This document shows, in pieces, positions 1-64,000 of a stretch of DNA of 64,000 bases (the first letter of the stretch is position 1; each line of letters starts with the position of its first letter). The position numbers were made by a program, and so were the translations under genes. The notes under the pieces are model-generated. The model saw nothing but the letters and a program-made list of their open reading frames with translations. It was not told the origin of the DNA and ran no database searches. This stretch comes from Gemmatimonadota bacterium. GTDB lineage: Bacteria > ARS69. The stretch is taken from assembly GCA_030747075.1 (NCBI GenBank), contig JASLLL010000010.1:19679-83678 (forward strand), written 5' to 3'.

Positions 1-1
1 C

Positions 2-421
2 ATCTACGCGGCGCTGGGGCTGTTGGGGACGCTTCTGGGAGTGGCGGTCCTGTACGGGTACCTGGGGTCTCCGTTTCTGGCGGGTGCGCAGGTCATGCTC
101 TATGTGGGCGGCGTGCTGATTCTCATGCTCTTCGCGATTGTCCTGACCCGGCAACTCGGCGGAGAGGAAGCGCTGGACATTTCGCCCGGGCAGAGGCTGG
201 CGGGGATCTTCGTCGCGATGGCCGCTTTCGCGACGATCTGGGTGGGGATCGCCGGAATCCGCTGGTCACCGGGAATCCCGGACTTGAGCGGCGGGCCGTC
301 GCCGGAGGATCTGGGGAACGCGTTCATGACCGACTGGCTCCTCCCGTTCGAGGTGGCCTCCGTTCTGCTGCTGGCCGCACTCATCGGTGCCACCGTGATG
401 GTGCGGAGGAAGAGACCATGA
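2..421 (+). CDS. nuoJ: NADH-quinone oxidoreductase subunit J (5' end outside window)
   Basis: Subunit J of the membrane arm of respiratory complex I, which couples quinone reduction to ion pumping. The reading frame is open from the first bases of the window, so the N-terminus lies upstream; about 139 residues are visible. Hydrophobic helices and a conserved segment with AQVMLYVGGVLILMLF fit NuoJ, including the pi-bulge helix region. The stop TGA overlaps the ATG of nuoK (ATGA), the usual J-K arrangement. The gene is the first visible member of nuoJKLMN; the upstream nuo genes should lie just outside the window. Confidence 0.93.
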   Translation: MYAALGLLGTLLGVAVLYGYLGSPFLAGAQVMLYVGGVLILMLFAIVLTRQLGGEEALDISPGQRLAGIFVAMAAFATIWVGIAGIRWSPGIPDLSGGPSPEDLGNAFMTDWLLPFEVASVLLLAALIGATVMVRRKRP

Positions 422-723
422 TCGGACTCGGCCACTTCCTGGGGATCTCGTCGATGCTCTTCGCACTGGGTCTCACGACCATCATGATCCGGCGCAACGC
501 CATCGCGCTCCTCATGGGAATCGAACTCATGCTGAACGCGGCGGCGCTGAACTTCGTCGCGTTTGCGCGTTTCCGCCCGGCGGGTTCGGAAGGGGATCTG
601 GTCGCGCTCTTTGTCGTCGTGGTGGCCGTGGCGGAGGCCGCGGTGGCGCTGGGAATCGTGCTCAACATGTTTCGGGCTCTCCGGACGGCGCGTCTGGACG
701 AAGTCTCGGAACTCCGGGGGTAG
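418..723 (+). CDS. nuoK: NADH-quinone oxidoreductase subunit K
   Basis: Small antiporter-like (MrpC-type) subunit of complex I, 101 residues, the normal family length. Three transmembrane helices are visible. The conserved membrane glutamates are present: one in the MGIELMLNAAAL segment of helix 2 and one in the VVAVAEAAVALGIVL segment of helix 3. In the family these take part in proton transfer. The start overlaps the stop of nuoJ by four bases, so translation is probably coupled. nuoL follows after 40 bases. Confidence 0.96.
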   Translation: MIGLGHFLGISSMLFALGLTTIMIRRNAIALLMGIELMLNAAALNFVAFARFRPAGSEGDLVALFVVVVAVAEAAVALGIVLNMFRALRTARLDEVSELRG

Positions 724-763
724 GGGAGATGACCATCGCTCCCGCCGGGAGGCGGACTGAGGA

Positions 764-2803
764 ATGCTGACCACCGGTGGACTGATCCTGGGGATCCCGC
801 TGTTTGCCTTTGTCGTGCAGTTCACCGTGGGGCGGCGTCTGCCCCGGCAGGGGGACTGGGTCTCGACGGGTGCGGTGTTCGCGGCGTTCCTCCTCTCCAT
901 CCCGAACTTCCTGTCGGCGGTGGCCGCCGGGGGGGCGCGGCCTCTGGACAATCCTCGCTTCGTCTGGATGGACCTCGGGACGGCGAAGCTGTCGCTGGGG
1001 ATTCTCTCGGACAACCTGATGGCCGTGATGCTGACGGCGGTCTTGTTCGTCTCCTTCCTGATTCATGTCTACAGCATGGGCTATATGAAAGGAGAGGAAC
1101 GGTACAACCGGTTCTTCGGATACCTGAGCCTTTTCATCTTCTCGATGATGGGCATCATCATGGCCGACAGCCTGCTCGGGCTCTACATCTTCTGGGAACT
1201 CGTGGGCGTGTCGTCCTACTTCCTGATCGGATTCTACATCGGGAAGCCCTCTGCCAATGCCGCTGCGAAGAAAGCGTTCATCACCAACCGGGTCGGCGAC
1301 GCATTCATGTTCGTGGGAATCGCCATTGTCTTGAACGCGACCGGGACGCTGCACCTGCCTTCCGTGTTCACCGCCGTGGCGCACGGAGATCTGTCCGGAG
1401 GGACGCTGACGGCCGCCGGGTTGTGTCTCTTCATGGGAGCGGTCGGCAAGTCCGCGCAGTTCCCGCTTCATGTGTGGCTTCCGGATGCCATGGAAGGCCC
1501 GACTCCGGTGTCCGCGCTGATCCACGCGGCTACGATGGTTGCGGCGGGCGTGTACTTCGTTGCGAGGATGTACCCGGTTCTCACGCCGGATGCGTTGCTC
1601 GTGGTGGCGTACATCGGGGGCATCACCGCCATCATGGCCGCGCTGATCGCCGTGACGCAGTTCGATATCAAGCGCGTGCTGGCTTACTCCACCATGAGCC
1701 AGCTCGGCTACATGGTGATGGCGCTCGGCGTGGGCGCGTACACAGCCGGTTTCCTGCACCTGGTGACGCACGCCGTGTTCAAGGCCCTGCTCTTCCTGGG
1801 GTCGGGCAGCGTGATCCATGCAGTCCACACCCAGGACATGCGGGAGATGGGCGGCCTTTCAAGAAAGATGCCGGTGACTTACGGGACCTTCCTCGTCGGG
1901 ACGCTCGCGCTGGCGGGGATTCCGTTGACTTCGGGGTTTGTGTCGAAGGATGCCATCCTTGCGGGGACCCTCGCTTTTGCCGGAGAGCACCCGGCGCATC
2001 TGCTCCTGCCGATCATGGGATTCGCGGCGGCAGGGCTCACGGCGTTCTATATGTTCCGTCTCCTGTTCATGACCTTCTGGGGAAAGCCCGCAGACGCACA
2101 GCGGCATGCCCACGCGCATGAAAGTCCCGCCGTCATGACCGGTCCGTTGGTCGTGCTGTGCGTCTTCTGCTTCTACGCGTTCTTCACATTCCCCAGCGGA
2201 AACCCCTTCGGTGGCGAAGGATGGTTCCACGAGCTCATCCATGCGCCGGAGTCGGTGGCTGTCGCAAACGCGCACGATGCCGCGCACGGCGGAGGACATG
2301 GCGAGGTCGCGCACTCTTCCGGTGAGCATCACGGTTCCGCGCATTCCATTGCGATGATGCTCAGTCTTCTGATGGCTGCGGGCGGGATCGTCCTGGCCTG
2401 GCTGACCTACGGGCGACGCCTCATTCGCGCGGAGGTGCTGGCGGCTCGACTCGGGCCCGTCTACCGACTGGTGCGGGACAAGTTCCGCTTTGATGAACTC
2501 TATGCCGCCACGGTCATTGCGCTCGTCCGCGTCTTGCGCGAAGGCCTGGCGCGTTTCGATGGCGCTGTGATCGACGGCATTGTGAACGCCACGGCGCCGG
2601 TGCTGCGCTTCTTCGCTTCAGTGAGTGGAGGAGTGGACCGGTACGGGGTGGATGGTCTTGTGAACGGAGTCGCCTCTGTCGTCGAGCGTCTTGGAGACTC
2701 TATGCGTCGTCCGCAGACCGGACGGATTCAGAACTACCTGGCCGTGTCCGTCGGCCTGCTCCTGCTGATCGTGTTGACGAGCGTCCTTGCGGGCGCCAGA
2801 TAG
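764..2803 (+). CDS. nuoL: NADH-quinone oxidoreductase subunit L
   Basis: Largest antiporter-like subunit of complex I, 679 residues, with the distal proton channel and the C-terminal lateral helix. The conserved antiporter core is seen in GLYIFWELVGVSSYFLIGFY (glutamate of TM5), the lysine-bearing AVGKSAQFPLHVWLPDAMEG and the ALIHAATMVAAGVY segment. Two histidine-rich stretches (about residues 446-452 and 502-528) sit in loops after the core, which is longer and more His-rich than typical NuoL. An ATG start is used; nuoM follows 11 bases downstream. Confidence 0.96.
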   Translation: MLTTGGLILGIPLFAFVVQFTVGRRLPRQGDWVSTGAVFAAFLLSIPNFLSAVAAGGARPLDNPRFVWMDLGTAKLSLGILSDNLMAVMLTAVLFVSFLIHVYSMGYMKGEERYNRFFGYLSLFIFSMMGIIMADSLLGLYIFWELVGVSSYFLIGFYIGKPSANAAAKKAFITNRVGDAFMFVGIAIVLNATGTLHLPSVFTAVAHGDLSGGTLTAAGLCLFMGAVGKSAQFPLHVWLPDAMEGPTPVSALIHAATMVAAGVYFVARMYPVLTPDALLVVAYIGGITAIMAALIAVTQFDIKRVLAYSTMSQLGYMVMALGVGAYTAGFLHLVTHAVFKALLFLGSGSVIHAVHTQDMREMGGLSRKMPVTYGTFLVGTLALAGIPLTSGFVSKDAILAGTLAFAGEHPAHLLLPIMGFAAAGLTAFYMFRLLFMTFWGKPADAQRHAHAHESPAVMTGPLVVLCVFCFYAFFTFPSGNPFGGEGWFHELIHAPESVAVANAHDAAHGGGHGEVAHSSGEHHGSAHSIAMMLSLLMAAGGIVLAWLTYGRRLIRAEVLAARLGPVYRLVRDKFRFDELYAATVIALVRVLREGLARFDGAVIDGIVNATAPVLRFFASVSGGVDRYGVDGLVNGVASVVERLGDSMRRPQTGRIQNYLAVSVGLLLLIVLTSVLAGAR

Positions 2804-2814
2804 GGAAGGGACTC

Positions 2815-4299
2815 ATGCCGGTGCTGTCAATCATCACATTCTTCCCGCTGCTGGGGGCGCTGGCCGTCCTCTTGGCGCCTCGGGAAAGAGACGACCTCGT
2901 CCGGTGGATCGCTGTGGTGGCAACCGCCGTTCCCCTGGCGATCTGCCTCTGGCTCCTGCCCCGGTTTGACCCGGGTCTGGCCGGAGCGGTCACGGAGACG
3001 AGCTTCCAGTTCGTGGAGCATCTTCCGTGGATCCACCAGTTCCATGTGGAGTACTTCATTGGTGTGGACGGGCTGTCGTTCCCGTTCGTCGTCTTGACGG
3101 CGCTCATCTCGTTTGTCTGCATTTTCGCGTCCTGGGGGATTGATCGCGGCGTGAAGGGCTACTTCGCGCTCTTCCTCCTCCTGGAAACGGGAATGCTGGG
3201 AGTCTTCGTCTCGCTGGACTTCTTCCTGTTCTATGTATTCTGGGAAGTCATGCTCCTTCCGATGTACTTCCTGATCGGCGTGTGGGGCGGTCCGCGACGC
3301 GAGTATGCGGCCATCAAGTTCTTCCTCTATACGCTGCTTGGCTCCGTGCTGATGCTGATCGGGATGATCGCGGTCTACTTCTCCTCGGAGCCGCACACAT
3401 TCAATATGCTGACGCTGATGGCGGAGTCGGGGCGCTGGAGCGTGGAGTTCCAGAAGTGGATCTTCCTGGCATTCTACATCGGGTTTGCCATCAAGATTCC
3501 CGCCTTCCCGTTCCACACATGGCTTCCCGATGCTCATGTGGAAGCGCCGACCCCGATCTCGGTCATTCTTGCGGGCATTCTGCTGAAGCTGGGAACCTAC
3601 GGGCTCTTGCGGATCTCCTTCCCGATGCTCCCCGCGGCCACCGTCTGGTTCGCTCCCGCGCTTGCGCTCATCGGGGTGGTGAACATTGTGTACGGGGCGC
3701 TCTGCGCGATGGCGCAGAAAGACCTGAAGAAACTCGTGGCGTATTCGTCCATCAGCCACATGGGGTTTGTGATGCTCGGCATGGCGTCTCTGACTCCGCA
3801 CGGCATGAACGGCGCCGTCTTCCAGATGGTGAGTCACGGCATGATCACCGCCATGCTCTTCCTTCTGGTCGGCGTGATTTATGATCGTGCACACCATCGG
3901 AACATTGACGGCTTCGGCGGGCTGCTCGTCCAGATGCCGGTATACGGTGGCGTCGCCGTCGTTGCTTTCATGGCCGCTCTCGGGCTTCCGGGCATGACCG
4001 GGTTTATCGGCGAGGCACTCTCGCTGCTCGGTTCCTTCCAGGTCTTCCGGGTGCTGACCATGTTTGCTGTCTCGGGGATCGTGATTACGGCGGCGTATGT
4101 CCTGTGGACGGTCCAGCGCGTCTATCTCGGCAAGGGCCGGGATGAATACGCCGTGTTTCCGGATCTCTCGGGCCGGGAGGCGTTCACTCTGTTCCCGCTG
4201 ATGATTCTGGTGATTGTCTTTGGTGTGTACCCGGCGCCTTTGCTGGGTCTCATGCGCACGACTCTCCAGGAGATTCTCCGCGTGATCGGTCAGGGATAG
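2815..4299 (+). CDS. nuoM: NADH-quinone oxidoreductase subunit M
   Basis: Antiporter-like subunit of the complex I membrane arm, 494 residues, the usual length. Core segments include the TM5 glutamate in FYVFWEVMLLPMYFLIGVWG, the channel lysine in FAIKIPAFPFHTWLPDAHVE and the second lysine in the QKDLKKLVAYSSISHMGFV helix. The ATG start has GGAAGGGA just upstream. It lies between nuoL and nuoN in the standard order, with gaps of about 12 bases, so it belongs to the same transcript. Confidence 0.96.
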   Translation: MPVLSIITFFPLLGALAVLLAPRERDDLVRWIAVVATAVPLAICLWLLPRFDPGLAGAVTETSFQFVEHLPWIHQFHVEYFIGVDGLSFPFVVLTALISFVCIFASWGIDRGVKGYFALFLLLETGMLGVFVSLDFFLFYVFWEVMLLPMYFLIGVWGGPRREYAAIKFFLYTLLGSVLMLIGMIAVYFSSEPHTFNMLTLMAESGRWSVEFQKWIFLAFYIGFAIKIPAFPFHTWLPDAHVEAPTPISVILAGILLKLGTYGLLRISFPMLPAATVWFAPALALIGVVNIVYGALCAMAQKDLKKLVAYSSISHMGFVMLGMASLTPHGMNGAVFQMVSHGMITAMLFLLVGVIYDRAHHRNIDGFGGLLVQMPVYGGVAVVAFMAALGLPGMTGFIGEALSLLGSFQVFRVLTMFAVSGIVITAAYVLWTVQRVYLGKGRDEYAVFPDLSGREAFTLFPLMILVIVFGVYPAPLLGLMRTTLQEILRVIGQG

Positions 4300-4311
4300 G
4301 AGGGCGCGAAA

Positions 4312-5778
4312 GTGACCAACATGGAGAGCCTGCCTCGCTATCTTCCCGAGTTCACGCTCTGCGTGGCACTTCTGGCTGCCGTACTGGTGGATGCCGTGCG
4401 ACGGGAACGCGGGGCGGTCCTTGCCGCGTGGATCACGATTGTGGGCGCGCTCGCCGCGGCCGGGCTCACCATCACCGGGTCCGCGGATCCCGCACCGGTT
4501 CGTGTCTTCTCCGGGATGGCGGCCCTCTCTCCGTTCGTGGACTTCTTCCGTGTGTTCCTGTCACTCACCGCCGTGGCCGCGGCCGCCTTTGCTCTGCCGC
4601 ATGTGCGTCCGGGCGGTGCGCTCTTTGGTCGCGGCGCCGAGTTCTTTCCGCTCCTGATCGCGACCACGCTCGGCGGTTTCCTGCTGGCGGGAGCCACCCA
4701 CCTGGTCATGGTTCTTCTGGCGCTGGAGATCATCTCGATCCCCTCGTATGTGATGGCGGGGCTTTGCGCGGACGATCGCCGGGGCGCGGAGGCGTCGGTC
4801 AAGTATGTGATCTACGGCGGGTTTGCCACGGGAGCCATGGTCTTCGGGTTCTCGCTGCTCTACGGGATGACGGGATCGCTGGACCTCGGAACGATCGGCA
4901 CGGCGCTCGCGGGCCGTCCGGAGAGCCCGGGGTTGTGGATCGCCGTCCTGCTCTCGCTTGCCGGCGCCGGATACAAGATCAGCATGGTGCCGTTCCACCT
5001 CTGGGCACCGGATGTCTACGAAGGCTCTCCGACTCCCGCGGTGGCGTTCTTCTCGATCGGGCCGAAGGCGGCCGGAATCGCGCTCATGGTTCGGCTGGCG
5101 TTCGGGCTGGGTGGAGGCGGCGGTTCCTTCCCCTGGCCGACGCTCTTCGCGGTGCTGTCCGCGCTGGCGATGATTGTCGGCAACGCGGCCGCGCTCGTCC
5201 AGAAGGACACGAAGCGTATGCTCGCCTACTCCGGGATTGCGCACGCAGGGTACCTGTTGCTGGGGCTCGCCGCATTCGACCAGTTCGGCCTTCAGGCGAT
5301 GCTCCTCTATCTGGTGGTGTACGGTCTGGCGAATCTCGGCTTCTTCCTGGTGATCGACATGGTGGAACGCTCCGGCCGGGACTCCTCCATCGACTCGTTC
5401 CGCGGGCTGGGCTGGCGGGAACCGATGGTGGGTGCGCTCCTCGCGATCTGTCTGTTCAGCCTGACGGGGCTCCCGCCGACGGCGGGGTTCATCGGAAAGG
5501 TCTTCGTGTTCGGAGCGGTGATCCAGCACGGGATGTGGAATCTGGCTGCGCTCGGACTCCTCACCTCCGTGGTGAGCCTCTTCTACTATGTGCGCGTGTT
5601 GCGTGCGCTCTACCTGGAAGGCACCGCCGAGGAGCGCGCCCCGTCGCCGGACGGGAAGCGTCTCGGTCCCGTGCCGCTGCTTGCCGTGTTCGCCGTGCCG
5701 GTGCTCGTCCTGGGTCTCTGGTGGGGTGGACTGGTGGACATCGCAGCGCACGCCGCCCGCATTCTGGGAATGGGCTAG
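4312..5778 (+). CDS. nuoN: NADH-quinone oxidoreductase subunit N
   Basis: Third antiporter-like subunit of complex I, 488 residues. Seen are the TM5-type segment LALEIISIPSYVMAGLCADD, the channel lysine region GAGYKISMVPFHLWAPDVYE and the QKDTKRMLAYSGIAHAGYLL helix, all typical of NuoN. A GTG start at 4312 is chosen because AGGAGGG ends seven bases before it; an ATG three codons on is an alternative. It ends the nuo operon; the next gene starts 160 bases later behind its own candidate promoter. Confidence 0.96.
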   Translation: MTNMESLPRYLPEFTLCVALLAAVLVDAVRRERGAVLAAWITIVGALAAAGLTITGSADPAPVRVFSGMAALSPFVDFFRVFLSLTAVAAAAFALPHVRPGGALFGRGAEFFPLLIATTLGGFLLAGATHLVMVLLALEIISIPSYVMAGLCADDRRGAEASVKYVIYGGFATGAMVFGFSLLYGMTGSLDLGTIGTALAGRPESPGLWIAVLLSLAGAGYKISMVPFHLWAPDVYEGSPTPAVAFFSIGPKAAGIALMVRLAFGLGGGGGSFPWPTLFAVLSALAMIVGNAAALVQKDTKRMLAYSGIAHAGYLLLGLAAFDQFGLQAMLLYLVVYGLANLGFFLVIDMVERSGRDSSIDSFRGLGWREPMVGALLAICLFSLTGLPPTAGFIGKVFVFGAVIQHGMWNLAALGLLTSVVSLFYYVRVLRALYLEGTAEERAPSPDGKRLGPVPLLAVFAVPVLVLGLWWGGLVDIAAHAARILGMG

Positions 5779-5883
5779 CCCCTCTCGACGCGCTCGGCGA
5801 GGCGTCATCAGGCTTCGTGCGTCCGCTTCTTCTCGGCAAGTGGAGCCGCTCCGCCCTCCGTTGGAGTCCGGGCACCCCCGTTG

Positions 5884-5892
5884 TGCTACCAT
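5884..5892 (+). promoter_or_regulatory. Candidate extended -10 promoter for the sialidase-like gene
   Basis: TG-C-TACCAT matches an extended -10 element 46 bases before the ATG at 5939. A TTGGAG hexamer at 5861 is too far away (20 bases) for a standard -35. The element sits in the 160-base gap after nuoN, where a new transcript is expected because the gene function changes. Confidence 0.3.
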
Positions 5893-5938
5893 GGTCGGAC
5901 AGATTCGTCCTCCTCCATCCCACCCCCGGGAGGCTTCG

Positions 5939-7480
5939 ATGCCGCGGTCTCTGCTCCTGCGTGCTCTTTGCATACCCGCGTTCTGCGTCGCTGTCCTTGC
6001 CGCTCCCGCGGTCCCTGCGCTCGAGTTCGATCCGCCAGGCCCGCTGGGATCTTCGCTCGTACACTCCTGGAACCAGCGACCGCGACTCCTTCCCGCGCCG
6101 GGCGGAGGGTTCCTCGTCGCTTGGGCCGGAGGTGCGTCCACCGGCGCGGAGGCACTGCTGTGCGCGACGGCTCCCGAAGGCGGGTCGTACACGACCGCCG
6201 TGTTGCTCTCGCAGGGTTTCGACGGCGTTCGCATCGGAGCCGGCGACGGTGTGACGCTGCACGCGTCCGGCAACACGGTGGTCGCCGGGTGGGAGGGAAC
6301 GGACTTCTACAACCGCCCGGTCTGGTTCGCAAGGTCCACGGATGGCGGAAGTTCGTGGGAGGCGGCGCTTCGTGCCGACCCGGATATCACGGGCGAACGC
6401 GCCTACGCGGTCGCCGCGCCCTTCCCGGACGGACGGGTGGCGGAAGCATGGATCGTGTACGAAGAGGGAACCGGCACTCCGGACATCGAGTGGACCGCAC
6501 AGGATTCGACGGGGGCGTTCGGCCCGCCCCTTTCCCCGGCGGTGCTGTCCCCGGCGATTCCCTGCGAGTGCTGCAACCCGGATCAGGTCGTGCTGGACGA
6601 CGGGCAGACCGTGCTGATCGCCTACCGGAACAACGATTCCAACCGACGGAACATGTATGTGGCCCGCTCGACAGACGGGGGAGCGTCGTTTGTGTCCTCG
6701 ACGAAGCTCGACACGGGCAACTGGTTCTTCCCCGCCTGTCCCTCCACCGGCCCCGCGATTGCGCACGACGGGCAGGATGTGGTGATCGTCTGGAAGAAGT
6801 CCCCCGGGAACTCGCATCACATCTGGTCGGCGCGGAGTTCGGACGGGGGGAGTAGCTGGAGTACGAATGTACAGATCGACGACAGCGACGGCTCGACGGG
6901 CGCAAACTACCCGGCCATTGCCATGCGCGGTGCCGTGGTCGTGGCCGTCTGGGAGGCGCGAGATCCGGTGACCGGGCACCCCGAGGCGTGGGGAGTCGCG
7001 TCCACCGATGCCGGGGCCACCTGGGGAGTCCCGGCGATGGTCCCCGGGGACGGGGCGAACAAGGCGCTGAGCCAGACCACCGTTGCGATTTCGCCCTCGC
7101 TGGAGGTGGAGCTGGCCTGGCGGGACTCCCGCGACGGACCCTCGTACATCTACCGGACGCGCGGCAGCCTGGGGGCCACCGGCGTGGATGTTGCGGTTCC
7201 GGCGGGGTCGGACGCCCCCTCGGCCCGGCCCAATCCGTTCGCAGGCGGCACGACCATCGAGTTCCAGCGGTCGGAATCCGGCGTCGCCCGCTTGACGGTC
7301 CACGATGCGTCCGGGCGCGTGGTGGCCCGGCTCCCGGGAGTGGCGCCCGGTCCCGGGGTCGCGCAGGTTCGCTGGGACGGGAAGGACACCGCCGGGAAAC
7401 CGGTCGCCGCCGGGGTGTACCTTCTCCGGCTGGAGTCGGCCGGAGGAGTCTCCACCGGGCGAGTGACCCGACTCCGGTAG
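5939..7480 (+). CDS. Secreted sialidase-like (BNR/Asp-box) protein with C-terminal sorting domain
   Basis: Predicted exported beta-propeller of 513 residues. The ATG at 5939 is chosen because GGGAGG precedes it and it opens a signal peptide of about 23 residues ending near VPALEF. Four Asp-box motifs (such as STDGGSSW) lie near residues 131, 243, 299 and 354, as in the sialidase/neuraminidase superfamily fold. A cysteine cluster PCECCNPD near residues 208-214 could bind a metal or form disulfides. The last ~85 residues (PNPFAGGTTIEF onward, ending GVYLLRLES...) match the FlgD-like/type IX sorting domain of FCB bacteria. Substrate is unknown; true sialidase activity is not implied because Asp boxes also occur in non-catalytic propellers. 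Confidence 0.8.
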   Translation: MPRSLLLRALCIPAFCVAVLAAPAVPALEFDPPGPLGSSLVHSWNQRPRLLPAPGGGFLVAWAGGASTGAEALLCATAPEGGSYTTAVLLSQGFDGVRIGAGDGVTLHASGNTVVAGWEGTDFYNRPVWFARSTDGGSSWEAALRADPDITGERAYAVAAPFPDGRVAEAWIVYEEGTGTPDIEWTAQDSTGAFGPPLSPAVLSPAIPCECCNPDQVVLDDGQTVLIAYRNNDSNRRNMYVARSTDGGASFVSSTKLDTGNWFFPACPSTGPAIAHDGQDVVIVWKKSPGNSHHIWSARSSDGGSSWSTNVQIDDSDGSTGANYPAIAMRGAVVVAVWEARDPVTGHPEAWGVASTDAGATWGVPAMVPGDGANKALSQTTVAISPSLEVELAWRDSRDGPSYIYRTRGSLGATGVDVAVPAGSDAPSARPNPFAGGTTIEFQRSESGVARLTVHDASGRVVARLPGVAPGPGVAQVRWDGKDTAGKPVAAGVYLLRLESAGGVSTGRVTRLR

Positions 7481-7601
7481 GTTCGGCTACGCGCCATCGC
7501 TGTGGGATGCCCGGGAAGAAACACCGGCCGACGAGTCTCCCCGAGCCGGTTGCGACTTCGCACGATGCCCTCGATTTCACCCGTTCCGGTCCCCTTTTCC
7601 C

Positions 7602-7630
7602 TTGAATCAGTACAGAAATGGTACTACTTT
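7602..7630 (+). promoter_or_regulatory. Candidate promoter with inverted-repeat operator for the SUF operon
   Basis: TTGAAT (7602-7607), a 17-base spacer and TACTTT (7625-7630) form a plausible sigma-70 type promoter about 60 bases before the regulator start. The spacer carries the inverted repeat AGTAC-N7-GTACT (7609-7625), which ends on the first base of the -10. Its position suits a repressor site, most simply autoregulation by the Rrf2 protein encoded next. The sequence does not match the E. coli IscR consensus as I know it. Confidence 0.5.
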
Positions 7631-7690
7631 GGTCGGGACTGGATTTCGTGCAGGAAAAACCCCTCTGGGCCCGAAAATCGGAGGATCCCG

Positions 7691-8233
7691 GTGTTCGCCT
7701 TCACCCGAAAGACGGATTACGCGCTCGTGGCGCTCGCCGGACTGGCGGAAAGGGCCGCTCGCGGGGGCGGGGTCTCCAGCGCGAGGCTCATCGCGGCGGA
7801 TTACGGGATTCCGCTTCCGCTTCTGATGAATGTCCTGAAGGACCTCGTGCGGGGCGGGGTCGTGGAATCGGCTCGCGGGGCCAGGGGCGGGTACTTCCTG
7901 GCGCGGGACACGGACGGGATCACTGTGCGCCATGTCATGGAGGCCATCGAGGGACCCGTGAAGGTCACGCTGTGCTGCGATGACGACGAGGACCCCGCCT
8001 GCCCGGAGTGCCATGTACAGGTGCGCTGCCCCATCACGGATTCCGTGCGCCTCCTCAATGAGCAGATCCACGATTACCTCAGCCGGATCACCCTCACGGA
8101 CATTGTCGAAGGGCGTGTGGAGAGCGTGAGTCCTCCGGCGCCGGGGAGGCCTTCACAGAGTTCGCCTTTTCGCGTCTTGCCGTCCACCCGCACTGCCCGG
8201 GTTCGCGGGAAGGACTCATCGGGAGAGAAATGA
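7691..8233 (+). CDS. Rrf2-family transcriptional regulator of the SUF operon
   Basis: Winged-helix regulator of the Rrf2/IscR family, 180 residues from a GTG start at 7691 that has GGAGGA five bases upstream. The N-terminal [16 protein letters not shown] and the recognition-helix region with [13 protein letters not shown] are characteristic. Five cysteines (C95, C96, C104, C107, C113) in the [19 protein letters not shown] segment take the place of the IscR cluster ligands, so the protein probably binds an iron-sulfur cluster. It overlaps sufB by four bases, so it is co-expressed with the pathway it most likely controls by feedback. The last ~35 residues are basic and low in conservation. Confidence 0.88.
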
Positions 8234-9678
8234 ACGAGAACCGAAATGTCGTGGAGGAGTTTGCGAACCGCAAGTACCGCTATGGGTTCGTGACGGACAT
8301 CGAACAGGATTCGCTTCCCCCCGGACTCGACGAAGGGGTGGTCCGCTTCATCTCCGAACGCAAAGGGGAACCGGACTGGCTCACCGAGTGGCGGCTCAAG
8401 GCGTATCGCAAGTGGCTCACCATGAAGGAACCGGACTGGGCGAAGATCCAGTACGCGCCGATCAACTACCACGACATCATCTACTACTCCGCACCCAAGA
8501 AAGAGGGCGACGGCCCGGCGAGTCTGGATGAAGTGGACCCGAAGCTTCTGGAGACCTATGAGAAGCTCGGGATTCCTCTGGAGGAACAGAAGGCTCTCTC
8601 AGGAGTCGCGGTGGACGCCGTGTTCGACAGTGTCTCGGTCGCCACGACTTTCCGGGCGAAGCTCGCGGAACTCGGCATACTCTTCTGCCCGCTGTCGGAA
8701 GCGGTGAAGGAGCACCCCGAACTGGTTCGAAAGTACCTGGGGTCGGTGGTCCCGCACTCGGACAACTTCTTCGCGGCGCTCAATGCGGCGGTGTTCAGCG
8801 ACGGGTCATTCGTGTACATCCCCGAGGGCGTGCGCTGCCCGATGGATCTCTCCACCTACTTCCGCATCAACGCGGCCTCCACCGGGCAGTTCGAGCGCAC
8901 GCTGATCGTGGCGGACAAGGGAAGCCAGGTCAGCTATCTGGAGGGTTGCACCGCGCCGATGCGCGACGAGAACCAGCTTCACGCGGCCGTGGTGGAACTG
9001 GTGGCTCATGAAGACGCAAACATCAAGTATTCCACCATCCAGAACTGGTACCCCGGAGACGAAGACGGGCGTGGCGGGATCTTCAACTTCGTGACGAAGC
9101 GTGGCCTTTGCCGTGGAGCGAGGAGCCGCATTTCGTGGACGCAGGTGGAGACGGGGTCCTCGATCACCTGGAAGTACCCCGGATGCATCCTCAAGGGCGA
9201 CGACTCAGTCGGAGAGTTCTACTCCGTCGCGCTGACCAGCAACTGCCAGCAGGCGGACACCGGCACGAAGATGGTCCATGTCGGGAAGAACACGCGCAGC
9301 ACCATCGTCTCCAAGGGCATCTCGGCCATGCGCGGGCAGAACACTTATCGCGGGCAGGTCAAGATCCAGAAGAGCGCTCGCAACAGCCGCAACTTCACCC
9401 AGTGCGATTCCATGCTGATCGGAGACCGCTGCGGCGCGCATACCTTCCCGTACATCGATGTGCATAACACGACCTCCCGCATGGAACACGAGGCCACGAC
9501 ATCGAAGATCGGAGAGGACCAGATCTTCTACTGCCACCAGCGCGGGATTGAACTGGAAGATGCGGTGTCCATGATCGTGAACGGATTCTGCAAGGAGGTA
9601 TTCCGGGAACTCCCGATGGAGTTCGCCGTAGAAGCCCGGAAACTGTTGAATGTGAGTCTGGAAGGAAGCGTTGGCTGA
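8230..9678 (+). CDS. sufB: Fe-S cluster assembly protein SufB
   Basis: Scaffold subunit of the SufBCD complex, 482 residues, on which new iron-sulfur clusters are built in the cytoplasm. The start overlaps the regulator gene (ATGA). Typical SufB features are the N-terminal [15 protein letters not shown], the central right-handed beta-helix region with [19 protein letters not shown] and the C-terminal [20 protein letters not shown] and [12 protein letters not shown] segments. It is followed by sufC after 49 bases. No sign of truncation; the family length is about 470-490. Confidence 0.97.
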
Positions 9679-9727
9679 CGCAACCCGTGACGGAACGCCG
9701 CCCGAGGGCGGAGGAGCAGAATAGACA

Positions 9728-10498
9728 ATGCTGGAGATCCGCGATCTGCACGCGTCCGTGGAGGGCACGAAGATCCTGAAGGGAGTGGACCTGACCGTGA
9801 AGGCCGGGGAGGTTCACTCCATCATGGGGCCGAACGGTTCCGGGAAGAGCACGCTGGCACAGGTGCTTGCCGGGCGGGAGACCTACGAAGTCACCGGCGG
9901 GCAGGTTCGTCTGGGCGGAGAGGACATTCTGGAGATGGAGCCGGATGTCCGTGCGCGTGAAGGCCTCTTCATGGCGTTCCAGTATCCGGTCGAGATCCCC
10001 GGCGTCAGCAACATGGAGTTTCTGAAGACTGCGTACAACTCCATCCGGAAGCATCGCGGGGAGAGCGAACTCGACGCCATGGACTTCCTCACGCGGGTGC
10101 GTGAAAAACTGGCCACCGTGGAAATGGACGAGGAGTTTCTTCGTCGCTCGGTCAATGCCGGGTTCTCAGGCGGCGAGAAGAAGCGCCACGAGATTTTCCA
10201 GATGGCACTCTTGGAGCCTCGGCTTGCGGTTCTGGACGAGACGGACTCCGGGCTGGACATTGATGCGCTTCGTGTCGTGGCAGGCGGTGTGAACTCGCTT
10301 CGTTCCGGGGACAACGCGATCGTGCTGATCACTCACTACCAGCGACTCCTCGATTACATCGAGCCGGATTTCGTTCATGTTCTCATGGACGGGAGGATCG
10401 TGCGTTCCGGGGGGAAGGAACTGGCGTTGAAACTGGAAGAGCACGGCTATGCCTGGGTGGCGGAAGAGGTGGCCGCCGGGAAGGGAGCAGCCGGATGA
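9728..10498 (+). CDS. sufC: Fe-S cluster assembly ATPase SufC
   Basis: ABC-type ATPase that drives the SufB-SufD scaffold; 256 residues and soluble. Walker [10 protein letters not shown] lies at about residues 34-42, the SufC-specific signature is [11 protein letters not shown], and Walker B with the catalytic glutamate is [14 protein letters not shown]. An H-motif follows in [16 protein letters not shown] stands upstream of the ATG. The stop overlaps the sufD start by four bases, so SufC and SufD are likely made together. Confidence 0.97.
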
Positions 10499-11819
10499 CC
10501 GTGGCGGAACGATGCCCGAAGAGCTGGCTCTCGGCGATCGGCGCGCAGGCCGAAGAGAGCGCGGCTCCGGAGTGGCTTCGTGAATTGCGCAGGCGCGGCG
10601 CGGAGTCCTTCGCGGCCGGCGGGTTCCCGTCGGCCTCGGAGGAGGACTGGCGATTCACCGACATCTCGACGCTCGTGGCCACGCCCTTCCGTCTTGCGGA
10701 GACTCCCGCAAGAATCGCCGATCCTGCCGCGCTCGGCGTTCCCGGGCTTTCCGGGGCGCGCTTCGTGTTCGTGGACGGCATCCTTGCGCAAGGGGCGTCG
10801 CGCATGGGTGGACTGCCCGCGGGTTTCTCCGCGCGGCCTTTCGCGGAGGCGGCTGCCGATCCCGAAAGTGGACTTGCGCAGCATCTCGGCGCCTCGCTGG
10901 ACGCGCGTTGCGACGGCTTCGTCGCGCTGAATACCGGACTCATGAACGACGGCCTCCATCTCCGCGTGGACCAGGGCGTGCGCGTGGCGGACCCCGTACA
11001 CATCCTTCATGTGTCCACGGGCAAGGGCGCGCCGACAATGTCCCACCCGCGCCACCTGATCGTCGCGGGTGCGGGCGCCTCGCTGACCGTCGTGGAGGAG
11101 TTCGTGTCGGAAGGCGGGGAGAAGGCGTTTACCAACGCGGCTACGGAAATCGTGGCCGAAGCCGGGAGCGCGGTCCGGCACTACCGCCTGGTTCGCGAGA
11201 ACCCGCAGAGCTTTCATCTGGCCACGCTTGCCGCGCGTCAGTTTGAGGATAGTCTCGTGGAGGCCCATGTCGCACTACTCGGGGGTGCGCTGGCACGCTG
11301 CGACATTCGGCCCATGCTTCTCGGCGAACGGTGCCGGACGCTGGTGAACGGTGTCGGTTTCGGTTCGGGGAACCAACGGCATGATCTGAGAGTCCGCGTC
11401 GGGCATTCCCGCCCCCACGGAGAGAGCCGACAGTACTACCGGAGCGTTCTGGCCGACCGCGCCCGCAGCGTGTTCACCGGGCGGATTGTGGTCGATGAAG
11501 GGGCGCAGAAGACGGATGCCGTACAGACGAATCGCAATCTCCTGCTTTCGGAAGACGCGGTCGCCCGGGCGCATCCGCAGCTTGAGATCTTCGCCGATGA
11601 TGTCAAGTGCACGCACGGCGCGACCATCGGAGAACTGGACGCCGAAGCGATCTTCTACCTGCGATCGCGAGGGATCCCGGAAGCACAGGCCCGCCGACTC
11701 CTTGTGTACTCCTTCGCGGGGGAGATTCTGGACCGGATGGAGGTGGATCCCGTGAGAGAAACCCTGCGCGCGCTTCTGGAGAGCCGCGTATCAGAGGCCC
11801 TCGATCCGGGAGGTGACCA

Positions 11820-11823
<4 letters not shown>
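10495..11823 (+). CDS. sufD: Fe-S cluster assembly protein SufD
   Basis: Beta-helix partner of SufB in the SufBC2D scaffold, 442 residues. The N-terminal part ([10 protein letters not shown]) and the C-terminal core, with [36 protein letters not shown] and [20 protein letters not shown], are typical of SufD. The histidine in the CTHGAT segment corresponds to a residue important for cluster assembly in the family. Both ends overlap neighbours by four bases (sufC and sufS), consistent with one transcript and coupled translation. Confidence 0.96.
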
Positions 11824-13097
<1,274 letters not shown>

Positions 13098-13100
13098 CCG

Positions 13101-13559
13101 ATGGAGTCGGATCTTCGGGATCTCTATCAGGAGATGATCATGGATCATGGAAGAAGCCCCAGGAACGTCGGGGATCTTCCGGAAGCGGATGGCACCGCGG
13201 AGGGGTACAACCCGCTGTGCGGCGACCGCATCCGTGTGCAGGTGAAGCTGGATCCGGAGGGCGGCGTGGAGGACATCCGCTTCTCGGGTTCCGCCTGCAC
13301 CATCTGCACGGCCTCGGCATCCATGATGACCGACTGCGTGAAGGGGAAGTCGTCGGAAGAGGCGCGTCGCCTGTTTGAGGAGTTTCGGGGTCTCGTGGCT
13401 CCGGAAGAAGTTGCGGCATCCGAAGGGGCACTCCCCGCGAAGCTCTCCGTGTTTGCGGGCGTACGGGAGTTCCCGATCCGCATCAAGTGCGCGGTGCTTC
13501 CATGGCACACGATGAAGGCCGCGATGGAAGAAGAGTCGGGAGAAGTCACCACGGAATGA
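13101..13559 (+). CDS. sufU: SufU-type sulfur acceptor / scaffold
   Basis: IscU-fold protein of 152 residues that accepts sulfur from SufS. The zinc/sulfur ligands are visible: C40 and D42 in the CGD motif, C66, and C130 in IKCAVLPWHTM; a further cysteine, C69, follows in SACTIC. The insertion between the second and third conserved cysteines and the lack of the IscU LPPVK motif mark it as SufU rather than IscU. The ATG at 13101 is three bases after sufS; an ATG at 13094, in another frame, is not used. Pairing with SufS matches the Gram-positive-like SufS-SufU system. Confidence 0.93.
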   Translation: MESDLRDLYQEMIMDHGRSPRNVGDLPEADGTAEGYNPLCGDRIRVQVKLDPEGGVEDIRFSGSACTICTASASMMTDCVKGKSSEEARRLFEEFRGLVAPEEVAASEGALPAKLSVFAGVREFPIRIKCAVLPWHTMKAAMEEESGEVTTE

Positions 13560-13594
13560 GCACGGGCATCGCATTGCCCGGCGGGAGAAGAAGC

Positions 13595-13927
13595 ATGACG
13601 GAAAGCGGAAACCGGCCATCTCCACAGGAGATGCGGGAGAAGATCGTGGCCGCCCTCAAGACGGTCTTCGATCCGGAGATTCCCGTGGACATCTGGGAGA
13701 TGGGACTCGTGTACCGGCTGGATGTGACGGAAGACGGGGTGGTGTCCATGGAGATGACGCTGACTTCACCGATGTGCCCGGTGGCGGAATCGCTGCCGGA
13801 GGAAGCGCGCCAGAAAGCCGCGCAGGTTGAAGGCGTGGAGCGCGTCAGCATGGAACTGGTCTGGGAGCCACCGTGGGGACCGGATCGAATGTCGGAATCG
13901 GCGAAGCTGGCCCTGGGGATGTTCTGA
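13595..13927 (+). CDS. sufT: SUF-associated DUF59/MIP18-family protein (SufT-like)
   Basis: Small protein of 110 residues with the MIP18/DUF59 fold, known to help mature or transfer iron-sulfur clusters. The signature VFDPEIPVDIWEMGLVYRLDV and the cysteine-bearing TSPMCPVAESLPEE are seen. The ATG at 13595 is chosen because GGGAGAAG precedes it. It sits between sufU and the second desulfurase, as DUF59 genes do in many SUF operons. A role in delivering clusters to apoproteins is family knowledge, not shown here. Confidence 0.9.
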   Translation: MTESGNRPSPQEMREKIVAALKTVFDPEIPVDIWEMGLVYRLDVTEDGVVSMEMTLTSPMCPVAESLPEEARQKAAQVEGVERVSMELVWEPPWGPDRMSESAKLALGMF

Positions 13928-13941
13928 GGCCGGGAGGAAGA

Positions 13942-15141
13942 ATGGGCGCGAACCCTCCGATCTACCTGGACGGGCACTCCACCACTCGCGTCGATCCGCG
14001 TGTCCTGGAAGCGATGATCCCCTTCATGGAGCGCGCCTACGGGAACGCGTCCAGTCGTACGCACGCCCTCGGCCGCGAGGCCATGGAGGCGGTGGATCGT
14101 GCCCGGGAGCAGGCGGCGGGGCTCATCGGCGCTTCCCCGCGGGAGATCCTCTGGACGAGCGGCGCCACCGAGAGCGACAACCTTGCGGTCCTGGGTGCGG
14201 TCCGCGCTCTTCGTTCGCGCGGAGACGGGGTCGTGACTTGTGTCACCGAACACAAGGCTGTTCTCGATGCCTGCGCGGTTCTGGAGCGGGAGGGCTGTCG
14301 GGTGACGCGTCTGCCCGTGGACTCCTGCGGCGTGCTGGATCTGGATCGCCTTGCAGATGCTCTCGACGGGCGGACCGTGCTCGTCTCGATCATGGCCGCG
14401 AACAACGAGACGGGCGTGCTGCACCCGGTGGGGGAGATCGCGAGCATTGTCCATGAGCGCTCTCCTGCGCTCTTCCACACGGATGCGGCGCAGGCGGCGG
14501 GACGCGTCGCGCTCGATGTCGAAGCGGCCCGGATTGATCTCCTGTCGCTCTCCGCGCACAAGATCCACGGGCCGAAGGGAACGGGGGCGCTCTTCGTGCG
14601 CCGTCGTCGGCCGACCGTTCGTCTGGAACCGCTGACGCACGGCGGAGGACAGGAACGCGGGATGCGCTCCGGGACGCTGAATGTCCCGGGGATCATCGGC
14701 ATGGGAGAGGCGCTGGCGATGGCGGCGGAATGCGGGGAGGCCGAGTCGGTGCGAATCCGGGAACTGCGCGACCAACTGCACGAGCGGCTCCTCGCGGATC
14801 TCGACGGCGTCCACCTCAATGGGCATACGGAGCGGCGCCTGCCGGGCAGCCTGAATGTCTCGTTTGACGGGGTGGATGCGGAAGAACTGCTCGTCGGTCT
14901 TCCGGAAGTGGCCGTTTCCACGGGGGCGGCCTGCGCGTCGGCCAGCATCGAGGCGAGCCATGTCCTTCGCTCGATGGATCTGCCCGAGGGACGAGCGCGC
15001 TCCTCGGTTCGGTTCGGCGTGGGGCGGTTCAACACGCGGGAGGAAATCGATCGCGTGGCGGAGAGGGTCGTGGACCGCGTGCGGCGGCTTCGCAGCGGTC
15101 GCGGTCAGGTTGTGGGCGGTGAATCCGGAGGGATGATGTGA
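13942..15141 (+). CDS. Second cysteine desulfurase (group I, IscS/NifS type)
   Basis: PLP-dependent cysteine desulfurase of 399 residues, distinct from sufS in the same operon. N-terminal PPIYLDGHSTTRVDPRVLEAM, the PLP lysine K207 in LSAHKIHGPKGTGALF and the long flexible loop with catalytic C331 in STGAACASASIEASH place it in group I. GGGAGG precedes the ATG at 13942; an in-frame GTG further upstream would extend into sufT. It may supply sulfur for clusters under other conditions or for tRNA thiolation; the sequence cannot decide. It overlaps the next gene by four bases. Confidence 0.93.
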   Translation: MGANPPIYLDGHSTTRVDPRVLEAMIPFMERAYGNASSRTHALGREAMEAVDRAREQAAGLIGASPREILWTSGATESDNLAVLGAVRALRSRGDGVVTCVTEHKAVLDACAVLEREGCRVTRLPVDSCGVLDLDRLADALDGRTVLVSIMAANNETGVLHPVGEIASIVHERSPALFHTDAAQAAGRVALDVEAARIDLLSLSAHKIHGPKGTGALFVRRRRPTVRLEPLTHGGGQERGMRSGTLNVPGIIGMGEALAMAAECGEAESVRIRELRDQLHERLLADLDGVHLNGHTERRLPGSLNVSFDGVDAEELLVGLPEVAVSTGAACASASIEASHVLRSMDLPEGRARSSVRFGVGRFNTREEIDRVAERVVDRVRRLRSGRGQVVGGESGGMM

Positions 15142-15545
15142 GCGGAGCAGAGGTGATGACCATTACCGCGATGGCAGCCCGGATCATTCAGGAGAAGGCG
15201 GACCGATACGGAACACCGGGAAGTCCCCTTCGGGTGAAGGTGGTCGACGGGGGGTGCTCCGGAATGAGTTACCACATGGAGTTCGATCCGCACGCGCCCC
15301 GGGACGGGGATGCGGTCGTGGAGCGCGACGGGGCCACCGTTGTCGTGGACGAGCATTCCGCCGAATACCTGCGTGGCTCCGAACTGGACTTTCAGCGGAC
15401 GCTGATGGAGCAGCGGTTTGTCTGGACCAACCCGAACGCTACGGGAACCTGCGGATGCGGCGAGTCCTTCTCCGTGCTGGTCAGTCCACCGGACCCAGCG
15501 GATCCAGCGTCACGGAACGATAGATGTCGGTCGCGGCGGCCTTGA
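15138..15545 (+). CDS. IscA/SufA/ErpA-type Fe-S carrier
   Basis: A-type iron-sulfur carrier of 135 residues that would move clusters from SufBCD to targets. The three ligand cysteines are visible: one in DGGCSGMSYHMEF and two in the C-terminal GTCGCGESFSV. The GTG start overlaps the previous stop. After GESFSV the protein runs on for about 22 unusual residues (proline- and arginine-rich) because the stop lies inside the convergent gene; the 65-base 3' overlap suggests that this tail is dispensable. It is the last gene of the SUF operon. Confidence 0.9.
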   Translation: MSGAEVMTITAMAARIIQEKADRYGTPGSPLRVKVVDGGCSGMSYHMEFDPHAPRDGDAVVERDGATVVVDEHSAEYLRGSELDFQRTLMEQRFVWTNPNATGTCGCGESFSVLVSPPDPADPASRNDRCRSRRP

Positions 15546-15834
15546 GCACCGTTCCGTGACCCTCGACGACGCCGACGCCCGTCCCCTGCGCGAGTTCACG
15601 AGCGCGGTTTGCGATGACCGCGTTGGGCGGGCACGCGATGAGGCGTCGCAGGTTCTTCTTGCCCGGAATGCCGCGCGCGCGTGCGAGAAGCTCCGGCGTT
15701 AGTTCTTCTTCCGTTCCGGCAATGACGATGGCCCACCCGTTCCCGGCAAGATCCGCCCCGGCCGGTCCCCCCGGCGAGACTCCCAGTTCACGGGCCAGAC
15801 TCTCGGCGATCTTTTCATGCGTCCACTCGGTCAT
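15481..15834 (-). CDS. Unknown conserved-looking small protein
   Basis: Predicted cytoplasmic protein of 117 residues; I do not recognise a family. The ATG at 15834 is chosen because GGAGGG lies upstream on the minus strand; longer frames would run into dinB. It begins MTEWTHEKIAESLARELG (helical) and continues with an alternating alpha/beta region containing GWAIVIAGTEEELTPELL and ARELAQGTGVGVVEGHG. One cysteine is present. It is divergent from dinB with a 120-base gap, and its 3' end overlaps the IscA-type gene by 65 bases. Codon use resembles that of its neighbours. Confidence 0.6.
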   Translation of the reverse strand: MTEWTHEKIAESLARELGVSPGGPAGADLAGNGWAIVIAGTEEELTPELLARARGIPGKKNLRRLIACPPNAVIANRARELAQGTGVGVVEGHGTVLKAAATDIYRSVTLDPLGPVD

Positions 15835-15926
15835 GGCACCCTCCTCGGCGACTCCTGCACGGTATCCCTGCGACCGCGGCGCGTCCACCCGCAGAACGAA
15901 CGGACCGCGCAGGATTTGCTGGAGAC

Positions 15927-15948
15927 CCAGACAGATGTCTGGTAGTCT
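15927..15948 (+). promoter_or_regulatory. 16-base palindrome on an extended -10 promoter of dinB-dnaE2
   Basis: CCAGACA-GA-TGTCTGG (15927-15942) is a perfect palindrome with 7-base arms. It runs straight into TGG-TAGTCT (15940-15948), an extended -10 element, only six bases before the dinB ATG. A repressor bound here would block the promoter. The location suggests an SOS-type operator, but the sequence differs from the LexA boxes I know (CTGT-N8-ACAG, GAAC-N4-GTTC types). The start of transcription would fall near the ATG, so the message may be leaderless. Confidence 0.5.
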
Positions 15949-15954
15949 GCCCAT

Positions 15955-17175
15955 ATGAGCACTCGCCGACCTCTCCGTTGCGTCGCCCATGTGGATGTAG
16001 ACGCCTTCTTCGCATCGGTGGAGCAGCTGCGCAATCCCAGGCTGCGCGGCAAGCCGGTGGCGGTGGGGTCGGGGGTGATTGCGAGTTGCTCGTACGAGGC
16101 GCGGGCGTTCGGGTGCCACGCGGGCCAGCCGTTGTCTTCGGCGCGGCGCGCGTGCCCGGGGCTGGTCGTGCTGGACGGAAGCGCCGCCGTGTATGCGGCG
16201 TTTGGGGATCGCGTGTTTGCCGTGTGCCGTCGCTTTTCACCGCAACTGGAGACGCATCTCGACGAGGCCGTTCTGGAGCTGACGGGCACCGAGCGTCTGT
16301 GGGGTGACGCCCGGGCCGTGGCGGAACGCATTCGCCGGGAAGTGCGCCGGGAGACGGGGCTTGCGGTCACGGTCGGTCTGGGACGCAATCGCCTGGTCGC
16401 GCGGGTGGCCACTCGTCTTGCGAAGCCGGACGGCGTGGGCCTGATGGAGCCGGGGACGGAGGCCGCACGGATCGGTGCGCTGGCCGTGGCGGAACTGCCG
16501 GGTGTGGGACCGAATACCAGCGCTGTTCTTGCGGAGTTGGGCATACGGAGCGTCAGGGACTTGCGTCGTCTCAGCCGGGAGGAACTGGCGACGCTTTTCG
16601 GCACGCGCGGCGGGGCGCTCTACGAGCGGTGCCGCGGGCGTGACTCGCGTGCGGTAACCCCGCGCGAGGTGCCGCGGAGCATCTCGCGGGAGACGAGCTT
16701 CCATTCGCCGGTGACCGACGCCGCAAAGATCCGCGCCATGCTGCACTACCTCGTGGAGCGTGCGGGGCGAACCACGCGGGACCTGGGCCTTCGCGCGCGC
16801 ACCGTGGCGGTTCATGTGCGTGCATCCGGCGGGCGACGCGTGAGTGCCTCCCATTCGCTGGCGCAACCCGAAGCGACCGATCGTGCCTTCTTCGCCGCAG
16901 CCGACCGGCTCTTCGCGCGTACCCGTCCGCATCGAGTGGCGCTGCGGGCAGTGGGCGTGTCGCTGTCGCGGCTTGTTCCGGAGGGGCCGACGCAGCTGGA
17001 CCTGCTGGACCATGGAGCCGTCGAGATCGCGGAGGATCTGGCTTGCGGCGTCGATGCAGTGCGCCGCCGGTTCGGGCAGGGAGCCCTCGTTGTGGGCCCG
17101 TCGGTGTCACTTCTGTCGGCTTTCCCCTGCGACGCAGACGGCTTCGTCCTGCGAACGCCCAGCCTCACGCAGTGA
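15955..17175 (+). CDS. dinB: Y-family DNA polymerase (DNA polymerase IV, DinB type)
   Basis: Translesion polymerase of 406 residues. Catalytic metal ligands are intact: D14 in HVDVDAFFASVE and D103-E104 in HLDEAVLEL, so it should be active, unlike ImuB proteins, which lose them. A helix-hairpin-helix (LPGVGPNTSAVLAELG) and a little-finger domain follow. Q347-LDLL is a good match to the beta-clamp binding motif. It lies directly upstream of dnaE2 (7-base gap), a place usually taken by imuB; no imuA is present. A palindrome overlaps its promoter, suggesting damage control. Confidence 0.93.
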   Translation: MSTRRPLRCVAHVDVDAFFASVEQLRNPRLRGKPVAVGSGVIASCSYEARAFGCHAGQPLSSARRACPGLVVLDGSAAVYAAFGDRVFAVCRRFSPQLETHLDEAVLELTGTERLWGDARAVAERIRREVRRETGLAVTVGLGRNRLVARVATRLAKPDGVGLMEPGTEAARIGALAVAELPGVGPNTSAVLAELGIRSVRDLRRLSREELATLFGTRGGALYERCRGRDSRAVTPREVPRSISRETSFHSPVTDAAKIRAMLHYLVERAGRTTRDLGLRARTVAVHVRASGGRRVSASHSLAQPEATDRAFFAAADRLFARTRPHRVALRAVGVSLSRLVPEGPTQLDLLDHGAVEIAEDLACGVDAVRRRFGQGALVVGPSVSLLSAFPCDADGFVLRTPSLTQ

Positions 17176-17182
17176 GGGTGCC

Positions 17183-20100
17183 ATGACCTTCGCTCCGCTG
17201 CGGGTTCACAGCCACCACTCGCTCTTGTGGGGCACCGCGTCGCCGCGGCGGCTCGTCGAAGCGGCAGCGGATCTGGGGTGCAAGACGCTTGCGCTGACGG
17301 ATCGGGACAGCGTCGCGGGGCTGGTGGAGTTTCTGGACGCCGCGGAGGAACACGGCGTGCGCGCGCTCGTGGGGGCGGAGATTACCGGAGAGCATCCCAT
17401 GCTTCTTCTGGCGCGGGACTCCTCGGGGTACGAGTCCATGTGCCGTGTCGTCACGGACCGGAAGACTGCCGCCGTATTCGACCCGGCGTCGTCGCTGGCC
17501 GAAGCCCCCGGTGGAGTGCATGTCGTGTGCGGGCGGCCGGACACGGCGCGTGCACTGGCGGATGTGGTGGAGCGGGGTTCGCTCTGGGTGGATCTCCCCG
17601 CGCGGGGAAGGCGGGGCATCGCGCCGGTCGCTCTGCGGCGCGCGGCCGTGCAGCTCGGAGTCGGGCTTGTCGCGACCGGTCGTGTGTCACTGGGCAGTTG
17701 CGCGGATGCGGGGGCGCATGCGGTTCTCCGCGCGTCGGCGGAGGGGCGTCTCGTGGGAGACAGCCCCCTTGCCGGGTATGCGCAAGGGGCGGATGTCCTC
17801 GGGCGGCCGGAGAGCATGGGTCGGGGCTGGGAAGACGCTCCGGACGCGCTTCTTGCGAACCGGCGCGTGGCCGATTCGTGTTCGGTGGAGCTTCGACGCG
17901 GCACGCCGGTCTTTCCGCGCGCTCCCATGCCTCGGGGAATCACTGCGGGAGAGCATCTCCGAAGCCGGTGTCTCGAAGGACTGCGCTCGCGCGGCGCGGC
18001 TCCGAACGGAGAGGTGCTGCGCCGTCTGAATCACGAACTGGATGTCATCGGGCGCCTGGGCTTTGCAGACTACTTTGTGATCGTGGGGGACATTGTGCGG
18101 GCGGCCCGCGCATCGGGCATCCCCACGGTCGGGCGTGGCTCCGGGGCCGGCTCGCTCGTGTCGTGGGCGCTGGGCATCACGAATGTGAACCCGCTGCGCT
18201 ACGGCCTGATGTTCGAGCGGTTTCTGCACGAGGGGCGGGCCGACTGCCCGGATCTGGACATCGACCTGTGCTGGAAGGGTCGGGATCGCGTCATTGATCA
18301 TGTGTACAGAACCTACGGGCGGGACCGGGTCGCCATGATCTCGACGCATGTGCTGTTCCACCCGCGTTCCGCCTTCCGCGAGGCGGCTCGTGCGCACGGG
18401 GTTCCCGTGGCGCGGGTGAACCGGCTTTCACGACTTCTGCCGTCCGCATGGGAAGATGGCGGGGTCGCGCGCGCCGTCCGTGCCGATCCCGCGCTGGCCC
18501 GCGCGTTCGGCGCGGAAGATCCGCAGATGGCGAAGGTGCTGGAGGTCGCGGACGCGCTGGAAGGGCTTCCGCGACACCTGGGGATTCACAGTGGCGGAAT
18601 CGTGATCGGGGACCGGCCGCTCGTCGCGTATACGGGAATGGAGCGTGCGTCGAAGGGGATCATCGTCACGCAATATGAGATGCGCTCGATTGAGCGCGTC
18701 GGCCTGGTGAAGATCGACCTTCTCGGGAACCGCGCTCTCTCCACATTGCGTGAGACCGCCGCGTTTGTGGAGCGCTCACGGGGAGTGCGCGTGGATCTCG
18801 ATCGCGTTCCGGACGGGCACGCGGGAGCGGCCCGCCTGCTTGGGGCGGGGGAGACACTGGGCGCGTTTCAGATCGAGTCCCCCGGAGTCCGGAACCTGCT
18901 TCGCCAGCTTCAGCCGGTGGACCTCGACGGGGTGATTGCGGCGCTGTCGCTCATTCGACCCGGCCCCGCCGGATCCGGCATGAAGGACCTCTACATTGCG
19001 CGGGCGCATGGAGAGACGCCCGTGACCTGGCACGACGGCCGCCTTCGCGCCGTCCTGGCCGAGAGCCACGGCATCCTCCTCTACGAAGAAGATGTGATTC
19101 GTGTCGCGTCCGTGATCGCGGGGATCAGCCCCGGAGACGCCGACGGGCTTCGCCGGGCCATCGCCCGGGCGGAGTCGGACCCGGAGCGGGACTCGCTGGG
19201 TCGCTGGTTTGTGGAGCGCGCCGTGCGAAACGGAACGGACCTCGCTGCCGCGCGCGCGGTGTGGAAGGAACTGGCACGGTTTGGCGCCTACGCCTTCTGC
19301 AAGGCGCACGCTGCCGGGTATGGTGTGCTGGCGTACCTGTCCGTCGTCATGAAGGCGGACTACCCGGTGGAGTTCACGGCCGCGCTTCTCAATCATCATC
19401 AGGGAATGTACCCGCTGCGCGTTCATGTGGAAGAGGCACGCCGACGCGGTGTGCGCATTCTGGGTCCCTGCGTGCAGCACTCTCAGGCGGGGGCTACCGT
19501 GGAAGACGGCAGCGTCCGCCTGGGGATCAGCGGGGTCGCGGGCGTGTCGGACCGAACCGTGCACGCGGTGGTCTCCATCGGTGAGCGTTCGGCGGAGCGC
19601 CGATACACGGGCATGGCGGACCTGCTCCGCCGCGCGCGTCCGTCTTTCCCGGAAGCGTCGGCCCTCGTGCGGTGCGGGGCGTGCGACGCATTCGGCGAGA
19701 ATCGATCCGTACTGGCATGGCGACTTCGGGCGTCATCCGGACGACGAACGAAGCGGCCGTCTCCGACCGCGCCCGGCCTGTTCGACGCGGCGTGCCCGGT
19801 ACTCCCGGATCGCGCACCAGATCTCCCGGCGCCCGATGTCCGGGAGCGGGCGGCCGCAGAAACCGAACTCCTGGGATTCCCGCTGGAAGCGCACGCGCTG
19901 GCCGCGTGCGCGCGCGAGCTTCGTCAAGAGGGGGTCACTGCCGCGGCGCGTCTTGCCGGGCGAGCCGGGCGGCGCGCACGAGTCGCGGGGATTCCGGCCA
20001 CACGGCGAACGGTGGCGGCGCGCGGCGGACGCCGGATGCTCTTCCTCACGCTGGAGGACGACACCGGTCTGGTGGAGTGCACGCTCTTTCCGGATGTGTA

Positions 20101-20287
20101 TCGCCGCCACCGGGAACTGGCGCGTTCCGGGCGAGCGGTGGTGGCATCGGGTCGCGTGGAGGACCGGCGGGGAGCCCTCACGCTGGTCGTGGACGGGCTC
20201 CGGGCGCTGGAACAGGCGGACAGGCCACAGGTTACGGAAGAAAGCTCACAAAACGCGCGAAGTTCGGAACGCTCGTATCCCGGATGA
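17183..20287 (+). CDS. dnaE2: Error-prone DNA polymerase III alpha subunit DnaE2
   Basis: C-family polymerase of 1034 residues from the ATG at 17183; the frame is open further upstream, but that part lies inside dinB. Order: PHP domain (HSHHSLLWG, then LALTDRDSVAG), palm with the catalytic aspartates D357, D359 and D361 in PDLDIDLCWKGR, fingers, and an OB fold near the C-terminus (MLFLTLEDDTGLVECTLFPD). The size and the truncated C-terminus without a tau-binding tail fit DnaE2 (ImuC) rather than replicative DnaE1. It acts in damage-induced mutagenesis. The last 56 bases overlap the convergent lipoprotein gene. Confidence 0.93.
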   Translation: MTFAPLRVHSHHSLLWGTASPRRLVEAAADLGCKTLALTDRDSVAGLVEFLDAAEEHGVRALVGAEITGEHPMLLLARDSSGYESMCRVVTDRKTAAVFDPASSLAEAPGGVHVVCGRPDTARALADVVERGSLWVDLPARGRRGIAPVALRRAAVQLGVGLVATGRVSLGSCADAGAHAVLRASAEGRLVGDSPLAGYAQGADVLGRPESMGRGWEDAPDALLANRRVADSCSVELRRGTPVFPRAPMPRGITAGEHLRSRCLEGLRSRGAAPNGEVLRRLNHELDVIGRLGFADYFVIVGDIVRAARASGIPTVGRGSGAGSLVSWALGITNVNPLRYGLMFERFLHEGRADCPDLDIDLCWKGRDRVIDHVYRTYGRDRVAMISTHVLFHPRSAFREAARAHGVPVARVNRLSRLLPSAWEDGGVARAVRADPALARAFGAEDPQMAKVLEVADALEGLPRHLGIHSGGIVIGDRPLVAYTGMERASKGIIVTQYEMRSIERVGLVKIDLLGNRALSTLRETAAFVERSRGVRVDLDRVPDGHAGAARLLGAGETLGAFQIESPGVRNLLRQLQPVDLDGVIAALSLIRPGPAGSGMKDLYIARAHGETPVTWHDGRLRAVLAESHGILLYEEDVIRVASVIAGISPGDADGLRRAIARAESDPERDSLGRWFVERAVRNGTDLAAARAVWKELARFGAYAFCKAHAAGYGVLAYLSVVMKADYPVEFTAALLNHHQGMYPLRVHVEEARRRGVRILGPCVQHSQAGATVEDGSVRLGISGVAGVSDRTVHAVVSIGERSAERRYTGMADLLRRARPSFPEASALVRCGACDAFGENRSVLAWRLRASSGRRTKRPSPTAPGLFDAACPVLPDRAPDLPAPDVRERAAAETELLGFPLEAHALAACARELRQEGVTAAARLAGRAGRRARVAGIPATRRTVAARGGRRMLFLTLEDDTGLVECTLFPDVYRRHRELARSGRAVVASGRVEDRRGALTLVVDGLRALEQADRPQVTEESSQNARSSERSYPG

Positions 20288-21689
20288 CTTCGCGGGATGT
20301 CGCGTCGAAGATCGTCACGCTTCCGGGGTTCTTCTGCCCACCGGGTGTCGGGTGGTGCCCGGCCGAGTCGTCGTCGTTGGCGTTGGACACATAGACGCGG
20401 CTCCCGTCGGGCGTGAAGGAGATCCCGATCGGCCGCCGGAGGATGTTCATGGGCATCCCGTTGCTCATGTCCATGGTGGGCTGAAGAGTGGCGAGGACCG
20501 AGGGCGCATCCGCGGATGTCACATCCACCACGGAGACGGATCCCTCGACCCAGTTGGCCACCCACAGTTCCGTCCCGCCCGGGGCCAGCGTCAGGTGCCA
20601 GGGTGTGTCGCCGACATCCACCGACGCGGTCCATGCATAGGAGGCGGTATCCATCACGAAGACCTTGTCCGTGCCGAGCGTCGAGACAAAGAGGCGGGAA
20701 TCATCGGCCGAGAGCACGCACTGCTGCGGCTGGTGTGCTTCCGTGCCTGCCGGAATCGCGATGCCCTGCTTGACAACGGCAGGTGCGGGCGTGGTCCGGT
20801 AGATCGTCACATTGTCGGTCAGGATGTTGGTGACATAGACGAGGCTTCCATCGGCAGTCATGTCGAGTCCGTGCGGAACCTCCGCATTCGGGATCGTGAA
20901 CGAGTGCGTCTGCGTCAGTGTGGAGGGATCGAATACGCGAACCGCGTTGTCGCCGCTGACCTGATCGAAGTTCGTGACCCACAGCTGCGACCGATCCGGC
21001 GTCAGCATCATGAGCGCGGGGAAGGTCCCTGCTTCTCCCGTGCGGAGCAGTTCGTAAGTGTCCGCGTCATACACGCGCAGGTTGTCCGTGGCGGTTTCGA
21101 AACGCGAGACATAGACCTCGCGCGCGGCCTCATCCACGAAGACGGAATGCGGGGCCACCACTTCGATCAGTCGGATGAGTTGATTCGACTCCATGTCCAG
21201 AACCGCGACGGCGTCTTCACCCTGACAGGCGACGAAGGCCTTCCTGGTGGACGCGGAGTACATCGCCGTTCCGTCATCGGTGGAGGCGCCCTGCTCGATC
21301 CAGCAGCGGAGGAGTTTCATGTCCTCCTCGGAGAGGGGATCCCCACCCAGGGGCATCCGGGGTTCGATCCGTCCCTGGATGCGCTGGAGGAGCGGGCTTT
21401 GCTCCGCCGCGTAGGGGATCGTGACAGAGCCTGTCGTGCTGCCGTCCGCCAGCTTCCCGTACGAAGTGAGCTGCAGTCCGGCGGCGTTCCCGGTTTCGTC
21501 ATGGCAGCCGACGATGGAGCAGTTCTCCTGGAGGACCGGAAGGACGCTCCCGGAGAATGCGAGGTCTCCGGGGGGGTCACAGGCGTCGTCGCCCGGGCCG
21601 GAGCCGCTGTCACCACAGCCGGCGAAGAGGACGAACGCGGCGAAGAGGGCGGCGGGATGGATCTTGCGGAGAGCGGGCGGCTGGTTCAT
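20232..21689 (-). CDS. YVTN beta-propeller lipoprotein with an N-terminal cytochrome c-like domain
   Basis: Exported lipoprotein of 485 residues; the ATG at 21689 starts a signal peptide ending in the lipobox LFAGC (C25). Residues 45-135 look like a small cytochrome c domain: C57-SIVG-C62-H63 is a CX4CH variant of the haem motif, and M112 in RMPLGGDPLSEED could be the axial methionine. From about residue 150 on, repeats of the YVTN type (SLVYVTNILTDNVTIY, ELWVANWVEGSVSVVD, RVYVSNANDDD) form a propeller. Probably a periplasmic or surface redox or binding protein; partner unknown. It ends inside dnaE2 (56-base antisense overlap). Confidence 0.85.
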   Translation of the reverse strand: MNQPPALRKIHPAALFAAFVLFAGCGDSGSGPGDDACDPPGDLAFSGSVLPVLQENCSIVGCHDETGNAAGLQLTSYGKLADGSTTGSVTIPYAAEQSPLLQRIQGRIEPRMPLGGDPLSEEDMKLLRCWIEQGASTDDGTAMYSASTRKAFVACQGEDAVAVLDMESNQLIRLIEVVAPHSVFVDEAAREVYVSRFETATDNLRVYDADTYELLRTGEAGTFPALMMLTPDRSQLWVTNFDQVSGDNAVRVFDPSTLTQTHSFTIPNAEVPHGLDMTADGSLVYVTNILTDNVTIYRTTPAPAVVKQGIAIPAGTEAHQPQQCVLSADDSRLFVSTLGTDKVFVMDTASYAWTASVDVGDTPWHLTLAPGGTELWVANWVEGSVSVVDVTSADAPSVLATLQPTMDMSNGMPMNILRRPIGISFTPDGSRVYVSNANDDDSAGHHPTPGGQKNPGSVTIFDATSREVIRDTSVPNFARFVSFLP

Positions 21690-21743
21690 TCGGGAGATCC
21701 TCGAAGCTTGGTAGGTAAAGTCGATACCGGCAGACTGCCGCGA

Positions 21744-21772
21744 ACTATGGCCAGCGGGCATTGCGTTGTCAA
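21744..21772 (-). promoter_or_regulatory. Candidate promoter of the beta-propeller lipoprotein gene
   Basis: On the minus strand TTGACA (21772-21767), a 17-base spacer and CATAGT (21749-21744) match a sigma-70 promoter. The -35 is a perfect consensus hexamer. The predicted transcript would start about 50 bases before the ATG at 21689. Confidence 0.55.
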
Positions 21773-21865
21773 CGAACCACGCACTCGATGGCGTGCGCGG
21801 GTTTTCTCTGGCGAAGTCGCCCCCGCCGGGCCAGACTCGGCCGAATCGACGCGGGAGGGATGAGT

Positions 21866-22396
21866 GTGAAGCGAAAGGTTCACTCCGGGAGGATTCTCGA
21901 CTTCTTCGAGGAGGAAGTCCAGCTCCCCAACGGCGCGGTCGCCACGCTGGAGTTCGCGCACCATCCGGGAGCGGCCGCGGCCGTGCCGCTTCACGAAGAC
22001 ATGTCCGTCACCATGCTGCGGCAGTACCGCCATGCGGTGGGCGGATGGATTTGGGAGATCCCCGCAGGCAAACTGGACTTTCCGGATGAAGAACCGCTGG
22101 ATTGCGCCCGGAGAGAACTGGCGGAAGAGGCCGGGCTGGCCGCCTCGGAGTGGAAGAAGCTCGGGTCGATTCTCACGACCCCCGGCTTCTGCGACGAGGT
22201 CATCCACCTCTATCTGGCGCGCGGGTTGTCGGATGTGCCGGTGGCCCACGAGCGCGATGAAGTGATCGAAGTCCACCGCATGGCGCTGGCGGAAGCCGTC
22301 GCTTTGATCCCGACGGAGGAGATCCGCGACACCAAGACGGTTGCGGCTCTTCAGGCGACGGTGCTTCTTCTTGCAAAGGGGAGTCCCGGAGGCTGA
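21866..22396 (+). CDS. NUDIX hydrolase, ADP-ribose pyrophosphatase type
   Basis: Hydrolase of nucleoside-diphosphate compounds, 176 residues. The NUDIX box is seen in GKLDFPDEEPLDCARRELAE followed by EAGL, with the metal-binding RELAEE core; preceding MLRQYRHAVGGWIWEIPAG and following LTTPGFCDEVIHLYLARGL are typical of ADP-ribose pyrophosphatases. The GTG at 21866 is preferred since GGGAGGG ends six bases before it; the in-frame ATG at 21860 directly abuts that site. A role in nucleotide housekeeping is inferred. Confidence 0.87.
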   Translation: MKRKVHSGRILDFFEEEVQLPNGAVATLEFAHHPGAAAAVPLHEDMSVTMLRQYRHAVGGWIWEIPAGKLDFPDEEPLDCARRELAEEAGLAASEWKKLGSILTTPGFCDEVIHLYLARGLSDVPVAHERDEVIEVHRMALAEAVALIPTEEIRDTKTVAALQATVLLLAKGSPGG

Positions 22397-22487
22397 CCCG
22401 CGCAGGAGATTCCTCTCGACCGGATGTCTCCATCCGTCGAAAACTCTGGAGAAGCGGCCCTGCCGGGTCGCGGGAAGGGAGGTCCAC

Positions 22488-23009
22488 ATGGCGGGAGCCA
22501 TTCCGAAGCGGAGCGTGTTGGTTCGCATTCGCATGGCTGACGGGGAAACGCGCGAGGGGATGCTCTACCTCGACTACATCGACGCGATCCATCGAGGAGA
22601 GCAGACGCTGCTCGACAAGCTGAACGATGATTACCCGTGGTTTCCTCTCGGCGATGCCACGGACGGAACGACCGGAATCGTGAATCGAAGCCAGGTCGTG
22701 CTGGTGGAACCGGGGAAGGGCACTCCCGCGGAGGCTCTGCGCACTCCGGCCACGGGGACCTTCCGCGAAGAGTCCGTGACGGTCGAACTCTCCGGCGGCG
22801 AGAAGATCCACGGGCGCGTCGCCATGGATCTGCCGGAGGAGTTTTCCCGCGTGTCCGACTTTCTCAACTTCCCGGAGTGCTTCTTCGCGCTGGAGACTTC
22901 CGACGGACCGGTGCTGATTGCGAAGGATCACCTGTTCCTTCTCACGCCGCATGAGGACCCGCCGCCCATGCCGGAGACTCTCGACACGGAGACGGGCAGG
23001 AACGCGTGA
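22488..23009 (+). CDS. Unknown protein with two related beta-rich segments
   Basis: Soluble protein of 173 residues of unknown function. The ATG at 22488 has GGGAGG five bases upstream. Two segments look alike: residues ~10-35 (SVLVRIRMADGETREGMLYL) and ~97-115 (SVTVELSGGEKIHGRVAMDL), each a beta hairpin with a charged turn, followed by sequences ending in VVLVEP and HLFLLTP. This suggests an internal duplication of a small barrel-like fold. It overlaps the rhomboid start by four bases, so the two are probably co-translated and may be functionally linked. Confidence 0.7.
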   Translation: MAGAIPKRSVLVRIRMADGETREGMLYLDYIDAIHRGEQTLLDKLNDDYPWFPLGDATDGTTGIVNRSQVVLVEPGKGTPAEALRTPATGTFREESVTVELSGGEKIHGRVAMDLPEEFSRVSDFLNFPECFFALETSDGPVLIAKDHLFLLTPHEDPPPMPETLDTETGRNA

Positions 23010-24211
23010 AGGGGGCCTTTCCGGAACCCGTGACGCCGGAGAGTGCCCCCCGGGGGCGCCGGTCGGTGGTTCGACCCAGTGTCCCGGGACCGGTCGTTCT
23101 GCGGCCGGCGAAGATGACGCGCTTCCTCCTGGTTGCCATTTCCGGATGGTATGCCGTCATGGTCCTTGCCACGCTCGCGACCCGCAGTGAGGGTGGACTC
23201 GGCGTTCTCCTGAAGGTGGACCGGGCGGTCCTTCTGCACTTCGGCGCGAATCACGGCGCTCTGGTTCGCGCGGGAGAAGTGTGGCGGCTGGCCACTTCCT
23301 GCCTCCTGCATGCCAATGCCGTCCATCTCGTCGCGAACGGATTCGCGCTCTTCGTACTTGGGCGGAATCTGGAGGCCTTCTATGGAGCGTGGTCGCTCTT
23401 GTTTCTCTTCCTGATCTCCGGGATTGCCGGGTCTGCTGCCAGCGCCTTTCTTTCAGAGACCACCTCCGTTGGAGCCTCCGGGGGGATTTTCGGACTGCTG
23501 GGCGCGTCGCTGGTCTTCTCCTACCTCCACCGCGACCTTCTTCCGAAGCGTGTGATCCGGATCATGGGGACGGCGCTCGTGCCGTGGGTGGTCTTCAATG
23601 TCGTCGTGGGGATGTTCTTCCCGGTCATCGACGCCAACGCGCACATCGGCGGTCTTCTGGCGGGTGCGGCGGTGGCATTCTACCTCCCGGTTCCGGCGGT
23701 GGAGGAGGCGCTCGGCAGAAGGCGGGACGGTCCGGGAAGAGCGCTGGGCGTGTGCGCGCTCGGGCTGATGCTGGTTTCGCTCATGGCGGGTCGCCCGACT
23801 CTCTCCCGAATGGTCGGAAGCGATCGCGCGCGGTGGGATTCGCGAGTGATGGCCATCATTGCGGTGGGCGAGAGGGCGCAGGATATGCGGGTCGTGAACG
23901 AGCGCCTTCGGCGGGAACCGGATGTGCCGTCGCTCTGGCGGGAGCGCGCTCGCCTTCACGCGAGGTCCGCGCTCTGGGTGGCGGCGCTGGAGGACTACCG
24001 GCGAGCGGTTCGCCTCGCGGGGGAGGCCGTGGATCCGCTGGAGGCCGTGGATCGCTATCTGCGTGCCGCGGCACTGGCCGCGACCGGGGAGACCGAGGCC
24101 GCGGAAGCAGCGTTCGAGCTGGCACTGCGAGCCGACCCCACGGACCCCGGACGGGAATCTGCGGAGCGGGTGTTGCGCAAGGCCGGGATTCCGATCCCGT
24201 TGCTCCGTTAG
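23006..24211 (+). CDS. Rhomboid-family intramembrane serine protease with TPR-like tail
   Basis: Membrane protease of 401 residues. The catalytic serine is S158 in GASGGIFG and the catalytic histidine H213 in NAHIGGLLAG; about six transmembrane helices surround them, with the conserved HANAVHLVANGFALFVLG segment (His/Asn oxyanion side) earlier. After the last helix (about residue 270) there is a soluble tail of some 130 residues with helical TPR-like pairs (ALWVAALEDYRRAVRLAGEA). The GTG start overlaps the previous gene. The substrate is unknown; an MFS gene follows after four bases. Confidence 0.88.
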   Translation: MKGAFPEPVTPESAPRGRRSVVRPSVPGPVVLRPAKMTRFLLVAISGWYAVMVLATLATRSEGGLGVLLKVDRAVLLHFGANHGALVRAGEVWRLATSCLLHANAVHLVANGFALFVLGRNLEAFYGAWSLLFLFLISGIAGSAASAFLSETTSVGASGGIFGLLGASLVFSYLHRDLLPKRVIRIMGTALVPWVVFNVVVGMFFPVIDANAHIGGLLAGAAVAFYLPVPAVEEALGRRRDGPGRALGVCALGLMLVSLMAGRPTLSRMVGSDRARWDSRVMAIIAVGERAQDMRVVNERLRREPDVPSLWRERARLHARSALWVAALEDYRRAVRLAGEAVDPLEAVDRYLRAAALAATGETEAAEAAFELALRADPTDPGRESAERVLRKAGIPIPLLR

Positions 24212-24215
24212 CCGA

Positions 24216-25358
24216 ATGGGCTTCCTCCCGCGCATCTATCTCGCCTCGCTTCTGGCTGATTTCGCACTCTATCTGGCCTATGCCGCGGTTCCGTTCCTGG
24301 CCATCGGACTGGGGGCCGGGCCGCTGGTTCTGGGGCTGCTCCCTGCGGTGTCGGCCCTCTTCTACATGGGTTCCGCAGCCGTCTCCGGTCGGCTTTCGGA
24401 CCGCGTCTCTCGGATCGTGCTGGCCCGGTCGGGCTGCGTCGCTTTCGCGCTGGCCTGTGTCGCAATCTCGACCGCGCCCACCGTTCCGCTTCTCATTGCG
24501 GCGGTCCCGCTGGGAGGGCTGGCCATGGGAATGTTCTGGTCGCCGCTTCAGGCAGCGCTATCGGACGCGGCGGGCCGAGACCGTCTCACGGGGTCGGTGG
24601 CCATCTTCAACATTGCGTGGAGCCTCGGGAAAGGGCTCGGGTTTCTGGTCGCCGGGTACGCGATGATCATGGGCGGACCCTCCAGGGTGATTCTATGGGC
24701 GCTCGTCCCGGTGCTCGCGACCGCCGCGCTTCTTCCCGGGCGATGCGTGCGCGATGCCGCGCCGGGCGCTCCAGGGCCTCACCCCGAAGAGACAGAGGCC
24801 CCGCACACGGACTCGCCGCTCCTGCGCATGGCGTGGATGACCAACGCGCTGGCGTTCGGGATCGGGAACGCCCTCAACGCGCACGCTCCCCGGTTCCTTC
24901 TTGAGCAAGGCGCGGATGAACGGGACTTCGGGCTCTTTCTCGGCGCAGTGTTCGGGATTCAGACGATTGCCGTGGCGGCCTTCTTTCGATTGCGCCCCGG
25001 GCGGTCCTCGCTACTGGCGTCGCATCTGCTGTCGGCGGCAGCCCTCGTGCTCTTCGTCGTGGCGACCTCGACCTTTGGGCGCATTCTGGCCGCAATCCCG
25101 CTCGGGGTGGGACTCGGGCTGGCCTATCACTCTTCGATCCACGCCAGCCTCGACCGGCCGACAGGTCGGGGAGCCGCCGCGGGAATGCACGAGACTCTCC
25201 TGGGTGCCGGGAACTCCGCCGTCCCCCTCATCGGAGGAGCGGCGGCCGCATTGTCCGGTTCGCTGGCTGCTCCGTTCGTCATGTGTCTGGTGCTTCTGGC
25301 GGTCTCGGTCGTCTGGATCGGGGCATGGCGCCCCTCCCGGCCTCGTGAAGGAGTGTAG
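24216..25358 (+). CDS. Major facilitator superfamily transporter
   Basis: Integral membrane protein of 380 residues with about 12 helices. The MFS loop motif is seen in SGRLSDRVSRIVLARSG between helices 2 and 3, and the two halves are joined by a hydrophilic loop at about residues 180-205. The ATG at 24216 lies just after the rhomboid stop; the longer frame upstream is a shadow of that gene. Substrate unknown; the compact size and motif fit a drug/metabolite exporter. Confidence 0.82.
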   Translation: MGFLPRIYLASLLADFALYLAYAAVPFLAIGLGAGPLVLGLLPAVSALFYMGSAAVSGRLSDRVSRIVLARSGCVAFALACVAISTAPTVPLLIAAVPLGGLAMGMFWSPLQAALSDAAGRDRLTGSVAIFNIAWSLGKGLGFLVAGYAMIMGGPSRVILWALVPVLATAALLPGRCVRDAAPGAPGPHPEETEAPHTDSPLLRMAWMTNALAFGIGNALNAHAPRFLLEQGADERDFGLFLGAVFGIQTIAVAAFFRLRPGRSSLLASHLLSAAALVLFVVATSTFGRILAAIPLGVGLGLAYHSSIHASLDRPTGRGAAAGMHETLLGAGNSAVPLIGGAAAALSGSLAAPFVMCLVLLAVSVVWIGAWRPSRPREGV

Positions 25359-25401
25359 GCGACTCCGCCATCACACCGGGATCAGAGCGACTCATCCGCG
25401 G

Positions 25402-25430
25402 TCCACACGCAGCCCTGTCTCTGGTAGGAT
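25402..25430 (+). promoter_or_regulatory. Candidate promoter of the exonuclease-glycosylase pair
   Basis: TCCACA (25402-25407), a 17-base spacer and TAGGAT (25425-25430) stand 27 bases before the GTG start at 25458. The -35 matches consensus in four of six positions and the -10 in four of six. Confidence 0.35.
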
Positions 25431-25457
25431 GGCACCCCACGCTCTCCGGGAGACGCC

Positions 25458-26030
25458 GTGACTGCCTCGCTTCGAACAGCACGCTTCGCCGTCCTCGACT
25501 TTGAGACTACCGGGCTCTCTCCGAGGCAGGGTGCGGAGATCGTCGAAACGGGGGCGGTGCGGTTCGGAGGGGAAGGTTCAGGCGATACCTTCTCCCGGCT
25601 TTCGCGCCCACGGAATCCCATTCCCCCCATGGCCACACGCATCCACAACATCACGGATGACATGGTGGCGGGAGAGCCTCCCTTCGCGGAGATTCTCCCG
25701 GAACTACTGAGCTTTCTGGGCGATCGGATTGTCGTGGCGCACAACGCACCGTTCGACCTGGGGTTTCTCCGCGCCGCCATGGCGAGTGCCGGGCTGCCTC
25801 CTCTTTCGAATCTTGTGCTGGACACGGTGCAGCTCTCGCGGAGAGTTCACCCCGCGTCTCCGAACCATCGGCTGGACTTCCTCTGCCACCATCACGATAT
25901 CTTCCGGGAGGCGGGGCATCGAGCGCTCGATGATGCGCTCGCCACGACGGAACTTCTGCGAATCCTGCTGGAGGCGGCTCCGAGTGAAGTGCTCGACGAG
26001 TACTCCGAACTCGTCGAGGCGCGCGCGTGA
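25458..26030 (+). CDS. DnaQ-like 3'-5' exonuclease (DEDDh)
   Basis: Exonuclease of the DnaQ/PolC epsilon family, 190 residues. The DEDDh residues are seen: D and E in VLDFETTGLSP, D in VAHNAPFDLGFL, and the HxxxxxD pair in GHRALDDALATTELL. It consists of the nuclease domain alone, without a clamp-binding or polymerase-binding extension that I can recognise. A GTG start is used. It overlaps a uracil-DNA glycosylase gene by four bases, pointing to DNA repair or proofreading. Confidence 0.9.
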   Translation: MTASLRTARFAVLDFETTGLSPRQGAEIVETGAVRFGGEGSGDTFSRLSRPRNPIPPMATRIHNITDDMVAGEPPFAEILPELLSFLGDRIVVAHNAPFDLGFLRAAMASAGLPPLSNLVLDTVQLSRRVHPASPNHRLDFLCHHHDIFREAGHRALDDALATTELLRILLEAAPSEVLDEYSELVEARA

Positions 26031-26587
26031 CCGCGCTGGCGGATGTGCGTACGGGACTCGGCGAGTGCGATCGCTGTCCCCTTCATGCAACGCGCGGGAG
26101 GCTGGTGTTCGGAACGGGAAACCCGGAGGCGGAACTCGTCCTTGTGGGGGAAGCTCCCGGTGCGCGCGAGGATCGGGACGGGCTTCCGTTTGTCGGAGCG
26201 GCGGGGAAACTCCTGGACGCGATGCTTTCCCGCATCCGGCTCACTCGCCGGGACATCTACATCGCCAATGTCCTGAAGTGCCGCCCCCCGGACAACCGAA
26301 ACCCCCGTCCGGAGGAGATTGAGCAGTGCGTTCCTTTCCTGTTTGAGCAACTCGGGGCCATTCACCCTCAGGTTGTGGGAACACTGGGGAACTTCGCCAC
26401 GCGCACGCTGCTGGAAACGCGCGAGGGGATCACGGCACTGCGTGGCCGGGAGTTCTCGGTGCGAGGGTTCCGAGTGGTGCCCATGTACCATCCGGCGGCC
26501 GCTCTCCACAACGGCTCTCTCCGCCCGGAGATCGAAGCGGACTTTCTCCGACTCGGCCGGATTCTGGGGTGCGCTCCGGTCGCCTGA
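26027..26587 (+). CDS. Uracil-DNA glycosylase, family 4
   Basis: Removes uracil from DNA; 186 residues. Four iron-sulfur ligands are visible: C14 and C17 in CDRCPLHATRG and two later cysteines in NVLKCRPPDNR and IEQCVPF. The active-site motif GEAPGAREDRDGLPFVG and the C-terminal MYHPAA segment (HPSP-like motif) are typical of family 4. The GTG start overlaps the exonuclease stop. The enzyme needs a cluster, a link to the SUF operon upstream. Confidence 0.93.
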   Translation: MTALADVRTGLGECDRCPLHATRGRLVFGTGNPEAELVLVGEAPGAREDRDGLPFVGAAGKLLDAMLSRIRLTRRDIYIANVLKCRPPDNRNPRPEEIEQCVPFLFEQLGAIHPQVVGTLGNFATRTLLETREGITALRGREFSVRGFRVVPMYHPAAALHNGSLRPEIEADFLRLGRILGCAPVA

Positions 26588-26614
26588 CTCAGAGCGGAAT
26601 CGCACGCTCAGGTT

Positions 26615-26623
26615 TGGTATACT
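26615..26623 (+). promoter_or_regulatory. Candidate extended -10 promoter of the FG-GAP gene
   Basis: TG-G-TATACT (26615-26623) is a strong extended -10, 29 bases before the TTG start at 26653. No convincing -35 is seen at 17-18 bases, which extended -10 promoters can do without. Confidence 0.4.
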
Positions 26624-26652
26624 GGGCACGGACTGCATCCTGGAGGCTCACC

Positions 26653-29235
26653 TTGCGCCGCATTCTTCCTCTGCTTCTGCGTTCCGTCGTGTGGTGGTTG
26701 CCGCTGCTTCCGTCGTCGTCGGGAGCGGTGTTCGTGGAGAGGGCGGCGACTCTCGGCGTGGACAGTACCGTCTGCATGACCTATGCGGCGGGGTTTGTCG
26801 ACTTCGATGGAGATTGGGATACGGATCTCTATGTGGGTCGGCACTGGCGCGATCCTTCCATCCTCTATCGGAATGACGGGTCCGGCATGATGACCGATGT
26901 GTCTCAGCACTATGGCGTGGGGTACAGCGATCGTCACGATGCCCGGTGGGCCGACCTCGACGGGGACGGCCTGCCGGACCAGTACATCATTCACGGAGCA
27001 GGAGGGGGGACGGGCTTCCAGGAGAACGAGTTGTTCTGGAACGAGGGGAACGGCGTGTTCATGGACGGAGCGGTTGCGGCGGGTGTGGGCGACGGCTACG
27101 GACGGGGCCGGGAGCTTGGGGTGGCGGACTTCGACCGGAACGGATTCCTGGACTTCTTCGTGGGGAACGACTACCGCCCGGGGTCCACGCGACCCAACCG
27201 GCTCTTCTGGAATCTGGGCAATCGCCTGTTCTCCACCGACCCGGGCGGGGGTGACCTCTTCATGGCCCGCAATCATGTGTCCGCCGTGGACTACAACGGC
27301 GACTTCTGGCCGGACCTGATGCTGACCAATCCTCACGCGCAGCCCGGGGAACTCTATCGAAACGAGGCCGGATCGGGCTGGACGAACATCACCGCGACCG
27401 CGTTTCCGAATGAGCCTGAAGCACTGGGGATGGCGCAGGGGATGGCGTGGGGGGACATGGACAACGACGGCGATCTCGATCTCTTTGTTTCCGCGGGAGT
27501 CCGTGGCATGTGGGATTTCGTGGGGCTGGAGGCCGACTCCGTGCGGTGGTATCTGGAGTGTGAGATCGGGGAGACGAAGCGCGTCGACGCGGTTGTGGTT
27601 GCGGACTCGGTGACGATTCGCGCGGTGGCGTCGGACTTTCACCCGCTGACCTTTCATGTCGGAGCACTCGGGCTGGTTCCGCCGGACTTCCCGGCGACCT
27701 TCGCGATCGCGGACATTGTGGGTGAGCCGGTCGATCCCGGCGAAGGGGGACTGTTCCTGTGGAGCGATCCGGGCGCGTCGTCGGACACAGTCCGGGTACG
27801 CCTCTCCGGCGGATCGGCGAAGGGCCTCCTTGCGGGAGGATCGCTTCGCTTTCCCGGCGGGGCCATTCTCTCCGTGACCGCCGACTCTCTGTCGCCTCCT
27901 CCGCCCTACGCGTTCGCCTCGTGGCAGAACGGTCTGTTTGAGAATCGGGGGGACGGGACATTCGCCGAGTCGAAGTCGGGGTTCCGCGATCTGGACAACC
28001 CCTCGTGGAATACGATGGGCGCCGCGTGGGTGGACTACGACAATGACGGCTGGCTGGACCTCTACCTGTGCAACGGCGGGACCATCGAGACCGGCAACCA
28101 GCCGAATGTGCTCTTGAGGAACACGAACGGAACATCCTTCCTGGATGTGACGACCGCAGAGGGGGTCGCTGGCTCCACGGTGGGAATGACGGATGGCGCG
28201 TGCTGGGGAGATGTGGATGGCGACGGCGACCCGGACCTCTTTGTGACGCACGGCGCGGAGCACCCGCCGGATGGCGTCGGGCCGCGCGAGCTGTTTCTGA
28301 ATGAAGGAACCCGCGGGAACTGGGTGGTTCTTCGTCCGCGCGGGATGGTCTCCAATGTGACGGGAGTGGGGTCCGTCTTCCGTGTTGTCACGGGAGGACG
28401 CGAGATCTGGAGAACGCTCCTCGGGGAAAGCGAGAACGGTTTCCACTCGACCCCGGAGGTGCGCGTCGGCCTCGGCGTGGAGACGGTCTGCGACACGGTG
28501 GAGTGCTTCTGGCCGTCGGGTGTGGTGGACCGGTGGACGGCGGTCTCCGGCAACGCCTCCTATCTTGCGATCGAAGGCGGAGAGCTTCGCGCCGCCGGCC
28601 CGCCTTCGCTGGAGATCACGCCGGCCGTCATCGCGGACACACTGGTGGCGCGCGAGTTCCGGAGCTACGGCGTGGACCTTGCGAATACCGGGGCAGCGGC
28701 AGCGGACTTTTCCGTATCGATCGAGGATTGCACCGGGGGCGCCGTTTCGTGGGTGACGGTCTCTCCGTCGGCGAGCGCCGTCTGGCCTGCCGGGACCCGG
28801 AGCGTTGTGCTGAGTGCGGATGCCTCCTTCGCGACTGCGGGAGATTATTGCCTCCGGGCGGTGTTTGCATCGTCCGATCCGGCGGGGCCGGACACGCTCG
28901 ACATTTCCCTGACCGTGAACGAACCCGAGACGGGAGTCTCTCTTTCTGAAGGGGCTCCCGTTCGCTTCGCGTTGGGTCGACCGCTGCCGAATCCATCGCG
29001 CGCAGGTGTCCGGATGGAACTGGCTCTGCCGCAGGCAGGGGAGGTGGATGTCGCGGTCCTTGATCTGCAGGGTCGGCGGGTTGCCACGCTGGCGCGGGGA
29101 CGCCGACCGGCGGGGAGGTCCACGCTCGTCTGGACCCCCGGCAAGGGCGACCTGCGGCCCGCGCCCGGTGTCTTCTTCGTCCGTGCGAGCTGGAAGGGTC
29201 TCACTTCCTCCAGAAAAGTCGTTCTGATCCCCTGA
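26653..29235 (+). CDS. Secreted FG-GAP / ASPIC-UnbV protein with C-terminal sorting domain
   Basis: Large exported protein of 860 residues. The TTG at 26653 is chosen because GGAGG lies six bases upstream and a signal peptide follows. Calcium-binding FG-GAP/VCBS repeats of the DxDxDG type recur (DFDGDWDTDLYVG, DLDGDGLPDQY, DMDNDGDLDLFVS, DVDGDGDPDLFVT). At about residues 290-420 a different beta domain interrupts the propeller. An ASPIC/UnbV domain (GNWVVLRPRG to about residue 640) follows, then a CARDB-like region and a C-terminal FlgD-like sorting domain (PLPNPSRAGVRMEL onward). Likely a cell-surface adhesin or binding protein. Confidence 0.87.
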   Translation: MRRILPLLLRSVVWWLPLLPSSSGAVFVERAATLGVDSTVCMTYAAGFVDFDGDWDTDLYVGRHWRDPSILYRNDGSGMMTDVSQHYGVGYSDRHDARWADLDGDGLPDQYIIHGAGGGTGFQENELFWNEGNGVFMDGAVAAGVGDGYGRGRELGVADFDRNGFLDFFVGNDYRPGSTRPNRLFWNLGNRLFSTDPGGGDLFMARNHVSAVDYNGDFWPDLMLTNPHAQPGELYRNEAGSGWTNITATAFPNEPEALGMAQGMAWGDMDNDGDLDLFVSAGVRGMWDFVGLEADSVRWYLECEIGETKRVDAVVVADSVTIRAVASDFHPLTFHVGALGLVPPDFPATFAIADIVGEPVDPGEGGLFLWSDPGASSDTVRVRLSGGSAKGLLAGGSLRFPGGAILSVTADSLSPPPPYAFASWQNGLFENRGDGTFAESKSGFRDLDNPSWNTMGAAWVDYDNDGWLDLYLCNGGTIETGNQPNVLLRNTNGTSFLDVTTAEGVAGSTVGMTDGACWGDVDGDGDPDLFVTHGAEHPPDGVGPRELFLNEGTRGNWVVLRPRGMVSNVTGVGSVFRVVTGGREIWRTLLGESENGFHSTPEVRVGLGVETVCDTVECFWPSGVVDRWTAVSGNASYLAIEGGELRAAGPPSLEITPAVIADTLVAREFRSYGVDLANTGAAAADFSVSIEDCTGGAVSWVTVSPSASAVWPAGTRSVVLSADASFATAGDYCLRAVFASSDPAGPDTLDISLTVNEPETGVSLSEGAPVRFALGRPLPNPSRAGVRMELALPQAGEVDVAVLDLQGRRVATLARGRRPAGRSTLVWTPGKGDLRPAPGVFFVRASWKGLTSSRKVVLIP

Positions 29236-29384
29236 TTCAGGCCGATCAACCCCCCACGGCCGCATTTTTCCCTTATCCAAGAGTGGACATCGGTCTAGAA
29301 TGGCCACGATTTGCGTCGGGCGTCTCGCTTGCGAGGCAGCCCGGAACCTGTGTGTTTTCAGACTCACCATGAGGACCGGTTGTC

Positions 29385-29723
29385 ATGACCTATGTCGTTG
29401 CGGAGCCTTGCGTTCGCTGTAAGTACACCGATTGCGTGGCCGTCTGCCCCGTCGAGGCATTCAAAGAAGGCAAGAACTTCCTCGTCATCGATCCAGACAT
29501 CTGTGTCGATTGCGACCTTTGCGTTCCGGAATGTCCCGCGGACGCGATCTTCTCGGAGGACAATCTCCCCGAGAAGTGGGAGGCGTACACGGAGATCAAC
29601 GAGCGATACTCTCAGGAGTGGCCGGAGATCTCTGAACAGAAGGAACCCCTTCCGGACGCCGACGAATGGAAGGGCGTCGAGGGCAAGTTGGAGCACCTGG
29701 ATGCAGGGGCCTTCGAGGAGTAG
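29385..29723 (+). CDS. fdxA: Seven-iron ferredoxin (FdxA type)
   Basis: Ferredoxin of 112 residues carrying one [3Fe-4S] and one [4Fe-4S] cluster. By alignment with Azotobacter ferredoxin I, C9, C17 and C50 hold the 3Fe cluster and C21, C40, C43 and C46 the 4Fe cluster; C12 is extra. The conserved [17 protein letters not shown] and [16 protein letters not shown] motifs and the long acidic tail fit FdxA. It stands alone, with a 149-base upstream gap holding a TAGAAT hexamer at 29296 (no good -35) and a hairpin downstream. It serves as a soluble electron carrier; partners unknown. Confidence 0.94.
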
Positions 29724-29756
29724 GACTCCGCAGGCTCTGGCCCGGTCCAATCCGCG

Positions 29757-29782
29757 AACGGCCCGCCTTCGGGAGGGCCGTT
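29757..29782 (+). terminator. Hairpin terminator candidate after the ferredoxin gene
   Basis: AACGGCCC (29757-29764) pairs perfectly with GGGCCGTT (29775-29782), and the loop itself can form a short CC-TTCG-GG cap. No T-run follows, so it is either a weak intrinsic terminator or acts with Rho. It lies 33 bases after the ferredoxin stop. Confidence 0.5.
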
Positions 29783-29801
29783 CCGCTCGGGGGGTGGGTC
29801 C

Positions 29802-30704
29802 GTGAATGTTCTCGATTCAGCGATCGCGGCGGTCGTCCCACGGCTTCCTCAGTCCGTGGTGGGTCGCGTTTCCAGGAAGTACATCGCCGGAGAAACACTG
29901 GACTCCGCGCTGGATGCCACGCGCGCGCTGAACCAGTGCGGGATGTCGGTGACGCTGGATGTTCTCGGCGAGAACATTGACAGTGCGGGGCAGGCGGATC
30001 CCACGGTGAAGACCTACCGGGACGCACTGTCCGAGATGGACTCCCGTTCGCTGGACGGGAACATCTCCATCAAGCTGACGCATCTGGGACTTCGCGTGGA
30101 TCGCGCAGCCTGCGAGGCGAACGCCCGCGCCATCGTGGCGGATGCGCATCGCCGGGGGATCTTTGTCCGGGTGGACATGGAAGACTCCGGCACGACGGAC
30201 GCCACGCTGGAGGTGTTTCGCGAACTCCGGTCTGAGTTCAGCGGAGTGGGGATTGTCCTGCAGTCGGCGCTTCGGCGAAGCGAGGCCGATGCTCGCGCGC
30301 TGGCCGCAGAGGGAGCGCGGGTCCGGGTCTGCAAGGGGATCTACCGCGAACCGAAGGCCATCGCCTTTCAGGATGCCACGGAGATTCGACACTCCTTCCT
30401 GCGGCTTGTGGACATCCTTCTGGGACACGGCTGCCATGTCGCCATTGCCACGCACGATGACGAACTGGTCGAGAAGTCCGGGCACCTTCTGGAGGAGCGA
30501 GGTGGCTGTGACGGGAGCTACGAGTACCAGATGCTTCTTGGCGTGCGCGAAGACCTGCGGCGGGACCTCGTGGCTGCGGGGCACCCGATGCGCGTCTATG
30601 TTCCGTTCGGGCAGGACTGGTACGCTTACTCCATCCGCCGCCTGAAGGAGAATCCCCGGATCGCGGGGCACATCGCGCGCGCGATGCTGCGGAGACGCGG
30701 GTGA
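29802..30704 (+). CDS. Proline dehydrogenase (monofunctional PutA/PRODH)
   Basis: FAD enzyme of 300 residues that oxidises proline to pyrroline-5-carboxylate. The short bacterial form without a P5C dehydrogenase domain is seen. Diagnostic segments are NISIKLTHLGL, FVRVDMEDSG, VRVCKGIYREP, CHVAIATHDDEL, and the C-terminal YVPFGQDWYAYSIRRLKENP with the substrate arginines. GTG is the start. No P5C dehydrogenase gene is in the window. The stop overlaps the GTG of a signal-peptide remnant at 30701. Confidence 0.93.
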   Translation: MNVLDSAIAAVVPRLPQSVVGRVSRKYIAGETLDSALDATRALNQCGMSVTLDVLGENIDSAGQADPTVKTYRDALSEMDSRSLDGNISIKLTHLGLRVDRAACEANARAIVADAHRRGIFVRVDMEDSGTTDATLEVFRELRSEFSGVGIVLQSALRRSEADARALAAEGARVRVCKGIYREPKAIAFQDATEIRHSFLRLVDILLGHGCHVAIATHDDELVEKSGHLLEERGGCDGSYEYQMLLGVREDLRRDLVAAGHPMRVYVPFGQDWYAYSIRRLKENPRIAGHIARAMLRRRG

Positions 30705-30838
30705 TCTCCGTGTGTCCCCGTCCTGCGCTCGCCGCAGTTCTTGCGCTCGGGCTGCTGGTTCCCTCGCGGGCCGGCGCCGGTTGAGGCGTGCGCGGGCCCT
30801 GACCCGGGTCCGGTTCGCCGGTCGGCGGCGCGAAATCC
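30701..30838 (+). other. Signal-peptide-coding segment cut off by two in-frame TGA codons
   Basis: Starting at GTG 30701 (overlapping the proline dehydrogenase stop) the frame reads MISVCPRPALAAVLALGL and on to LVPSRAGAG, a good signal peptide. It then meets TGA at 30782 and again at 30800. The same frame continues without another stop to 31522. The arrangement suggests the true start of the next gene, interrupted by mutation or sequence error; see the finding on this region. Confidence 0.45.
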
Positions 30839-31522
30839 ATGGCATTTCGTATGATCCGGGGGGCGGCCCCGGAGCTTTCCGCCGCGCTGCGTTCACTCGA
30901 CGAGAGCATCGCCGTGGAATTCGCCGGGACGATCGGCATCGGCGGCAGTCTCCGCGCGAAGGTCACGCTCCCGTGGGGACCGCGCGGAGGCTGCTTCGAC
31001 CCGTTGGTGACGCTGGCGCGACCGCTCTATCCCGGCGGACTTTCCCCGCTTCTCGGCAGCGTGGTGGTGGAGGGTGGACTCACGCTTCCCGTGGGCCGAC
31101 ACACCCGTTCCGTCCCGCTCACCTTCCCTCACGATTCCGACGACAACCCCGGGTTGATCCTCGGCGGGCGGGGAGTCCGTCGCCTGCGCGGTGCGCTTCG
31201 CGCATCGGGTTCACTGGATCTGCGGGTGCCGCTTGGCAGGGGAAGTCGCCGCGGTCGCCTGGCGATGGCGGGAGGGGATCTCACCTGGCGATTCTGGAGA
31301 CCGGGGCTCGAAGTCAGCGCGGGCGTGCTCGGCGTGAGGCAGGATGGCGGAACGGTGGCACCCCGCAAGCACGCGGCCCTCCTCGTTGTCGGCGTGGCCG
31401 GTGCGGCGCGTGGATTCCCGCCGGGGAAGTGGTGGTGGCGGCTGGAGGCGGAATCTCGGGTTCTCGGGGAAGCGTCCCGCGGCCTTCGCCTGTCCGCGGG
31501 GCGGCGGTTTCACGGAAGGTAG
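30839..31522 (+). CDS. Unknown beta-rich protein, N-terminus probably broken
   Basis: 227 residues from the first ATG after two in-frame stops. The sequence alternates hydrophobic and polar residues (SIAVEFAGTIGIGGSLRAKV, GSVVVEGGLTLPVG, WWWRLEAESRVLG), as in outer-membrane beta strands, and is rich in glycine and arginine. The in-frame segment upstream encodes a signal peptide, so the intact product would be an exported, perhaps outer-membrane, protein of about 270 residues. No family recognised. It may be a pseudogene; codon use in the body still looks constrained. Confidence 0.5.
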   Translation: MAFRMIRGAAPELSAALRSLDESIAVEFAGTIGIGGSLRAKVTLPWGPRGGCFDPLVTLARPLYPGGLSPLLGSVVVEGGLTLPVGRHTRSVPLTFPHDSDDNPGLILGGRGVRRLRGALRASGSLDLRVPLGRGSRRGRLAMAGGDLTWRFWRPGLEVSAGVLGVRQDGGTVAPRKHAALLVVGVAGAARGFPPGKWWWRLEAESRVLGEASRGLRLSAGRRFHGR

Positions 31523-31530
31523 TCCGCTGC

Positions 31531-31559
31531 TTGCCCGGCGCGCCTTTCCGGCGTATCCT
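31531..31559 (+). promoter_or_regulatory. Candidate promoter of the adenosine deaminase operon
   Basis: TTGCCC (31531-31536), a 17-base spacer and TATCCT (31554-31559) lie 36 bases before the ATG at 31595. Four of six positions match in each hexamer. It falls immediately after the preceding stop codon. Confidence 0.4.
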
Positions 31560-31594
31560 CCCCGGTTATTCGGACCAGATCAGGAAGGGATGCC

Positions 31595-32707
31595 ATGACA
31601 CTCTCCACGGATGTTCTTCGCAGAATGCCGAAGGTCCTGCTTCACGATCATCTCGACGGCGGTCTTCGCCCGGGAACCGTGATCGAACTGGCGGGCGAGG
31701 CGGGTTTCGAACTGCCGACCACCCACGAATCCGACCTTGAGAAGTGGTTTCACGAAGGAGCCATGTGCGGAAACCTGAGTCAATACCTTCAGGGATTCTC
31801 GGCGACCACCGGTGTCATGCAGACTTCGGAGGCGCTGGAGCGCGTCGCCGAAGAGATGCTGGAGGACATGGCAGGCGACGGCGTCGCTTATGTGGAGACG
31901 CGCTTCAGCCCGCTCTTCCACACGGAAGGCGGTCTCAAGCACGACGAGGTGGTGGAAGCCGTCATCAAGGGACTGGAGCGCGGGCGTGAACTCTACGGCG
32001 TTCGCTGGGGGCTCATTCTCTGCGGGATGCGCAGTATGGACCCCATGACATCGCTTGCGATTGCGGAACTGGCCGTGGCTTACAGGCATCGCGGTGTGGT
32101 CGGGTTCGATCTGGCCGGGGACGAGATGGGACATCCGCCGAAGGATCATCTGGAGGCATTTCAGTACATTCATCGCGAGAACTTCAACATTACCATCCAC
32201 GCGGGGGAAGCGTTCGGGAAGGAGTCCATCTGGCAGGCGCTCCAGTACTGCGGCGCGCATCGGATCGGCCACGGAACGAGGCTTCGGGAAGATCTCTTTC
32301 TTGAGCAGGATCGCGTGGTCGGAATCGGATCTCTTGCCGGATACATCCTGGACAAGCGCATTCCCGTAGAGATCTGCCTCACTTCGAACATCCATACCGG
32401 CGCGACGAAGTCGTACGACGACCATCCCTTCCCGTACTTCTTCGAGAAGAGATTCCGCGTCACGCTGAACACGGACAACCGGCTGATGAGCGATGTCACC
32501 ATGACTGGGGAGTACGAGGCTGCCCACCGGGAGTATCGCCTGGACTTCACGGACCTGGAGAAGATCTCCATCAACTCCATGAAGAGCTCGTTCCTGCCTT
32601 ACCGGGAGCGGCTTGCCGTCATCTACGATGTCCTCAAGCCGGGTTTTGCCAGGTTGCGGCAGGAACTCGGGATCCCGATGCCTGCGTCAGCCGTCATTCT
32701 CCATTGA
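31595..32707 (+). CDS. Adenosine deaminase family protein
   Basis: Zinc hydrolase of 370 residues in the adenosine/AMP deaminase superfamily, converting adenosine (or a related aminopurine nucleoside) to inosine. Metal and active-site motifs: LHDHLDGGLRPG (HxH), the HAGEAFG segment with catalytic histidine and glutamate, HRIGHGTRL, and the C-terminal LNTDNRLMS (aspartates; the usual NTDDP is here NTDNR). The DN in place of DD leaves substrate scope uncertain. ATG with AGGAAGGG upstream. It overlaps the next gene by four bases. Confidence 0.9.
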   Translation: MTLSTDVLRRMPKVLLHDHLDGGLRPGTVIELAGEAGFELPTTHESDLEKWFHEGAMCGNLSQYLQGFSATTGVMQTSEALERVAEEMLEDMAGDGVAYVETRFSPLFHTEGGLKHDEVVEAVIKGLERGRELYGVRWGLILCGMRSMDPMTSLAIAELAVAYRHRGVVGFDLAGDEMGHPPKDHLEAFQYIHRENFNITIHAGEAFGKESIWQALQYCGAHRIGHGTRLREDLFLEQDRVVGIGSLAGYILDKRIPVEICLTSNIHTGATKSYDDHPFPYFFEKRFRVTLNTDNRLMSDVTMTGEYEAAHREYRLDFTDLEKISINSMKSSFLPYRERLAVIYDVLKPGFARLRQELGIPMPASAVILH

Positions 32708-34116
32708 GTCGGATTCCCGCCGGCGTTGCCCACGCGACACCGGCCCGGCCGCTCCCGAGTGCGGTGGCCATTCCCGTGAGCCGCGATGCGGGACGCGGGC
32801 TCTTGGTGCTGGCCGGGCGGAGGGATCCCCGGGCCGGATTCCTGGGCGGCTTCCATGCGTTTCCGGGCGGAGTGCACGAGGAGTCGGACGGGGAGCTCAT
32901 CCCCGGGGCGGAGGAGGAAGTCCTTCGCCGGACGGCGGCCCGGGAACTGCTGGAGGAAACCGGGCTCCGTATCGATCCGGCAGACCTGCTGGACGCCGGG
33001 CGGAGAATCACGCCGCCTTTTTCGAGCCGCCGTTTCGATTCACGGATGTATCTGGCGCCCTTTGCGGAACCGCTGCTCCCGTCACCCTCGACCGCGGAAC
33101 TCTCCGACCTCCACTGGACCCGGCCCGCCGACCTTCTGACCCGATGGGAGAGGCGTGAGATTCGTGTCTCGCCGCCGCTCTTGCCACTCTTGCGGGAGAT
33201 GGTGCGGGATTCGTCGGGGAGTCCGCGGGATCTTGCGGGTCGGCTGCGATCCGTGAACGAAGAGATCGAACAGGTCGGGGCGAGTGCTGAGTTTGCGCCG
33301 CATGTTCATCTCATCCCGCAGGCCACCCCGACGCTTCCGCCCGCAACGCACACCAACTGCTATCTGGTGGGCTCGCGGGAGTTTGTGGTGATCGACCCGG
33401 GAAGCGCCCGGGCGGACGAGGCCGAGCGGCTTCGCGCGCACATTGCCCGGCGCGTGAAGGAAGGCGGTCGTCCGGTGGCCATCCTGGGCACCCACCACCA
33501 CCCGGACCATGTGGCGGGAGTAGAGGTGGTGGCGAACGAGTGGGAGTTGCCGGTTCGTATGCATCGCCTCACATGGGAAGCGTGGGGCGGCATTCCTCCG
33601 CAGGGTCTGGACCGGCAGGATCTGGAGGATGGTGCAGAGATCCATCTCTCCGGTGGGGAACGCTTGCGCGCACTGCACACCCCCGGGCATGCCGTGGGGC
33701 ATCTCTCGTTTCTGGAGGAACGCGCGGGCGCACTCTTCGCGGGGGATCTGGTGAGCGGAGCTTCGACGATACTCGTTGAGTCGGCACCGGGGGGGCTCGT
33801 TCGGTATCTGGCATCCCTGGCGCGCATCCGCGATCTGAACGCGACCACGCTCTTCCCGGCGCACGGCACTCCCATGACGGCCCCCGCCGCGGACATTCAG
33901 CGCGTGATGGATCACCGCCTGGATCGGGAGCGTCGCATTCTTGCTGCGGTCGTCTCGGGTGCGCGCACGGTGGACGAGGTCGTGGGTGTCGCGTACGACG
34001 ATCTGCCCGATTCCGCGCATCCTCTGGCCGCGCTTCAGGCCGGTACGCACCTGATGAAACTGGAGGACGAGGGTCGCATCAGCCGGGACCCCTCCGGCAC
34101 ATGGAGCCCGGCGTGA
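32704..34116 (+). CDS. NUDIX hydrolase - metallo-beta-lactamase fusion
   Basis: Two-domain enzyme of 470 residues. Residues ~15-165 form a NUDIX domain: GGFHAFPGGVHEESDG, then AARELLEETGLRI, with about a dozen extra residues inside the box as in CoA-pyrophosphatase/NUDT19-like forms. Residues ~205-465 form an MBL-fold hydrolase of the LACTB2/glyoxalase II type: H264, H265, H266, D268 and H269 in THHHPDHVAG, LHTPGHAVGHLSF, ALFAGDLVSG and FPAHGTP, with a C-terminal winged-helix-like tail. The TTG start overlaps the deaminase stop. Both domains look active; the joint substrate is unknown. Confidence 0.85.
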   Translation: MSRIPAGVAHATPARPLPSAVAIPVSRDAGRGLLVLAGRRDPRAGFLGGFHAFPGGVHEESDGELIPGAEEEVLRRTAARELLEETGLRIDPADLLDAGRRITPPFSSRRFDSRMYLAPFAEPLLPSPSTAELSDLHWTRPADLLTRWERREIRVSPPLLPLLREMVRDSSGSPRDLAGRLRSVNEEIEQVGASAEFAPHVHLIPQATPTLPPATHTNCYLVGSREFVVIDPGSARADEAERLRAHIARRVKEGGRPVAILGTHHHPDHVAGVEVVANEWELPVRMHRLTWEAWGGIPPQGLDRQDLEDGAEIHLSGGERLRALHTPGHAVGHLSFLEERAGALFAGDLVSGASTILVESAPGGLVRYLASLARIRDLNATTLFPAHGTPMTAPAADIQRVMDHRLDRERRILAAVVSGARTVDEVVGVAYDDLPDSAHPLAALQAGTHLMKLEDEGRISRDPSGTWSPA

Positions 34117-37091
34117 CCTCCCGCCGTCTCACGCCAGTTCTTCTCCTGTTCTTCCTCTCGGGAGCCAACGGGCTTCTCTATCAGGTGGTCTGGGTGCGGC
34201 AGTTCGTGCATGTCTTCGGCGCGACGGTGCTGGCCGTGTCGACCGTCCTGGCCGCATTCATGGGAGGGCTTGCGCTGGGCGGTGCCTGGGGCGGGCGCAT
34301 CGCGAGGCGCCTGCGCCGTCCTCTCCGAACCTATGGCTGGATGGAACTGGGGCTTGCGCTCTACGCGGGAGCGGTCCCCTGGATTCTCGTGCTGCTCGAC
34401 CCGGTGTACGGGGCGCTCAACGCGAAGCTCGGCGGGTCTTTCTGGATGCTGTCCACCGTCCGATTCGCACTGTCCACCCTGGTTCTCGTGCCTCCCACCT
34501 TTGCGATGGGAGCCACGCTGCCGATTCTCGCGCGGTATGCGGAGGGCGGGAATCGAGCGGCTTCCGGAGTGGCACGCCTGTACTCCGTCAACACGCTGGG
34601 GGCGGTGGCGGGGACGGTGGCGACCGGCTTCGTTCTTCTGCCGGAAATCGGGGTCTTGCGGACGCTGGCGCTCGGGGTGCTGGTGAATCTCCTTCTTGCG
34701 GTCACCGCAATACTCCTTGGCCGCCGCGAAGAGGCGGGTGCTCCGCGCACTCCCGAAGCCCCGCGTGCCGGAGAGACCGTCGTTCGCGCGATCCCCGGCA
34801 GCCTGATCCTTCTGACGGCCGGAGTGCTGGGCTTTGCGGCGCTCTCCTCCGAGATCCTCTGGACGCGGGTCTTGTCACTGGCTCTTGGCGGAACGGCGTA
34901 TTCGTTCGTGATTGTGCTCGCGGTGTTCCTGCTCGGGATTGCGGGGGGGAGCGCATGGGCGGCGCACCTCTTGCGGGGCGGGGGGAGCCGGGCGCAACGC
35001 GTGTTCGTGGCGTGCCCGGCCGCCATCGCGTGGCTCACGCTGGCGCTGCTCCCGGTGTTCGACCGTCTCCCCGGGCTTTTCATGGAGCTGTCGGCCCGTG
35101 GTGGAGGCTGGGCAGGGGGGATTGCCGTGCGCGCGGTCGTGGCGGCCATTCCGCTTCTCCCGCCCACATTCCTCTCGGGGGCCGCCTTCCCGCTGGCGGT
35201 GGGGATCCTGCGCCGGGATGGCGTGAGTCGTTCGGTGGGCGATGTCTACTCGGCCAACACGCTCGGCGCGATTCTCGGATCCTGGGCTGCCGCTTTCGTC
35301 TTGATTCCCGCGTTCGGCCTGCGCGGAGGACTCCTGTTCGGCTCGGCGGTCCTGACTGCGTCAAGTGCTGTTCTGCTGCTCGCGCTCGGGTCCCGACGAA
35401 CTGCCGGAATGTCTGTGGCTCTGATTCTCGTCACAGCGGCCGGGATGGTAGGTCTCCCCGACTGGAATCGTGCGCGGCTGACCCGGGGTGGCTTCGCCGT
35501 GGCCGTGGATCTCCGGCGTTCCGGCGCGGCCGAGCTGGGCGAGGAGCGAGGCGAGGTGGTCTTTCTGGAGGAGGGCATCACTTCCACGATCACCGTCCGG
35601 CGCTGGGGGGGGGATCTCAGCATGCAGATGAACGGCGTGACCGAAGCGAGCAACACGAAGGATCTGGTTACGCAGGTTGTGCTCGGCGGTCTGGGGGCGA
35701 TCCTGCACGAAGGGCCGCAGGATGTGCTGGTGATCGGACTGGGAAGCGGGATTACGGCCGCGGCCGCCGCCAGTCATCCCGGCGTGGAGAGTGTGGACTG
35801 CGCGGAAATCTCCGAAGCCGTCATCCGGGGTGCCCGCTGGTTCGATGAAGATGCCGACCACATTCTGGACGATCCGCGTCTCCGCATGATTGTCGGAGAT
35901 GGCCGGAATCACCTGCGCCTGACGGATCGCACCTATGACCTCATTGTGTCGGAGCCGTCGAATGTGTGGAACTCGGGAGTCGGGGCGCTGATGACGGCGG
36001 AGTTCTTCGAACTGGCGTCCGAGCGACTCAACCCCGGCGGCATTCTAGTTTCCTGGATTCAGGGGTACTCGTTGTCGTCGGAAGCCCTGCGATCCGTTCT
36101 GGCCGCCGCCCGGGGGAGTTTCCCCAGGGTGTCGTTGTGGATGGGTGGATGGGGCGACTTCATGATTGTCGCGGGAGATGCCCGGTTTGGGATCGATGGG
36201 GAGCGCCTCCTTCGCAAGGGTCGCAATCCCGAGGTCGGCAAGCTGCTCGCGCGCATGGAGACGCCGGACCTGCTCAGCCTGCTTGCGAAGAACCTCCTGG
36301 CCGGAGATGCGGTCGACCGGTTTGTGGACGGGTTCCCGGCGAACTCGGACGACAATCTCTACCTGGAGTTCGAGGCCCCCCGCCTGATCCACAAGGACAC
36401 CATGCCCGAGCTCTTCCGGCGGTTGCAGCGGAATGCAGGCGGCACGGAGCAGCTGCTCGTGAACGCCCCCCCCGGACTGGCGGAGGCTCTTCCCGGTGTC
36501 CGCCGCGCGGCGAGTCTCGATACGGCGGCGCGCCTCTCTTTCCGAGCAGGGGAAGGCGTGGAGGGAATGCGCCAGGCGGAGGAAGCCTACCGCCTCCAGC
36601 CGGCCTCTCCGTCAACGGCCCGGCTTCTGGCCATCGCATTCACCGGGCGGGGAGAGGCGCGAATGCGTCAGGGGCAGTCGCGGGAAGCGGCGGAAGACTT
36701 CCTGCGGGCGGTGGAACTGAGTCCGGCGGATCCGGCGCCCTTCGCGAATCTGGCACGACTCCATCGTGGCGAAGGCCGGTGGACGACGGCGTGCGAAGCC
36801 TCGGACGAGGCCCTCCGGCGTGCGCCGCGGAATCCCGACTACCTTGCGCAGCGTGCCGAGCTTCACTTGCGCATGGGCGAATCGGAAGAGGCGGCCCGCC
36901 TGGCGCGGGCTGCGCTGGAGCGAAGCTCCGGGAACCGGGAGGCGTTCATCGCGCTGGGGCAGGCCCTGGATCGCCTGGGGAGGGGGGCGGAGGCAGACGG
37001 CGTGTGGGCGACAGCGCTTCGCCGCTTTCCGGAGGATCGGGACCTGGCCCATCGGGCGGCGAAACGGTCGCTTCAGCCGGATCCGGAGTGA
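34113..37091 (+). CDS. Membrane MFS-like / spermidine-synthase-like / TPR fusion protein
   Basis: A 992-residue fusion. Residues ~1-440 hold two sets of membrane helices, each with the repeated segment PPTFAMGATLPIL or PPTFLSGAAFPLA and YSxNTLGA, typical of fused MFS/spermidine synthases. Residues ~480-690 are a Rossmann methyltransferase-like domain (VLVIGLGSGITAAA, IVSEPSNVWNSGVG), where spermidine synthase would have its GxGxG and catalytic Asp. The last ~180 residues are TPR repeats. The GTG at 34113 is preferred over ATG 34101 because GGAG lies six bases before it and it gives the 4-base overlap common here. Probably not a polyamine enzyme; role unknown. Confidence 0.85.
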   Translation: MTSRRLTPVLLLFFLSGANGLLYQVVWVRQFVHVFGATVLAVSTVLAAFMGGLALGGAWGGRIARRLRRPLRTYGWMELGLALYAGAVPWILVLLDPVYGALNAKLGGSFWMLSTVRFALSTLVLVPPTFAMGATLPILARYAEGGNRAASGVARLYSVNTLGAVAGTVATGFVLLPEIGVLRTLALGVLVNLLLAVTAILLGRREEAGAPRTPEAPRAGETVVRAIPGSLILLTAGVLGFAALSSEILWTRVLSLALGGTAYSFVIVLAVFLLGIAGGSAWAAHLLRGGGSRAQRVFVACPAAIAWLTLALLPVFDRLPGLFMELSARGGGWAGGIAVRAVVAAIPLLPPTFLSGAAFPLAVGILRRDGVSRSVGDVYSANTLGAILGSWAAAFVLIPAFGLRGGLLFGSAVLTASSAVLLLALGSRRTAGMSVALILVTAAGMVGLPDWNRARLTRGGFAVAVDLRRSGAAELGEERGEVVFLEEGITSTITVRRWGGDLSMQMNGVTEASNTKDLVTQVVLGGLGAILHEGPQDVLVIGLGSGITAAAAASHPGVESVDCAEISEAVIRGARWFDEDADHILDDPRLRMIVGDGRNHLRLTDRTYDLIVSEPSNVWNSGVGALMTAEFFELASERLNPGGILVSWIQGYSLSSEALRSVLAAARGSFPRVSLWMGGWGDFMIVAGDARFGIDGERLLRKGRNPEVGKLLARMETPDLLSLLAKNLLAGDAVDRFVDGFPANSDDNLYLEFEAPRLIHKDTMPELFRRLQRNAGGTEQLLVNAPPGLAEALPGVRRAASLDTAARLSFRAGEGVEGMRQAEEAYRLQPASPSTARLLAIAFTGRGEARMRQGQSREAAEDFLRAVELSPADPAPFANLARLHRGEGRWTTACEASDEALRRAPRNPDYLAQRAELHLRMGESEEAARLARAALERSSGNREAFIALGQALDRLGRGAEADGVWATALRRFPEDRDLAHRAAKRSLQPDPE

Positions 37092-37112
37092 ACGGGAGAA
37101 TCCTCTGTGCCG

Positions 37113-37149
37113 GGGCTTGACGGAGAGGGTTAAGCCCGGTAAACATAAT
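37113..37149 (+). promoter_or_regulatory. Candidate promoter and operator of the DtxR-feoAB operon
   Basis: TTGACG (37117-37122), a 17-base spacer and TAAACA (37140-37145) form a good promoter; CATAAT (37144-37149) is an alternative -10. The inverted repeat GGGCTT-N13-AAGCCC (37113-37118 and 37132-37137) covers the -35 and spacer and could be the site of the DtxR-type regulator. A second AT-rich stretch follows to 37160. Confidence 0.5.
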
Positions 37150-37184
37150 GAAGTTCACCACTACCTCCGCGGAGAGACGAGCCC

Positions 37185-37742
37185 ATGAAAGTCTGGAAAC
37201 GGTTCAGCCAGAAGGAGATCACCCACTCCATGGCCCATTACCTCCAGGCCGTGGCCGCGCTGAAGCGGGAGAAGGGGCACGCGCGCGTCGGGGACATCGC
37301 CGGGAAGCTCGGCGTGTCGAAGAGCGGCGTCACGAGCATGCTGCGCTCTCTCCAGGGTCGGGGTCTGGTGGATCACGAGCGCTACGGCTGTGTGGAACTC
37401 ACCACCGAGGGCGTGCGCTTCGCCCGACAGACGGAAGCCAACCGGCGCATCCTCACGGTTTTCTTCAGCGAGATTCTGGGCGTCACGCCCCGGGCTGCGG
37501 ACGAAGACGCTTGCATGATTGAGCACCTCGTGAGCCCGGAGGCCATGAATCAGCTTCTACGCCTGACCACGCTGGTGCAGTCGGATGACCCGGTGGCCAC
37601 GGCCTTCCGCGAGGCATTTCGCGAGTACCGCCAGACTTGCAGTGTGGGTGGAGAGGACTGTGGAATCTGTGAAGACACCTGCCTCCGGGAGACTTGGTGC
37701 GAGGACGCAGACCGAACGGATTCCGGAAGGGGTGAAGGATGA
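37185..37742 (+). CDS. DtxR-family iron-dependent regulator with cysteine-rich tail
   Basis: Winged-helix repressor of 185 residues. The helix-turn-helix (RVGDIAGKLGVSKSGVTSML) and dimerisation domain are present, and the metal motif C110-x2-E113-H114 in DACMIEHLV matches DtxR C102, E105, H106, which favours iron over manganese. There is no SH3 domain. Instead the tail holds five cysteines (C152, C159, C162, C166, C172), spaced as for a metal or iron-sulfur site. It overlaps feoA by four bases, so it controls, and is made with, the ferrous iron transporter. Confidence 0.9.
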   Translation: MKVWKRFSQKEITHSMAHYLQAVAALKREKGHARVGDIAGKLGVSKSGVTSMLRSLQGRGLVDHERYGCVELTTEGVRFARQTEANRRILTVFFSEILGVTPRAADEDACMIEHLVSPEAMNQLLRLTTLVQSDDPVATAFREAFREYRQTCSVGGEDCGICEDTCLRETWCEDADRTDSGRGEG

Positions 37743-37984
37743 CGCATTTCACCCACCCCCGGACGCTGGACAAGGTGCCCCCCGGTACCGAAGCCGTGAT
37801 TCAGGAAGTGGGCGGTCTGCCGGAGGGTTCGCGTCGCCTGATGGAGCTGGGGCTCGTTCCCGGAACGCGCGTGCAGGTCATCCGCCGGGCGCCGCTGGGT
37901 GACCCGCTGGAGATTCGCGTCCGCGGGACTCACTTGTCTCTGCGCCTGTCGGAGGCAGCTGAAGTCTATGTCTCACCAGCCTGA
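37739..37984 (+). CDS. feoA: Ferrous iron transport protein A
   Basis: Small SH3-like protein of 81 residues that acts with FeoB at the inner face of the membrane. GLPEGSRRLMELGLVPGTRV and the C-terminal LSLRLSEAAEVYV are typical FeoA segments. It starts inside the regulator stop and ends 17 bases inside feoB, so the three genes are translationally coupled. Confidence 0.93.
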   Translation: MTHFTHPRTLDKVPPGTEAVIQEVGGLPEGSRRLMELGLVPGTRVQVIRRAPLGDPLEIRVRGTHLSLRLSEAAEVYVSPA

Positions 37985-40199
37985 GAAGGAGACTGCGGCC
38001 CCCCGGCTGGCCCGCGTGGCTCCACGGCCCACACCGAATCCGGAAGAGCGGTCGGTGGCCATTCTCGGCAATCCCAACTCGGGGAAGACCACCCTTTTCA
38101 ACGCACTCACCGGTCTTAGACAGAAGGTCGGGAATTACCCCGGTGTGACGGTGGAAAAGAAGATCGGCCGCTGCGAGCTTCCCTCCGGAGGCGCGGTGGA
38201 TGTTCTGGATCTTCCGGGGACATACAGTCTGCGGCCCGGATCCCCGGATGAGATGATCGTGCGGGATGTTCTGCTCGGCCTCCAGCCGGATACTCCCAGC
38301 CCGGATCTTGTGGTGTTCGTCGTGGATGCCACGCGCCTTGACCGACATCTCTTCCTTGCCATGCAGGTCATCGAACTGGGTCGACCGGTGATCTTCGTGC
38401 TCAACATGATCGACGAAGCGGAGAAGCGCGGTTTCTCCATCGATGCCCCGGCGCTGGAGCGGTTGCTCGGGGTGCCGGTGGTTCCGATCTCCGCGTCGAA
38501 GGGAATCGGCATCGGAAACCTGCGGCGGGCCATGGAGCGTCCGGTGGAACCGTCCACCGCGACCTTCCGGCAGTGGCCCCCGATGGTGCGGAAGGTCCTT
38601 GCGTCTCTGTCGGCACGCCTCCCCCGCAGAGGGCTCCTCTCCGACGCCGGGCGGCTCGATCTGGCGATGGCGCTGCTTCTGGACGACGGCGAGGATGATG
38701 CGCTGGGCCGTTACACCCCTCCGGAGGTTCAGGACGATCTTCCGGTTCTGCGCTCCCGGCTGGACGCGGCGTTCCCGGAGTGGCAGTCCCACGAACCGGT
38801 GGGGATCTACGACGCCATCGAAGAGGTGATGACGGCCGCTGTACGGAGCCCCGACGAAGAAGTCGACAGCGTACGCGAGCGCATCGACCGCGTCCTCACT
38901 CACCGAGTCGCCGGGCCGGTGTTCTTCGCTGTGCTGATGGGGACCGTCTTCCTCTCCGTGTACGAGTGGGCGGCCCCGTTCATGGACCTCATCGATTCCG
39001 GCGTCGGCTCTGTCGGCGGGCTCCTGACCGGAGTTCTGCCGGAAGGGCCGATACGATCACTGGTGGTGGACGGCATTCTCGCGGGCGTGGGCGCCATGGT
39101 GATCTTCGTGCCGCAGATCGCCATTCTCTTTCTGTTCATCGCGATCATGGAGGACTCCGGCTACATGGCACGCGCCGCGTTCATCATGGATCGGCTCATG
39201 GGGAGGGTTGGGCTTTCGGGGCGCGCGTTCATTCCGCTGCTCTCCTCCTTCGCTTGCGCCATTCCCGGAGTCATGGCGACGCGCACCATTGCGCACCGCC
39301 GCGATCGTCTGGCGACGATGATGATTGCGCCGTTCATGTCGTGCAGTGCGCGTTTGCCGGTGTACGCGCTTCTCATCGGCGCCTTTGTTCCTCATCGCAT
39401 GATCGGGATCTTCCCGATGCAGGGGCTCACGCTCTTCGCCATGTACATCCTTGGGATTCTCATCGCGGTGGGCGTGGCATGGACGCTGAAGCGAACAGTT
39501 CTCCGGGGCGGCAAGCCGCTCTATGTGATGGAGCTGCCGCCGTATCGAATGCCGTCCATACGCTCCGTCACCGGCATTGTCCTGGAGCGGAGCGTGCTCT
39601 TCCTGCGAAAGGCAGGCACCGTGATTCTTGCGGTGTCCATCATCCTCTGGTTCCTGGCGTCGTACCCGAACGGCGGGCCCACGGTGGGTCCGCTGCAGGA
39701 GCAACGGGTTGCGGCGGAGACCAGGGGAGACACGGAGGCGGCGGCGGAACTGGAGGGGCGGATCGCCGGAGAAACACTTCGGAACTCGTTTGCGGGGCGG
39801 GCCGGGCGTTTTCTCGAGCCGGTGATCGAGCCGCTCGGGTTTGACTGGCGCATCGGGATCGGACTCATCACCTCGCTGGCGGCTCGCGAGGTCCTGGTGT
39901 CGACCATGTCCACGGTCTTCCATCTGGGGGACTCGGACGAGGACTTCGTTTCGCTGCGAGAGAAGATGCGCACCGCGACGGATCCGGAAACGGGGGAGCG
40001 TGTCTACACCACGCTGACCGCCGTGAGCCTGATGGTCTTCTTCGTCCTGGCCTGCCAGTGTCTGGCCACGCTGGCGGTGGTGCGGCGGGAGACGGCTTCC
40101 TGGCTCTGGCCGGCCTTCATGTTCGTGCTGATGAACTCGCTGGCCTGGGTGGCTTCATTCGTCGTGTATCAGGGCGGGCTGCTTCTGGGACTGGGGTGA
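37968..40199 (+). CDS. feoB: Ferrous iron transporter FeoB
   Basis: GTP-driven Fe2+ importer of the inner membrane, 743 residues. The N-terminal G domain has G1 GNPNSGKTT, the G2/G3 region with VLDLPGTYSL and G4 LNMIDEA (NxxD); a helical insert and the Gate-containing membrane core with two conserved cysteine sites (LSSFACAIPGVMATR and APFMSCSARLPVYA) follow. The ATG at 37968 overlaps feoA; in-frame codons further upstream lie inside feoA. The fourth gene, a small cysteine-rich membrane protein, follows after five bases. Confidence 0.96.
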   Translation: MSHQPEKETAAPRLARVAPRPTPNPEERSVAILGNPNSGKTTLFNALTGLRQKVGNYPGVTVEKKIGRCELPSGGAVDVLDLPGTYSLRPGSPDEMIVRDVLLGLQPDTPSPDLVVFVVDATRLDRHLFLAMQVIELGRPVIFVLNMIDEAEKRGFSIDAPALERLLGVPVVPISASKGIGIGNLRRAMERPVEPSTATFRQWPPMVRKVLASLSARLPRRGLLSDAGRLDLAMALLLDDGEDDALGRYTPPEVQDDLPVLRSRLDAAFPEWQSHEPVGIYDAIEEVMTAAVRSPDEEVDSVRERIDRVLTHRVAGPVFFAVLMGTVFLSVYEWAAPFMDLIDSGVGSVGGLLTGVLPEGPIRSLVVDGILAGVGAMVIFVPQIAILFLFIAIMEDSGYMARAAFIMDRLMGRVGLSGRAFIPLLSSFACAIPGVMATRTIAHRRDRLATMMIAPFMSCSARLPVYALLIGAFVPHRMIGIFPMQGLTLFAMYILGILIAVGVAWTLKRTVLRGGKPLYVMELPPYRMPSIRSVTGIVLERSVLFLRKAGTVILAVSIILWFLASYPNGGPTVGPLQEQRVAAETRGDTEAAAELEGRIAGETLRNSFAGRAGRFLEPVIEPLGFDWRIGIGLITSLAAREVLVSTMSTVFHLGDSDEDFVSLREKMRTATDPETGERVYTTLTAVSLMVFFVLACQCLATLAVVRRETASWLWPAFMFVLMNSLAWVASFVVYQGGLLLGLG

Positions 40200-40204
40200 A
40201 GGCG

Positions 40205-40414
40205 ATGTCGATCGGGGCACAGGACGCCGTCGTTCTTCTGGCGGCACTCGGAGCGGGAGCCTGGCTCTTCGCGAGATGGCGCGGCAGGCGTCGCCGCTCC
40301 CCGGGGTGCGGATGCTCCTCCTGCCCGGCAGCACCGCCCGAAGACGGTGCGCCGATACGGATGCCGGAGGGGGTTACTCGGGCGGGGAAGCAAACGCCTC
40401 CATCAGTTCGGTGA
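40205..40414 (+). CDS. FeoB-associated cysteine-rich membrane protein
   Basis: Small protein of 69 residues: one N-terminal transmembrane helix (AVVLLAALGAGAWLFA), a basic stretch and a CGCSSCP cysteine motif, then a proline-rich tail. This layout matches the FeoB-associated Cys-rich proteins found after feoB in many bacteria, thought to aid iron delivery or FeoB assembly. The last 41 bases overlap the convergent MmgE/PrpD gene, so the tail may be variable. Confidence 0.75.
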   Translation: MSIGAQDAVVLLAALGAGAWLFARWRGRRRRSPGCGCSSCPAAPPEDGAPIRMPEGVTRAGKQTPPSVR

Positions 40415-41750
40415 TGGTCGGGGCGTTCTCGGCATCGTGAATGGCTGCCTCTGCCGCCGCTATCCTGTCTGAGGAAAGCACTCCCTTCGAGAGCGCGTGG
40501 AACTTGGCTTCCATTTGCGCGTCGGTCATGGGGTTTCGCGGATCTCCCATGGGATAGTCCATTCGCTGCGTATGGGTCTTTCCGTCCGTGGTCGTGATGG
40601 AGACCTCGCACGGCTGGAGAGCCGGGAAGAGCTCTTCGAACTCCGCCTTCGCCTCCACCCGGATCTTCGCCATGAGCGGCCGAAGCTCCGGATCCACGAT
40701 CCGTTCCCGTTCGAACTGCGCGGTCGTTACGCTGCCGTCGGCCAGCGCGGCCGCAATGCAGTAGGGCAGCGAGTGGTCCGCCGTTTCCCGGGAGCGCGGG
40801 TCATACTTGCTGGGATCGGAGAGGATCTCGGCAGCTCTCGCGATGGTCTGAATGCGGACATCAGAGATGTTCTCCGGGCGCAAGTGGTGTTCTTCGCGGA
40901 GCGCCAGCGTAACGGTCAAGGGCGTGTGGATGAGAGCCTCCACGGGGAACGCCTTCATGGAGCACTGGAGAATGCGCCAGGACTCCCCGAGTCCTTCCGT
41001 GACGATGTCCCACTTCCAGTCCTTGCTGATGCAGTGGCCGAGGCCTTCCCGCCCTTCGAAGATCGGTTCCGGCCCGACATAGCCCCGCTCCGCGAGGAGC
41101 GCTCCCTCAACTCCCGAACGGCAGGCCATGGGGTCGACCGTGTTCTTCATCATGGTGAGATTCCCCGCCGTCACCGACCCGAAGCTCCCGGAGTGCGAGG
41201 CGGAGATGCCCACCGCCGCGATGGTGCGCTCGACATCCAGTCCGAGCATCCGGGCGGCGACGAAGGGGGATGCGAACGCCGTCAGCGTGGCATGGTGCCA
41301 GCCGACCTCGCGAATGCCGGGGAATGCGGCTTCGCAGAGGCGCATCTCGATCTCATGGCCCAGGACAATGCCGACGATGAGATCGCGTCCCGTCAGGCCT
41401 TTCAGCTCTCCCAGTGCCATGGCGGCCGGGAGGATGTCCGACGGATGGGAGGGATCCTGCTTCCAGTAGATGTCGTTGTAGTCGAGCGCGCGAACCATGA
41501 GAGAGTTCAGGAAGGACGCATGGAGTGCGGAGGTCTTCGCGCCGGACCCAATGAGCGTGGCCTGCGGCGTCCCGCCGGAATCGAGAAGCACCGAGGAGGC
41601 AATCTCCACATCTTCGGTCTGGTACCCGCCGAGGGCGCATCCCACGGAGTCGTAGAGGAAGCGCTTTGCGCACTCGACCGCCTCGGCGGGAAGTGCATCG
41701 AAGTCGAGCGTGTGGGACCATTCGGCGAGTGTTCGGCTGACGCTTTGCAT
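40374..41750 (-). CDS. MmgE/PrpD family protein (2-methylcitrate dehydratase-like)
   Basis: Predicted cytoplasmic hydro-lyase of 458 residues. N-terminal ALPAEAVECAKRFLYDSVGC and the segments SLMVRALDYNDIYWK, HPSDILPAAMALGE and DPMACRSGVEGALLAERG are typical of the MmgE/PrpD family, whose best-known member dehydrates 2-methylcitrate. No methylcitrate synthase or lyase gene is near, so substrate is open. The ATG at 41750 is chosen over upstream codons that lie in the glgC side. It is 28 bases after glgC and probably on the same message. Confidence 0.88.
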   Translation of the reverse strand: MQSVSRTLAEWSHTLDFDALPAEAVECAKRFLYDSVGCALGGYQTEDVEIASSVLLDSGGTPQATLIGSGAKTSALHASFLNSLMVRALDYNDIYWKQDPSHPSDILPAAMALGELKGLTGRDLIVGIVLGHEIEMRLCEAAFPGIREVGWHHATLTAFASPFVAARMLGLDVERTIAAVGISASHSGSFGSVTAGNLTMMKNTVDPMACRSGVEGALLAERGYVGPEPIFEGREGLGHCISKDWKWDIVTEGLGESWRILQCSMKAFPVEALIHTPLTVTLALREEHHLRPENISDVRIQTIARAAEILSDPSKYDPRSRETADHSLPYCIAAALADGSVTTAQFERERIVDPELRPLMAKIRVEAKAEFEELFPALQPCEVSITTTDGKTHTQRMDYPMGDPRNPMTDAQMEAKFHALSKGVLSSDRIAAAEAAIHDAENAPTITELMEAFASPPE

Positions 41751-41778
41751 GGTAGTTCCCCGGAACCCGCTGGGCGGG

Positions 41779-43044
41779 TCAGATTTCGGCCCCGTCCGGG
41801 ACCGCGTAGTTCTTTGGAATGACGACAATGCCGTCCCGGATGAAATGGAAGTCGTGGTCTTCGTACATGCCCGCTGGCTTGGGAGTGATGCGGACGCCTT
41901 CGCCGATCCGTGCGTTCCTGTCGATCAGCGCTCCTTCGATGTGGCTGCCGCGGCCAATGCCGAGAGGAGGATCTCCCTGCTGCCGGGGGAGGTCTCCTTC
42001 GTAGCCGTCGGCACCGAACATGACCGTTCGTGTGAGTGACGCGTCCGGGCTCACGACGCTGCGAATCCCGATGACGGAGCGATCGATGACCGATCCGTGC
42101 AGGTAGCTTCCTTCGCAGATCATGGACTCCCGGACGGAGCACCCGGTAATCCGTGTCGGCCCGAGGAAGCGGGGGCGCGTGTACACCGGTGCTCCGGGCG
42201 TGTGAAAGACGAACGGGGGCTCCGACGCCGCGAGCGCAAGGTTGGCTTCGTAGTATGCGCGGATCGTCCCGATGTCTTCCCAGTACCCGCGGAAGATGTG
42301 CCCGCGTGCATCCTGTTCCTCCACCACTCGCGGCAGGACATCCCGGCCGAAGTCGACATTCCCGACACGCGTCACCACATCCCGCAGGACATCGAAGCGG
42401 AAGAGGTAGATCCCCATGGAGGCGGGATAGACAGGGTCTGTATCTCCCTTCTCGCGGAGACCCGAGGGGAGTTCGTGGCCCGCAAGAAGGTCCGGAGACT
42501 CCGGCTTTTCCAGAAAGGAGAGAATGCGGCCGGACGGGTCGAGCTTCATCAGCCCCAGTGCGGAGGTCCGGTCCTCGGAGACCGGCGTGGCTGCCACCGT
42601 CACGGCCGCCCCGGTGGAGCGGTGCTGGCGAATCATGGGTCCAAAGTCCATGCGGTAGATCTGGTCGCCGGAGAGGATGAGGACATCGCGCGGCCGGTAG
42701 CCCTCGATGTGGACGAGCGACCGGCGGACTGCGTCGGCGGTTCCCTGAAACCAGTCCTTCTCCTGCACGGTTTGCTCTGCCGCAAGACTCTGCACAAAAC
42801 CGCGCTGGAACGGGCCGAACTGGAATGTGCGGAAGATATGCGCGTTGAGAGATGCGGAGTTGAACTGCGTGATGACGAAGATCCGCGTGACGCCGGAGTT
42901 CAGGCTGTTGGAGACGGGAATGTCCACAAGGCGAAACTTGCCGCCCAGCGGGACGGCAGGCTTGGAGCGGTAGCGGGTGAGCGGGTCGAGGCGGGTTCCC
43001 CGACCCCCCCCCAGCACGAGGCAGAGGACATCGTTTCTACGCAT
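41779..43044 (-). CDS. glgC: Glucose-1-phosphate adenylyltransferase (ADP-glucose pyrophosphorylase)
   Basis: Makes ADP-glucose, the donor for glycogen synthesis; 421 residues. The nucleotide-binding signature LGGGRGTRLDPLT lies near residues 12-24, followed by RSKPAVPLGGKFRLVDIPVS; later GTADAVRR, LSGDQIYRMD and GYWEDIGTIRAYYEANLAL are typical. A left-handed beta-helix occupies the C-terminal third. The ATG at 43044 has no strong ribosome site; TAGGAT only 12-17 bases upstream suggests a short leader. It lies between fbp and the MmgE/PrpD gene, suggesting gluconeogenic carbon going to storage. Confidence 0.95.
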   Translation of the reverse strand: MRRNDVLCLVLGGGRGTRLDPLTRYRSKPAVPLGGKFRLVDIPVSNSLNSGVTRIFVITQFNSASLNAHIFRTFQFGPFQRGFVQSLAAEQTVQEKDWFQGTADAVRRSLVHIEGYRPRDVLILSGDQIYRMDFGPMIRQHRSTGAAVTVAATPVSEDRTSALGLMKLDPSGRILSFLEKPESPDLLAGHELPSGLREKGDTDPVYPASMGIYLFRFDVLRDVVTRVGNVDFGRDVLPRVVEEQDARGHIFRGYWEDIGTIRAYYEANLALAASEPPFVFHTPGAPVYTRPRFLGPTRITGCSVRESMICEGSYLHGSVIDRSVIGIRSVVSPDASLTRTVMFGADGYEGDLPRQQGDPPLGIGRGSHIEGALIDRNARIGEGVRITPKPAGMYEDHDFHFIRDGIVVIPKNYAVPDGAEI

Positions 43045-43129
43045 GGGCCGATCCTAGCGGATTCCGCCCGGCGCGCCACCCCAAAGGCGTGCGTTCCGGC
43101 GGCTTCCGCGCCGATCCTTTGCGCGGGAG

Positions 43130-44158
43130 TCACTTCGTGCGTGGCGCGTCCTTCAGGAATGACTCCGCGTGTAGAACATCTTCCCGGCTTCCGATGAACA
43201 GCGGCACGCGCTGGTGGAGCGCCTCAGCCTGAATGTCCAGGACGCGCTCCGTTCCCGTGGAGGCGAGGCCGCCCGCCTGTTCCGCGATGAACGCCATGGG
43301 TGCCGCCTCATAGAGCAGGCGGAGCTTCCCTCGCGGGGGGGCATCGGGGCGCTTCCGGTCCATCGGGTAGGCGAAGATCCCGCCCTTGAACAGCGTGCGG
43401 TGGAAGTCCGCCACGAGCGATCCGATGTACCGGTGCGAGTATGGGCGACCCTCGGACGGGGCATCTCGCTTGAGATCCTCCAGCCAGTTTCGAGTCTCTT
43501 CCGACCAGTACGCGGCGTTGCCCTCGTTGATGCTGTAGATCTTCCCCCGATCCGGCATGCGGATGTCTTCGTGCGACAGAAGGAACTCCCCGACCGATGG
43601 ATCCAGCGTGAACCCGTGGGCGCCGTCCCCTGCAGTGTAAACGAGCATCGTGGAAGCTCCGTAGAGGATATACCCGCCCGCGATCTGTTCGCTTCCCTTG
43701 CGGAGGATGTCCGAAGCCTGCCCGACCGGACCGTGGGTCACTCGGCGATGGATGGACCAGATGGTGCCGATGGACACATTCACATCGATGTTGGATGAAC
43801 CGTCCAGCGGGTCAATGGCCACCGCATACTTCCCCGGGCGGTCCTTCCGGGAGGTGTTCGGGAGGATGATGTCCTCGTTCTCCTCCGACGCGATCACCGC
43901 CACGAAACAGTCCTGTCCGAGTGCGCGGATGAACTGCTCGTTCGCGTAGATGTCCAGCTTCTGGACCTGTTCGCCCTGAACATTGGTTTCGCCCGTGGCA
44001 CCGAGGATGTCGATGAGACCGGCTTTGTTCACTTCGCGGCTCACGATCTTCGCGGCCAGGACGATCTGGTTGAGGATTTCGGTGAACTCTCCCGTCGCCT
44101 CCGGGTGGAGCTTCTGCTCCTCCAGAATGAAACGGTTGCAGGTGATTCCCTTGCGCAT
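43130..44158 (-). CDS. fbp: Class I fructose-1,6-bisphosphatase
   Basis: Gluconeogenic phosphatase of 342 residues. Metal-binding motif AIDPLDGSSNIDVNVSIGT, preceding ASEENEDI, and C-terminal GKLRLLYEAAPMAFIAEQAGG are diagnostic of type I FBPase. The ATG at 44158 has GGAG upstream and opens RKGITCNRFI, the usual N-terminus; upstream in-frame codons are non-conserved. It is divergent from the class II aldolase with which it acts in sequence, and each has its own candidate promoter in the 153-base gap. Confidence 0.95.
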   Translation of the reverse strand: MRKGITCNRFILEEQKLHPEATGEFTEILNQIVLAAKIVSREVNKAGLIDILGATGETNVQGEQVQKLDIYANEQFIRALGQDCFVAVIASEENEDIILPNTSRKDRPGKYAVAIDPLDGSSNIDVNVSIGTIWSIHRRVTHGPVGQASDILRKGSEQIAGGYILYGASTMLVYTAGDGAHGFTLDPSVGEFLLSHEDIRMPDRGKIYSINEGNAAYWSEETRNWLEDLKRDAPSEGRPYSHRYIGSLVADFHRTLFKGGIFAYPMDRKRPDAPPRGKLRLLYEAAPMAFIAEQAGGLASTGTERVLDIQAEALHQRVPLFIGSREDVLHAESFLKDAPRTK

Positions 44159-44202
44159 GATCTCCGGTCCCGGTGGAGGTGGCTCTCCAGATCCCGCACC
44201 GC

Positions 44203-44231
44203 ATGATAGAGGGAGAGTCACAGGCACTCAA
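44203..44231 (-). promoter_or_regulatory. Candidate promoter of fbp-glgC-mmgE
   Basis: On the minus strand TTGAGT (44231-44226), a 17-base spacer and TATCAT (44208-44203) match consensus well (four and five of six). The start of transcription would be about 40 bases before the fbp ATG. Confidence 0.55.
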
Positions 44232-44240
44232 CTGTGCCGT

Positions 44241-44269
44241 TTGACGCGCCCCCCGTCCACGGGATACCT
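44241..44269 (+). promoter_or_regulatory. Candidate promoter of the class II aldolase gene
   Basis: TTGACG (44241-44246) followed after 16-18 bases by GATACC/ATACCT/TACCTT (44263-44270). The -35 is strong and the -10 weak. It lies ten bases from the divergent fbp promoter, so one regulator could control both. Confidence 0.4.
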
Positions 44270-44311
44270 TGGTCCCCGTTTTCGAACTGTCGACCGAACC
44301 TGGAGGACCTC

Positions 44312-45715
44312 ATGTACTTCGCTTCCACAGAAGAAATGATCGGCGCTCTGTCGGGTGTCTTGAGCTTTTCGAACGGCGATTGCGCCATTCTGGACGAAGA
44401 TGCGCTGCGGGGTGACGGGATCGACCGCCTCGTCCATACGGCCGTTTTCGCGGAGGAGGAGAGCGTTCGAGATGGGGCACGATGGCTCATCCGCCGCGTC
44501 GCGGAGACGGACGGGTGCCCGCCCGCATCGATCCATGAGTTCTATGTGGCACGCTCCACCGGCGCGTACCCGAATGTCACGGTTCCGGCCATCAACCTGC
44601 GCGGCATGACCTACGACATGGCCCGCGCGCTCTTCCGGGCGGCGGCCGCCAACGATGCGGGTGCGGTGATCTGCGAAATCGCGAGAAGCGAGATCGGCTA
44701 CACCCGCCAGCGGCCGGCCGAGTACACGGCGGTGGTTCTGGGCGCGGCGATCAAGGAGTCCTTCCATTCGCCGGTGTTCATCCAGGGAGACCACTTTCAG
44801 GTGAAGGCCAAGAACTTCTTCGCGGACCCGGATCAGGAGATCGCGGCGGTCAAGGACATCATTGTGGAGGGCGTGGCCGGCGGGTTCTTCAACATCGATG
44901 TGGATGCATCCACGCTGGTGGATCTGGACCAGCCGACCGTTTCCGAACAGCAGTACAACAACTCGCACCGGTGTGCGGAACTCACCGCCAAGGTGCGCGA
45001 GGTGGAACCCGAAGGCGTGATCGTGTCGGTCGGAGGGGAGATCGGCGAAGTGGGCGGCAAGAACTCCACGGTGGAGGAGTTCCGGGCATTCATGGACGGG
45101 TTCAATCAGGAACTGGCCGCGCATGGAGAGGGCCTCGTCGGGCTGTCGAAAATCTCGATTCAGACCGGGACCGCGCACGGTGGCGTTCCGCTTCCGGACG
45201 GGACGATTGCGGATGTTCAACTGGATCTGGAGGCGCTGGAGTCCATCTCACGCGTAGCCCGCGACGAGTACGGGCAGGGCGGGGCGGTCCAGCATGGCGC
45301 GTCCACGCTTCCCGAAAGCGCATTCGGGCACTTCCCCCGGACGGAGACCACAGAGATCCATCTGGCGACCGGTTTCCAGAATCAGGTCTACGATGGCGGG
45401 CATCTTCCGAAGGATCTCGTGGACAAGGTCCATGACTGGCTGCGCGAGAACTGCGCGGGAGAGCGCAAGGAGGGAGACTCCGAGACGCAGTTCCTCTACA
45501 AGACGCGCAAGAAGGGATTCGGTCCGTTCAAGGCCGAGTTCTGGGGATTGCCCGAGTCGGTACGAGAGGCCATCGGGAAGGATCTGGAGGAGAAGTTTGA
45601 CTTCTACATGAAGATCCTCCGCGTTGAGGGAACCCGGAAGGCCATTGCGGAGTGTGTGACCGTGCCGCCGACGGCGGGACCGCCTCCGGAGTCGCTCGGA
45701 TCTCTCGTCGGCTAG
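44312..45715 (+). CDS. Class II fructose-bisphosphate aldolase, long form
   Basis: Zinc aldolase family protein of 467 residues, about 120 longer than the common E. coli form. Family residues appear as D-H in VFIQGDHFQV, E in SVGGEIGEVGG, H in QTGTAHGGVPLPDG and H/N in FGHFPRTETTEIHLATGFQN. The C-terminal ~110 residues (from about EKDLVDKV... to PPPESLGSLVG) are an extension rich in charged helices. TGGAGG precedes the ATG at 44312. Divergent from fbp. The natural substrate may be fructose 1,6-bisphosphate or a related sugar. The stop overlaps nth by four bases, tail to tail. Confidence 0.87.
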   Translation: MYFASTEEMIGALSGVLSFSNGDCAILDEDALRGDGIDRLVHTAVFAEEESVRDGARWLIRRVAETDGCPPASIHEFYVARSTGAYPNVTVPAINLRGMTYDMARALFRAAAANDAGAVICEIARSEIGYTRQRPAEYTAVVLGAAIKESFHSPVFIQGDHFQVKAKNFFADPDQEIAAVKDIIVEGVAGGFFNIDVDASTLVDLDQPTVSEQQYNNSHRCAELTAKVREVEPEGVIVSVGGEIGEVGGKNSTVEEFRAFMDGFNQELAAHGEGLVGLSKISIQTGTAHGGVPLPDGTIADVQLDLEALESISRVARDEYGQGGAVQHGASTLPESAFGHFPRTETTEIHLATGFQNQVYDGGHLPKDLVDKVHDWLRENCAGERKEGDSETQFLYKTRKKGFGPFKAEFWGLPESVREAIGKDLEEKFDFYMKILRVEGTRKAIAECVTVPPTAGPPPESLGSLVG

Positions 45716-46410
45716 TCCGCTGAAGGGCACTTCCCCCGCACGGGACAGGTCTCGCAGCGCGGGCTGCGCGCGGGGCAGTGCTTCCGGCCGTGGTGGATCA
45801 GGAGGTGAGACGCTTCCGTCCACCACGCCTCGGGGAGGATCGCGCACAGGTCGGCCTCAATCCGCACCGGATCGGACTTCCGACTGAAGCCGAGGCGGTT
45901 CGACAGTCGCATCACATGAGTGTCCACCACCATCCCCGGGATACCGAACGCATTCCCGAGGATGACATTGGCTGTCTTCCGCCCGACCCCGGGGAGCGCG
46001 GTCAGTTCCTCCATGGTGCGGGGAACTATGCTGCCGTGGAGGGCGATGATCTCCCGGCTCATTCCGAGAATGTTGCGGGCCTTGTTCCGGAAGAAGCCGG
46101 TTGAGTGTACCTCCCGCTCCAGTTCGCGAATGTCCGCGCGGGCAAAGTCCTCCACCGACCGGTACTTCTCAAAGAGGTCACGCGTTACGATATTGACGCG
46201 CACATCGGTGCACTGCGCGGAGAGGATGGTGGCGACGAGAAGTTCGTGGGGAGTCCGATGCGTGAGTGCGCACTCCACATCGGGGAACTCCACGCGGAGC
46301 GCTTTCAGCACCGCGAGCGCACGCTTGCCTCGGGCCGGAGCGGACTCCACTCGTCTCATGCGCGTCACGGCGACACAAGGGTTTTGCGATCGGATGCGGG
46401 AACGAGCCAT
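45712..46410 (-). CDS. nth: Endonuclease III
   Basis: Base-excision repair glycosylase/AP lyase of 232 residues. The helix-hairpin-helix LPGVGRKTANVILG holds the catalytic lysine, VDTHVMRLSNR the catalytic aspartate, and the C-terminal C-x6-C-x2-C-x5-C (CPARSPRCETCPVRGKC) the [4Fe-4S] cluster. The start is uncertain: ATG 46410 gives a 17-residue basic extension, ATG 46359 a more standard length, and neither has a clear ribosome site. It is a second DNA-repair client of the SUF system in this window. Confidence 0.94.
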   Translation of the reverse strand: MARSRIRSQNPCVAVTRMRRVESAPARGKRALAVLKALRVEFPDVECALTHRTPHELLVATILSAQCTDVRVNIVTRDLFEKYRSVEDFARADIRELEREVHSTGFFRNKARNILGMSREIIALHGSIVPRTMEELTALPGVGRKTANVILGNAFGIPGMVVDTHVMRLSNRLGFSRKSDPVRIEADLCAILPEAWWTEASHLLIHHGRKHCPARSPRCETCPVRGKCPSAD

Positions 46411-46431
46411 GTGCGCGGGAAGGGGGGCAGC

Positions 46432-46887
46432 CTACTTCTTCGGGAGGGCATACCGGAAGAACGCCTTCACCGAACCCCAGGAGGTGCTGATGAGAGGCTC
46501 ATCAACGCCGGTGTCTCCGCCCACCCGAACCGAGCCGAACATTCCCTCGAACTCGTAGGGCGGACTGAAGAACTCGTACACGCCCGTGTCCTGGAAGGTG
46601 TGCTCATACCAGTCCGCGTAGGCGACCGTGGTGGAACTCCAGGCATCTCCGGCCAGAGGATCTGCGCTGCCCGTGCCACTCATCACGGAGTGGTCCACAA
46701 ACGACGGGTCCGAGTTGATCCATCGGACCGTGTCTCCGGGCTGGATCTGAATGGCGGCCGGGACGAACCGGGGCTCATAATCCACAGAGGTCATCTGGAC
46801 GATGTGAACTTCCGCTGCGGCGACGCCCACGGACAAGAGTCCGACAAGAAGAGCGGCCGACAAGATCAGCTTGCGATGCGCGATCAT
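46432..46887 (-). CDS. Cupredoxin-fold exported protein lacking type 1 copper ligands
   Basis: Exported protein of 151 residues with a signal peptide ending near VAAAEV. GGAGG lies seven bases before the ATG at 46887. The plastocyanin/pseudoazurin-like pattern is seen: RFVPAAIQIQPGDTVRWIN, the first histidine H66 in VDHSV, and the C-terminal YEFFSPPYEFEGMFGSVRV. Where copper proteins have C-x2-H here are S108 and Y111; only H66 and M116 remain, and there is no cysteine at all. So copper binding of the blue type is unlikely. It may be structural or bind another ligand. A short tail follows the fold. Confidence 0.8.
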   Translation of the reverse strand: MIAHRKLILSAALLVGLLSVGVAAAEVHIVQMTSVDYEPRFVPAAIQIQPGDTVRWINSDPSFVDHSVMSGTGSADPLAGDAWSSTTVAYADWYEHTFQDTGVYEFFSPPYEFEGMFGSVRVGGDTGVDEPLISTSWGSVKAFFRYALPKK

Positions 46888-46937
46888 GATGAACCTCCGC
46901 CTGATGATCCCCGAGTGGACCATCCGCAGCTGAGTTC

Positions 46938-46967
46938 ATGGTAGCACCCGACAGGGGGAGGGGTCAA
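46938..46967 (-). promoter_or_regulatory. Candidate promoter of the cupredoxin-like gene
   Basis: On the minus strand TTGACC (46967-46962), 18 bases and TACCAT (46943-46938), about 50 bases before the ATG. The -35 overlaps the last codons of the HAD gene, so the cupredoxin-like gene can be transcribed on its own. Confidence 0.5.
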
Positions 46968-47653
46968 CGGGAGTGAAAGGACGCAAGTTCGAGAACCTCG
47001 CGTGCCCGGGGGTCTTCCAGAGTCGGGACGGTCCAGTCCGCGCCCGCTTCTTCCAGCGTCTCCATCGACGCGTTGCCTGTCGCAACAGCCAGACAGCGAG
47101 CCCCGGCCTCGTGAGCCGCGTGGACATCGTGGATGGTATCGCCGACCACCACCACCGGGACTGCCGCTCCGGCGCGCTCCCGGCCGCGACTCACCGCAAT
47201 GCGGGTGAGTTCGGGGCGACTCTCGCTGTCGGAACCGAAGCCGCCCAGGTCGAAGAAACCGTCGAGCTGACCGGGCCGGAGCTTGGCGTACGCGGCGACT
47301 TCGTAGTTTCCCGTTGCGAGCCCCAGGACCACAGCCGGGTCTTCGGCCAGATCGGCCACCAGCGAGTGTGCTCCGGAAAGAACCTGATAGCCGGGTGGAT
47401 CGCGCAGGAACTCCTGCAGGTGAACGAGGTAGCGTTTGGTGATCTCGGCCATGCGCGCGTCGTCGGGATCCGGGCCGAGACACTTCTTCGCGATTTCGCG
47501 AACGATGGCGGGATCGGTTCGACCGTGGAAGGCGATCCCCTCGACCGCATCCTCCAGGTCGAACATCTCGTGAAACACCTTGCGAAGGGAGCGAAGTCCG
47601 GCCCCGCCGGAGTGGATGAGCGTGCCGTCGATATCGAACAGGATCAGGCGCAC
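46964..47653 (-). CDS. HAD-family hydrolase (phosphoglycolate phosphatase-like)
   Basis: Phosphatase of 229 residues. HAD motif I LFDIDGTLIHSGG (nucleophile D7 and D9), motif II in LGLATGN, a lysine in YAKLRPGQL and motif IV VVVVGDTIHDVHAA are all present; the alpha-helical cap between motifs I and II is of subclass I, as in Gph and PgmB. Likely acts on a small phosphorylated metabolite. The ATG at 47653 is followed by a gap of 190 bases to the divergent membrane operon. Confidence 0.88.
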   Translation of the reverse strand: MRLILFDIDGTLIHSGGAGLRSLRKVFHEMFDLEDAVEGIAFHGRTDPAIVREIAKKCLGPDPDDARMAEITKRYLVHLQEFLRDPPGYQVLSGAHSLVADLAEDPAVVLGLATGNYEVAAYAKLRPGQLDGFFDLGGFGSDSESRPELTRIAVSRGRERAGAAVPVVVVGDTIHDVHAAHEAGARCLAVATGNASMETLEEAGADWTVPTLEDPRAREVLELASFHSR

Positions 47654-47844
47654 AGTGGCTCCCGTGGATGCGAGGGGTAGAGGCGCAACGGCCGGGCAGA
47701 GTGCCAGACACGGCGCCAGGCGTCAATCCGAAGCGGGAATGCCGCTTGACAGTCAATGGGTGGAGAGGCACCGTCCGCCCCGGTGCCCGGTCCGGGTGAG
47801 GATCGGGCGGATTGAACGATCACCGGAGAATCTCGAGGGAGCGG

Positions 47845-49089
47845 ATGGACAGAATCCCAAGGCTCGCTTTGCTGCTCCTCCTGCTGTTCGCGGCGGCTGC
47901 GGTTTCGGCCGTGGCGCAGGAGTCCAACCCGGGAGAACTCCCCGGGGCGGATGCTGTTGAACCGGAAGCCATGGTGCCGCCTCCGGCCCCGCCGACCGGG
48001 GTTCATGCGGAGGACTTCCCGCACGATGCCGGAGAAGTGATCCGCGTCACCTGGACGACCTCCCCTGACGACGGGAACGCGGATGTTCTCGGGGGATATC
48101 GCGTACTTCGCTCTGTGGAGGGCGAGGCCTTCGAATCAGCGGGTGAAGTCGGTCCTGGAGAGTCCCTCTACACGGATGTCGGCGTTGACAACGGAGTAGC
48201 CTGCACTTATCGCGTGGTGGCATTTGGCCCGGGCGGAGAAGGGGAGTCGATGACCTCCGAACCCGCCGCCGCATCCGAGCAGTGGTTCTATCTCGACAGG
48301 TGGAATGTCGCTGTTGTGGCGTTCCTTGTCTGCGGGGCCATTCTCTACTACATCTACCGGGCAGCGTCCGGTGCGAAGCTCTATATCCGCAAGATCGCCG
48401 GAATGGACGCAGTCACCGAAGCGGTGGGGCGCGCCACGGAGATGGGCCAGCCGGTACTCTATGTGGCGGGTATCCAGGATATGGACAATGTTCAGACGGT
48501 TGCGGGGATCACCATCCTCGGAACCATTTCCCGGATGATCGCGGAGTACGAGACCAGCTTGCTGATGCCGACCAGTCGCTCGATTGTGATGAGCACTGCG
48601 CGGGAGACGGTCAAGGAGGCCTACCTGTCAGCCGGGCGTCCGGATGCCTACCGCGAAGAGAACATTTACTATGTGACGGATGAGCAATTCGGGTATGTCG
48701 CTCATGTGGATGGCGTCATGCTCCGGAAGAAGCCGGCGGCCTGTTTCTATCTCGGAGCCTTCTTCGCGGAGTCGCTCATTCTCGCCGAGACCGGCAACCA
48801 TATTGGAGCCATTCAGGTGGCGGGAACAGCCATGCCGACTCAGCTGCCGTTCTTCGTTGCGGCGTGTGATTACACTCTGATCGGAGAGGAGCTCTTTGCG
48901 GCCAGTGCTTACCTGTCCGGTGACGAGAAAATGCTCGGCTCTCTCAAGGGGTCCGACATGGGCAAGGTGCTGTCCGGAGTGTTCATTCTGGCGGGTTCGT
49001 TGTCCGTGACTCTGGCCAATGTGACCGGCAGCGGATTCCTGGCGAATGTTTCTTCCTGGCTCGACCGACTCTGGTCAGCGGCCCATTAG
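47845..49089 (+). CDS. Exported FnIII-like membrane protein, first gene of an unknown membrane operon
   Basis: 414 residues; GAGGGA precedes the ATG at 47845. Signal peptide (1-25, ending VSAVAQE), then a proline-rich linker, an FnIII-like domain at about 48-135 (GEVIRVTWTTSPDD, LGGYRVLRSVEG, CTYRVVAFGPGGEGE), one transmembrane helix at about 154-172, and a large conserved-looking domain at 175-370 (AEYETSLLMPTSRSIVMSTA, VAGTAMPTQLPFFVAACDYT), ending with a second hydrophobic stretch at ~375-395. From memory the last part resembles proteins annotated as DUF6754; I cannot check. Function unknown. Three further membrane genes follow. Confidence 0.75.
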   Translation: MDRIPRLALLLLLLFAAAAVSAVAQESNPGELPGADAVEPEAMVPPPAPPTGVHAEDFPHDAGEVIRVTWTTSPDDGNADVLGGYRVLRSVEGEAFESAGEVGPGESLYTDVGVDNGVACTYRVVAFGPGGEGESMTSEPAAASEQWFYLDRWNVAVVAFLVCGAILYYIYRAASGAKLYIRKIAGMDAVTEAVGRATEMGQPVLYVAGIQDMDNVQTVAGITILGTISRMIAEYETSLLMPTSRSIVMSTARETVKEAYLSAGRPDAYREENIYYVTDEQFGYVAHVDGVMLRKKPAACFYLGAFFAESLILAETGNHIGAIQVAGTAMPTQLPFFVAACDYTLIGEELFAASAYLSGDEKMLGSLKGSDMGKVLSGVFILAGSLSVTLANVTGSGFLANVSSWLDRLWSAAH

Positions 49090-49116
49090 TCCCGCCCGGG
49101 GCGAAAGGAGATCTCC

Positions 49117-49806
49117 TTGAAGCGCGGACTTCCAATCATGATCACGGCGGTGATCGGGGCGGTGTTGATCCTGTCCTTTTTCATCCCGCACACACCGTTC
49201 CGGCAGATGGAGGAGAGGATTCCGGTCTACTTCGACCTCATCGCCGCGTTCGCATTCATCCTGGGCGGGGGGAATCTCCTTCGCGTGCATCTGACCAGGA
49301 TCACTCAGAGAGGTACCGACTGGCTCTACTCTCTGGTGACCGTGGGCGGTTTCCTGCTCATGCTGGTGGTGGGACTTACCCGACTGCAACTGGGCGATGG
49401 CGGCCTGGGAGTCGCCGAGTCCTTTGATTCGGAAAACACCATCTACATGAAGATGTACCACTCGGTATTCGACCCTTGCCAATCGACCATGTTCTCGCTG
49501 CTGGCCTTCTTCGTCGCGTCCGCAAGCTACCGGGCGTTCCGTGCGAAGAACCTGGAGGCCACCATCCTCCTTCTGGCGGCTTTCGTGATTCTCCTGGGAC
49601 GGACCTTCATCGGTGAGGGAATGACCGCGTTCCTCGTTGGGACTCCGCTGGAGTTCCTCCACATCCCGAACCTGTCCAACTGGATTATGGCTGTCCCGAA
49701 TCTTGCCGGGCAGCGGACCATCATGATTGGGATTTCACTCGGGATTGTCTCCACTTCGCTCCGGCTGATCCTCGGCATTGAGCGTGCGCACCTGGGGGGT
49801 GACTAG
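49117..49806 (+). CDS. Unknown integral membrane protein, second gene of the operon
   Basis: 229 residues from a TTG start with GGAG upstream. About six hydrophobic helices, with a soluble loop between helices 3 and 4 (GDGGLGVAESFDSENTIYMK). Conserved-looking charged spots inside the membrane are R in RVHLTRITQRG and E in TFIGEGMTAFLVG. No transporter or enzyme motif recognised. It starts 27 bases after the FnIII-like gene and ends 3 bases before the next, so the order is fixed in one transcript. Confidence 0.72.
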   Translation: MKRGLPIMITAVIGAVLILSFFIPHTPFRQMEERIPVYFDLIAAFAFILGGGNLLRVHLTRITQRGTDWLYSLVTVGGFLLMLVVGLTRLQLGDGGLGVAESFDSENTIYMKMYHSVFDPCQSTMFSLLAFFVASASYRAFRAKNLEATILLLAAFVILLGRTFIGEGMTAFLVGTPLEFLHIPNLSNWIMAVPNLAGQRTIMIGISLGIVSTSLRLILGIERAHLGGD

Positions 49807-49809
49807 ACC

Positions 49810-50688
49810 ATGTTGGCCTTCCTGGAAAAACTCGGGTCGCTGGACCGTCGGCTGATCTTTGTGGCCATCGCGCTGACCGTCGCCATTCCTCTGGCGATGA
49901 AGCGTCCCGCGCCGGTGGATCCCAGCCCGATCGTGCAGCGTCTGTACGACCATATCGACGCACTCCCTGCCGGTTCGCGGATGCTCCTTTCTCTGGACTA
50001 CGGTCCCAGCACACGCCCTGAGAACGAACCCATGGCGCATGCGCTGGCCCGTCATTGTCTGGAGAACGACCTCAAGCTGTACATCATGTCGTTGTGGGCG
50101 ACCGGTCCCCCCATGGCGACCATGCTGATGGACGATGTGATCGTTCCGGACTTCCCCGACAAGACCTACGGGGTCGACTATGTGAACCTGGGCTACAAGG
50201 TGGGGAACCAGGGGTTGATCCAGGCCTTGGGCTCGGACTTCAAAGGGCAGTACAACTCCGATACCGGGCATGGGGAGAGGGTGCCTTCGCGGCCCATCGA
50301 CGACATCCCGATGATGGCGAATGTGGGGGTCATCGCGGACATGGCGATGATTCTCGGAATCGGTTCCGGGTCCCCCGGACTCAAGGAGTGGGTCCAGTTT
50401 GCGGGAGATACGGAGGGCGTGACCATCGGTGGCGGGGTGACCGCCGTGGAGGCGCCGCTTCTGTACCCCTACTATCCGAAGCAGTTGATCGGTCTGATGG
50501 GCGGGCTTCAGGGGGCCGCCGAGTATGAGGCGGCGCTCATGACCGGCAAACCCCGCTTCGCAGACACCGCGACCACGGCCATGATCCGTATGTTCCCCCA
50601 GACGGTGGCGCACGTTGTGATCGTGCTCTTCGTTGTTCTCGGGAACATTTCCTACTTCGCAACCAAGCGCCGCGAGCGCAGATTCTAG
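49810..50688 (+). CDS. Unknown membrane-anchored protein, third gene of the operon
   Basis: 292 residues with a helix near each end: residues ~14-30 (RLIFVAIALTVAIPLAM) and ~263-282 (TVAHVVIVLFVVLGNISYFA). Between them lies a soluble alpha/beta domain, probably outside the cytoplasm given the positive tail ATKRRERRF. It has Rossmann-like alternation (MLLSLDYGPSTRPENEPMAH, LKLYIMSLWATGPPMA, VGVIADMAMILGIGSG) and glycine-rich turns. I do not recognise the fold. It is three bases after the second gene and 13 before the fourth. Confidence 0.72.
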   Translation: MLAFLEKLGSLDRRLIFVAIALTVAIPLAMKRPAPVDPSPIVQRLYDHIDALPAGSRMLLSLDYGPSTRPENEPMAHALARHCLENDLKLYIMSLWATGPPMATMLMDDVIVPDFPDKTYGVDYVNLGYKVGNQGLIQALGSDFKGQYNSDTGHGERVPSRPIDDIPMMANVGVIADMAMILGIGSGSPGLKEWVQFAGDTEGVTIGGGVTAVEAPLLYPYYPKQLIGLMGGLQGAAEYEAALMTGKPRFADTATTAMIRMFPQTVAHVVIVLFVVLGNISYFATKRRERRF

Positions 50689-50701
50689 GAGGGAGAATCC
50701 A

Positions 50702-51391
50702 GTGGCATTCAGTGAACTCCTGGGTCTGTGGGTCGGAGCGCTTCTGACGCTGATGATCTTCAGCTTCCTTTACAAGGACAACCCGTTTTACAAGTTCGCC
50801 GAGCACCTGTTCGTGGGGGTGTCGGCGGCATTCTGGATGGTGCAGGGCTTCTGGGCTACGATCATGCCGAATCTCATCGCCCGGATTTTCCCGGCGCAGA
50901 TGGCGGACATGTACGAACAGGTTCGCGGACACGATCCGGATTACTTTTACCTGATTCCCGGCATTCTGGGGTTGATCCTCCTGACGCGGTTGATCACTCC
51001 GATCGCCTGGATGTCGCGCTGGGCCATGGCGTTTATCATCGGTTATACGGCGGGCACGAATCTCACGCGTTATCTGGCGTCCGACTTCATGGCGCAGGTG
51101 CACTCGACCATGTCGTTGCCGTTGATTGTCCAGACGAACGGTGTCTTCTCGCTGGGTGCTTCCCTGTCGAACATCCTGATCGTGGGAGGGGTGCTCTGCG
51201 GGCTGTCGTACTTCTTCTTCTCGAAGGAGCATACCGGCGCATTCGGCAAGGCGTCCCGCTTCGGTATCTGGGTGCTCATGGCGGCGTTCGGTGCCAGCTT
51301 CGGATACACGGTGATGGCCCGGATCTCGCTTCTCATCGGGAGGTTTGAGTATCTCGGGTCGTGGATTCAGCAGGGAATCCTGATGCAGTAG
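50702..51391 (+). CDS. Unknown integral membrane protein, fourth gene of the operon
   Basis: 229 residues, about six helices; the GTG at 50702 has GGAGGGAG eight bases upstream. Length and layout resemble the second gene of the operon, though similarity in sequence is faint by eye. Notable segments are YKFAEHLFVGVSAAFWMVQG, with a histidine and glutamate inside the first half, and TAGTNLTRYLASDFMAQVHS. A strong hairpin follows, so this closes the operon. Confidence 0.72.
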   Translation: MAFSELLGLWVGALLTLMIFSFLYKDNPFYKFAEHLFVGVSAAFWMVQGFWATIMPNLIARIFPAQMADMYEQVRGHDPDYFYLIPGILGLILLTRLITPIAWMSRWAMAFIIGYTAGTNLTRYLASDFMAQVHSTMSLPLIVQTNGVFSLGASLSNILIVGGVLCGLSYFFFSKEHTGAFGKASRFGIWVLMAAFGASFGYTVMARISLLIGRFEYLGSWIQQGILMQ

Positions 51392-51398
51392 CTTTGTC

Positions 51399-51426
51399 GG
51401 CGCGGACTTCCCGTGAGGTCCGCGCC
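51399..51426. terminator. Hairpin between the membrane operon and the glycosyltransferase
   Basis: GGCGCGGAC (51399-51407) pairs perfectly with GTCCGCGCC (51418-51426), loop of ten bases, eight bases after the operon stop. No T-run follows on either strand. It lies between convergent genes, so it could serve both. A weaker CCTTCC/GGAAGG hairpin follows and includes the stop of the minus-strand gene. Confidence 0.55.
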
Positions 51427-51447
51427 AGCCTGCCTTCCGGCTCCGGC

Positions 51448-52602
51448 TCAGGAAGGTGTGCGCTTGGCATTCGTCCGGCGCAGTTCCTCCCGGAAGATTC
51501 CCTCCAGTTCATCCGCGCGTTGCTGGAGCGCGAAGCGTCGGCGGACCCTGGCGCGCCCGGCCTGGCCGTGCCGCCGGCGGAGTTCCGGGTCGAGGAGGTA
51601 CGCTTCGGCCGCCTCCCGAAGGGCGCTCGACTGCCCCGGCGGAAACAGCCGCCCGGTGCTGCCGTCCTCCACGATCTCAGGGATGCTGCTGGCATCGGTC
51701 GCGACCACCGGAAGCCCCGCCGCCATTCCTTCCGCGACGGCATATCCGAAGCCCTCGACACGGGACGGGTGGAGCAGGAGGTCACTCGCAGCGAGGAGCG
51801 CAGGCACATCGCTTCGAAACCCGGCGAAGATCACGCGGTCGGCAAGGCGACACTCCGTCGCGAGTTGGCGCAGTTCAAGCTCCGTGTCGCCTTCGCCAAT
51901 GAGGAGAAGGCGCGCGTCGGGGGCGGCTTCCGTCAGTTCCGCGAGTGCCCGGATTGCCGTGGCGACATCCTTTCGATGAGTCAGTTCACCGACAATGGTC
52001 ATGAGCGGAGCCTCTGCCGGGATGCCGAGAGTCTCGCGAATCCGGTTTCGTTCAACGGGAGCTTCGAATCGTGCGAGGTCAACTCCGTTGGGAAGTACAT
52101 GAACGCGCCCTGCGGGAGTCCACGAAATCTCGCGACAGAGAGCGGCGGCGGTGGCTTCGGAGTTGACGATCATCCCGGTGGCGATCCGCCGATAGCTGAA
52201 TCGGTAGAGCGGTCCCGGCTTCAGCGGGAACTCGCTGCCGCGACGCGGGAGAACGACCGGAACTCCGGCGAGTCGCGCTGCGGATCCGGCCACCCGGAGC
52301 ACGCGATCCATATTGAGGCAGACGATCTCCACTCGCAGGCGACGGCACGCCAGAAGGATGCGGAGGAAGGACGCAACATCTCCGTCGGAGCGGAATGCCG
52401 TCGGAAGTGCGGGCAGTCCCTCGCTTCGGGCACGCGTGAGGATCGTGGAATCCGGTCGCGCGGCCAGTCCCACCGTGTGGCCGCGTCGCGTGAGTTCCCG
52501 GACGGCAGAGAGCATCCACTCTTCGCCACCTCCCCAGGTCTTGATGCTCGTGGCGAAGAGGATTCTCAAGGGCCGGCTCTCCCAACTTCCGCGTTGGCTC
52601 AT
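51448..52602 (-). CDS. Glycosyltransferase, family 4 type
   Basis: GT-B glycosyltransferase of 384 residues. N-terminal ILFATSIKTWGGGEEWMLSA is the acceptor domain start; the donor site has VHVLPNGVDLARFE, LMTIVGELTHRKDVATAI and the E-x7-E motif in EGFGYAVAEGMAAGLPVVAT. The ATG at 52602 is chosen as the first before conserved sequence; longer starts would enter the thiE side. Target glycan unknown (lipopolysaccharide, exopolysaccharide or glycolipid). It stands alone, divergent from thiE by 66 bases. Confidence 0.88.
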   Translation of the reverse strand: MSQRGSWESRPLRILFATSIKTWGGGEEWMLSAVRELTRRGHTVGLAARPDSTILTRARSEGLPALPTAFRSDGDVASFLRILLACRRLRVEIVCLNMDRVLRVAGSAARLAGVPVVLPRRGSEFPLKPGPLYRFSYRRIATGMIVNSEATAAALCREISWTPAGRVHVLPNGVDLARFEAPVERNRIRETLGIPAEAPLMTIVGELTHRKDVATAIRALAELTEAAPDARLLLIGEGDTELELRQLATECRLADRVIFAGFRSDVPALLAASDLLLHPSRVEGFGYAVAEGMAAGLPVVATDASSIPEIVEDGSTGRLFPPGQSSALREAAEAYLLDPELRRRHGQAGRARVRRRFALQQRADELEGIFREELRRTNAKRTPS

Positions 52603-52668
52603 GGTCCCACATCCCCAACTTCCTGTCAGGGTCTTGCCCGCTGGCGGAGGGAGTGACACCATGGCGTC

Positions 52669-53328
52669 ATGGAAGATCCTCTTGCCGCATTCCCGCAACT
52701 CCATGTACTGACCGACTCCGTCCTCTCAGGTGGACGCGATCCTCGCGAGATCGCACGGGCGGCGTGGTCGGGCGGTGCGGATTGCGTGCAGCTTCGGGAG
52801 AAGTCGATGGACCTGGCGATGCTGGCCGGAATGGCCGATCGCCTTGCGAACATCGCGAAGGTGCGTGGGCGGCTCTTCGTCGTCAACGACCGCCTCGATG
52901 TCGCGCTTGCGGCGAATGCAGGCGGGTTGCACGTGGGCCCCGAGGACATGCCGGTGGCGGCTGCGCGGCGTCGCTGGCTTCGCCCGAGAGTTCTGGGCGG
53001 GTCCGCGCGCACGGTGGAGGCGGCGCGCCAACTGGCGCGTGACGGCGCGGACTACCTGGGCGTGGGACCGGTGTTCGCCACTTCCTCGAAGAGGGATGCC
53101 GGGTCGCCGATTGGTCTGGAGACGCTGGCTCGGATCGCCGCGGCCGTCCCGGTGCCGGTGCTGGGGATAGGCGGAGTGAGTCCGGAGAACGCCGCCTCGG
53201 TTCTGGAGGCCGGAGCTGCGGGAGTCGCGGTGATCTCCGCCGTGGTCGCGGAGCCGGATGTGGAAGCGGCTACCCGCGCCCTCCGCGAGGCTCTCGACCG
53301 CGCCGCGAGAGACTTCCCCACCCGCTGA
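52669..53328 (+). CDS. thiE: Thiamine phosphate synthase
   Basis: Joins the thiazole and pyrimidine phosphates to give thiamine phosphate; 219 residues, a TIM barrel. CVQLREKSMDLAML, LFVVNDRLDVALAANAGGLH, LGVGPVFATSSKRDAG and VLGIGGVSPENA are the classic motifs; the pyrimidine-binding KT becomes KR here. No other thi gene is nearby, and I could not find a thiamine-pyrophosphate riboswitch in the short 66-base upstream gap. Confidence 0.93.
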   Translation: MEDPLAAFPQLHVLTDSVLSGGRDPREIARAAWSGGADCVQLREKSMDLAMLAGMADRLANIAKVRGRLFVVNDRLDVALAANAGGLHVGPEDMPVAAARRRWLRPRVLGGSARTVEAARQLARDGADYLGVGPVFATSSKRDAGSPIGLETLARIAAAVPVPVLGIGGVSPENAASVLEAGAAGVAVISAVVAEPDVEAATRALREALDRAARDFPTR

Positions 53329-53404
53329 GTCCTCAAGAAGCTGTCCCGGGGTGCCGATCGGTGGGGTGACCCCCTCGAGCAGCCTGCATCCAGGATGGCG
53401 CACC

Positions 53405-53548
53405 ATGCTTGAACCCATCGTGATCTTGATCTACGGATTCGCTGGCCTCGGTCTTGGCCTGGTCCTCGCCCGTACCGCCTTTGTGGGGATTCTGGGCCTC
53501 TCGGACCCGATGACCGCGTCGCGCACTGCGGTGGCGAATCGCCGCTGA
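53405..53548 (+). CDS. Small single-helix membrane peptide
   Basis: 47 residues: MLEPIVILIYGFAGLGLG and on forms one or two short hydrophobic helices rich in glycine, ending in a basic tail (RTAVANRR). A weak ribosome site (GGAT) lies upstream. Frame use of G/C at third positions supports coding, but no homologue is recognised. It lies between thiE and the VCBS gene, with its own 76-base spacing. Confidence 0.4.
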   Translation: MLEPIVILIYGFAGLGLGLVLARTAFVGILGLSDPMTASRTAVANRR

Positions 53549-53609
53549 GCTTCGCTTTGAGGCGAGGCCTTCTTCCGCGAAACTCATTCTTCGTCCACGT
53601 CTCTTTGGG

Positions 53610-53638
53610 GTGACCTGCGCGCTTCCCGGCGATAGAAT
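53610..53638 (+). promoter_or_regulatory. Candidate promoter of the VCBS-type gene
   Basis: GTGACC (53610-53615), a 17-base spacer and TAGAAT (53633-53638): four and five of six positions match consensus. The ATG at 53699 follows after 60 bases with GAGGAGG as ribosome site. Confidence 0.5.
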
Positions 53639-53698
53639 GCGAGCATCGGTCCGTGTCACCGGGCAGCCTCCCGGCTCGGGCCCGAACGAGGAGGAATC

Positions 53699-54487
53699 AT
53701 GACCCGATCAAGCTCGATCGCGGCGGGGTTCGCCGCGCTGCTCGCTTTGCTCCTTCCCTGGATCGTCACGCCCGCCATCGCAGCGGACCTCGGAGGTCTG
53801 GAGGCCGTCGAGGCGGAGATCGCCGGGCTGGCTTCAGCATTCCCCGCATTTGCGTCGATGCCCTGGGGCGAACGGGATGAGGCTGCGTTTCTGTATGGGG
53901 ACACGCGTGGCATCGTCCATCTGCTCGTCTCCGACGGAGAGCGTCTCCGCGAGAAGTGGAAGAGCTTCCCGCTGGAGGGTTCGGTCCGGGAGGTGTTCGG
54001 CGCGGATCTGGATCAGGACGGGCACATGGAGATCGTGGCCTGGACAAGCGGTGCGCGGATTTATGTCTGGGAGACCACCAAGTACGAGCTGATGTGGGAA
54101 TCCGTGGATGAGAAGTTTGAGGCGATCCAGGCCATGGCCATCGCCAATGTGGACCGGGACAATGCGCTGGAGATGGTAGTCTGTGCCGACAACAAGGTGG
54201 CGTATTACGACGGGATTGAGTTCTTCCGCGAACGAGAGGGCCGGGACTTTGTGGAGCCGGGATACATGGTGATCGCGGATGTCGACGGAGATCTGACCGA
54301 TGAAATCGTGCTGAACGACGGGTATGTTCTGGACACGGCCACCTTGAACATCGAGTGGGCGACCGACGGGTTCGGGTATCCCATGACGCTGTTCGATGTC
54401 GATGCGGACGGCATTCTAGAAGTGGTGGGGGAAGTCGGCGGTTCGCTCACATTCTGGGACCTGGAGGATCGCCGCGAGATCTGGTAG
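53699..54487 (+). CDS. Exported VCBS/FG-GAP-like repeat protein
   Basis: 262 residues with a signal peptide ending at AIAADL. Four Asp-rich turns of the FG-GAP/VCBS type are visible: GADLDQDGHMEIV, ANVDRDNALEMVV, ADVDGDLTDEIV and FDVDADGILEVV, spaced about 45-50 residues as blades of a beta-propeller. The first ~70 residues hold the remaining blade(s). No sorting domain or lipobox is seen, so it may be periplasmic. GAGGAGG precedes the ATG. Function unknown. Confidence 0.78.
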   Translation: MTRSSSIAAGFAALLALLLPWIVTPAIAADLGGLEAVEAEIAGLASAFPAFASMPWGERDEAAFLYGDTRGIVHLLVSDGERLREKWKSFPLEGSVREVFGADLDQDGHMEIVAWTSGARIYVWETTKYELMWESVDEKFEAIQAMAIANVDRDNALEMVVCADNKVAYYDGIEFFREREGRDFVEPGYMVIADVDGDLTDEIVLNDGYVLDTATLNIEWATDGFGYPMTLFDVDADGILEVVGEVGGSLTFWDLEDRREIW

Positions 54488-54496
54488 CCCGTTCCC

Positions 54497-54562
54497 ACCG
54501 GGCCGGGTTCCTCGCACGCACGCCGCATCCGGCGATTAGAGCGTGGAGGAACCCGGCCCGGT
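54497..54562. terminator. Bidirectional hairpin with 17-base perfect arms
   Basis: Bases 54497-54513 and 54546-54562 are exact reverse complements (17 of 17), and an inner CACGC/GCGTG pair can extend the stem past one bulged base. It lies between the convergent VCBS gene and fadJ. No T-run flanks it. The stem is stable enough to stop transcription from both sides. Confidence 0.65.
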
Positions 54563-54567
54563 CTGTC

Positions 54568-56667
54568 TCAGCGGAAGAGCGCTCCCAGTTCATCCGGGGG
54601 CGTGAATCGGGTTCCGTGTCGTTCCGCAAGCCCTTCCAGCGTGCGCCGTGCGTCCTCTTCGCCGACGCTTCGTGCCCATCGCGCAACGCCCCCGAGAAAA
54701 GGCGGGAAGCCGAAGCCCATGACCGAACCGATGTCCAGATGGTCCGGTTCCCGCACCACTCCATCCGCCAGGCACCGCGCGGCTTCGGCCAGCATTCCCG
54801 CCATCAGACGGTCCGTGATCTCCTGATCCGTCACGGCCGGGCCGCTTTCGGAGATTCCGAGATCCGCCGTGTTCGGGCGTCGTTTCTTCTTCGGCCCCGC
54901 CCAGAAGCCGCGCCCGGCCTTGGCACCCAGCGCGCCGGCTTCCAGCAGACGAGGCATGATGTCGGCCGGTCTCGCACGCTCCCCGAATGCATCCTCCAGG
55001 ACCCCGGAGACCTTCGCGGCCACATCGATGCCCACTTCGTCCAGCACGCGGAGCGGTCCCATGGGCATGCCGAATCGCTTCATGGCCCGGTCGATCCGGT
55101 CCACCCCCACACCTTCCGCCACGGCGATGGCGGCTTCATTGAGGTAGGGGAGGAGCAACCGGTTCACCAGGAATCCGGGACGGTCCGCGACCACCAGCGG
55201 AGTTTTCTTCAGCCGCCGGACCAGACCCACTGCGCGTTCCAGTACTTCGGGCGCGGTCTCCTCTCCGGGGATAATCTCCACGAGCGGCATTCGATCGACG
55301 GGATTGAAGAAGTGGATCCCGACGAGACGGGTCGGGTCCGAAAGCCCTGCCGCGATCCGCGAGATTGGAATGGAGGAAGTGTTCGTGGCGAGGTAGGCCG
55401 TCGGAGGCAGCATATCCTCCAGAGCTCGGAAGACCGCAATCTTCAGGTCCAGCACTTCCGGTACGGCCTCGATGACGAAGGCCGCGTCAGCCATGCCGGT
55501 GTCGCCCGTCGTGGGGGAGATTCGTGCCAGAATAGCGTCTCGATCACGGGGATGAAGTGCGCGTCGACGCGTCCGGCGGTTCAGGGGGGCGGCGGCGCCC
55601 GCAAGGCCCACGCGAAGTGGCTCGACGGCAGTGTCCTTCAGCCGAACCGCGAGCCCGCGCGTCGCGAGGGCGCCTGCGATTCCTCCGCCCATGGTGCCCG
55701 CACCGATCACTCCCGCCTTTGCGGAGGTGCGGTCCACCGGAGATTCCGCCCCGGTCCAGGGATGCCGGGCGAGCGCTTCGCTGCCCTGAAAGAGGAACAA
55801 CAGGCTCTTCGACTCCGGAGTGACCGCGAGGCGGCCGAATGCCTCCGCCTCCCTGGCCATCGCCTTCTTGCGCTTGAGCCCCAGCCCTCCGATCACCCGG
55901 TCGATGATCTCCGGCGCGGCGGGGTAGTGTCCGCCGGTTTTCTTGAGAACGCCGCGGCGCGTGGCGCTGCGCAGAACGGCCCGTCCGATGGGGTTGCCTC
56001 CCAACGCCGAATCCGTAAGCCGGGACATGGCCGGGCGCTTCTTGCGGCGGACGCCGGTCCTGGCGACCTGCGCAGCCACTTCCTCCAGGAGCTCCGGCGC
56101 GGCCAGACGGTCCACGACTCCGCGCGCGAGCGCCTGTTTCGGTCGCAGGTTGCCACCGGTCAGGATCAGCGGGAGCGCCGCCGTGACTCCGGTAAGTCGA
56201 GGAAGGCGCCATGTACCGCCGAATCCCGGGAGAATGCCGAGGCGGACCTCGGGCAGCCCGAGGATGACGGAGTCCCCGTCAGCAGCAACACGCCAGGTAC
56301 ACGCCATGGCCGTCTCAAACCCGCCTCCGAGACAGGAACCGCCGATGGCGGCGACCGTCGGGAACGGGAGGTCCTCCAGCCGGTCCAGGAGCGCCTGCCC
56401 GGTTCGGGCGGCCTCTTCGGCCCTGGCGGGATCCTCCAGAGAGGCAATCAGCGAAATGTCCGCGCCGGCGATGAAGTTCCCGGGCTTGGCCGAGAGCAAA
56501 AGGAGTCCCTTCGGCGCGGCGGCTTCTGCTTCGTCCAGAGCGGCGGTCATATCGATGAGCCAGCGCTCATCCACGAGATTGACCCGGGAATCCGGGCGGT
56601 CGAAGACGATGGCGAGGATCCCCTCGCCGCAGTCCTTGAGTGTGAGGACGCTTCCGGTTTTCGTCAT
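54568..56667 (-). CDS. fadJ: Fatty-acid oxidation multifunctional enzyme (enoyl-CoA hydratase / 3-hydroxyacyl-CoA dehydrogenase)
   Basis: 699-residue two-part enzyme of beta-oxidation. The hydratase half has GGSCLGGGFETAMAC and LPEVRLGILPGFGGT, where the two catalytic glutamates lie. The dehydrogenase half begins with the NAD motif VIGAGTMGGGIAGALA and has the catalytic pair in LVGIHFFNPVDRMPLVEIIP. The ATG at 56667 gives a usual FadJ N-terminus and overlaps the thiolase stop by four bases, so it forms the trifunctional complex with that thiolase. FadJ and FadB cannot be told apart firmly from sequence alone. Confidence 0.92.
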   Translation of the reverse strand: MTKTGSVLTLKDCGEGILAIVFDRPDSRVNLVDERWLIDMTAALDEAEAAAPKGLLLLSAKPGNFIAGADISLIASLEDPARAEEAARTGQALLDRLEDLPFPTVAAIGGSCLGGGFETAMACTWRVAADGDSVILGLPEVRLGILPGFGGTWRLPRLTGVTAALPLILTGGNLRPKQALARGVVDRLAAPELLEEVAAQVARTGVRRKKRPAMSRLTDSALGGNPIGRAVLRSATRRGVLKKTGGHYPAAPEIIDRVIGGLGLKRKKAMAREAEAFGRLAVTPESKSLLFLFQGSEALARHPWTGAESPVDRTSAKAGVIGAGTMGGGIAGALATRGLAVRLKDTAVEPLRVGLAGAAAPLNRRTRRRALHPRDRDAILARISPTTGDTGMADAAFVIEAVPEVLDLKIAVFRALEDMLPPTAYLATNTSSIPISRIAAGLSDPTRLVGIHFFNPVDRMPLVEIIPGEETAPEVLERAVGLVRRLKKTPLVVADRPGFLVNRLLLPYLNEAAIAVAEGVGVDRIDRAMKRFGMPMGPLRVLDEVGIDVAAKVSGVLEDAFGERARPADIMPRLLEAGALGAKAGRGFWAGPKKKRRPNTADLGISESGPAVTDQEITDRLMAGMLAEAARCLADGVVREPDHLDIGSVMGFGFPPFLGGVARWARSVGEEDARRTLEGLAERHGTRFTPPDELGALFR

Positions 56668-57953
56668 GATACGCGCTCCATCACAATGGCCGACCCCTGT
56701 CCTCCACCTACGCACAGTGTGGCCAGTCCGAGGGCTCCGCCGCTCTGGCGAAGCTGTCGCAGAAGGGTCACGACGAGTCGCGTCCCCGTAGCACCGATAG
56801 GATGTCCCAGGGCGATCGCCCCGCCGTCCGCATTCAGCCGGTCTCTTCGAATCTCCCCGGTGGCGGACGCGCGACCGAGTTCTTCGCTTGCAAAGCGGTC
56901 ACTGGCGAAGGCGCGCTCGTTTGCGATCACCTGCGCGGCAAACGCCTCGTTGATCTCGATCCGATCGATGTCCGCCATTCGGACGCCGGCATGATCGAGA
57001 GCCAGCGGCGTGGCGTAGGCCGGCCCCAGCCCCATCCTTCGCGGGGAGAGTCCCGCGGTGGCGGTGCCGAGAATCTTCGCCACCGGGGTCAGTCCCAGCT
57101 CCGCGGCGTAGTCCTCGGATGCGACGACCACCGCTGCCGCGCCGTCCGTGACCTGACACGAGTTTCCCGCCGTCACGGTGCCGTCCCGCCGTTCGAAAAC
57201 AGGCCGAAGCCCGGAGAGTGCTTCTGTCGTCTGGTTCTCTCTTGGGCCGACATCCTTCTCGATGACTTTCTTGAAGCCCGGGCCGACGAACACCGGCGTG
57301 ACTTCTTCGGCGATGCGTCCATCCTCCCACGCGTCTACGGCCCGGAGGTGGCTGGAGAGTGCGAACTCGTCCTGCTCTTCACGGGAGATTCCAAACTCCC
57401 GGGCGAGGACCTCCGCCGTTCGGCCCATGCTGAGCCCGCACACGGGATCCGTGAGTCCGTCGAGGAGCGCGGGGTGTGGCATCATGTCCCGGGGGCGTAG
57501 CGCACGCAGCGCGGCGAGCTTTGCCGGGATCGACCGGGCTCGGGACCAGCGCACGAACCAGGGGTTGGCCTCCGGCGGCAGCACCATCGGCGCCCGGCTG
57601 AGGTTCTCCGTGCCGGCGGCCACGATCAGGCGGGCTTCCCCGGAGGTGATCTTCGCCGCAGCGAGAATGACGGCCTCCATGCCGGATGCGCAGTTTCGGT
57701 GCACGGTGAGTCCGGGTGTGGACTCGGGCAGGCCCGCCATGAGTCCGATGACGCGGGCGATGTTCGGTGCGTCCGAGGGCGTACCCGCATTCCCCACGAT
57801 GATTTCATCCACGCGGTCGGCAGGCGTTCCGGAGCGTTCCAGAGTTTCGCGGACGACGCGTCGTCCCAACTCCTTCGCATGGATATCACGCAGCGCGGTT
57901 CCCGAGCGGACCAAGGGGGTGCGCACCCCGTCCAGAAGTACGGCATTCGGCAT
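56664..57953 (-). CDS. Acetyl-CoA acyltransferase (thiolase)
   Basis: Thiolase of 429 residues completing the beta-oxidation cycle. The nucleophilic cysteine lies in VHRNCASGMEAVILAA, the catalytic histidine in NADGGAIALGHPIGATG and the second cysteine in TLCVGGGQGSA. The ATG at 57953 overlaps the patatin stop (TGATG); longer starts would lie within that gene. Partner of FadJ immediately downstream. It is of FadI/FadA length. Confidence 0.94.
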   Translation of the reverse strand: MPNAVLLDGVRTPLVRSGTALRDIHAKELGRRVVRETLERSGTPADRVDEIIVGNAGTPSDAPNIARVIGLMAGLPESTPGLTVHRNCASGMEAVILAAAKITSGEARLIVAAGTENLSRAPMVLPPEANPWFVRWSRARSIPAKLAALRALRPRDMMPHPALLDGLTDPVCGLSMGRTAEVLAREFGISREEQDEFALSSHLRAVDAWEDGRIAEEVTPVFVGPGFKKVIEKDVGPRENQTTEALSGLRPVFERRDGTVTAGNSCQVTDGAAAVVVASEDYAAELGLTPVAKILGTATAGLSPRRMGLGPAYATPLALDHAGVRMADIDRIEINEAFAAQVIANERAFASDRFASEELGRASATGEIRRDRLNADGGAIALGHPIGATGTRLVVTLLRQLRQSGGALGLATLCVGGGQGSAIVMERVS

Positions 57954-58837
57954 CAGAGACCTCTCCCCGGGAGTCCGGCGGGGGCAAAGCGCGCCCGAAT
58001 ACGGCGCACAAACCCGCCAATCCCATGACGGTTGGCGTTGGCTTCCAGAGCGGCATGAATGGAAGGCAGGACGCGCCGCGCACTCTGATACCCGCACTCG
58101 ACGAGGTCGTCCACACGGTCCAGGTCGTAGGAACCGAAGTCCGCCAGATCCGGATGGATGACAACGCTTGCGTACCGTTCAGAGACAGCGGCATTTCGCT
58201 GGGACACATAACCGATCACGCGCAGTGCCAGTTCCAGGAAGTTGCGTGGGTGGGCTTCCCAGTTGCGCGTGCTGCCCAAGTTCACCCCCACGGTGACTTC
58301 ACATCCCATGGACTGCAGAGTCTGAATGGGAAGGTACTCCACAAGACCGCCGTCGGCGATGAGGTGCCCGTCGATCATCACGGGCGTGAAGACCTGTGGA
58401 ATGGAGCAACTCCCGCGCACGGCCGCAGCTACAGACCCGCGCGTGAAGACGATCTTCTTTCCCGTGGTCAGGTCGGCTCCGACGACGGCAAACGGAACGG
58501 GGAGGTCCTCAAACCTCGCGTGGCCCAGCTCCTCATTGATGAGTTTCTCCATTTTCTCGTTGGAGAAGAGCCCCATCTTCGGGAGCGTGACATTCGACAG
58601 TCTCTTCCAGGATAGATTGCGGGCGAGTTCCACGATCTCGTCCGAAGAACGGCCTGCCGCATAGTACGCCCCCACCAGCGACCCGCCGCTGGTCCCCGCG
58701 ATGGCGCGGATGGGGATCTTGGCCTCTTCGAGTGCCCGGAGCACTCCTATGTGAGCCGAGACCCGCGCCACGCCTCCGGAGAGAGCCACGCCGATCCCCT
58801 CCCGTGCGTTTCGTGCCACCGTGTCCTTCTCCTCCAC
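57953..58837 (-). CDS. Patatin-like phospholipase (RssA/NTE type)
   Basis: Serine lipase of 294 residues. The oxyanion motif is ALSGGVARVSAHIGVLRAL, the nucleophile elbow GTSGGSLVGAYYA and the catalytic aspartate lies in DGGLVEYLP. The GTG at 58837 lacks a good ribosome site; GTG 58819 (AGAAGG before it) may be the true start. It is the first gene of the operon with thiolase and fadJ, so it may release fatty acids that are then oxidised. Confidence 0.88.
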   Translation of the reverse strand: MEEKDTVARNAREGIGVALSGGVARVSAHIGVLRALEEAKIPIRAIAGTSGGSLVGAYYAAGRSSDEIVELARNLSWKRLSNVTLPKMGLFSNEKMEKLINEELGHARFEDLPVPFAVVGADLTTGKKIVFTRGSVAAAVRGSCSIPQVFTPVMIDGHLIADGGLVEYLPIQTLQSMGCEVTVGVNLGSTRNWEAHPRNFLELALRVIGYVSQRNAAVSERYASVVIHPDLADFGSYDLDRVDDLVECGYQSARRVLPSIHAALEANANRHGIGGFVRRIRARFAPAGLPGRGL

Positions 58838-58838
58838 T

Positions 58839-58867
58839 TGACCGGCTTCCGGCGTGACGCTAGCCTG
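58839..58867 (+). promoter_or_regulatory. Candidate promoter of the UPF0158-pfkA operon
   Basis: TTGACC (58839-58844), a 17-base spacer and TAGCCT (58862-58867). The predicted leader before the ATG at 58977 would be about 100 bases. It overlaps the start region of the divergent patatin gene. Confidence 0.45.
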
Positions 58868-58976
58868 TGTGCGCGTGGGCCTTCTGTGCGAGTGTCACTC
58901 CACTTTGTCGCGACATCAGCATGTCGTCATCATTGATTCGAAACATCAATCCTTCCATGAAATCCGAAGGGTGTCC

Positions 58977-59456
58977 ATGAACCCGTCCACCATTGCCAGC
59001 ATCGACCGAGCGGCGCTCTCCCGTGCGTTGGAAGACGCCGATTCCGATCGCGAACACTACCTCTGCCTGACGGCCGGGACTCTTCACACTTTCGTCAGAT
59101 CCCGTGCTTCGGATGAGTCCGCAGACGCATACGAGCGCGTTCAGGAGGGGTTGGGGGACGAGTTCCTCAGGATTCCTTCCCGAAATCCGCAGGCGGCGTT
59201 TGAAGAGATCGAGGACTTTGTGGAGTCGGTGGAGAATCCGGAGATCCGGGACGAGTTCTTCCGGGCGATTGAGCGGCGTGGGGCGCTCCGCAATTTCCGC
59301 GAGGCCATCCTTCCGCACTCGCAGGAGATGCAGCGCTGGTCGGAGTGGCGCCGGGAGGGCAGGGAGAAGCGTATGGAGGGCTTTCTGCGCTCTCTTCCCG
59401 GCGAGGCGCTCACCGGAGACGGAGACCTGAACGGCGAAGAGATCGGAGCGACATGA
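58977..59456 (+). CDS. UPF0158 family protein
   Basis: Soluble protein of 159 residues with unknown function. The N-terminal third (ALEDADSDREHYLCLTAGTL) and the helix-rich end (FVESVENPEIRDEFFRAIER, LRNFREAILPHSQEMQRW) match the UPF0158 pattern, with acidic patches that suggest a binding rather than enzymatic role. The ATG at 58977 is chosen; upstream in-frame codons are not conserved-looking. It overlaps pfkA by four bases, so the two are co-translated. Confidence 0.8.
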   Translation: MNPSTIASIDRAALSRALEDADSDREHYLCLTAGTLHTFVRSRASDESADAYERVQEGLGDEFLRIPSRNPQAAFEEIEDFVESVENPEIRDEFFRAIERRGALRNFREAILPHSQEMQRWSEWRREGREKRMEGFLRSLPGEALTGDGDLNGEEIGAT

Positions 59457-60556
59457 CCGGGCGCAGGCGGCTTCCAAGGATCGGGATTCTCACGGGTGGG
59501 GGAGATGCACCCGGGCTGAACGCAGTCATTCGGGCGGTCGTGAAGGCGGCGACCGGGCGCGGTTGGGAGGTCCTCGGGATCGAGGACGGTTTCGAAGGGC
59601 TGTTCGGACAGGACGGCATTCGCTCGCTCGCCAGAGACGATGTCCGGGGGATTCTCCAGACAGGGGGCACCATTCTGGGGTGCAGCAATCGTGGGGATCC
59701 GTTCGCCTTTCCGGTGGAGCGCGACGGGGAGATCGTTCGGGAGGATCGCTCGCAGGAAGTCGTGGATCGCATTCGCATCCTGGGGCTTGATGCGCTGGTG
59801 GTGGTCGGCGGGGATGGTTCGCTGGGGATTGCGCAGCGCCTCTCGGAGAAGGGGATTCCCGTCGTGGGCATTCCCAAGACGATCGACAACGATGTTCCCG
59901 GGACCGACGCCACTTTCGGGTTCAATACGGCGTGCGAGACCGCCATGGATGCCATCGACCGGCTTCACACGACTGCTGCCAGCCATCAGCGGGTCATGGT
60001 GATTGAGGTCATGGGGCGGGATGCCGGGTGGATTGCCCTCAAGGCCGGGGCGGCAGGTGGTGGGGATGTGATTCTGATTCCGGAGATCCCGTTCGATCTG
60101 GAGAAGGTCTGTCGGAAAGTCGCGGAGAGAGAGGCGAGAGGAGCCCGTTTCTCCATTGTCGTCGTTGCGGAGGGAGCCCGCTCCATCGACGGCGGGAAGG
60201 CTCTCCTGGAATCCGCGGAAGATGCAGCCAGCGGCTTTGAACGCCTTGGCGGGATGGGCGAACGCGTTGCGGCTGCCGTTCACGAGCGTCTCGGGGTGGA
60301 ATGCCGCGTCACGGTGCTGGGACATGTGCAGCGCGGGGGAAGCCCTTCCGCCCGCGACCGGGTTCTGGGGACGCGCTTCGGAGTGGGGGCGGTGGAACTC
60401 GTGGAAAGAAAAGAGTTTGGCCGTATGGTGGCGATCCGCGGGAATCAGATCACCTCCGTAGCGTTGTCTGAGGTGGGGGGGCGCACCCGTCCCGTGCCCG
60501 TCGACGGAGACGAGATTCGCGCCATCGAGGCCGTCGGGGTGAGCTTCGGGCGCTAG
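59453..60556 (+). CDS. pfkA: 6-phosphofructokinase
   Basis: 367-residue glycolytic kinase of the PfkA family. The phosphate-donor loop is GGDGS (G122, S123) and the catalytic loop PKTIDND has K142. By alignment with E. coli G104 and G124 it has Gly at the first position (ATP type) and Lys at the second (typical of PPi enzymes), the mixed pattern of the group III family. HVQRGGSPSARDRVLG is the ATP/effector-site region. The ATG overlaps the upstream gene. It is probably ATP-dependent; only an assay would tell. Confidence 0.92.
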   Translation: MTGRRRLPRIGILTGGGDAPGLNAVIRAVVKAATGRGWEVLGIEDGFEGLFGQDGIRSLARDDVRGILQTGGTILGCSNRGDPFAFPVERDGEIVREDRSQEVVDRIRILGLDALVVVGGDGSLGIAQRLSEKGIPVVGIPKTIDNDVPGTDATFGFNTACETAMDAIDRLHTTAASHQRVMVIEVMGRDAGWIALKAGAAGGGDVILIPEIPFDLEKVCRKVAEREARGARFSIVVVAEGARSIDGGKALLESAEDAASGFERLGGMGERVAAAVHERLGVECRVTVLGHVQRGGSPSARDRVLGTRFGVGAVELVERKEFGRMVAIRGNQITSVALSEVGGRTRPVPVDGDEIRAIEAVGVSFGR

Positions 60557-60702
60557 TTCCGCGCGCTCCCTGAAATCGCCCACCGCTGAGTCGAGACCCA
60601 CTGTCGCCGGACTGCTCCTCGGCGCGAGTCCCGTCGAAGCGCCGGGTTGCTCCCGATCCATCTCTCAGTTGGCGGATTCTTCTGGATTTTCCTGAAATGC
60701 CC

Positions 60703-60729
60703 TTGACGGTTAGGTCCTCTTGCTATTTT
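60703..60729 (+). promoter_or_regulatory. Candidate promoter of the XRE regulator gene
   Basis: TTGACG (60703-60708), 15 bases and an extended -10 TG-C-TATTTT (60721-60729). The extended element would compensate for the short spacer. The ATG follows 60 bases later. Confidence 0.4.
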
Positions 60730-60789
60730 CTGTGAAAAGTATTGGTGAGCTTGAGGTCCTTGTCCTCCAGTCTCTGGAAGGAGCCGATC

Positions 60790-61440
60790 ATGAGCAGGAT
60801 TGGCGAGAATGTTCGTTTCTATCGGAATCTCCGTGAACTTACCCAGACCGCGCTGGCGCGTCAGGTGCAGGTGGCCCCGGCGTACATCAGCCAGATCGAA
60901 GCCAACCAGCGAGTGCCCAGTCTGAAGGTGACGCGACGGATTGCGGATGTGCTCGGCATCGACATGAGTATTCTGGTGCGCGAGGGCTCCCCGGGTGAAT
61001 CGGGTGGAACTCTCACGGACTCGGAGAAGCTGGATCTTCTCCGCGCACTCATTCTCTCCATTGAGAACTCACCGCCCCAAGCGGGGGCGGAGGATGTTCC
61101 GGTGGCCGAAGGGCGCAACTGCGTGGCCCGAGAACTCTTCAGCGAACCGGCGTTCTGCGTGGTTCACCGTGAGTTCCAGCATACGGTGACCTTCGGGAAG
61201 GAGTCGTCGGAGTCGGATGCGGAGTGTCATATCGTTCTGGAAGGGGAGATTCGCTCATCCGAGGATTCCTCAGAGGTGACCGGAAGCGGGGAGAGTCGTT
61301 CGCTTCATGCCGGGGATGGCGACCGGCTGGTGGCTCGAGGCGGCACGCGCGTTGTTTCCCTTTACGCTCCGCGTGTTGAGCTGGCTCGCCTGGTGGACAG
61401 CGTAACGGTGGAGGAGCCGACGGCCACTCCTGTCCCCTGA
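60790..61440 (+). CDS. XRE-family regulator with cupin-like C-terminal domain
   Basis: 216 residues. Helix-turn-helix at about 5-60 (ENVRFYRNLRELTQTALARQ and PAYISQIEANQRVPSLKVTR) of the XRE/SinR type. The C-terminal 100 residues hold a cupin-like beta fold (AECHIVLEGEIRSSED, SLHAGDGDRLVARGG), as in HTH-cupin sensors that bind a small ligand. No clear metal-binding cupin histidines are seen. The neighbouring genes on both sides (pfkA and folE) have separate spacing, so its targets cannot be inferred. Confidence 0.83.
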   Translation: MSRIGENVRFYRNLRELTQTALARQVQVAPAYISQIEANQRVPSLKVTRRIADVLGIDMSILVREGSPGESGGTLTDSEKLDLLRALILSIENSPPQAGAEDVPVAEGRNCVARELFSEPAFCVVHREFQHTVTFGKESSESDAECHIVLEGEIRSSEDSSEVTGSGESRSLHAGDGDRLVARGGTRVVSLYAPRVELARLVDSVTVEEPTATPVP

Positions 61441-61571
61441 CTGAGTGCAGGAACTCTTGCCGAGAGGTGGGTTTGCGAACCGGGGAGCATTCTCCGGGAG
61501 GATGCCCGGACAGCGAGCTTCCGTATGACTGAGTGGATCGGCAGGCAGATCCCTCTTGAGAAGGGCGTTTC

Positions 61572-62162
61572 ATGACCTCAAGCCCGGCGCCGAGCGGAAA
61601 CCCGCGACTTCAGAACGCGATCCGGATTCTGCTGGGAGAAATCGGGGAGTCTCCGGAGCGGGAAGGCCTCCTGCGAACCCCGGCCCGCGTGGAGACCGCC
61701 TGGACGCGCCTCGCGGAAGGGTACCTCCAGGATCCCGAAGAGATCCTGGAGGGAGCCGTCTTCGAGGAAGACTGCCAGGAGATGGTGGTCGTGCGGGATA
61801 TTGAGATGTACAGCATGTGCGAGCACCACCTGCTTCCGTTCTTCGGTCGTTGCCATGTCGCCTACCTCCCCAAGGGCCGGATTGTCGGTCTCTCCAAGAT
61901 TGCCCGCCTCGTCGAGGTCTTCTCGCGGCGCCTTCAGGTCCAGGAGCGCCTGACCTCGCAGATTGCTCTGGCCCTGCAGGAGGGGCTGGCACCTCACGGC
62001 GTGGGGGTTGTTGTGGAAGCGCGACATCTCTGCATGATGATGCGTGGTGTGGAGAAGCAGGGCTCTTCCGCCGTCACAAGCTGCCTCCTGGGCGAGTTCC
62101 GGGACAACATGAAGACTCGCAGTGAGTTTCTGAATCTTGTCAGTGGGCGACCGGTTCCCTGA
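61572..62162 (+). CDS. folE: GTP cyclohydrolase I
   Basis: First enzyme of tetrahydrofolate/pterin synthesis; 196 residues, normal length. Zinc motif [11 protein letters not shown] has C83 and H86; the third ligand is in [15 protein letters not shown]. Other motifs are [33 protein letters not shown] and [13 protein letters not shown]. It stands alone, 131 bases after the XRE gene. Confidence 0.95.
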
Positions 62163-62317
62163 CGGGCCTGAAGATGAGTCCTGAGCTTCGTCGCCTTCAT
62201 TGCCAGACTCTGACAGGCATCACCGGGTGAAGTCGCACCGGGTGGTGAGACACAGCACTAGCCAAGAGCTAGCAACTCTTGCGGACAAGAGGGGGCCATG
62301 AGGGAGTCGCTGGGTGT

Positions 62318-62346
62318 TTGACTCCCGTGACCCCTTTTGATAGAGT
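62318..62346 (+). promoter_or_regulatory. Candidate promoter of the large exported protein gene
   Basis: TTGACT (62318-62323), a 17-base spacer and TAGAGT (62341-62346). Five and four of six positions match consensus, with optimal spacing. It implies a leader of about 150 bases, which contains a long stem. Confidence 0.6.
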
Positions 62347-62384
62347 GGCCGTTCGAAACGCTGGTCCTCGAGTCCTCTTGGCCT

Positions 62385-62450
62385 GATCACGGAAGGAGGA
62401 ATCCGCAGTTTTGTCCCGTGGAGGGTCGCCCGTTGGCACCTTCCGTAATC
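62385..62450 (+). promoter_or_regulatory. Long imperfect stem in the 5' leader
   Basis: GATCACGGAAGG (62385-62396) pairs with CCTTCCGTAATC (62439-62450): 11 of 12 positions pair, with one C-A mismatch. The loop is 42 bases. It ends 49 bases before the start codon. This could be an mRNA-stabilising or regulatory structure. No known riboswitch was recognised. Confidence 0.4.
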
Positions 62451-62499
62451 CCCACCAACTAGATCCTGTGCTGCTACAGCCTCTGAGGGGGTCAGACCT

Positions 62500-64000
62500 A
62501 TGATAAAGCGCCTTAGTGTCGGCGTTCTTTTGGGTGCCCTGCTCGTCGTCTTCATTGGGAATGTCGCTCTTGCGGCCAATCCCGGTACGAAAGAGTGGAC
62601 GTCAGTCGGCAACCTCAACCCTGCTACGAATCACAATCTTCCTCTGTTCTTCCGTTCCTCCGCGGGTACGACTTGGGTCCAAGTCTACGATACGGGTACC
62701 TCCGCCTGCGCGGATGCCGACACGGTGAATTCTCCCGACGGTCAGACGGTGGATCATGTCTGGTGCTTTGAAGGCGCCGGCGGTGACAGCACCTGGCCGG
62801 CCATTCCGCCCGCACAGGACACCGGTTCCCGGCACGACTCCTGGGATCACTGGGCCCGATTCAATCCGCCGAATCCGGGCGGGTCGAAGTGGTTCGTGAC
62901 CAACCGGTACCCGGGCGCTTATGGCGGGACTTACAACGCCTGGTGCGGTTGCGACAGTCTGGGCGTCAACGTCAACTGCCCTGAGAAAGTCTTCTGGCCG
63001 GCAGATGACCAGGAAGGCAACGGAAACGACTGGAACTACTCGCTCGTTCTCTCCGCCCCGAGCCACCCCACCTATATGGGCGGGACCCTCGAGTTTGATG
63101 TTCGGTACGATGTCGAGTGCCTCTACGACTATATGTACCTTGAGTACTTCGAGAACTCGACCGGCCGGTGGGAGGTGGTTGTGGATACCGCTGGCACCGA
63201 GGCCGTGTTCAACGGCGTCTCCGGGATTCCGGACATCAACAACGGTGGTGTGGGCCGTGTGTGCGGAGACGACATTTTCGGATCCAGTGATCAGCACGAG
63301 ATCCTGGGGAGTATCGTAGATGCTTACGGCCACTCCTCCTGGATCGAGAATGTGACCTTCCCCATCAAGGACGCGAGTGGTGGAATTGAATTCCGCTGGC
63401 GCTGCTTCTCGGATGGTGCCTGGTCTGATGAAGACGGCAATGACACGGACGGTATGGGTGCCATTGACAATGTCTTGGTCACGATTGGTGCCACAGGGGA
63501 CACGATCACGGATGACTTCGAGACCGGAGATTTCTCCGGGATCCAGACATCCGGCGGTATACCGGCCGTCTGGATTCCTGGAGGACTCGAAGGGAACACC
63601 TACGACGGGTGGCACCTCGCCTTTGACCCGGCCTACAAGAACAAGGGTGCGACCTGCACCTTCTCGGACGACTGGATGTGGGCCGCAAAGCCTGAGACCG
63701 GTCAGATCCCGGAGAACGGGTTCTCCTATCTGCTGATCTCTCCTGTCATCGACAGTGATGGCTGGACCGGTGGTGTCGTGGAGTACTCCGGCTACCTGTG
63801 TATGCCTGAGGACAAGGACGACTATGTGGCCTACTACGCCCGCGTCTGGGATTCGGTCAACGGGTGGGGCACCTGGAACAACTTCACCGGCTTCATCTAT
63901 TACGGTGGATGTGACTTCTGGAACTTCAATGCCCAGCAGGAACTGACCACTTATCTCGGCACGACGGTGGACTCGCTGCAGGTCGCCTGGGAGATCATGG
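62500..64000 (+). CDS. Large exported surface protein (3' end outside window)
   Basis: The reading frame is open from ATG 62500 to the end of the window (500 codons). Signal peptide MIKRLSVGVLLGALLVVF and on to ALAANPG. The rest is rich in Gly, Asn, Asp, Trp and Tyr with repeated MAM-like or immune-inhibitor-like segments (DNVLVTIGATGDTITDDFET, GTLEFDVRYDVECLYDYMYL, LLISPVIDSDGW, VVEYSGYL). Codons end in T more often than in its neighbours, which suggests high expression or a recent origin. It probably continues to a C-terminal sorting domain. Substrate unknown. Confidence 0.75.
   Translation, partial: MIKRLSVGVLLGALLVVFIGNVALAANPGTKEWTSVGNLNPATNHNLPLFFRSSAGTTWVQVYDTGTSACADADTVNSPDGQTVDHVWCFEGAGGDSTWPAIPPAQDTGSRHDSWDHWARFNPPNPGGSKWFVTNRYPGAYGGTYNAWCGCDSLGVNVNCPEKVFWPADDQEGNGNDWNYSLVLSAPSHPTYMGGTLEFDVRYDVECLYDYMYLEYFENSTGRWEVVVDTAGTEAVFNGVSGIPDINNGGVGRVCGDDIFGSSDQHEILGSIVDAYGHSSWIENVTFPIKDASGGIEFRWRCFSDGAWSDEDGNDTDGMGAIDNVLVTIGATGDTITDDFETGDFSGIQTSGGIPAVWIPGGLEGNTYDGWHLAFDPAYKNKGATCTFSDDWMWAAKPETGQIPENGFSYLLISPVIDSDGWTGGVVEYSGYLCMPEDKDDYVAYYARVWDSVNGWGTWNNFTGFIYYGGCDFWNFNAQQELTTYLGTTVDSLQVAWEIM

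Follow-up and report, generated by a model that had tools for sequence, protein, structure and literature searches.

A four-gene membrane-protein quartet carrying DUF6754 is conserved in fixed order across phyla and co-inherited with a MutL-family ATPase and a barrel-sandwich protein

The window is the whole stretch of DNA analysed here, 64,000 nucleotides from a Gemmatimonadota bacterium (contig JASLLL010000010.1). Four consecutive genes, named A to D, occupy positions 47845-51391 of the window. The genes and features are as follows.

47654-47844, no strand: intergenic region 5' of A, 191 bases, divergent; a HAD-family gene starts at 47653
47845-49089, plus strand: gene A, 414 aa; signal peptide, FnIII, membrane helix, DUF6754, C-terminal membrane helix
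47977-48279, plus strand: FnIII domain of A, about aa 45-145, by profile and fold
48274-49020, plus strand: DUF6754 domain of A, aa 144-392, by Pfam profile
49117-49806, plus strand: gene B, 229 aa, TTG start; membrane protein of about six helices with predicted N-in/C-in topology; no known family
49810-50688, plus strand: gene C, 292 aa; Rossmann-like domain flanked by two membrane helices; no known family
50702-51391, plus strand: gene D, 229 aa, GTG start; membrane protein of about six helices with predicted N-out topology; no known family
51399-51426, no strand: hairpin 3' of D, 12-bp stem, 4-base loop, no T-run

The ORF calls confirmed the intergenic gaps of 27, 3 and 13 bases (A/B, B/C and C/D) given in the initial annotation, and the gap before A, given there as 190 bases, measured 191. 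No sigma-70-like promoter was found in this 191-base region by a promoter scan. The hairpin 3' of D sits between D and a convergent glycosyltransferase gene, and its folding gave -34.2 kcal/mol over a 66-nt stretch (z = -3.5). The stem and its stability agree with the strong closing hairpin described earlier, but the hairpin was absent from the list of the terminator scan. As it lacks a T-run, it is a putative terminator at most. In other genera of the family to which the genome belongs, relatives of the quartet retain the gene order at about 60-71% identity, which indicates that A, B, C and D are all real genes. Upstream, on the minus strand (43130-47653), lie genes for a HAD-type hydrolase, a copper-binding-type protein, an HhH-GPD glycosylase and a fructose-bisphosphatase. 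Relatives of these genes adjoin the same quartet in related genomes.

Protein A had been described as an exported FnIII-like protein with a large conserved-looking domain. The signal peptide and an FnIII domain supported by both sequence profile and fold agree with this, and the large domain proved to be Pfam family DUF6754 (PF20539; E = 6e-117, 389.8 bits against a curated cut-off of 27 bits), matched at aa 144-392 over positions 2-250 of the 257-position profile. In the AlphaFold2 model of A (pLDDT 91.7), FnIII is followed by a membrane helix (aa 150-174), a six-strand alpha/beta domain and a second, C-terminal membrane helix (aa 361-394). The FnIII domain is extracytoplasmic, and the second domain is on the opposite face of the membrane. 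The signal peptide and the positive-inside rule (K+R counts) predict that the DUF6754 domain is cytoplasmic. Fourteen charged or amide residues of this domain were invariant in 99 sequences, a pattern that a ligand site or a partner interface would be expected to show; the sole conserved cysteine of A was C341. In one class of quartets A has no FnIII, so the unit can do without it. When the model of A was compared with known structures, FnIII matches filled the list, and the PDB sequence search matched the FnIII part only. A PF20539 search of 14 control genomes gave no match, and DUF6754 was named in no paper within the searched open-access literature. A thus holds a full-length, high-scoring copy of DUF6754, whereas B, C, D and the ATPase link described below lie outside this family, to which Pfam assigns no function.

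B and D had been read as six-helix proteins of 229 residues each. The lengths were correct, and hydropathy gave five clear membrane helices in each protein; the sixth in each was added by eye. Topology was predicted from the K and R residues close to the membrane, counted in 69-99 sequences per protein. The charge bias predicts N-in/C-in for B and N-out for D, and the case for D is weaker than those for A, B and C. D proteins of planctomycete type (L012 10589-11644, L030 12525-13586) carry an additional membrane helix at the N terminus, together with a periplasmic stretch; the added helix fits an N-out D. No invariant acidic residue pointing to ion-driven transport was found within a helix of B or D. 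R96 and R106 of D are conserved and lie near helix ends. No cysteine reached 90% conservation in B (69 sequences) or D (76 sequences), and none was conserved in C.

The description of C as a doubly anchored alpha/beta protein was upheld by its AlphaFold2 model (pLDDT 96.5), in which two membrane helices flank a Rossmann-like domain of six strands. Charge bias predicts that this domain is periplasmic. H268 and N279 of C are invariant and lie in the membrane helix that follows the domain. In structure comparison the best match for C was VIA (1kjn, Z 9.2, rmsd 3.8, 142 aligned), followed by TrkA (Z 8.8) and many at 7-8, and the best Foldseek match had E = 1e-3. When all relatives of B, C and D were searched against Pfam, the matches were scattered and weak. 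PDB searches by sequence gave no match for B or D and one chance-level match for C. The assignment of B to DUF4149 was rejected, with 13.5 bits against a cut-off of 24.6 and 5 of 55 relatives matching even at E 0.1. Between A and C, and between B and D, hhalign found no similarity with 9-sequence or deep profiles, whole or domain-cut. The helices and strands of the A and C domains nevertheless follow a like order in the models. The profile, PDB and structure searches matched none of the four proteins to a known complex, in keeping with the earlier reading that no motif for a known transporter, secretion or respiratory complex is visible.

A profile search of named genome contigs yielded 80 loci and confirmed at least 554 relatives. 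These 80 loci belong to Zixibacteria, Planctomycetes, WOR-3/Stahlbacteria, Fermentibacteria, Latescibacteria, Coatesbacteria, Neomarinimicrobiota, Acidobacteria and other groups. Over all loci together, 129 complete A-B-C-D quartets, often in tandem, were found in 90 loci from about ten phyla. No other order of A to D occurred among the 90 loci. The conserved order across phyla, which the initial annotation had named as support for a real system, was therefore found. Neighbour pairs in the loci were AB (136), BC (135), CD (133), DA (43, from tandem quartets), BB (8) and AA (2), and the eight BB pairs are probably split reading frames. Pairwise distances among A, B, C and D correlated with r of 0.74-0.85, compared with at most 0.09 in shuffles, and for all 129 quartets the nearest relative of A lay in another locus. 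Since the distances rise together and the nearest A is found elsewhere, the paralogues are ancient and each quartet travels as a unit. The search of plasmid records gave no match.

The genome counts showed the same association. In raw counts that ignore relatedness, A was present in 98 of 294 Planctomycetota genomes and C in the identical 98, MutL in 94 of these 98 and 2 others, and BSH in 92 of the 98 and 1 other. The shared 98 genomes contradict a scattered, never-together occurrence, which the initial annotation had set against its reading. In the Planctomycetota genomes G034, G094, G180 and G200, A and C were both kept although 2-3 Mb of the same contig separates them; their co-occurrence thus goes beyond operon linkage. 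In Zixibacteria, again with relatedness ignored, all 60 genomes carried A in two to six copies, and 58 of the 60 carried MutL, usually as a single gene. A occurred without detected MutL in 4 of 98 Planctomycetota and 2 of 60 Zixibacteria genomes, which may reflect incomplete assembly. All five sampled genomes of the window's own phylum had two A and one MutL. Overall, quartets number one to six per genome and MutL is usually single.

The window copy is the second quartet of its genome. The MutL-BSH set is encoded on another contig (C7), where an eight-gene operon has the order E-F-MutL-BSH-A-B-C-D. The genes for MutL and BSH are often directly 5' of a quartet, with E and F before them; this upstream order recurs, with E in 16 loci and F in 26. 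E is a small membrane protein with a bacterial-PH-like relative, and F is a protein of about 110 aa. MutL matched the GlmL/MutL family (PF13941) with E = 1e-128 and 429.9 bits against a cut-off of 27, and it is very highly conserved, with 59-83% identity across phyla. It is assigned, by family alone, as an ASKHA ATPase with putative ATP hydrolysis. Its scores were below the cut-offs of the three NCBIfam models for GlmL (NF040745, 235.3 of 475 bits; NF040744, 221.8 of 600 bits; TIGR01319, 172.3 of 204.05 bits), so the name GlmL is unsuitable. None of the MutL neighbours looked mutase-like, either by eye in a few loci or by clustering in all loci, and the PDB search by sequence gave no match for MutL. 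BSH is a barrel-sandwich/KOW protein. Its match to RnfC_N (E = 0.001, 19.4 bits) was under the cut-off of 25.6, and its sequence matches in the PDB were weak ones only, to the KOW regions of RNA polymerase beta' and SPT5. The genomes G342, G354, G356, G367 and G083 contain another frame of the MutL family, which is much longer (839-982 aa).

The fixed order of A to D, their co-inheritance with each other and with MutL and BSH, and the domains of the four proteins are computational results, whereas the topology is predicted. The earlier view of the four genes as one membrane complex of unknown function gains support from this order and co-occurrence, and we infer physical assembly into one complex. 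We tentatively believe, with the chances a little short of even, that these genes belong to a conserved and apparently undescribed machine of the inner membrane, with A-B-C-D as its integral-membrane unit and MutL and BSH as its cytosolic partners. GlmL has been described as a reactivation chaperone for glutamate mutase (PMC4682846). By analogy with this activity, and given the invariant DUF6754 residues, the ATPase would most likely reset or drive A, coupled to C across the membrane. In such a machine, MutL would bind the DUF6754 domain through BSH and ATP would be used to reset or drive the domain; the change could then reach the C domain in the periplasm by way of B and D, and a ligand or cofactor might be exchanged or carried across the membrane. 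One MutL-BSH set would usually serve one to six paralogous quartets, which may differ in ligand or place, and the window quartet would use the set from the other contig of its genome. It is possible, and we hold it with less confidence still, that ATP-driven inner-membrane machines of a new class are represented here: a GlmL/MutL-like ASKHA ATPase, together with a barrel-sandwich adaptor, would power or reset several paralogous quartets whose Rossmann-like domains lie on both membrane faces.

Other explanations of the same data were considered. The quartet might be a membrane-bound enzyme, in which A and perhaps C bind a cofactor, MutL-BSH is merely a repair chaperone and nothing passes through the membrane. 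The description of the GlmL/MutL family as a reactivation chaperone (PMC4682846) speaks for this, the 14 invariant charged or amide residues of DUF6754 suggest a catalytic or binding site, and C has a Rossmann-like fold. However, the FnIII domain, the periplasmic domain of C and the two multi-helix proteins would be left unexplained, and sequence and structure searches found no cofactor motif or solved relative, so we regard an enzyme as unlikely, though worth keeping in mind. The same proteins could instead form an envelope scaffold or signalling complex. Such an assembly would organise the inner membrane or connect the periplasm with the cytosol, and MutL would act as its actin-like switch. 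The ASKHA fold family, the extracytoplasmic FnIII and the many paralogous quartets per genome are consistent with such a role, and DUF4388-like and roadblock-like genes were noticed by eye downstream in two WOR-3-type loci. Against it, FnIII is missing from one quartet class, the extra neighbour genes are limited to one lineage, and the residue conservation of DUF6754 is deeper than a scaffold requires; we consider this role quite unlikely.

RnfA and RnfE form a pair of equal-sized six-helix proteins of opposite topology. B and D are likewise equal-sized, six-helix and predicted to be of opposite topology, and BSH is weakly like RnfC_N (E = 0.001, under the curated cut-off). A redox-driven Rnf/Nqr-type ion pump in which BSH took the part of RnfC, and B and D those of RnfA and RnfE, is nevertheless highly improbable: B, C and D have no conserved cysteine and A only C341, and neither a motif nor a family match pointing to FMN, iron-sulphur or quinone turned up. 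That the four genes are chance neighbours with no common function has nothing in its favour beyond the absence of a known function, and it is hardly credible when 129 quartets from about ten phyla share a fixed order and A and C occupy identical sets of genomes.

Returning to the proposed ATP-driven machine, its likeness to known systems is partial. The co-inherited ATPase belongs to the same Pfam family as GlmL (PF13941), but it is about 120 residues longer and under all three NCBIfam cut-offs, and its gene lies beside membrane genes, whereas that of GlmL lies beside a B12-dependent mutase. A barrel-sandwich protein with two equal-sized six-helix proteins is shared with Rnf/Nqr; in contrast, B and D are without conserved cysteines, RnfC_N is below its cut-off, and no other Rnf/Nqr subunit was found. 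ECF-type transporters resemble it in layout only, with a single ATPase module for several membrane units; the ATPase here is of the ASKHA type, and no ABC-type ATPase or ECF family was found in A-D, MutL or BSH.

No description of the system was found in the searched open-access literature, and the databases searched give no function. The novelty apparently lies in the system as a whole, as two of its families are already in Pfam. Beyond what the initial annotation could read from the letters, the analysis adds a named Pfam family in A, a second quartet, and MutL and BSH encoded elsewhere. The finding is larger than first stated: the system is widespread and two-sided, and the window holds its membrane side. 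DUF6754 and three nameless membrane families gain a shared context, and a GlmL-type ATPase is found away from its textbook partner. The system probably matters for the envelope in large uncultured groups, since it occurs in all sampled Zixibacteria, in up to six copies, and in a third of the sampled Planctomycetota. One ATPase with several membrane units gives clear interaction predictions and a testable question.

Recurrent flanking genes other than E, F, MutL and BSH were lineage-specific. In L105 (7512-9315) and L115 (6776-8573), two FnIII-less DUF6754 genes are adjacent and precede B, C and D; panC-, sugar nucleotidyltransferase- and metK-like genes lie near these pairs. In the Zixibacteria locus L034, a membrane protein gene (17656-18300) is placed between A and B of an FnIII-less quartet, and its product, with a His-rich loop, is perhaps a metal transporter. 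Genes read from the sequence as ExbB, two ExbD and a TonB-like protein lie 3' of the quartet in L069 (15242-18271) and L096 (16427-19146), which are WOR-3-type and Fermentibacteria-type loci. Tandem quartets in eleven loci, including L026 (17551-17865) and L058 (17597-18064), are followed by a small basic protein with the conserved sequence REYQRRYYQMHKEKAKEYQR.
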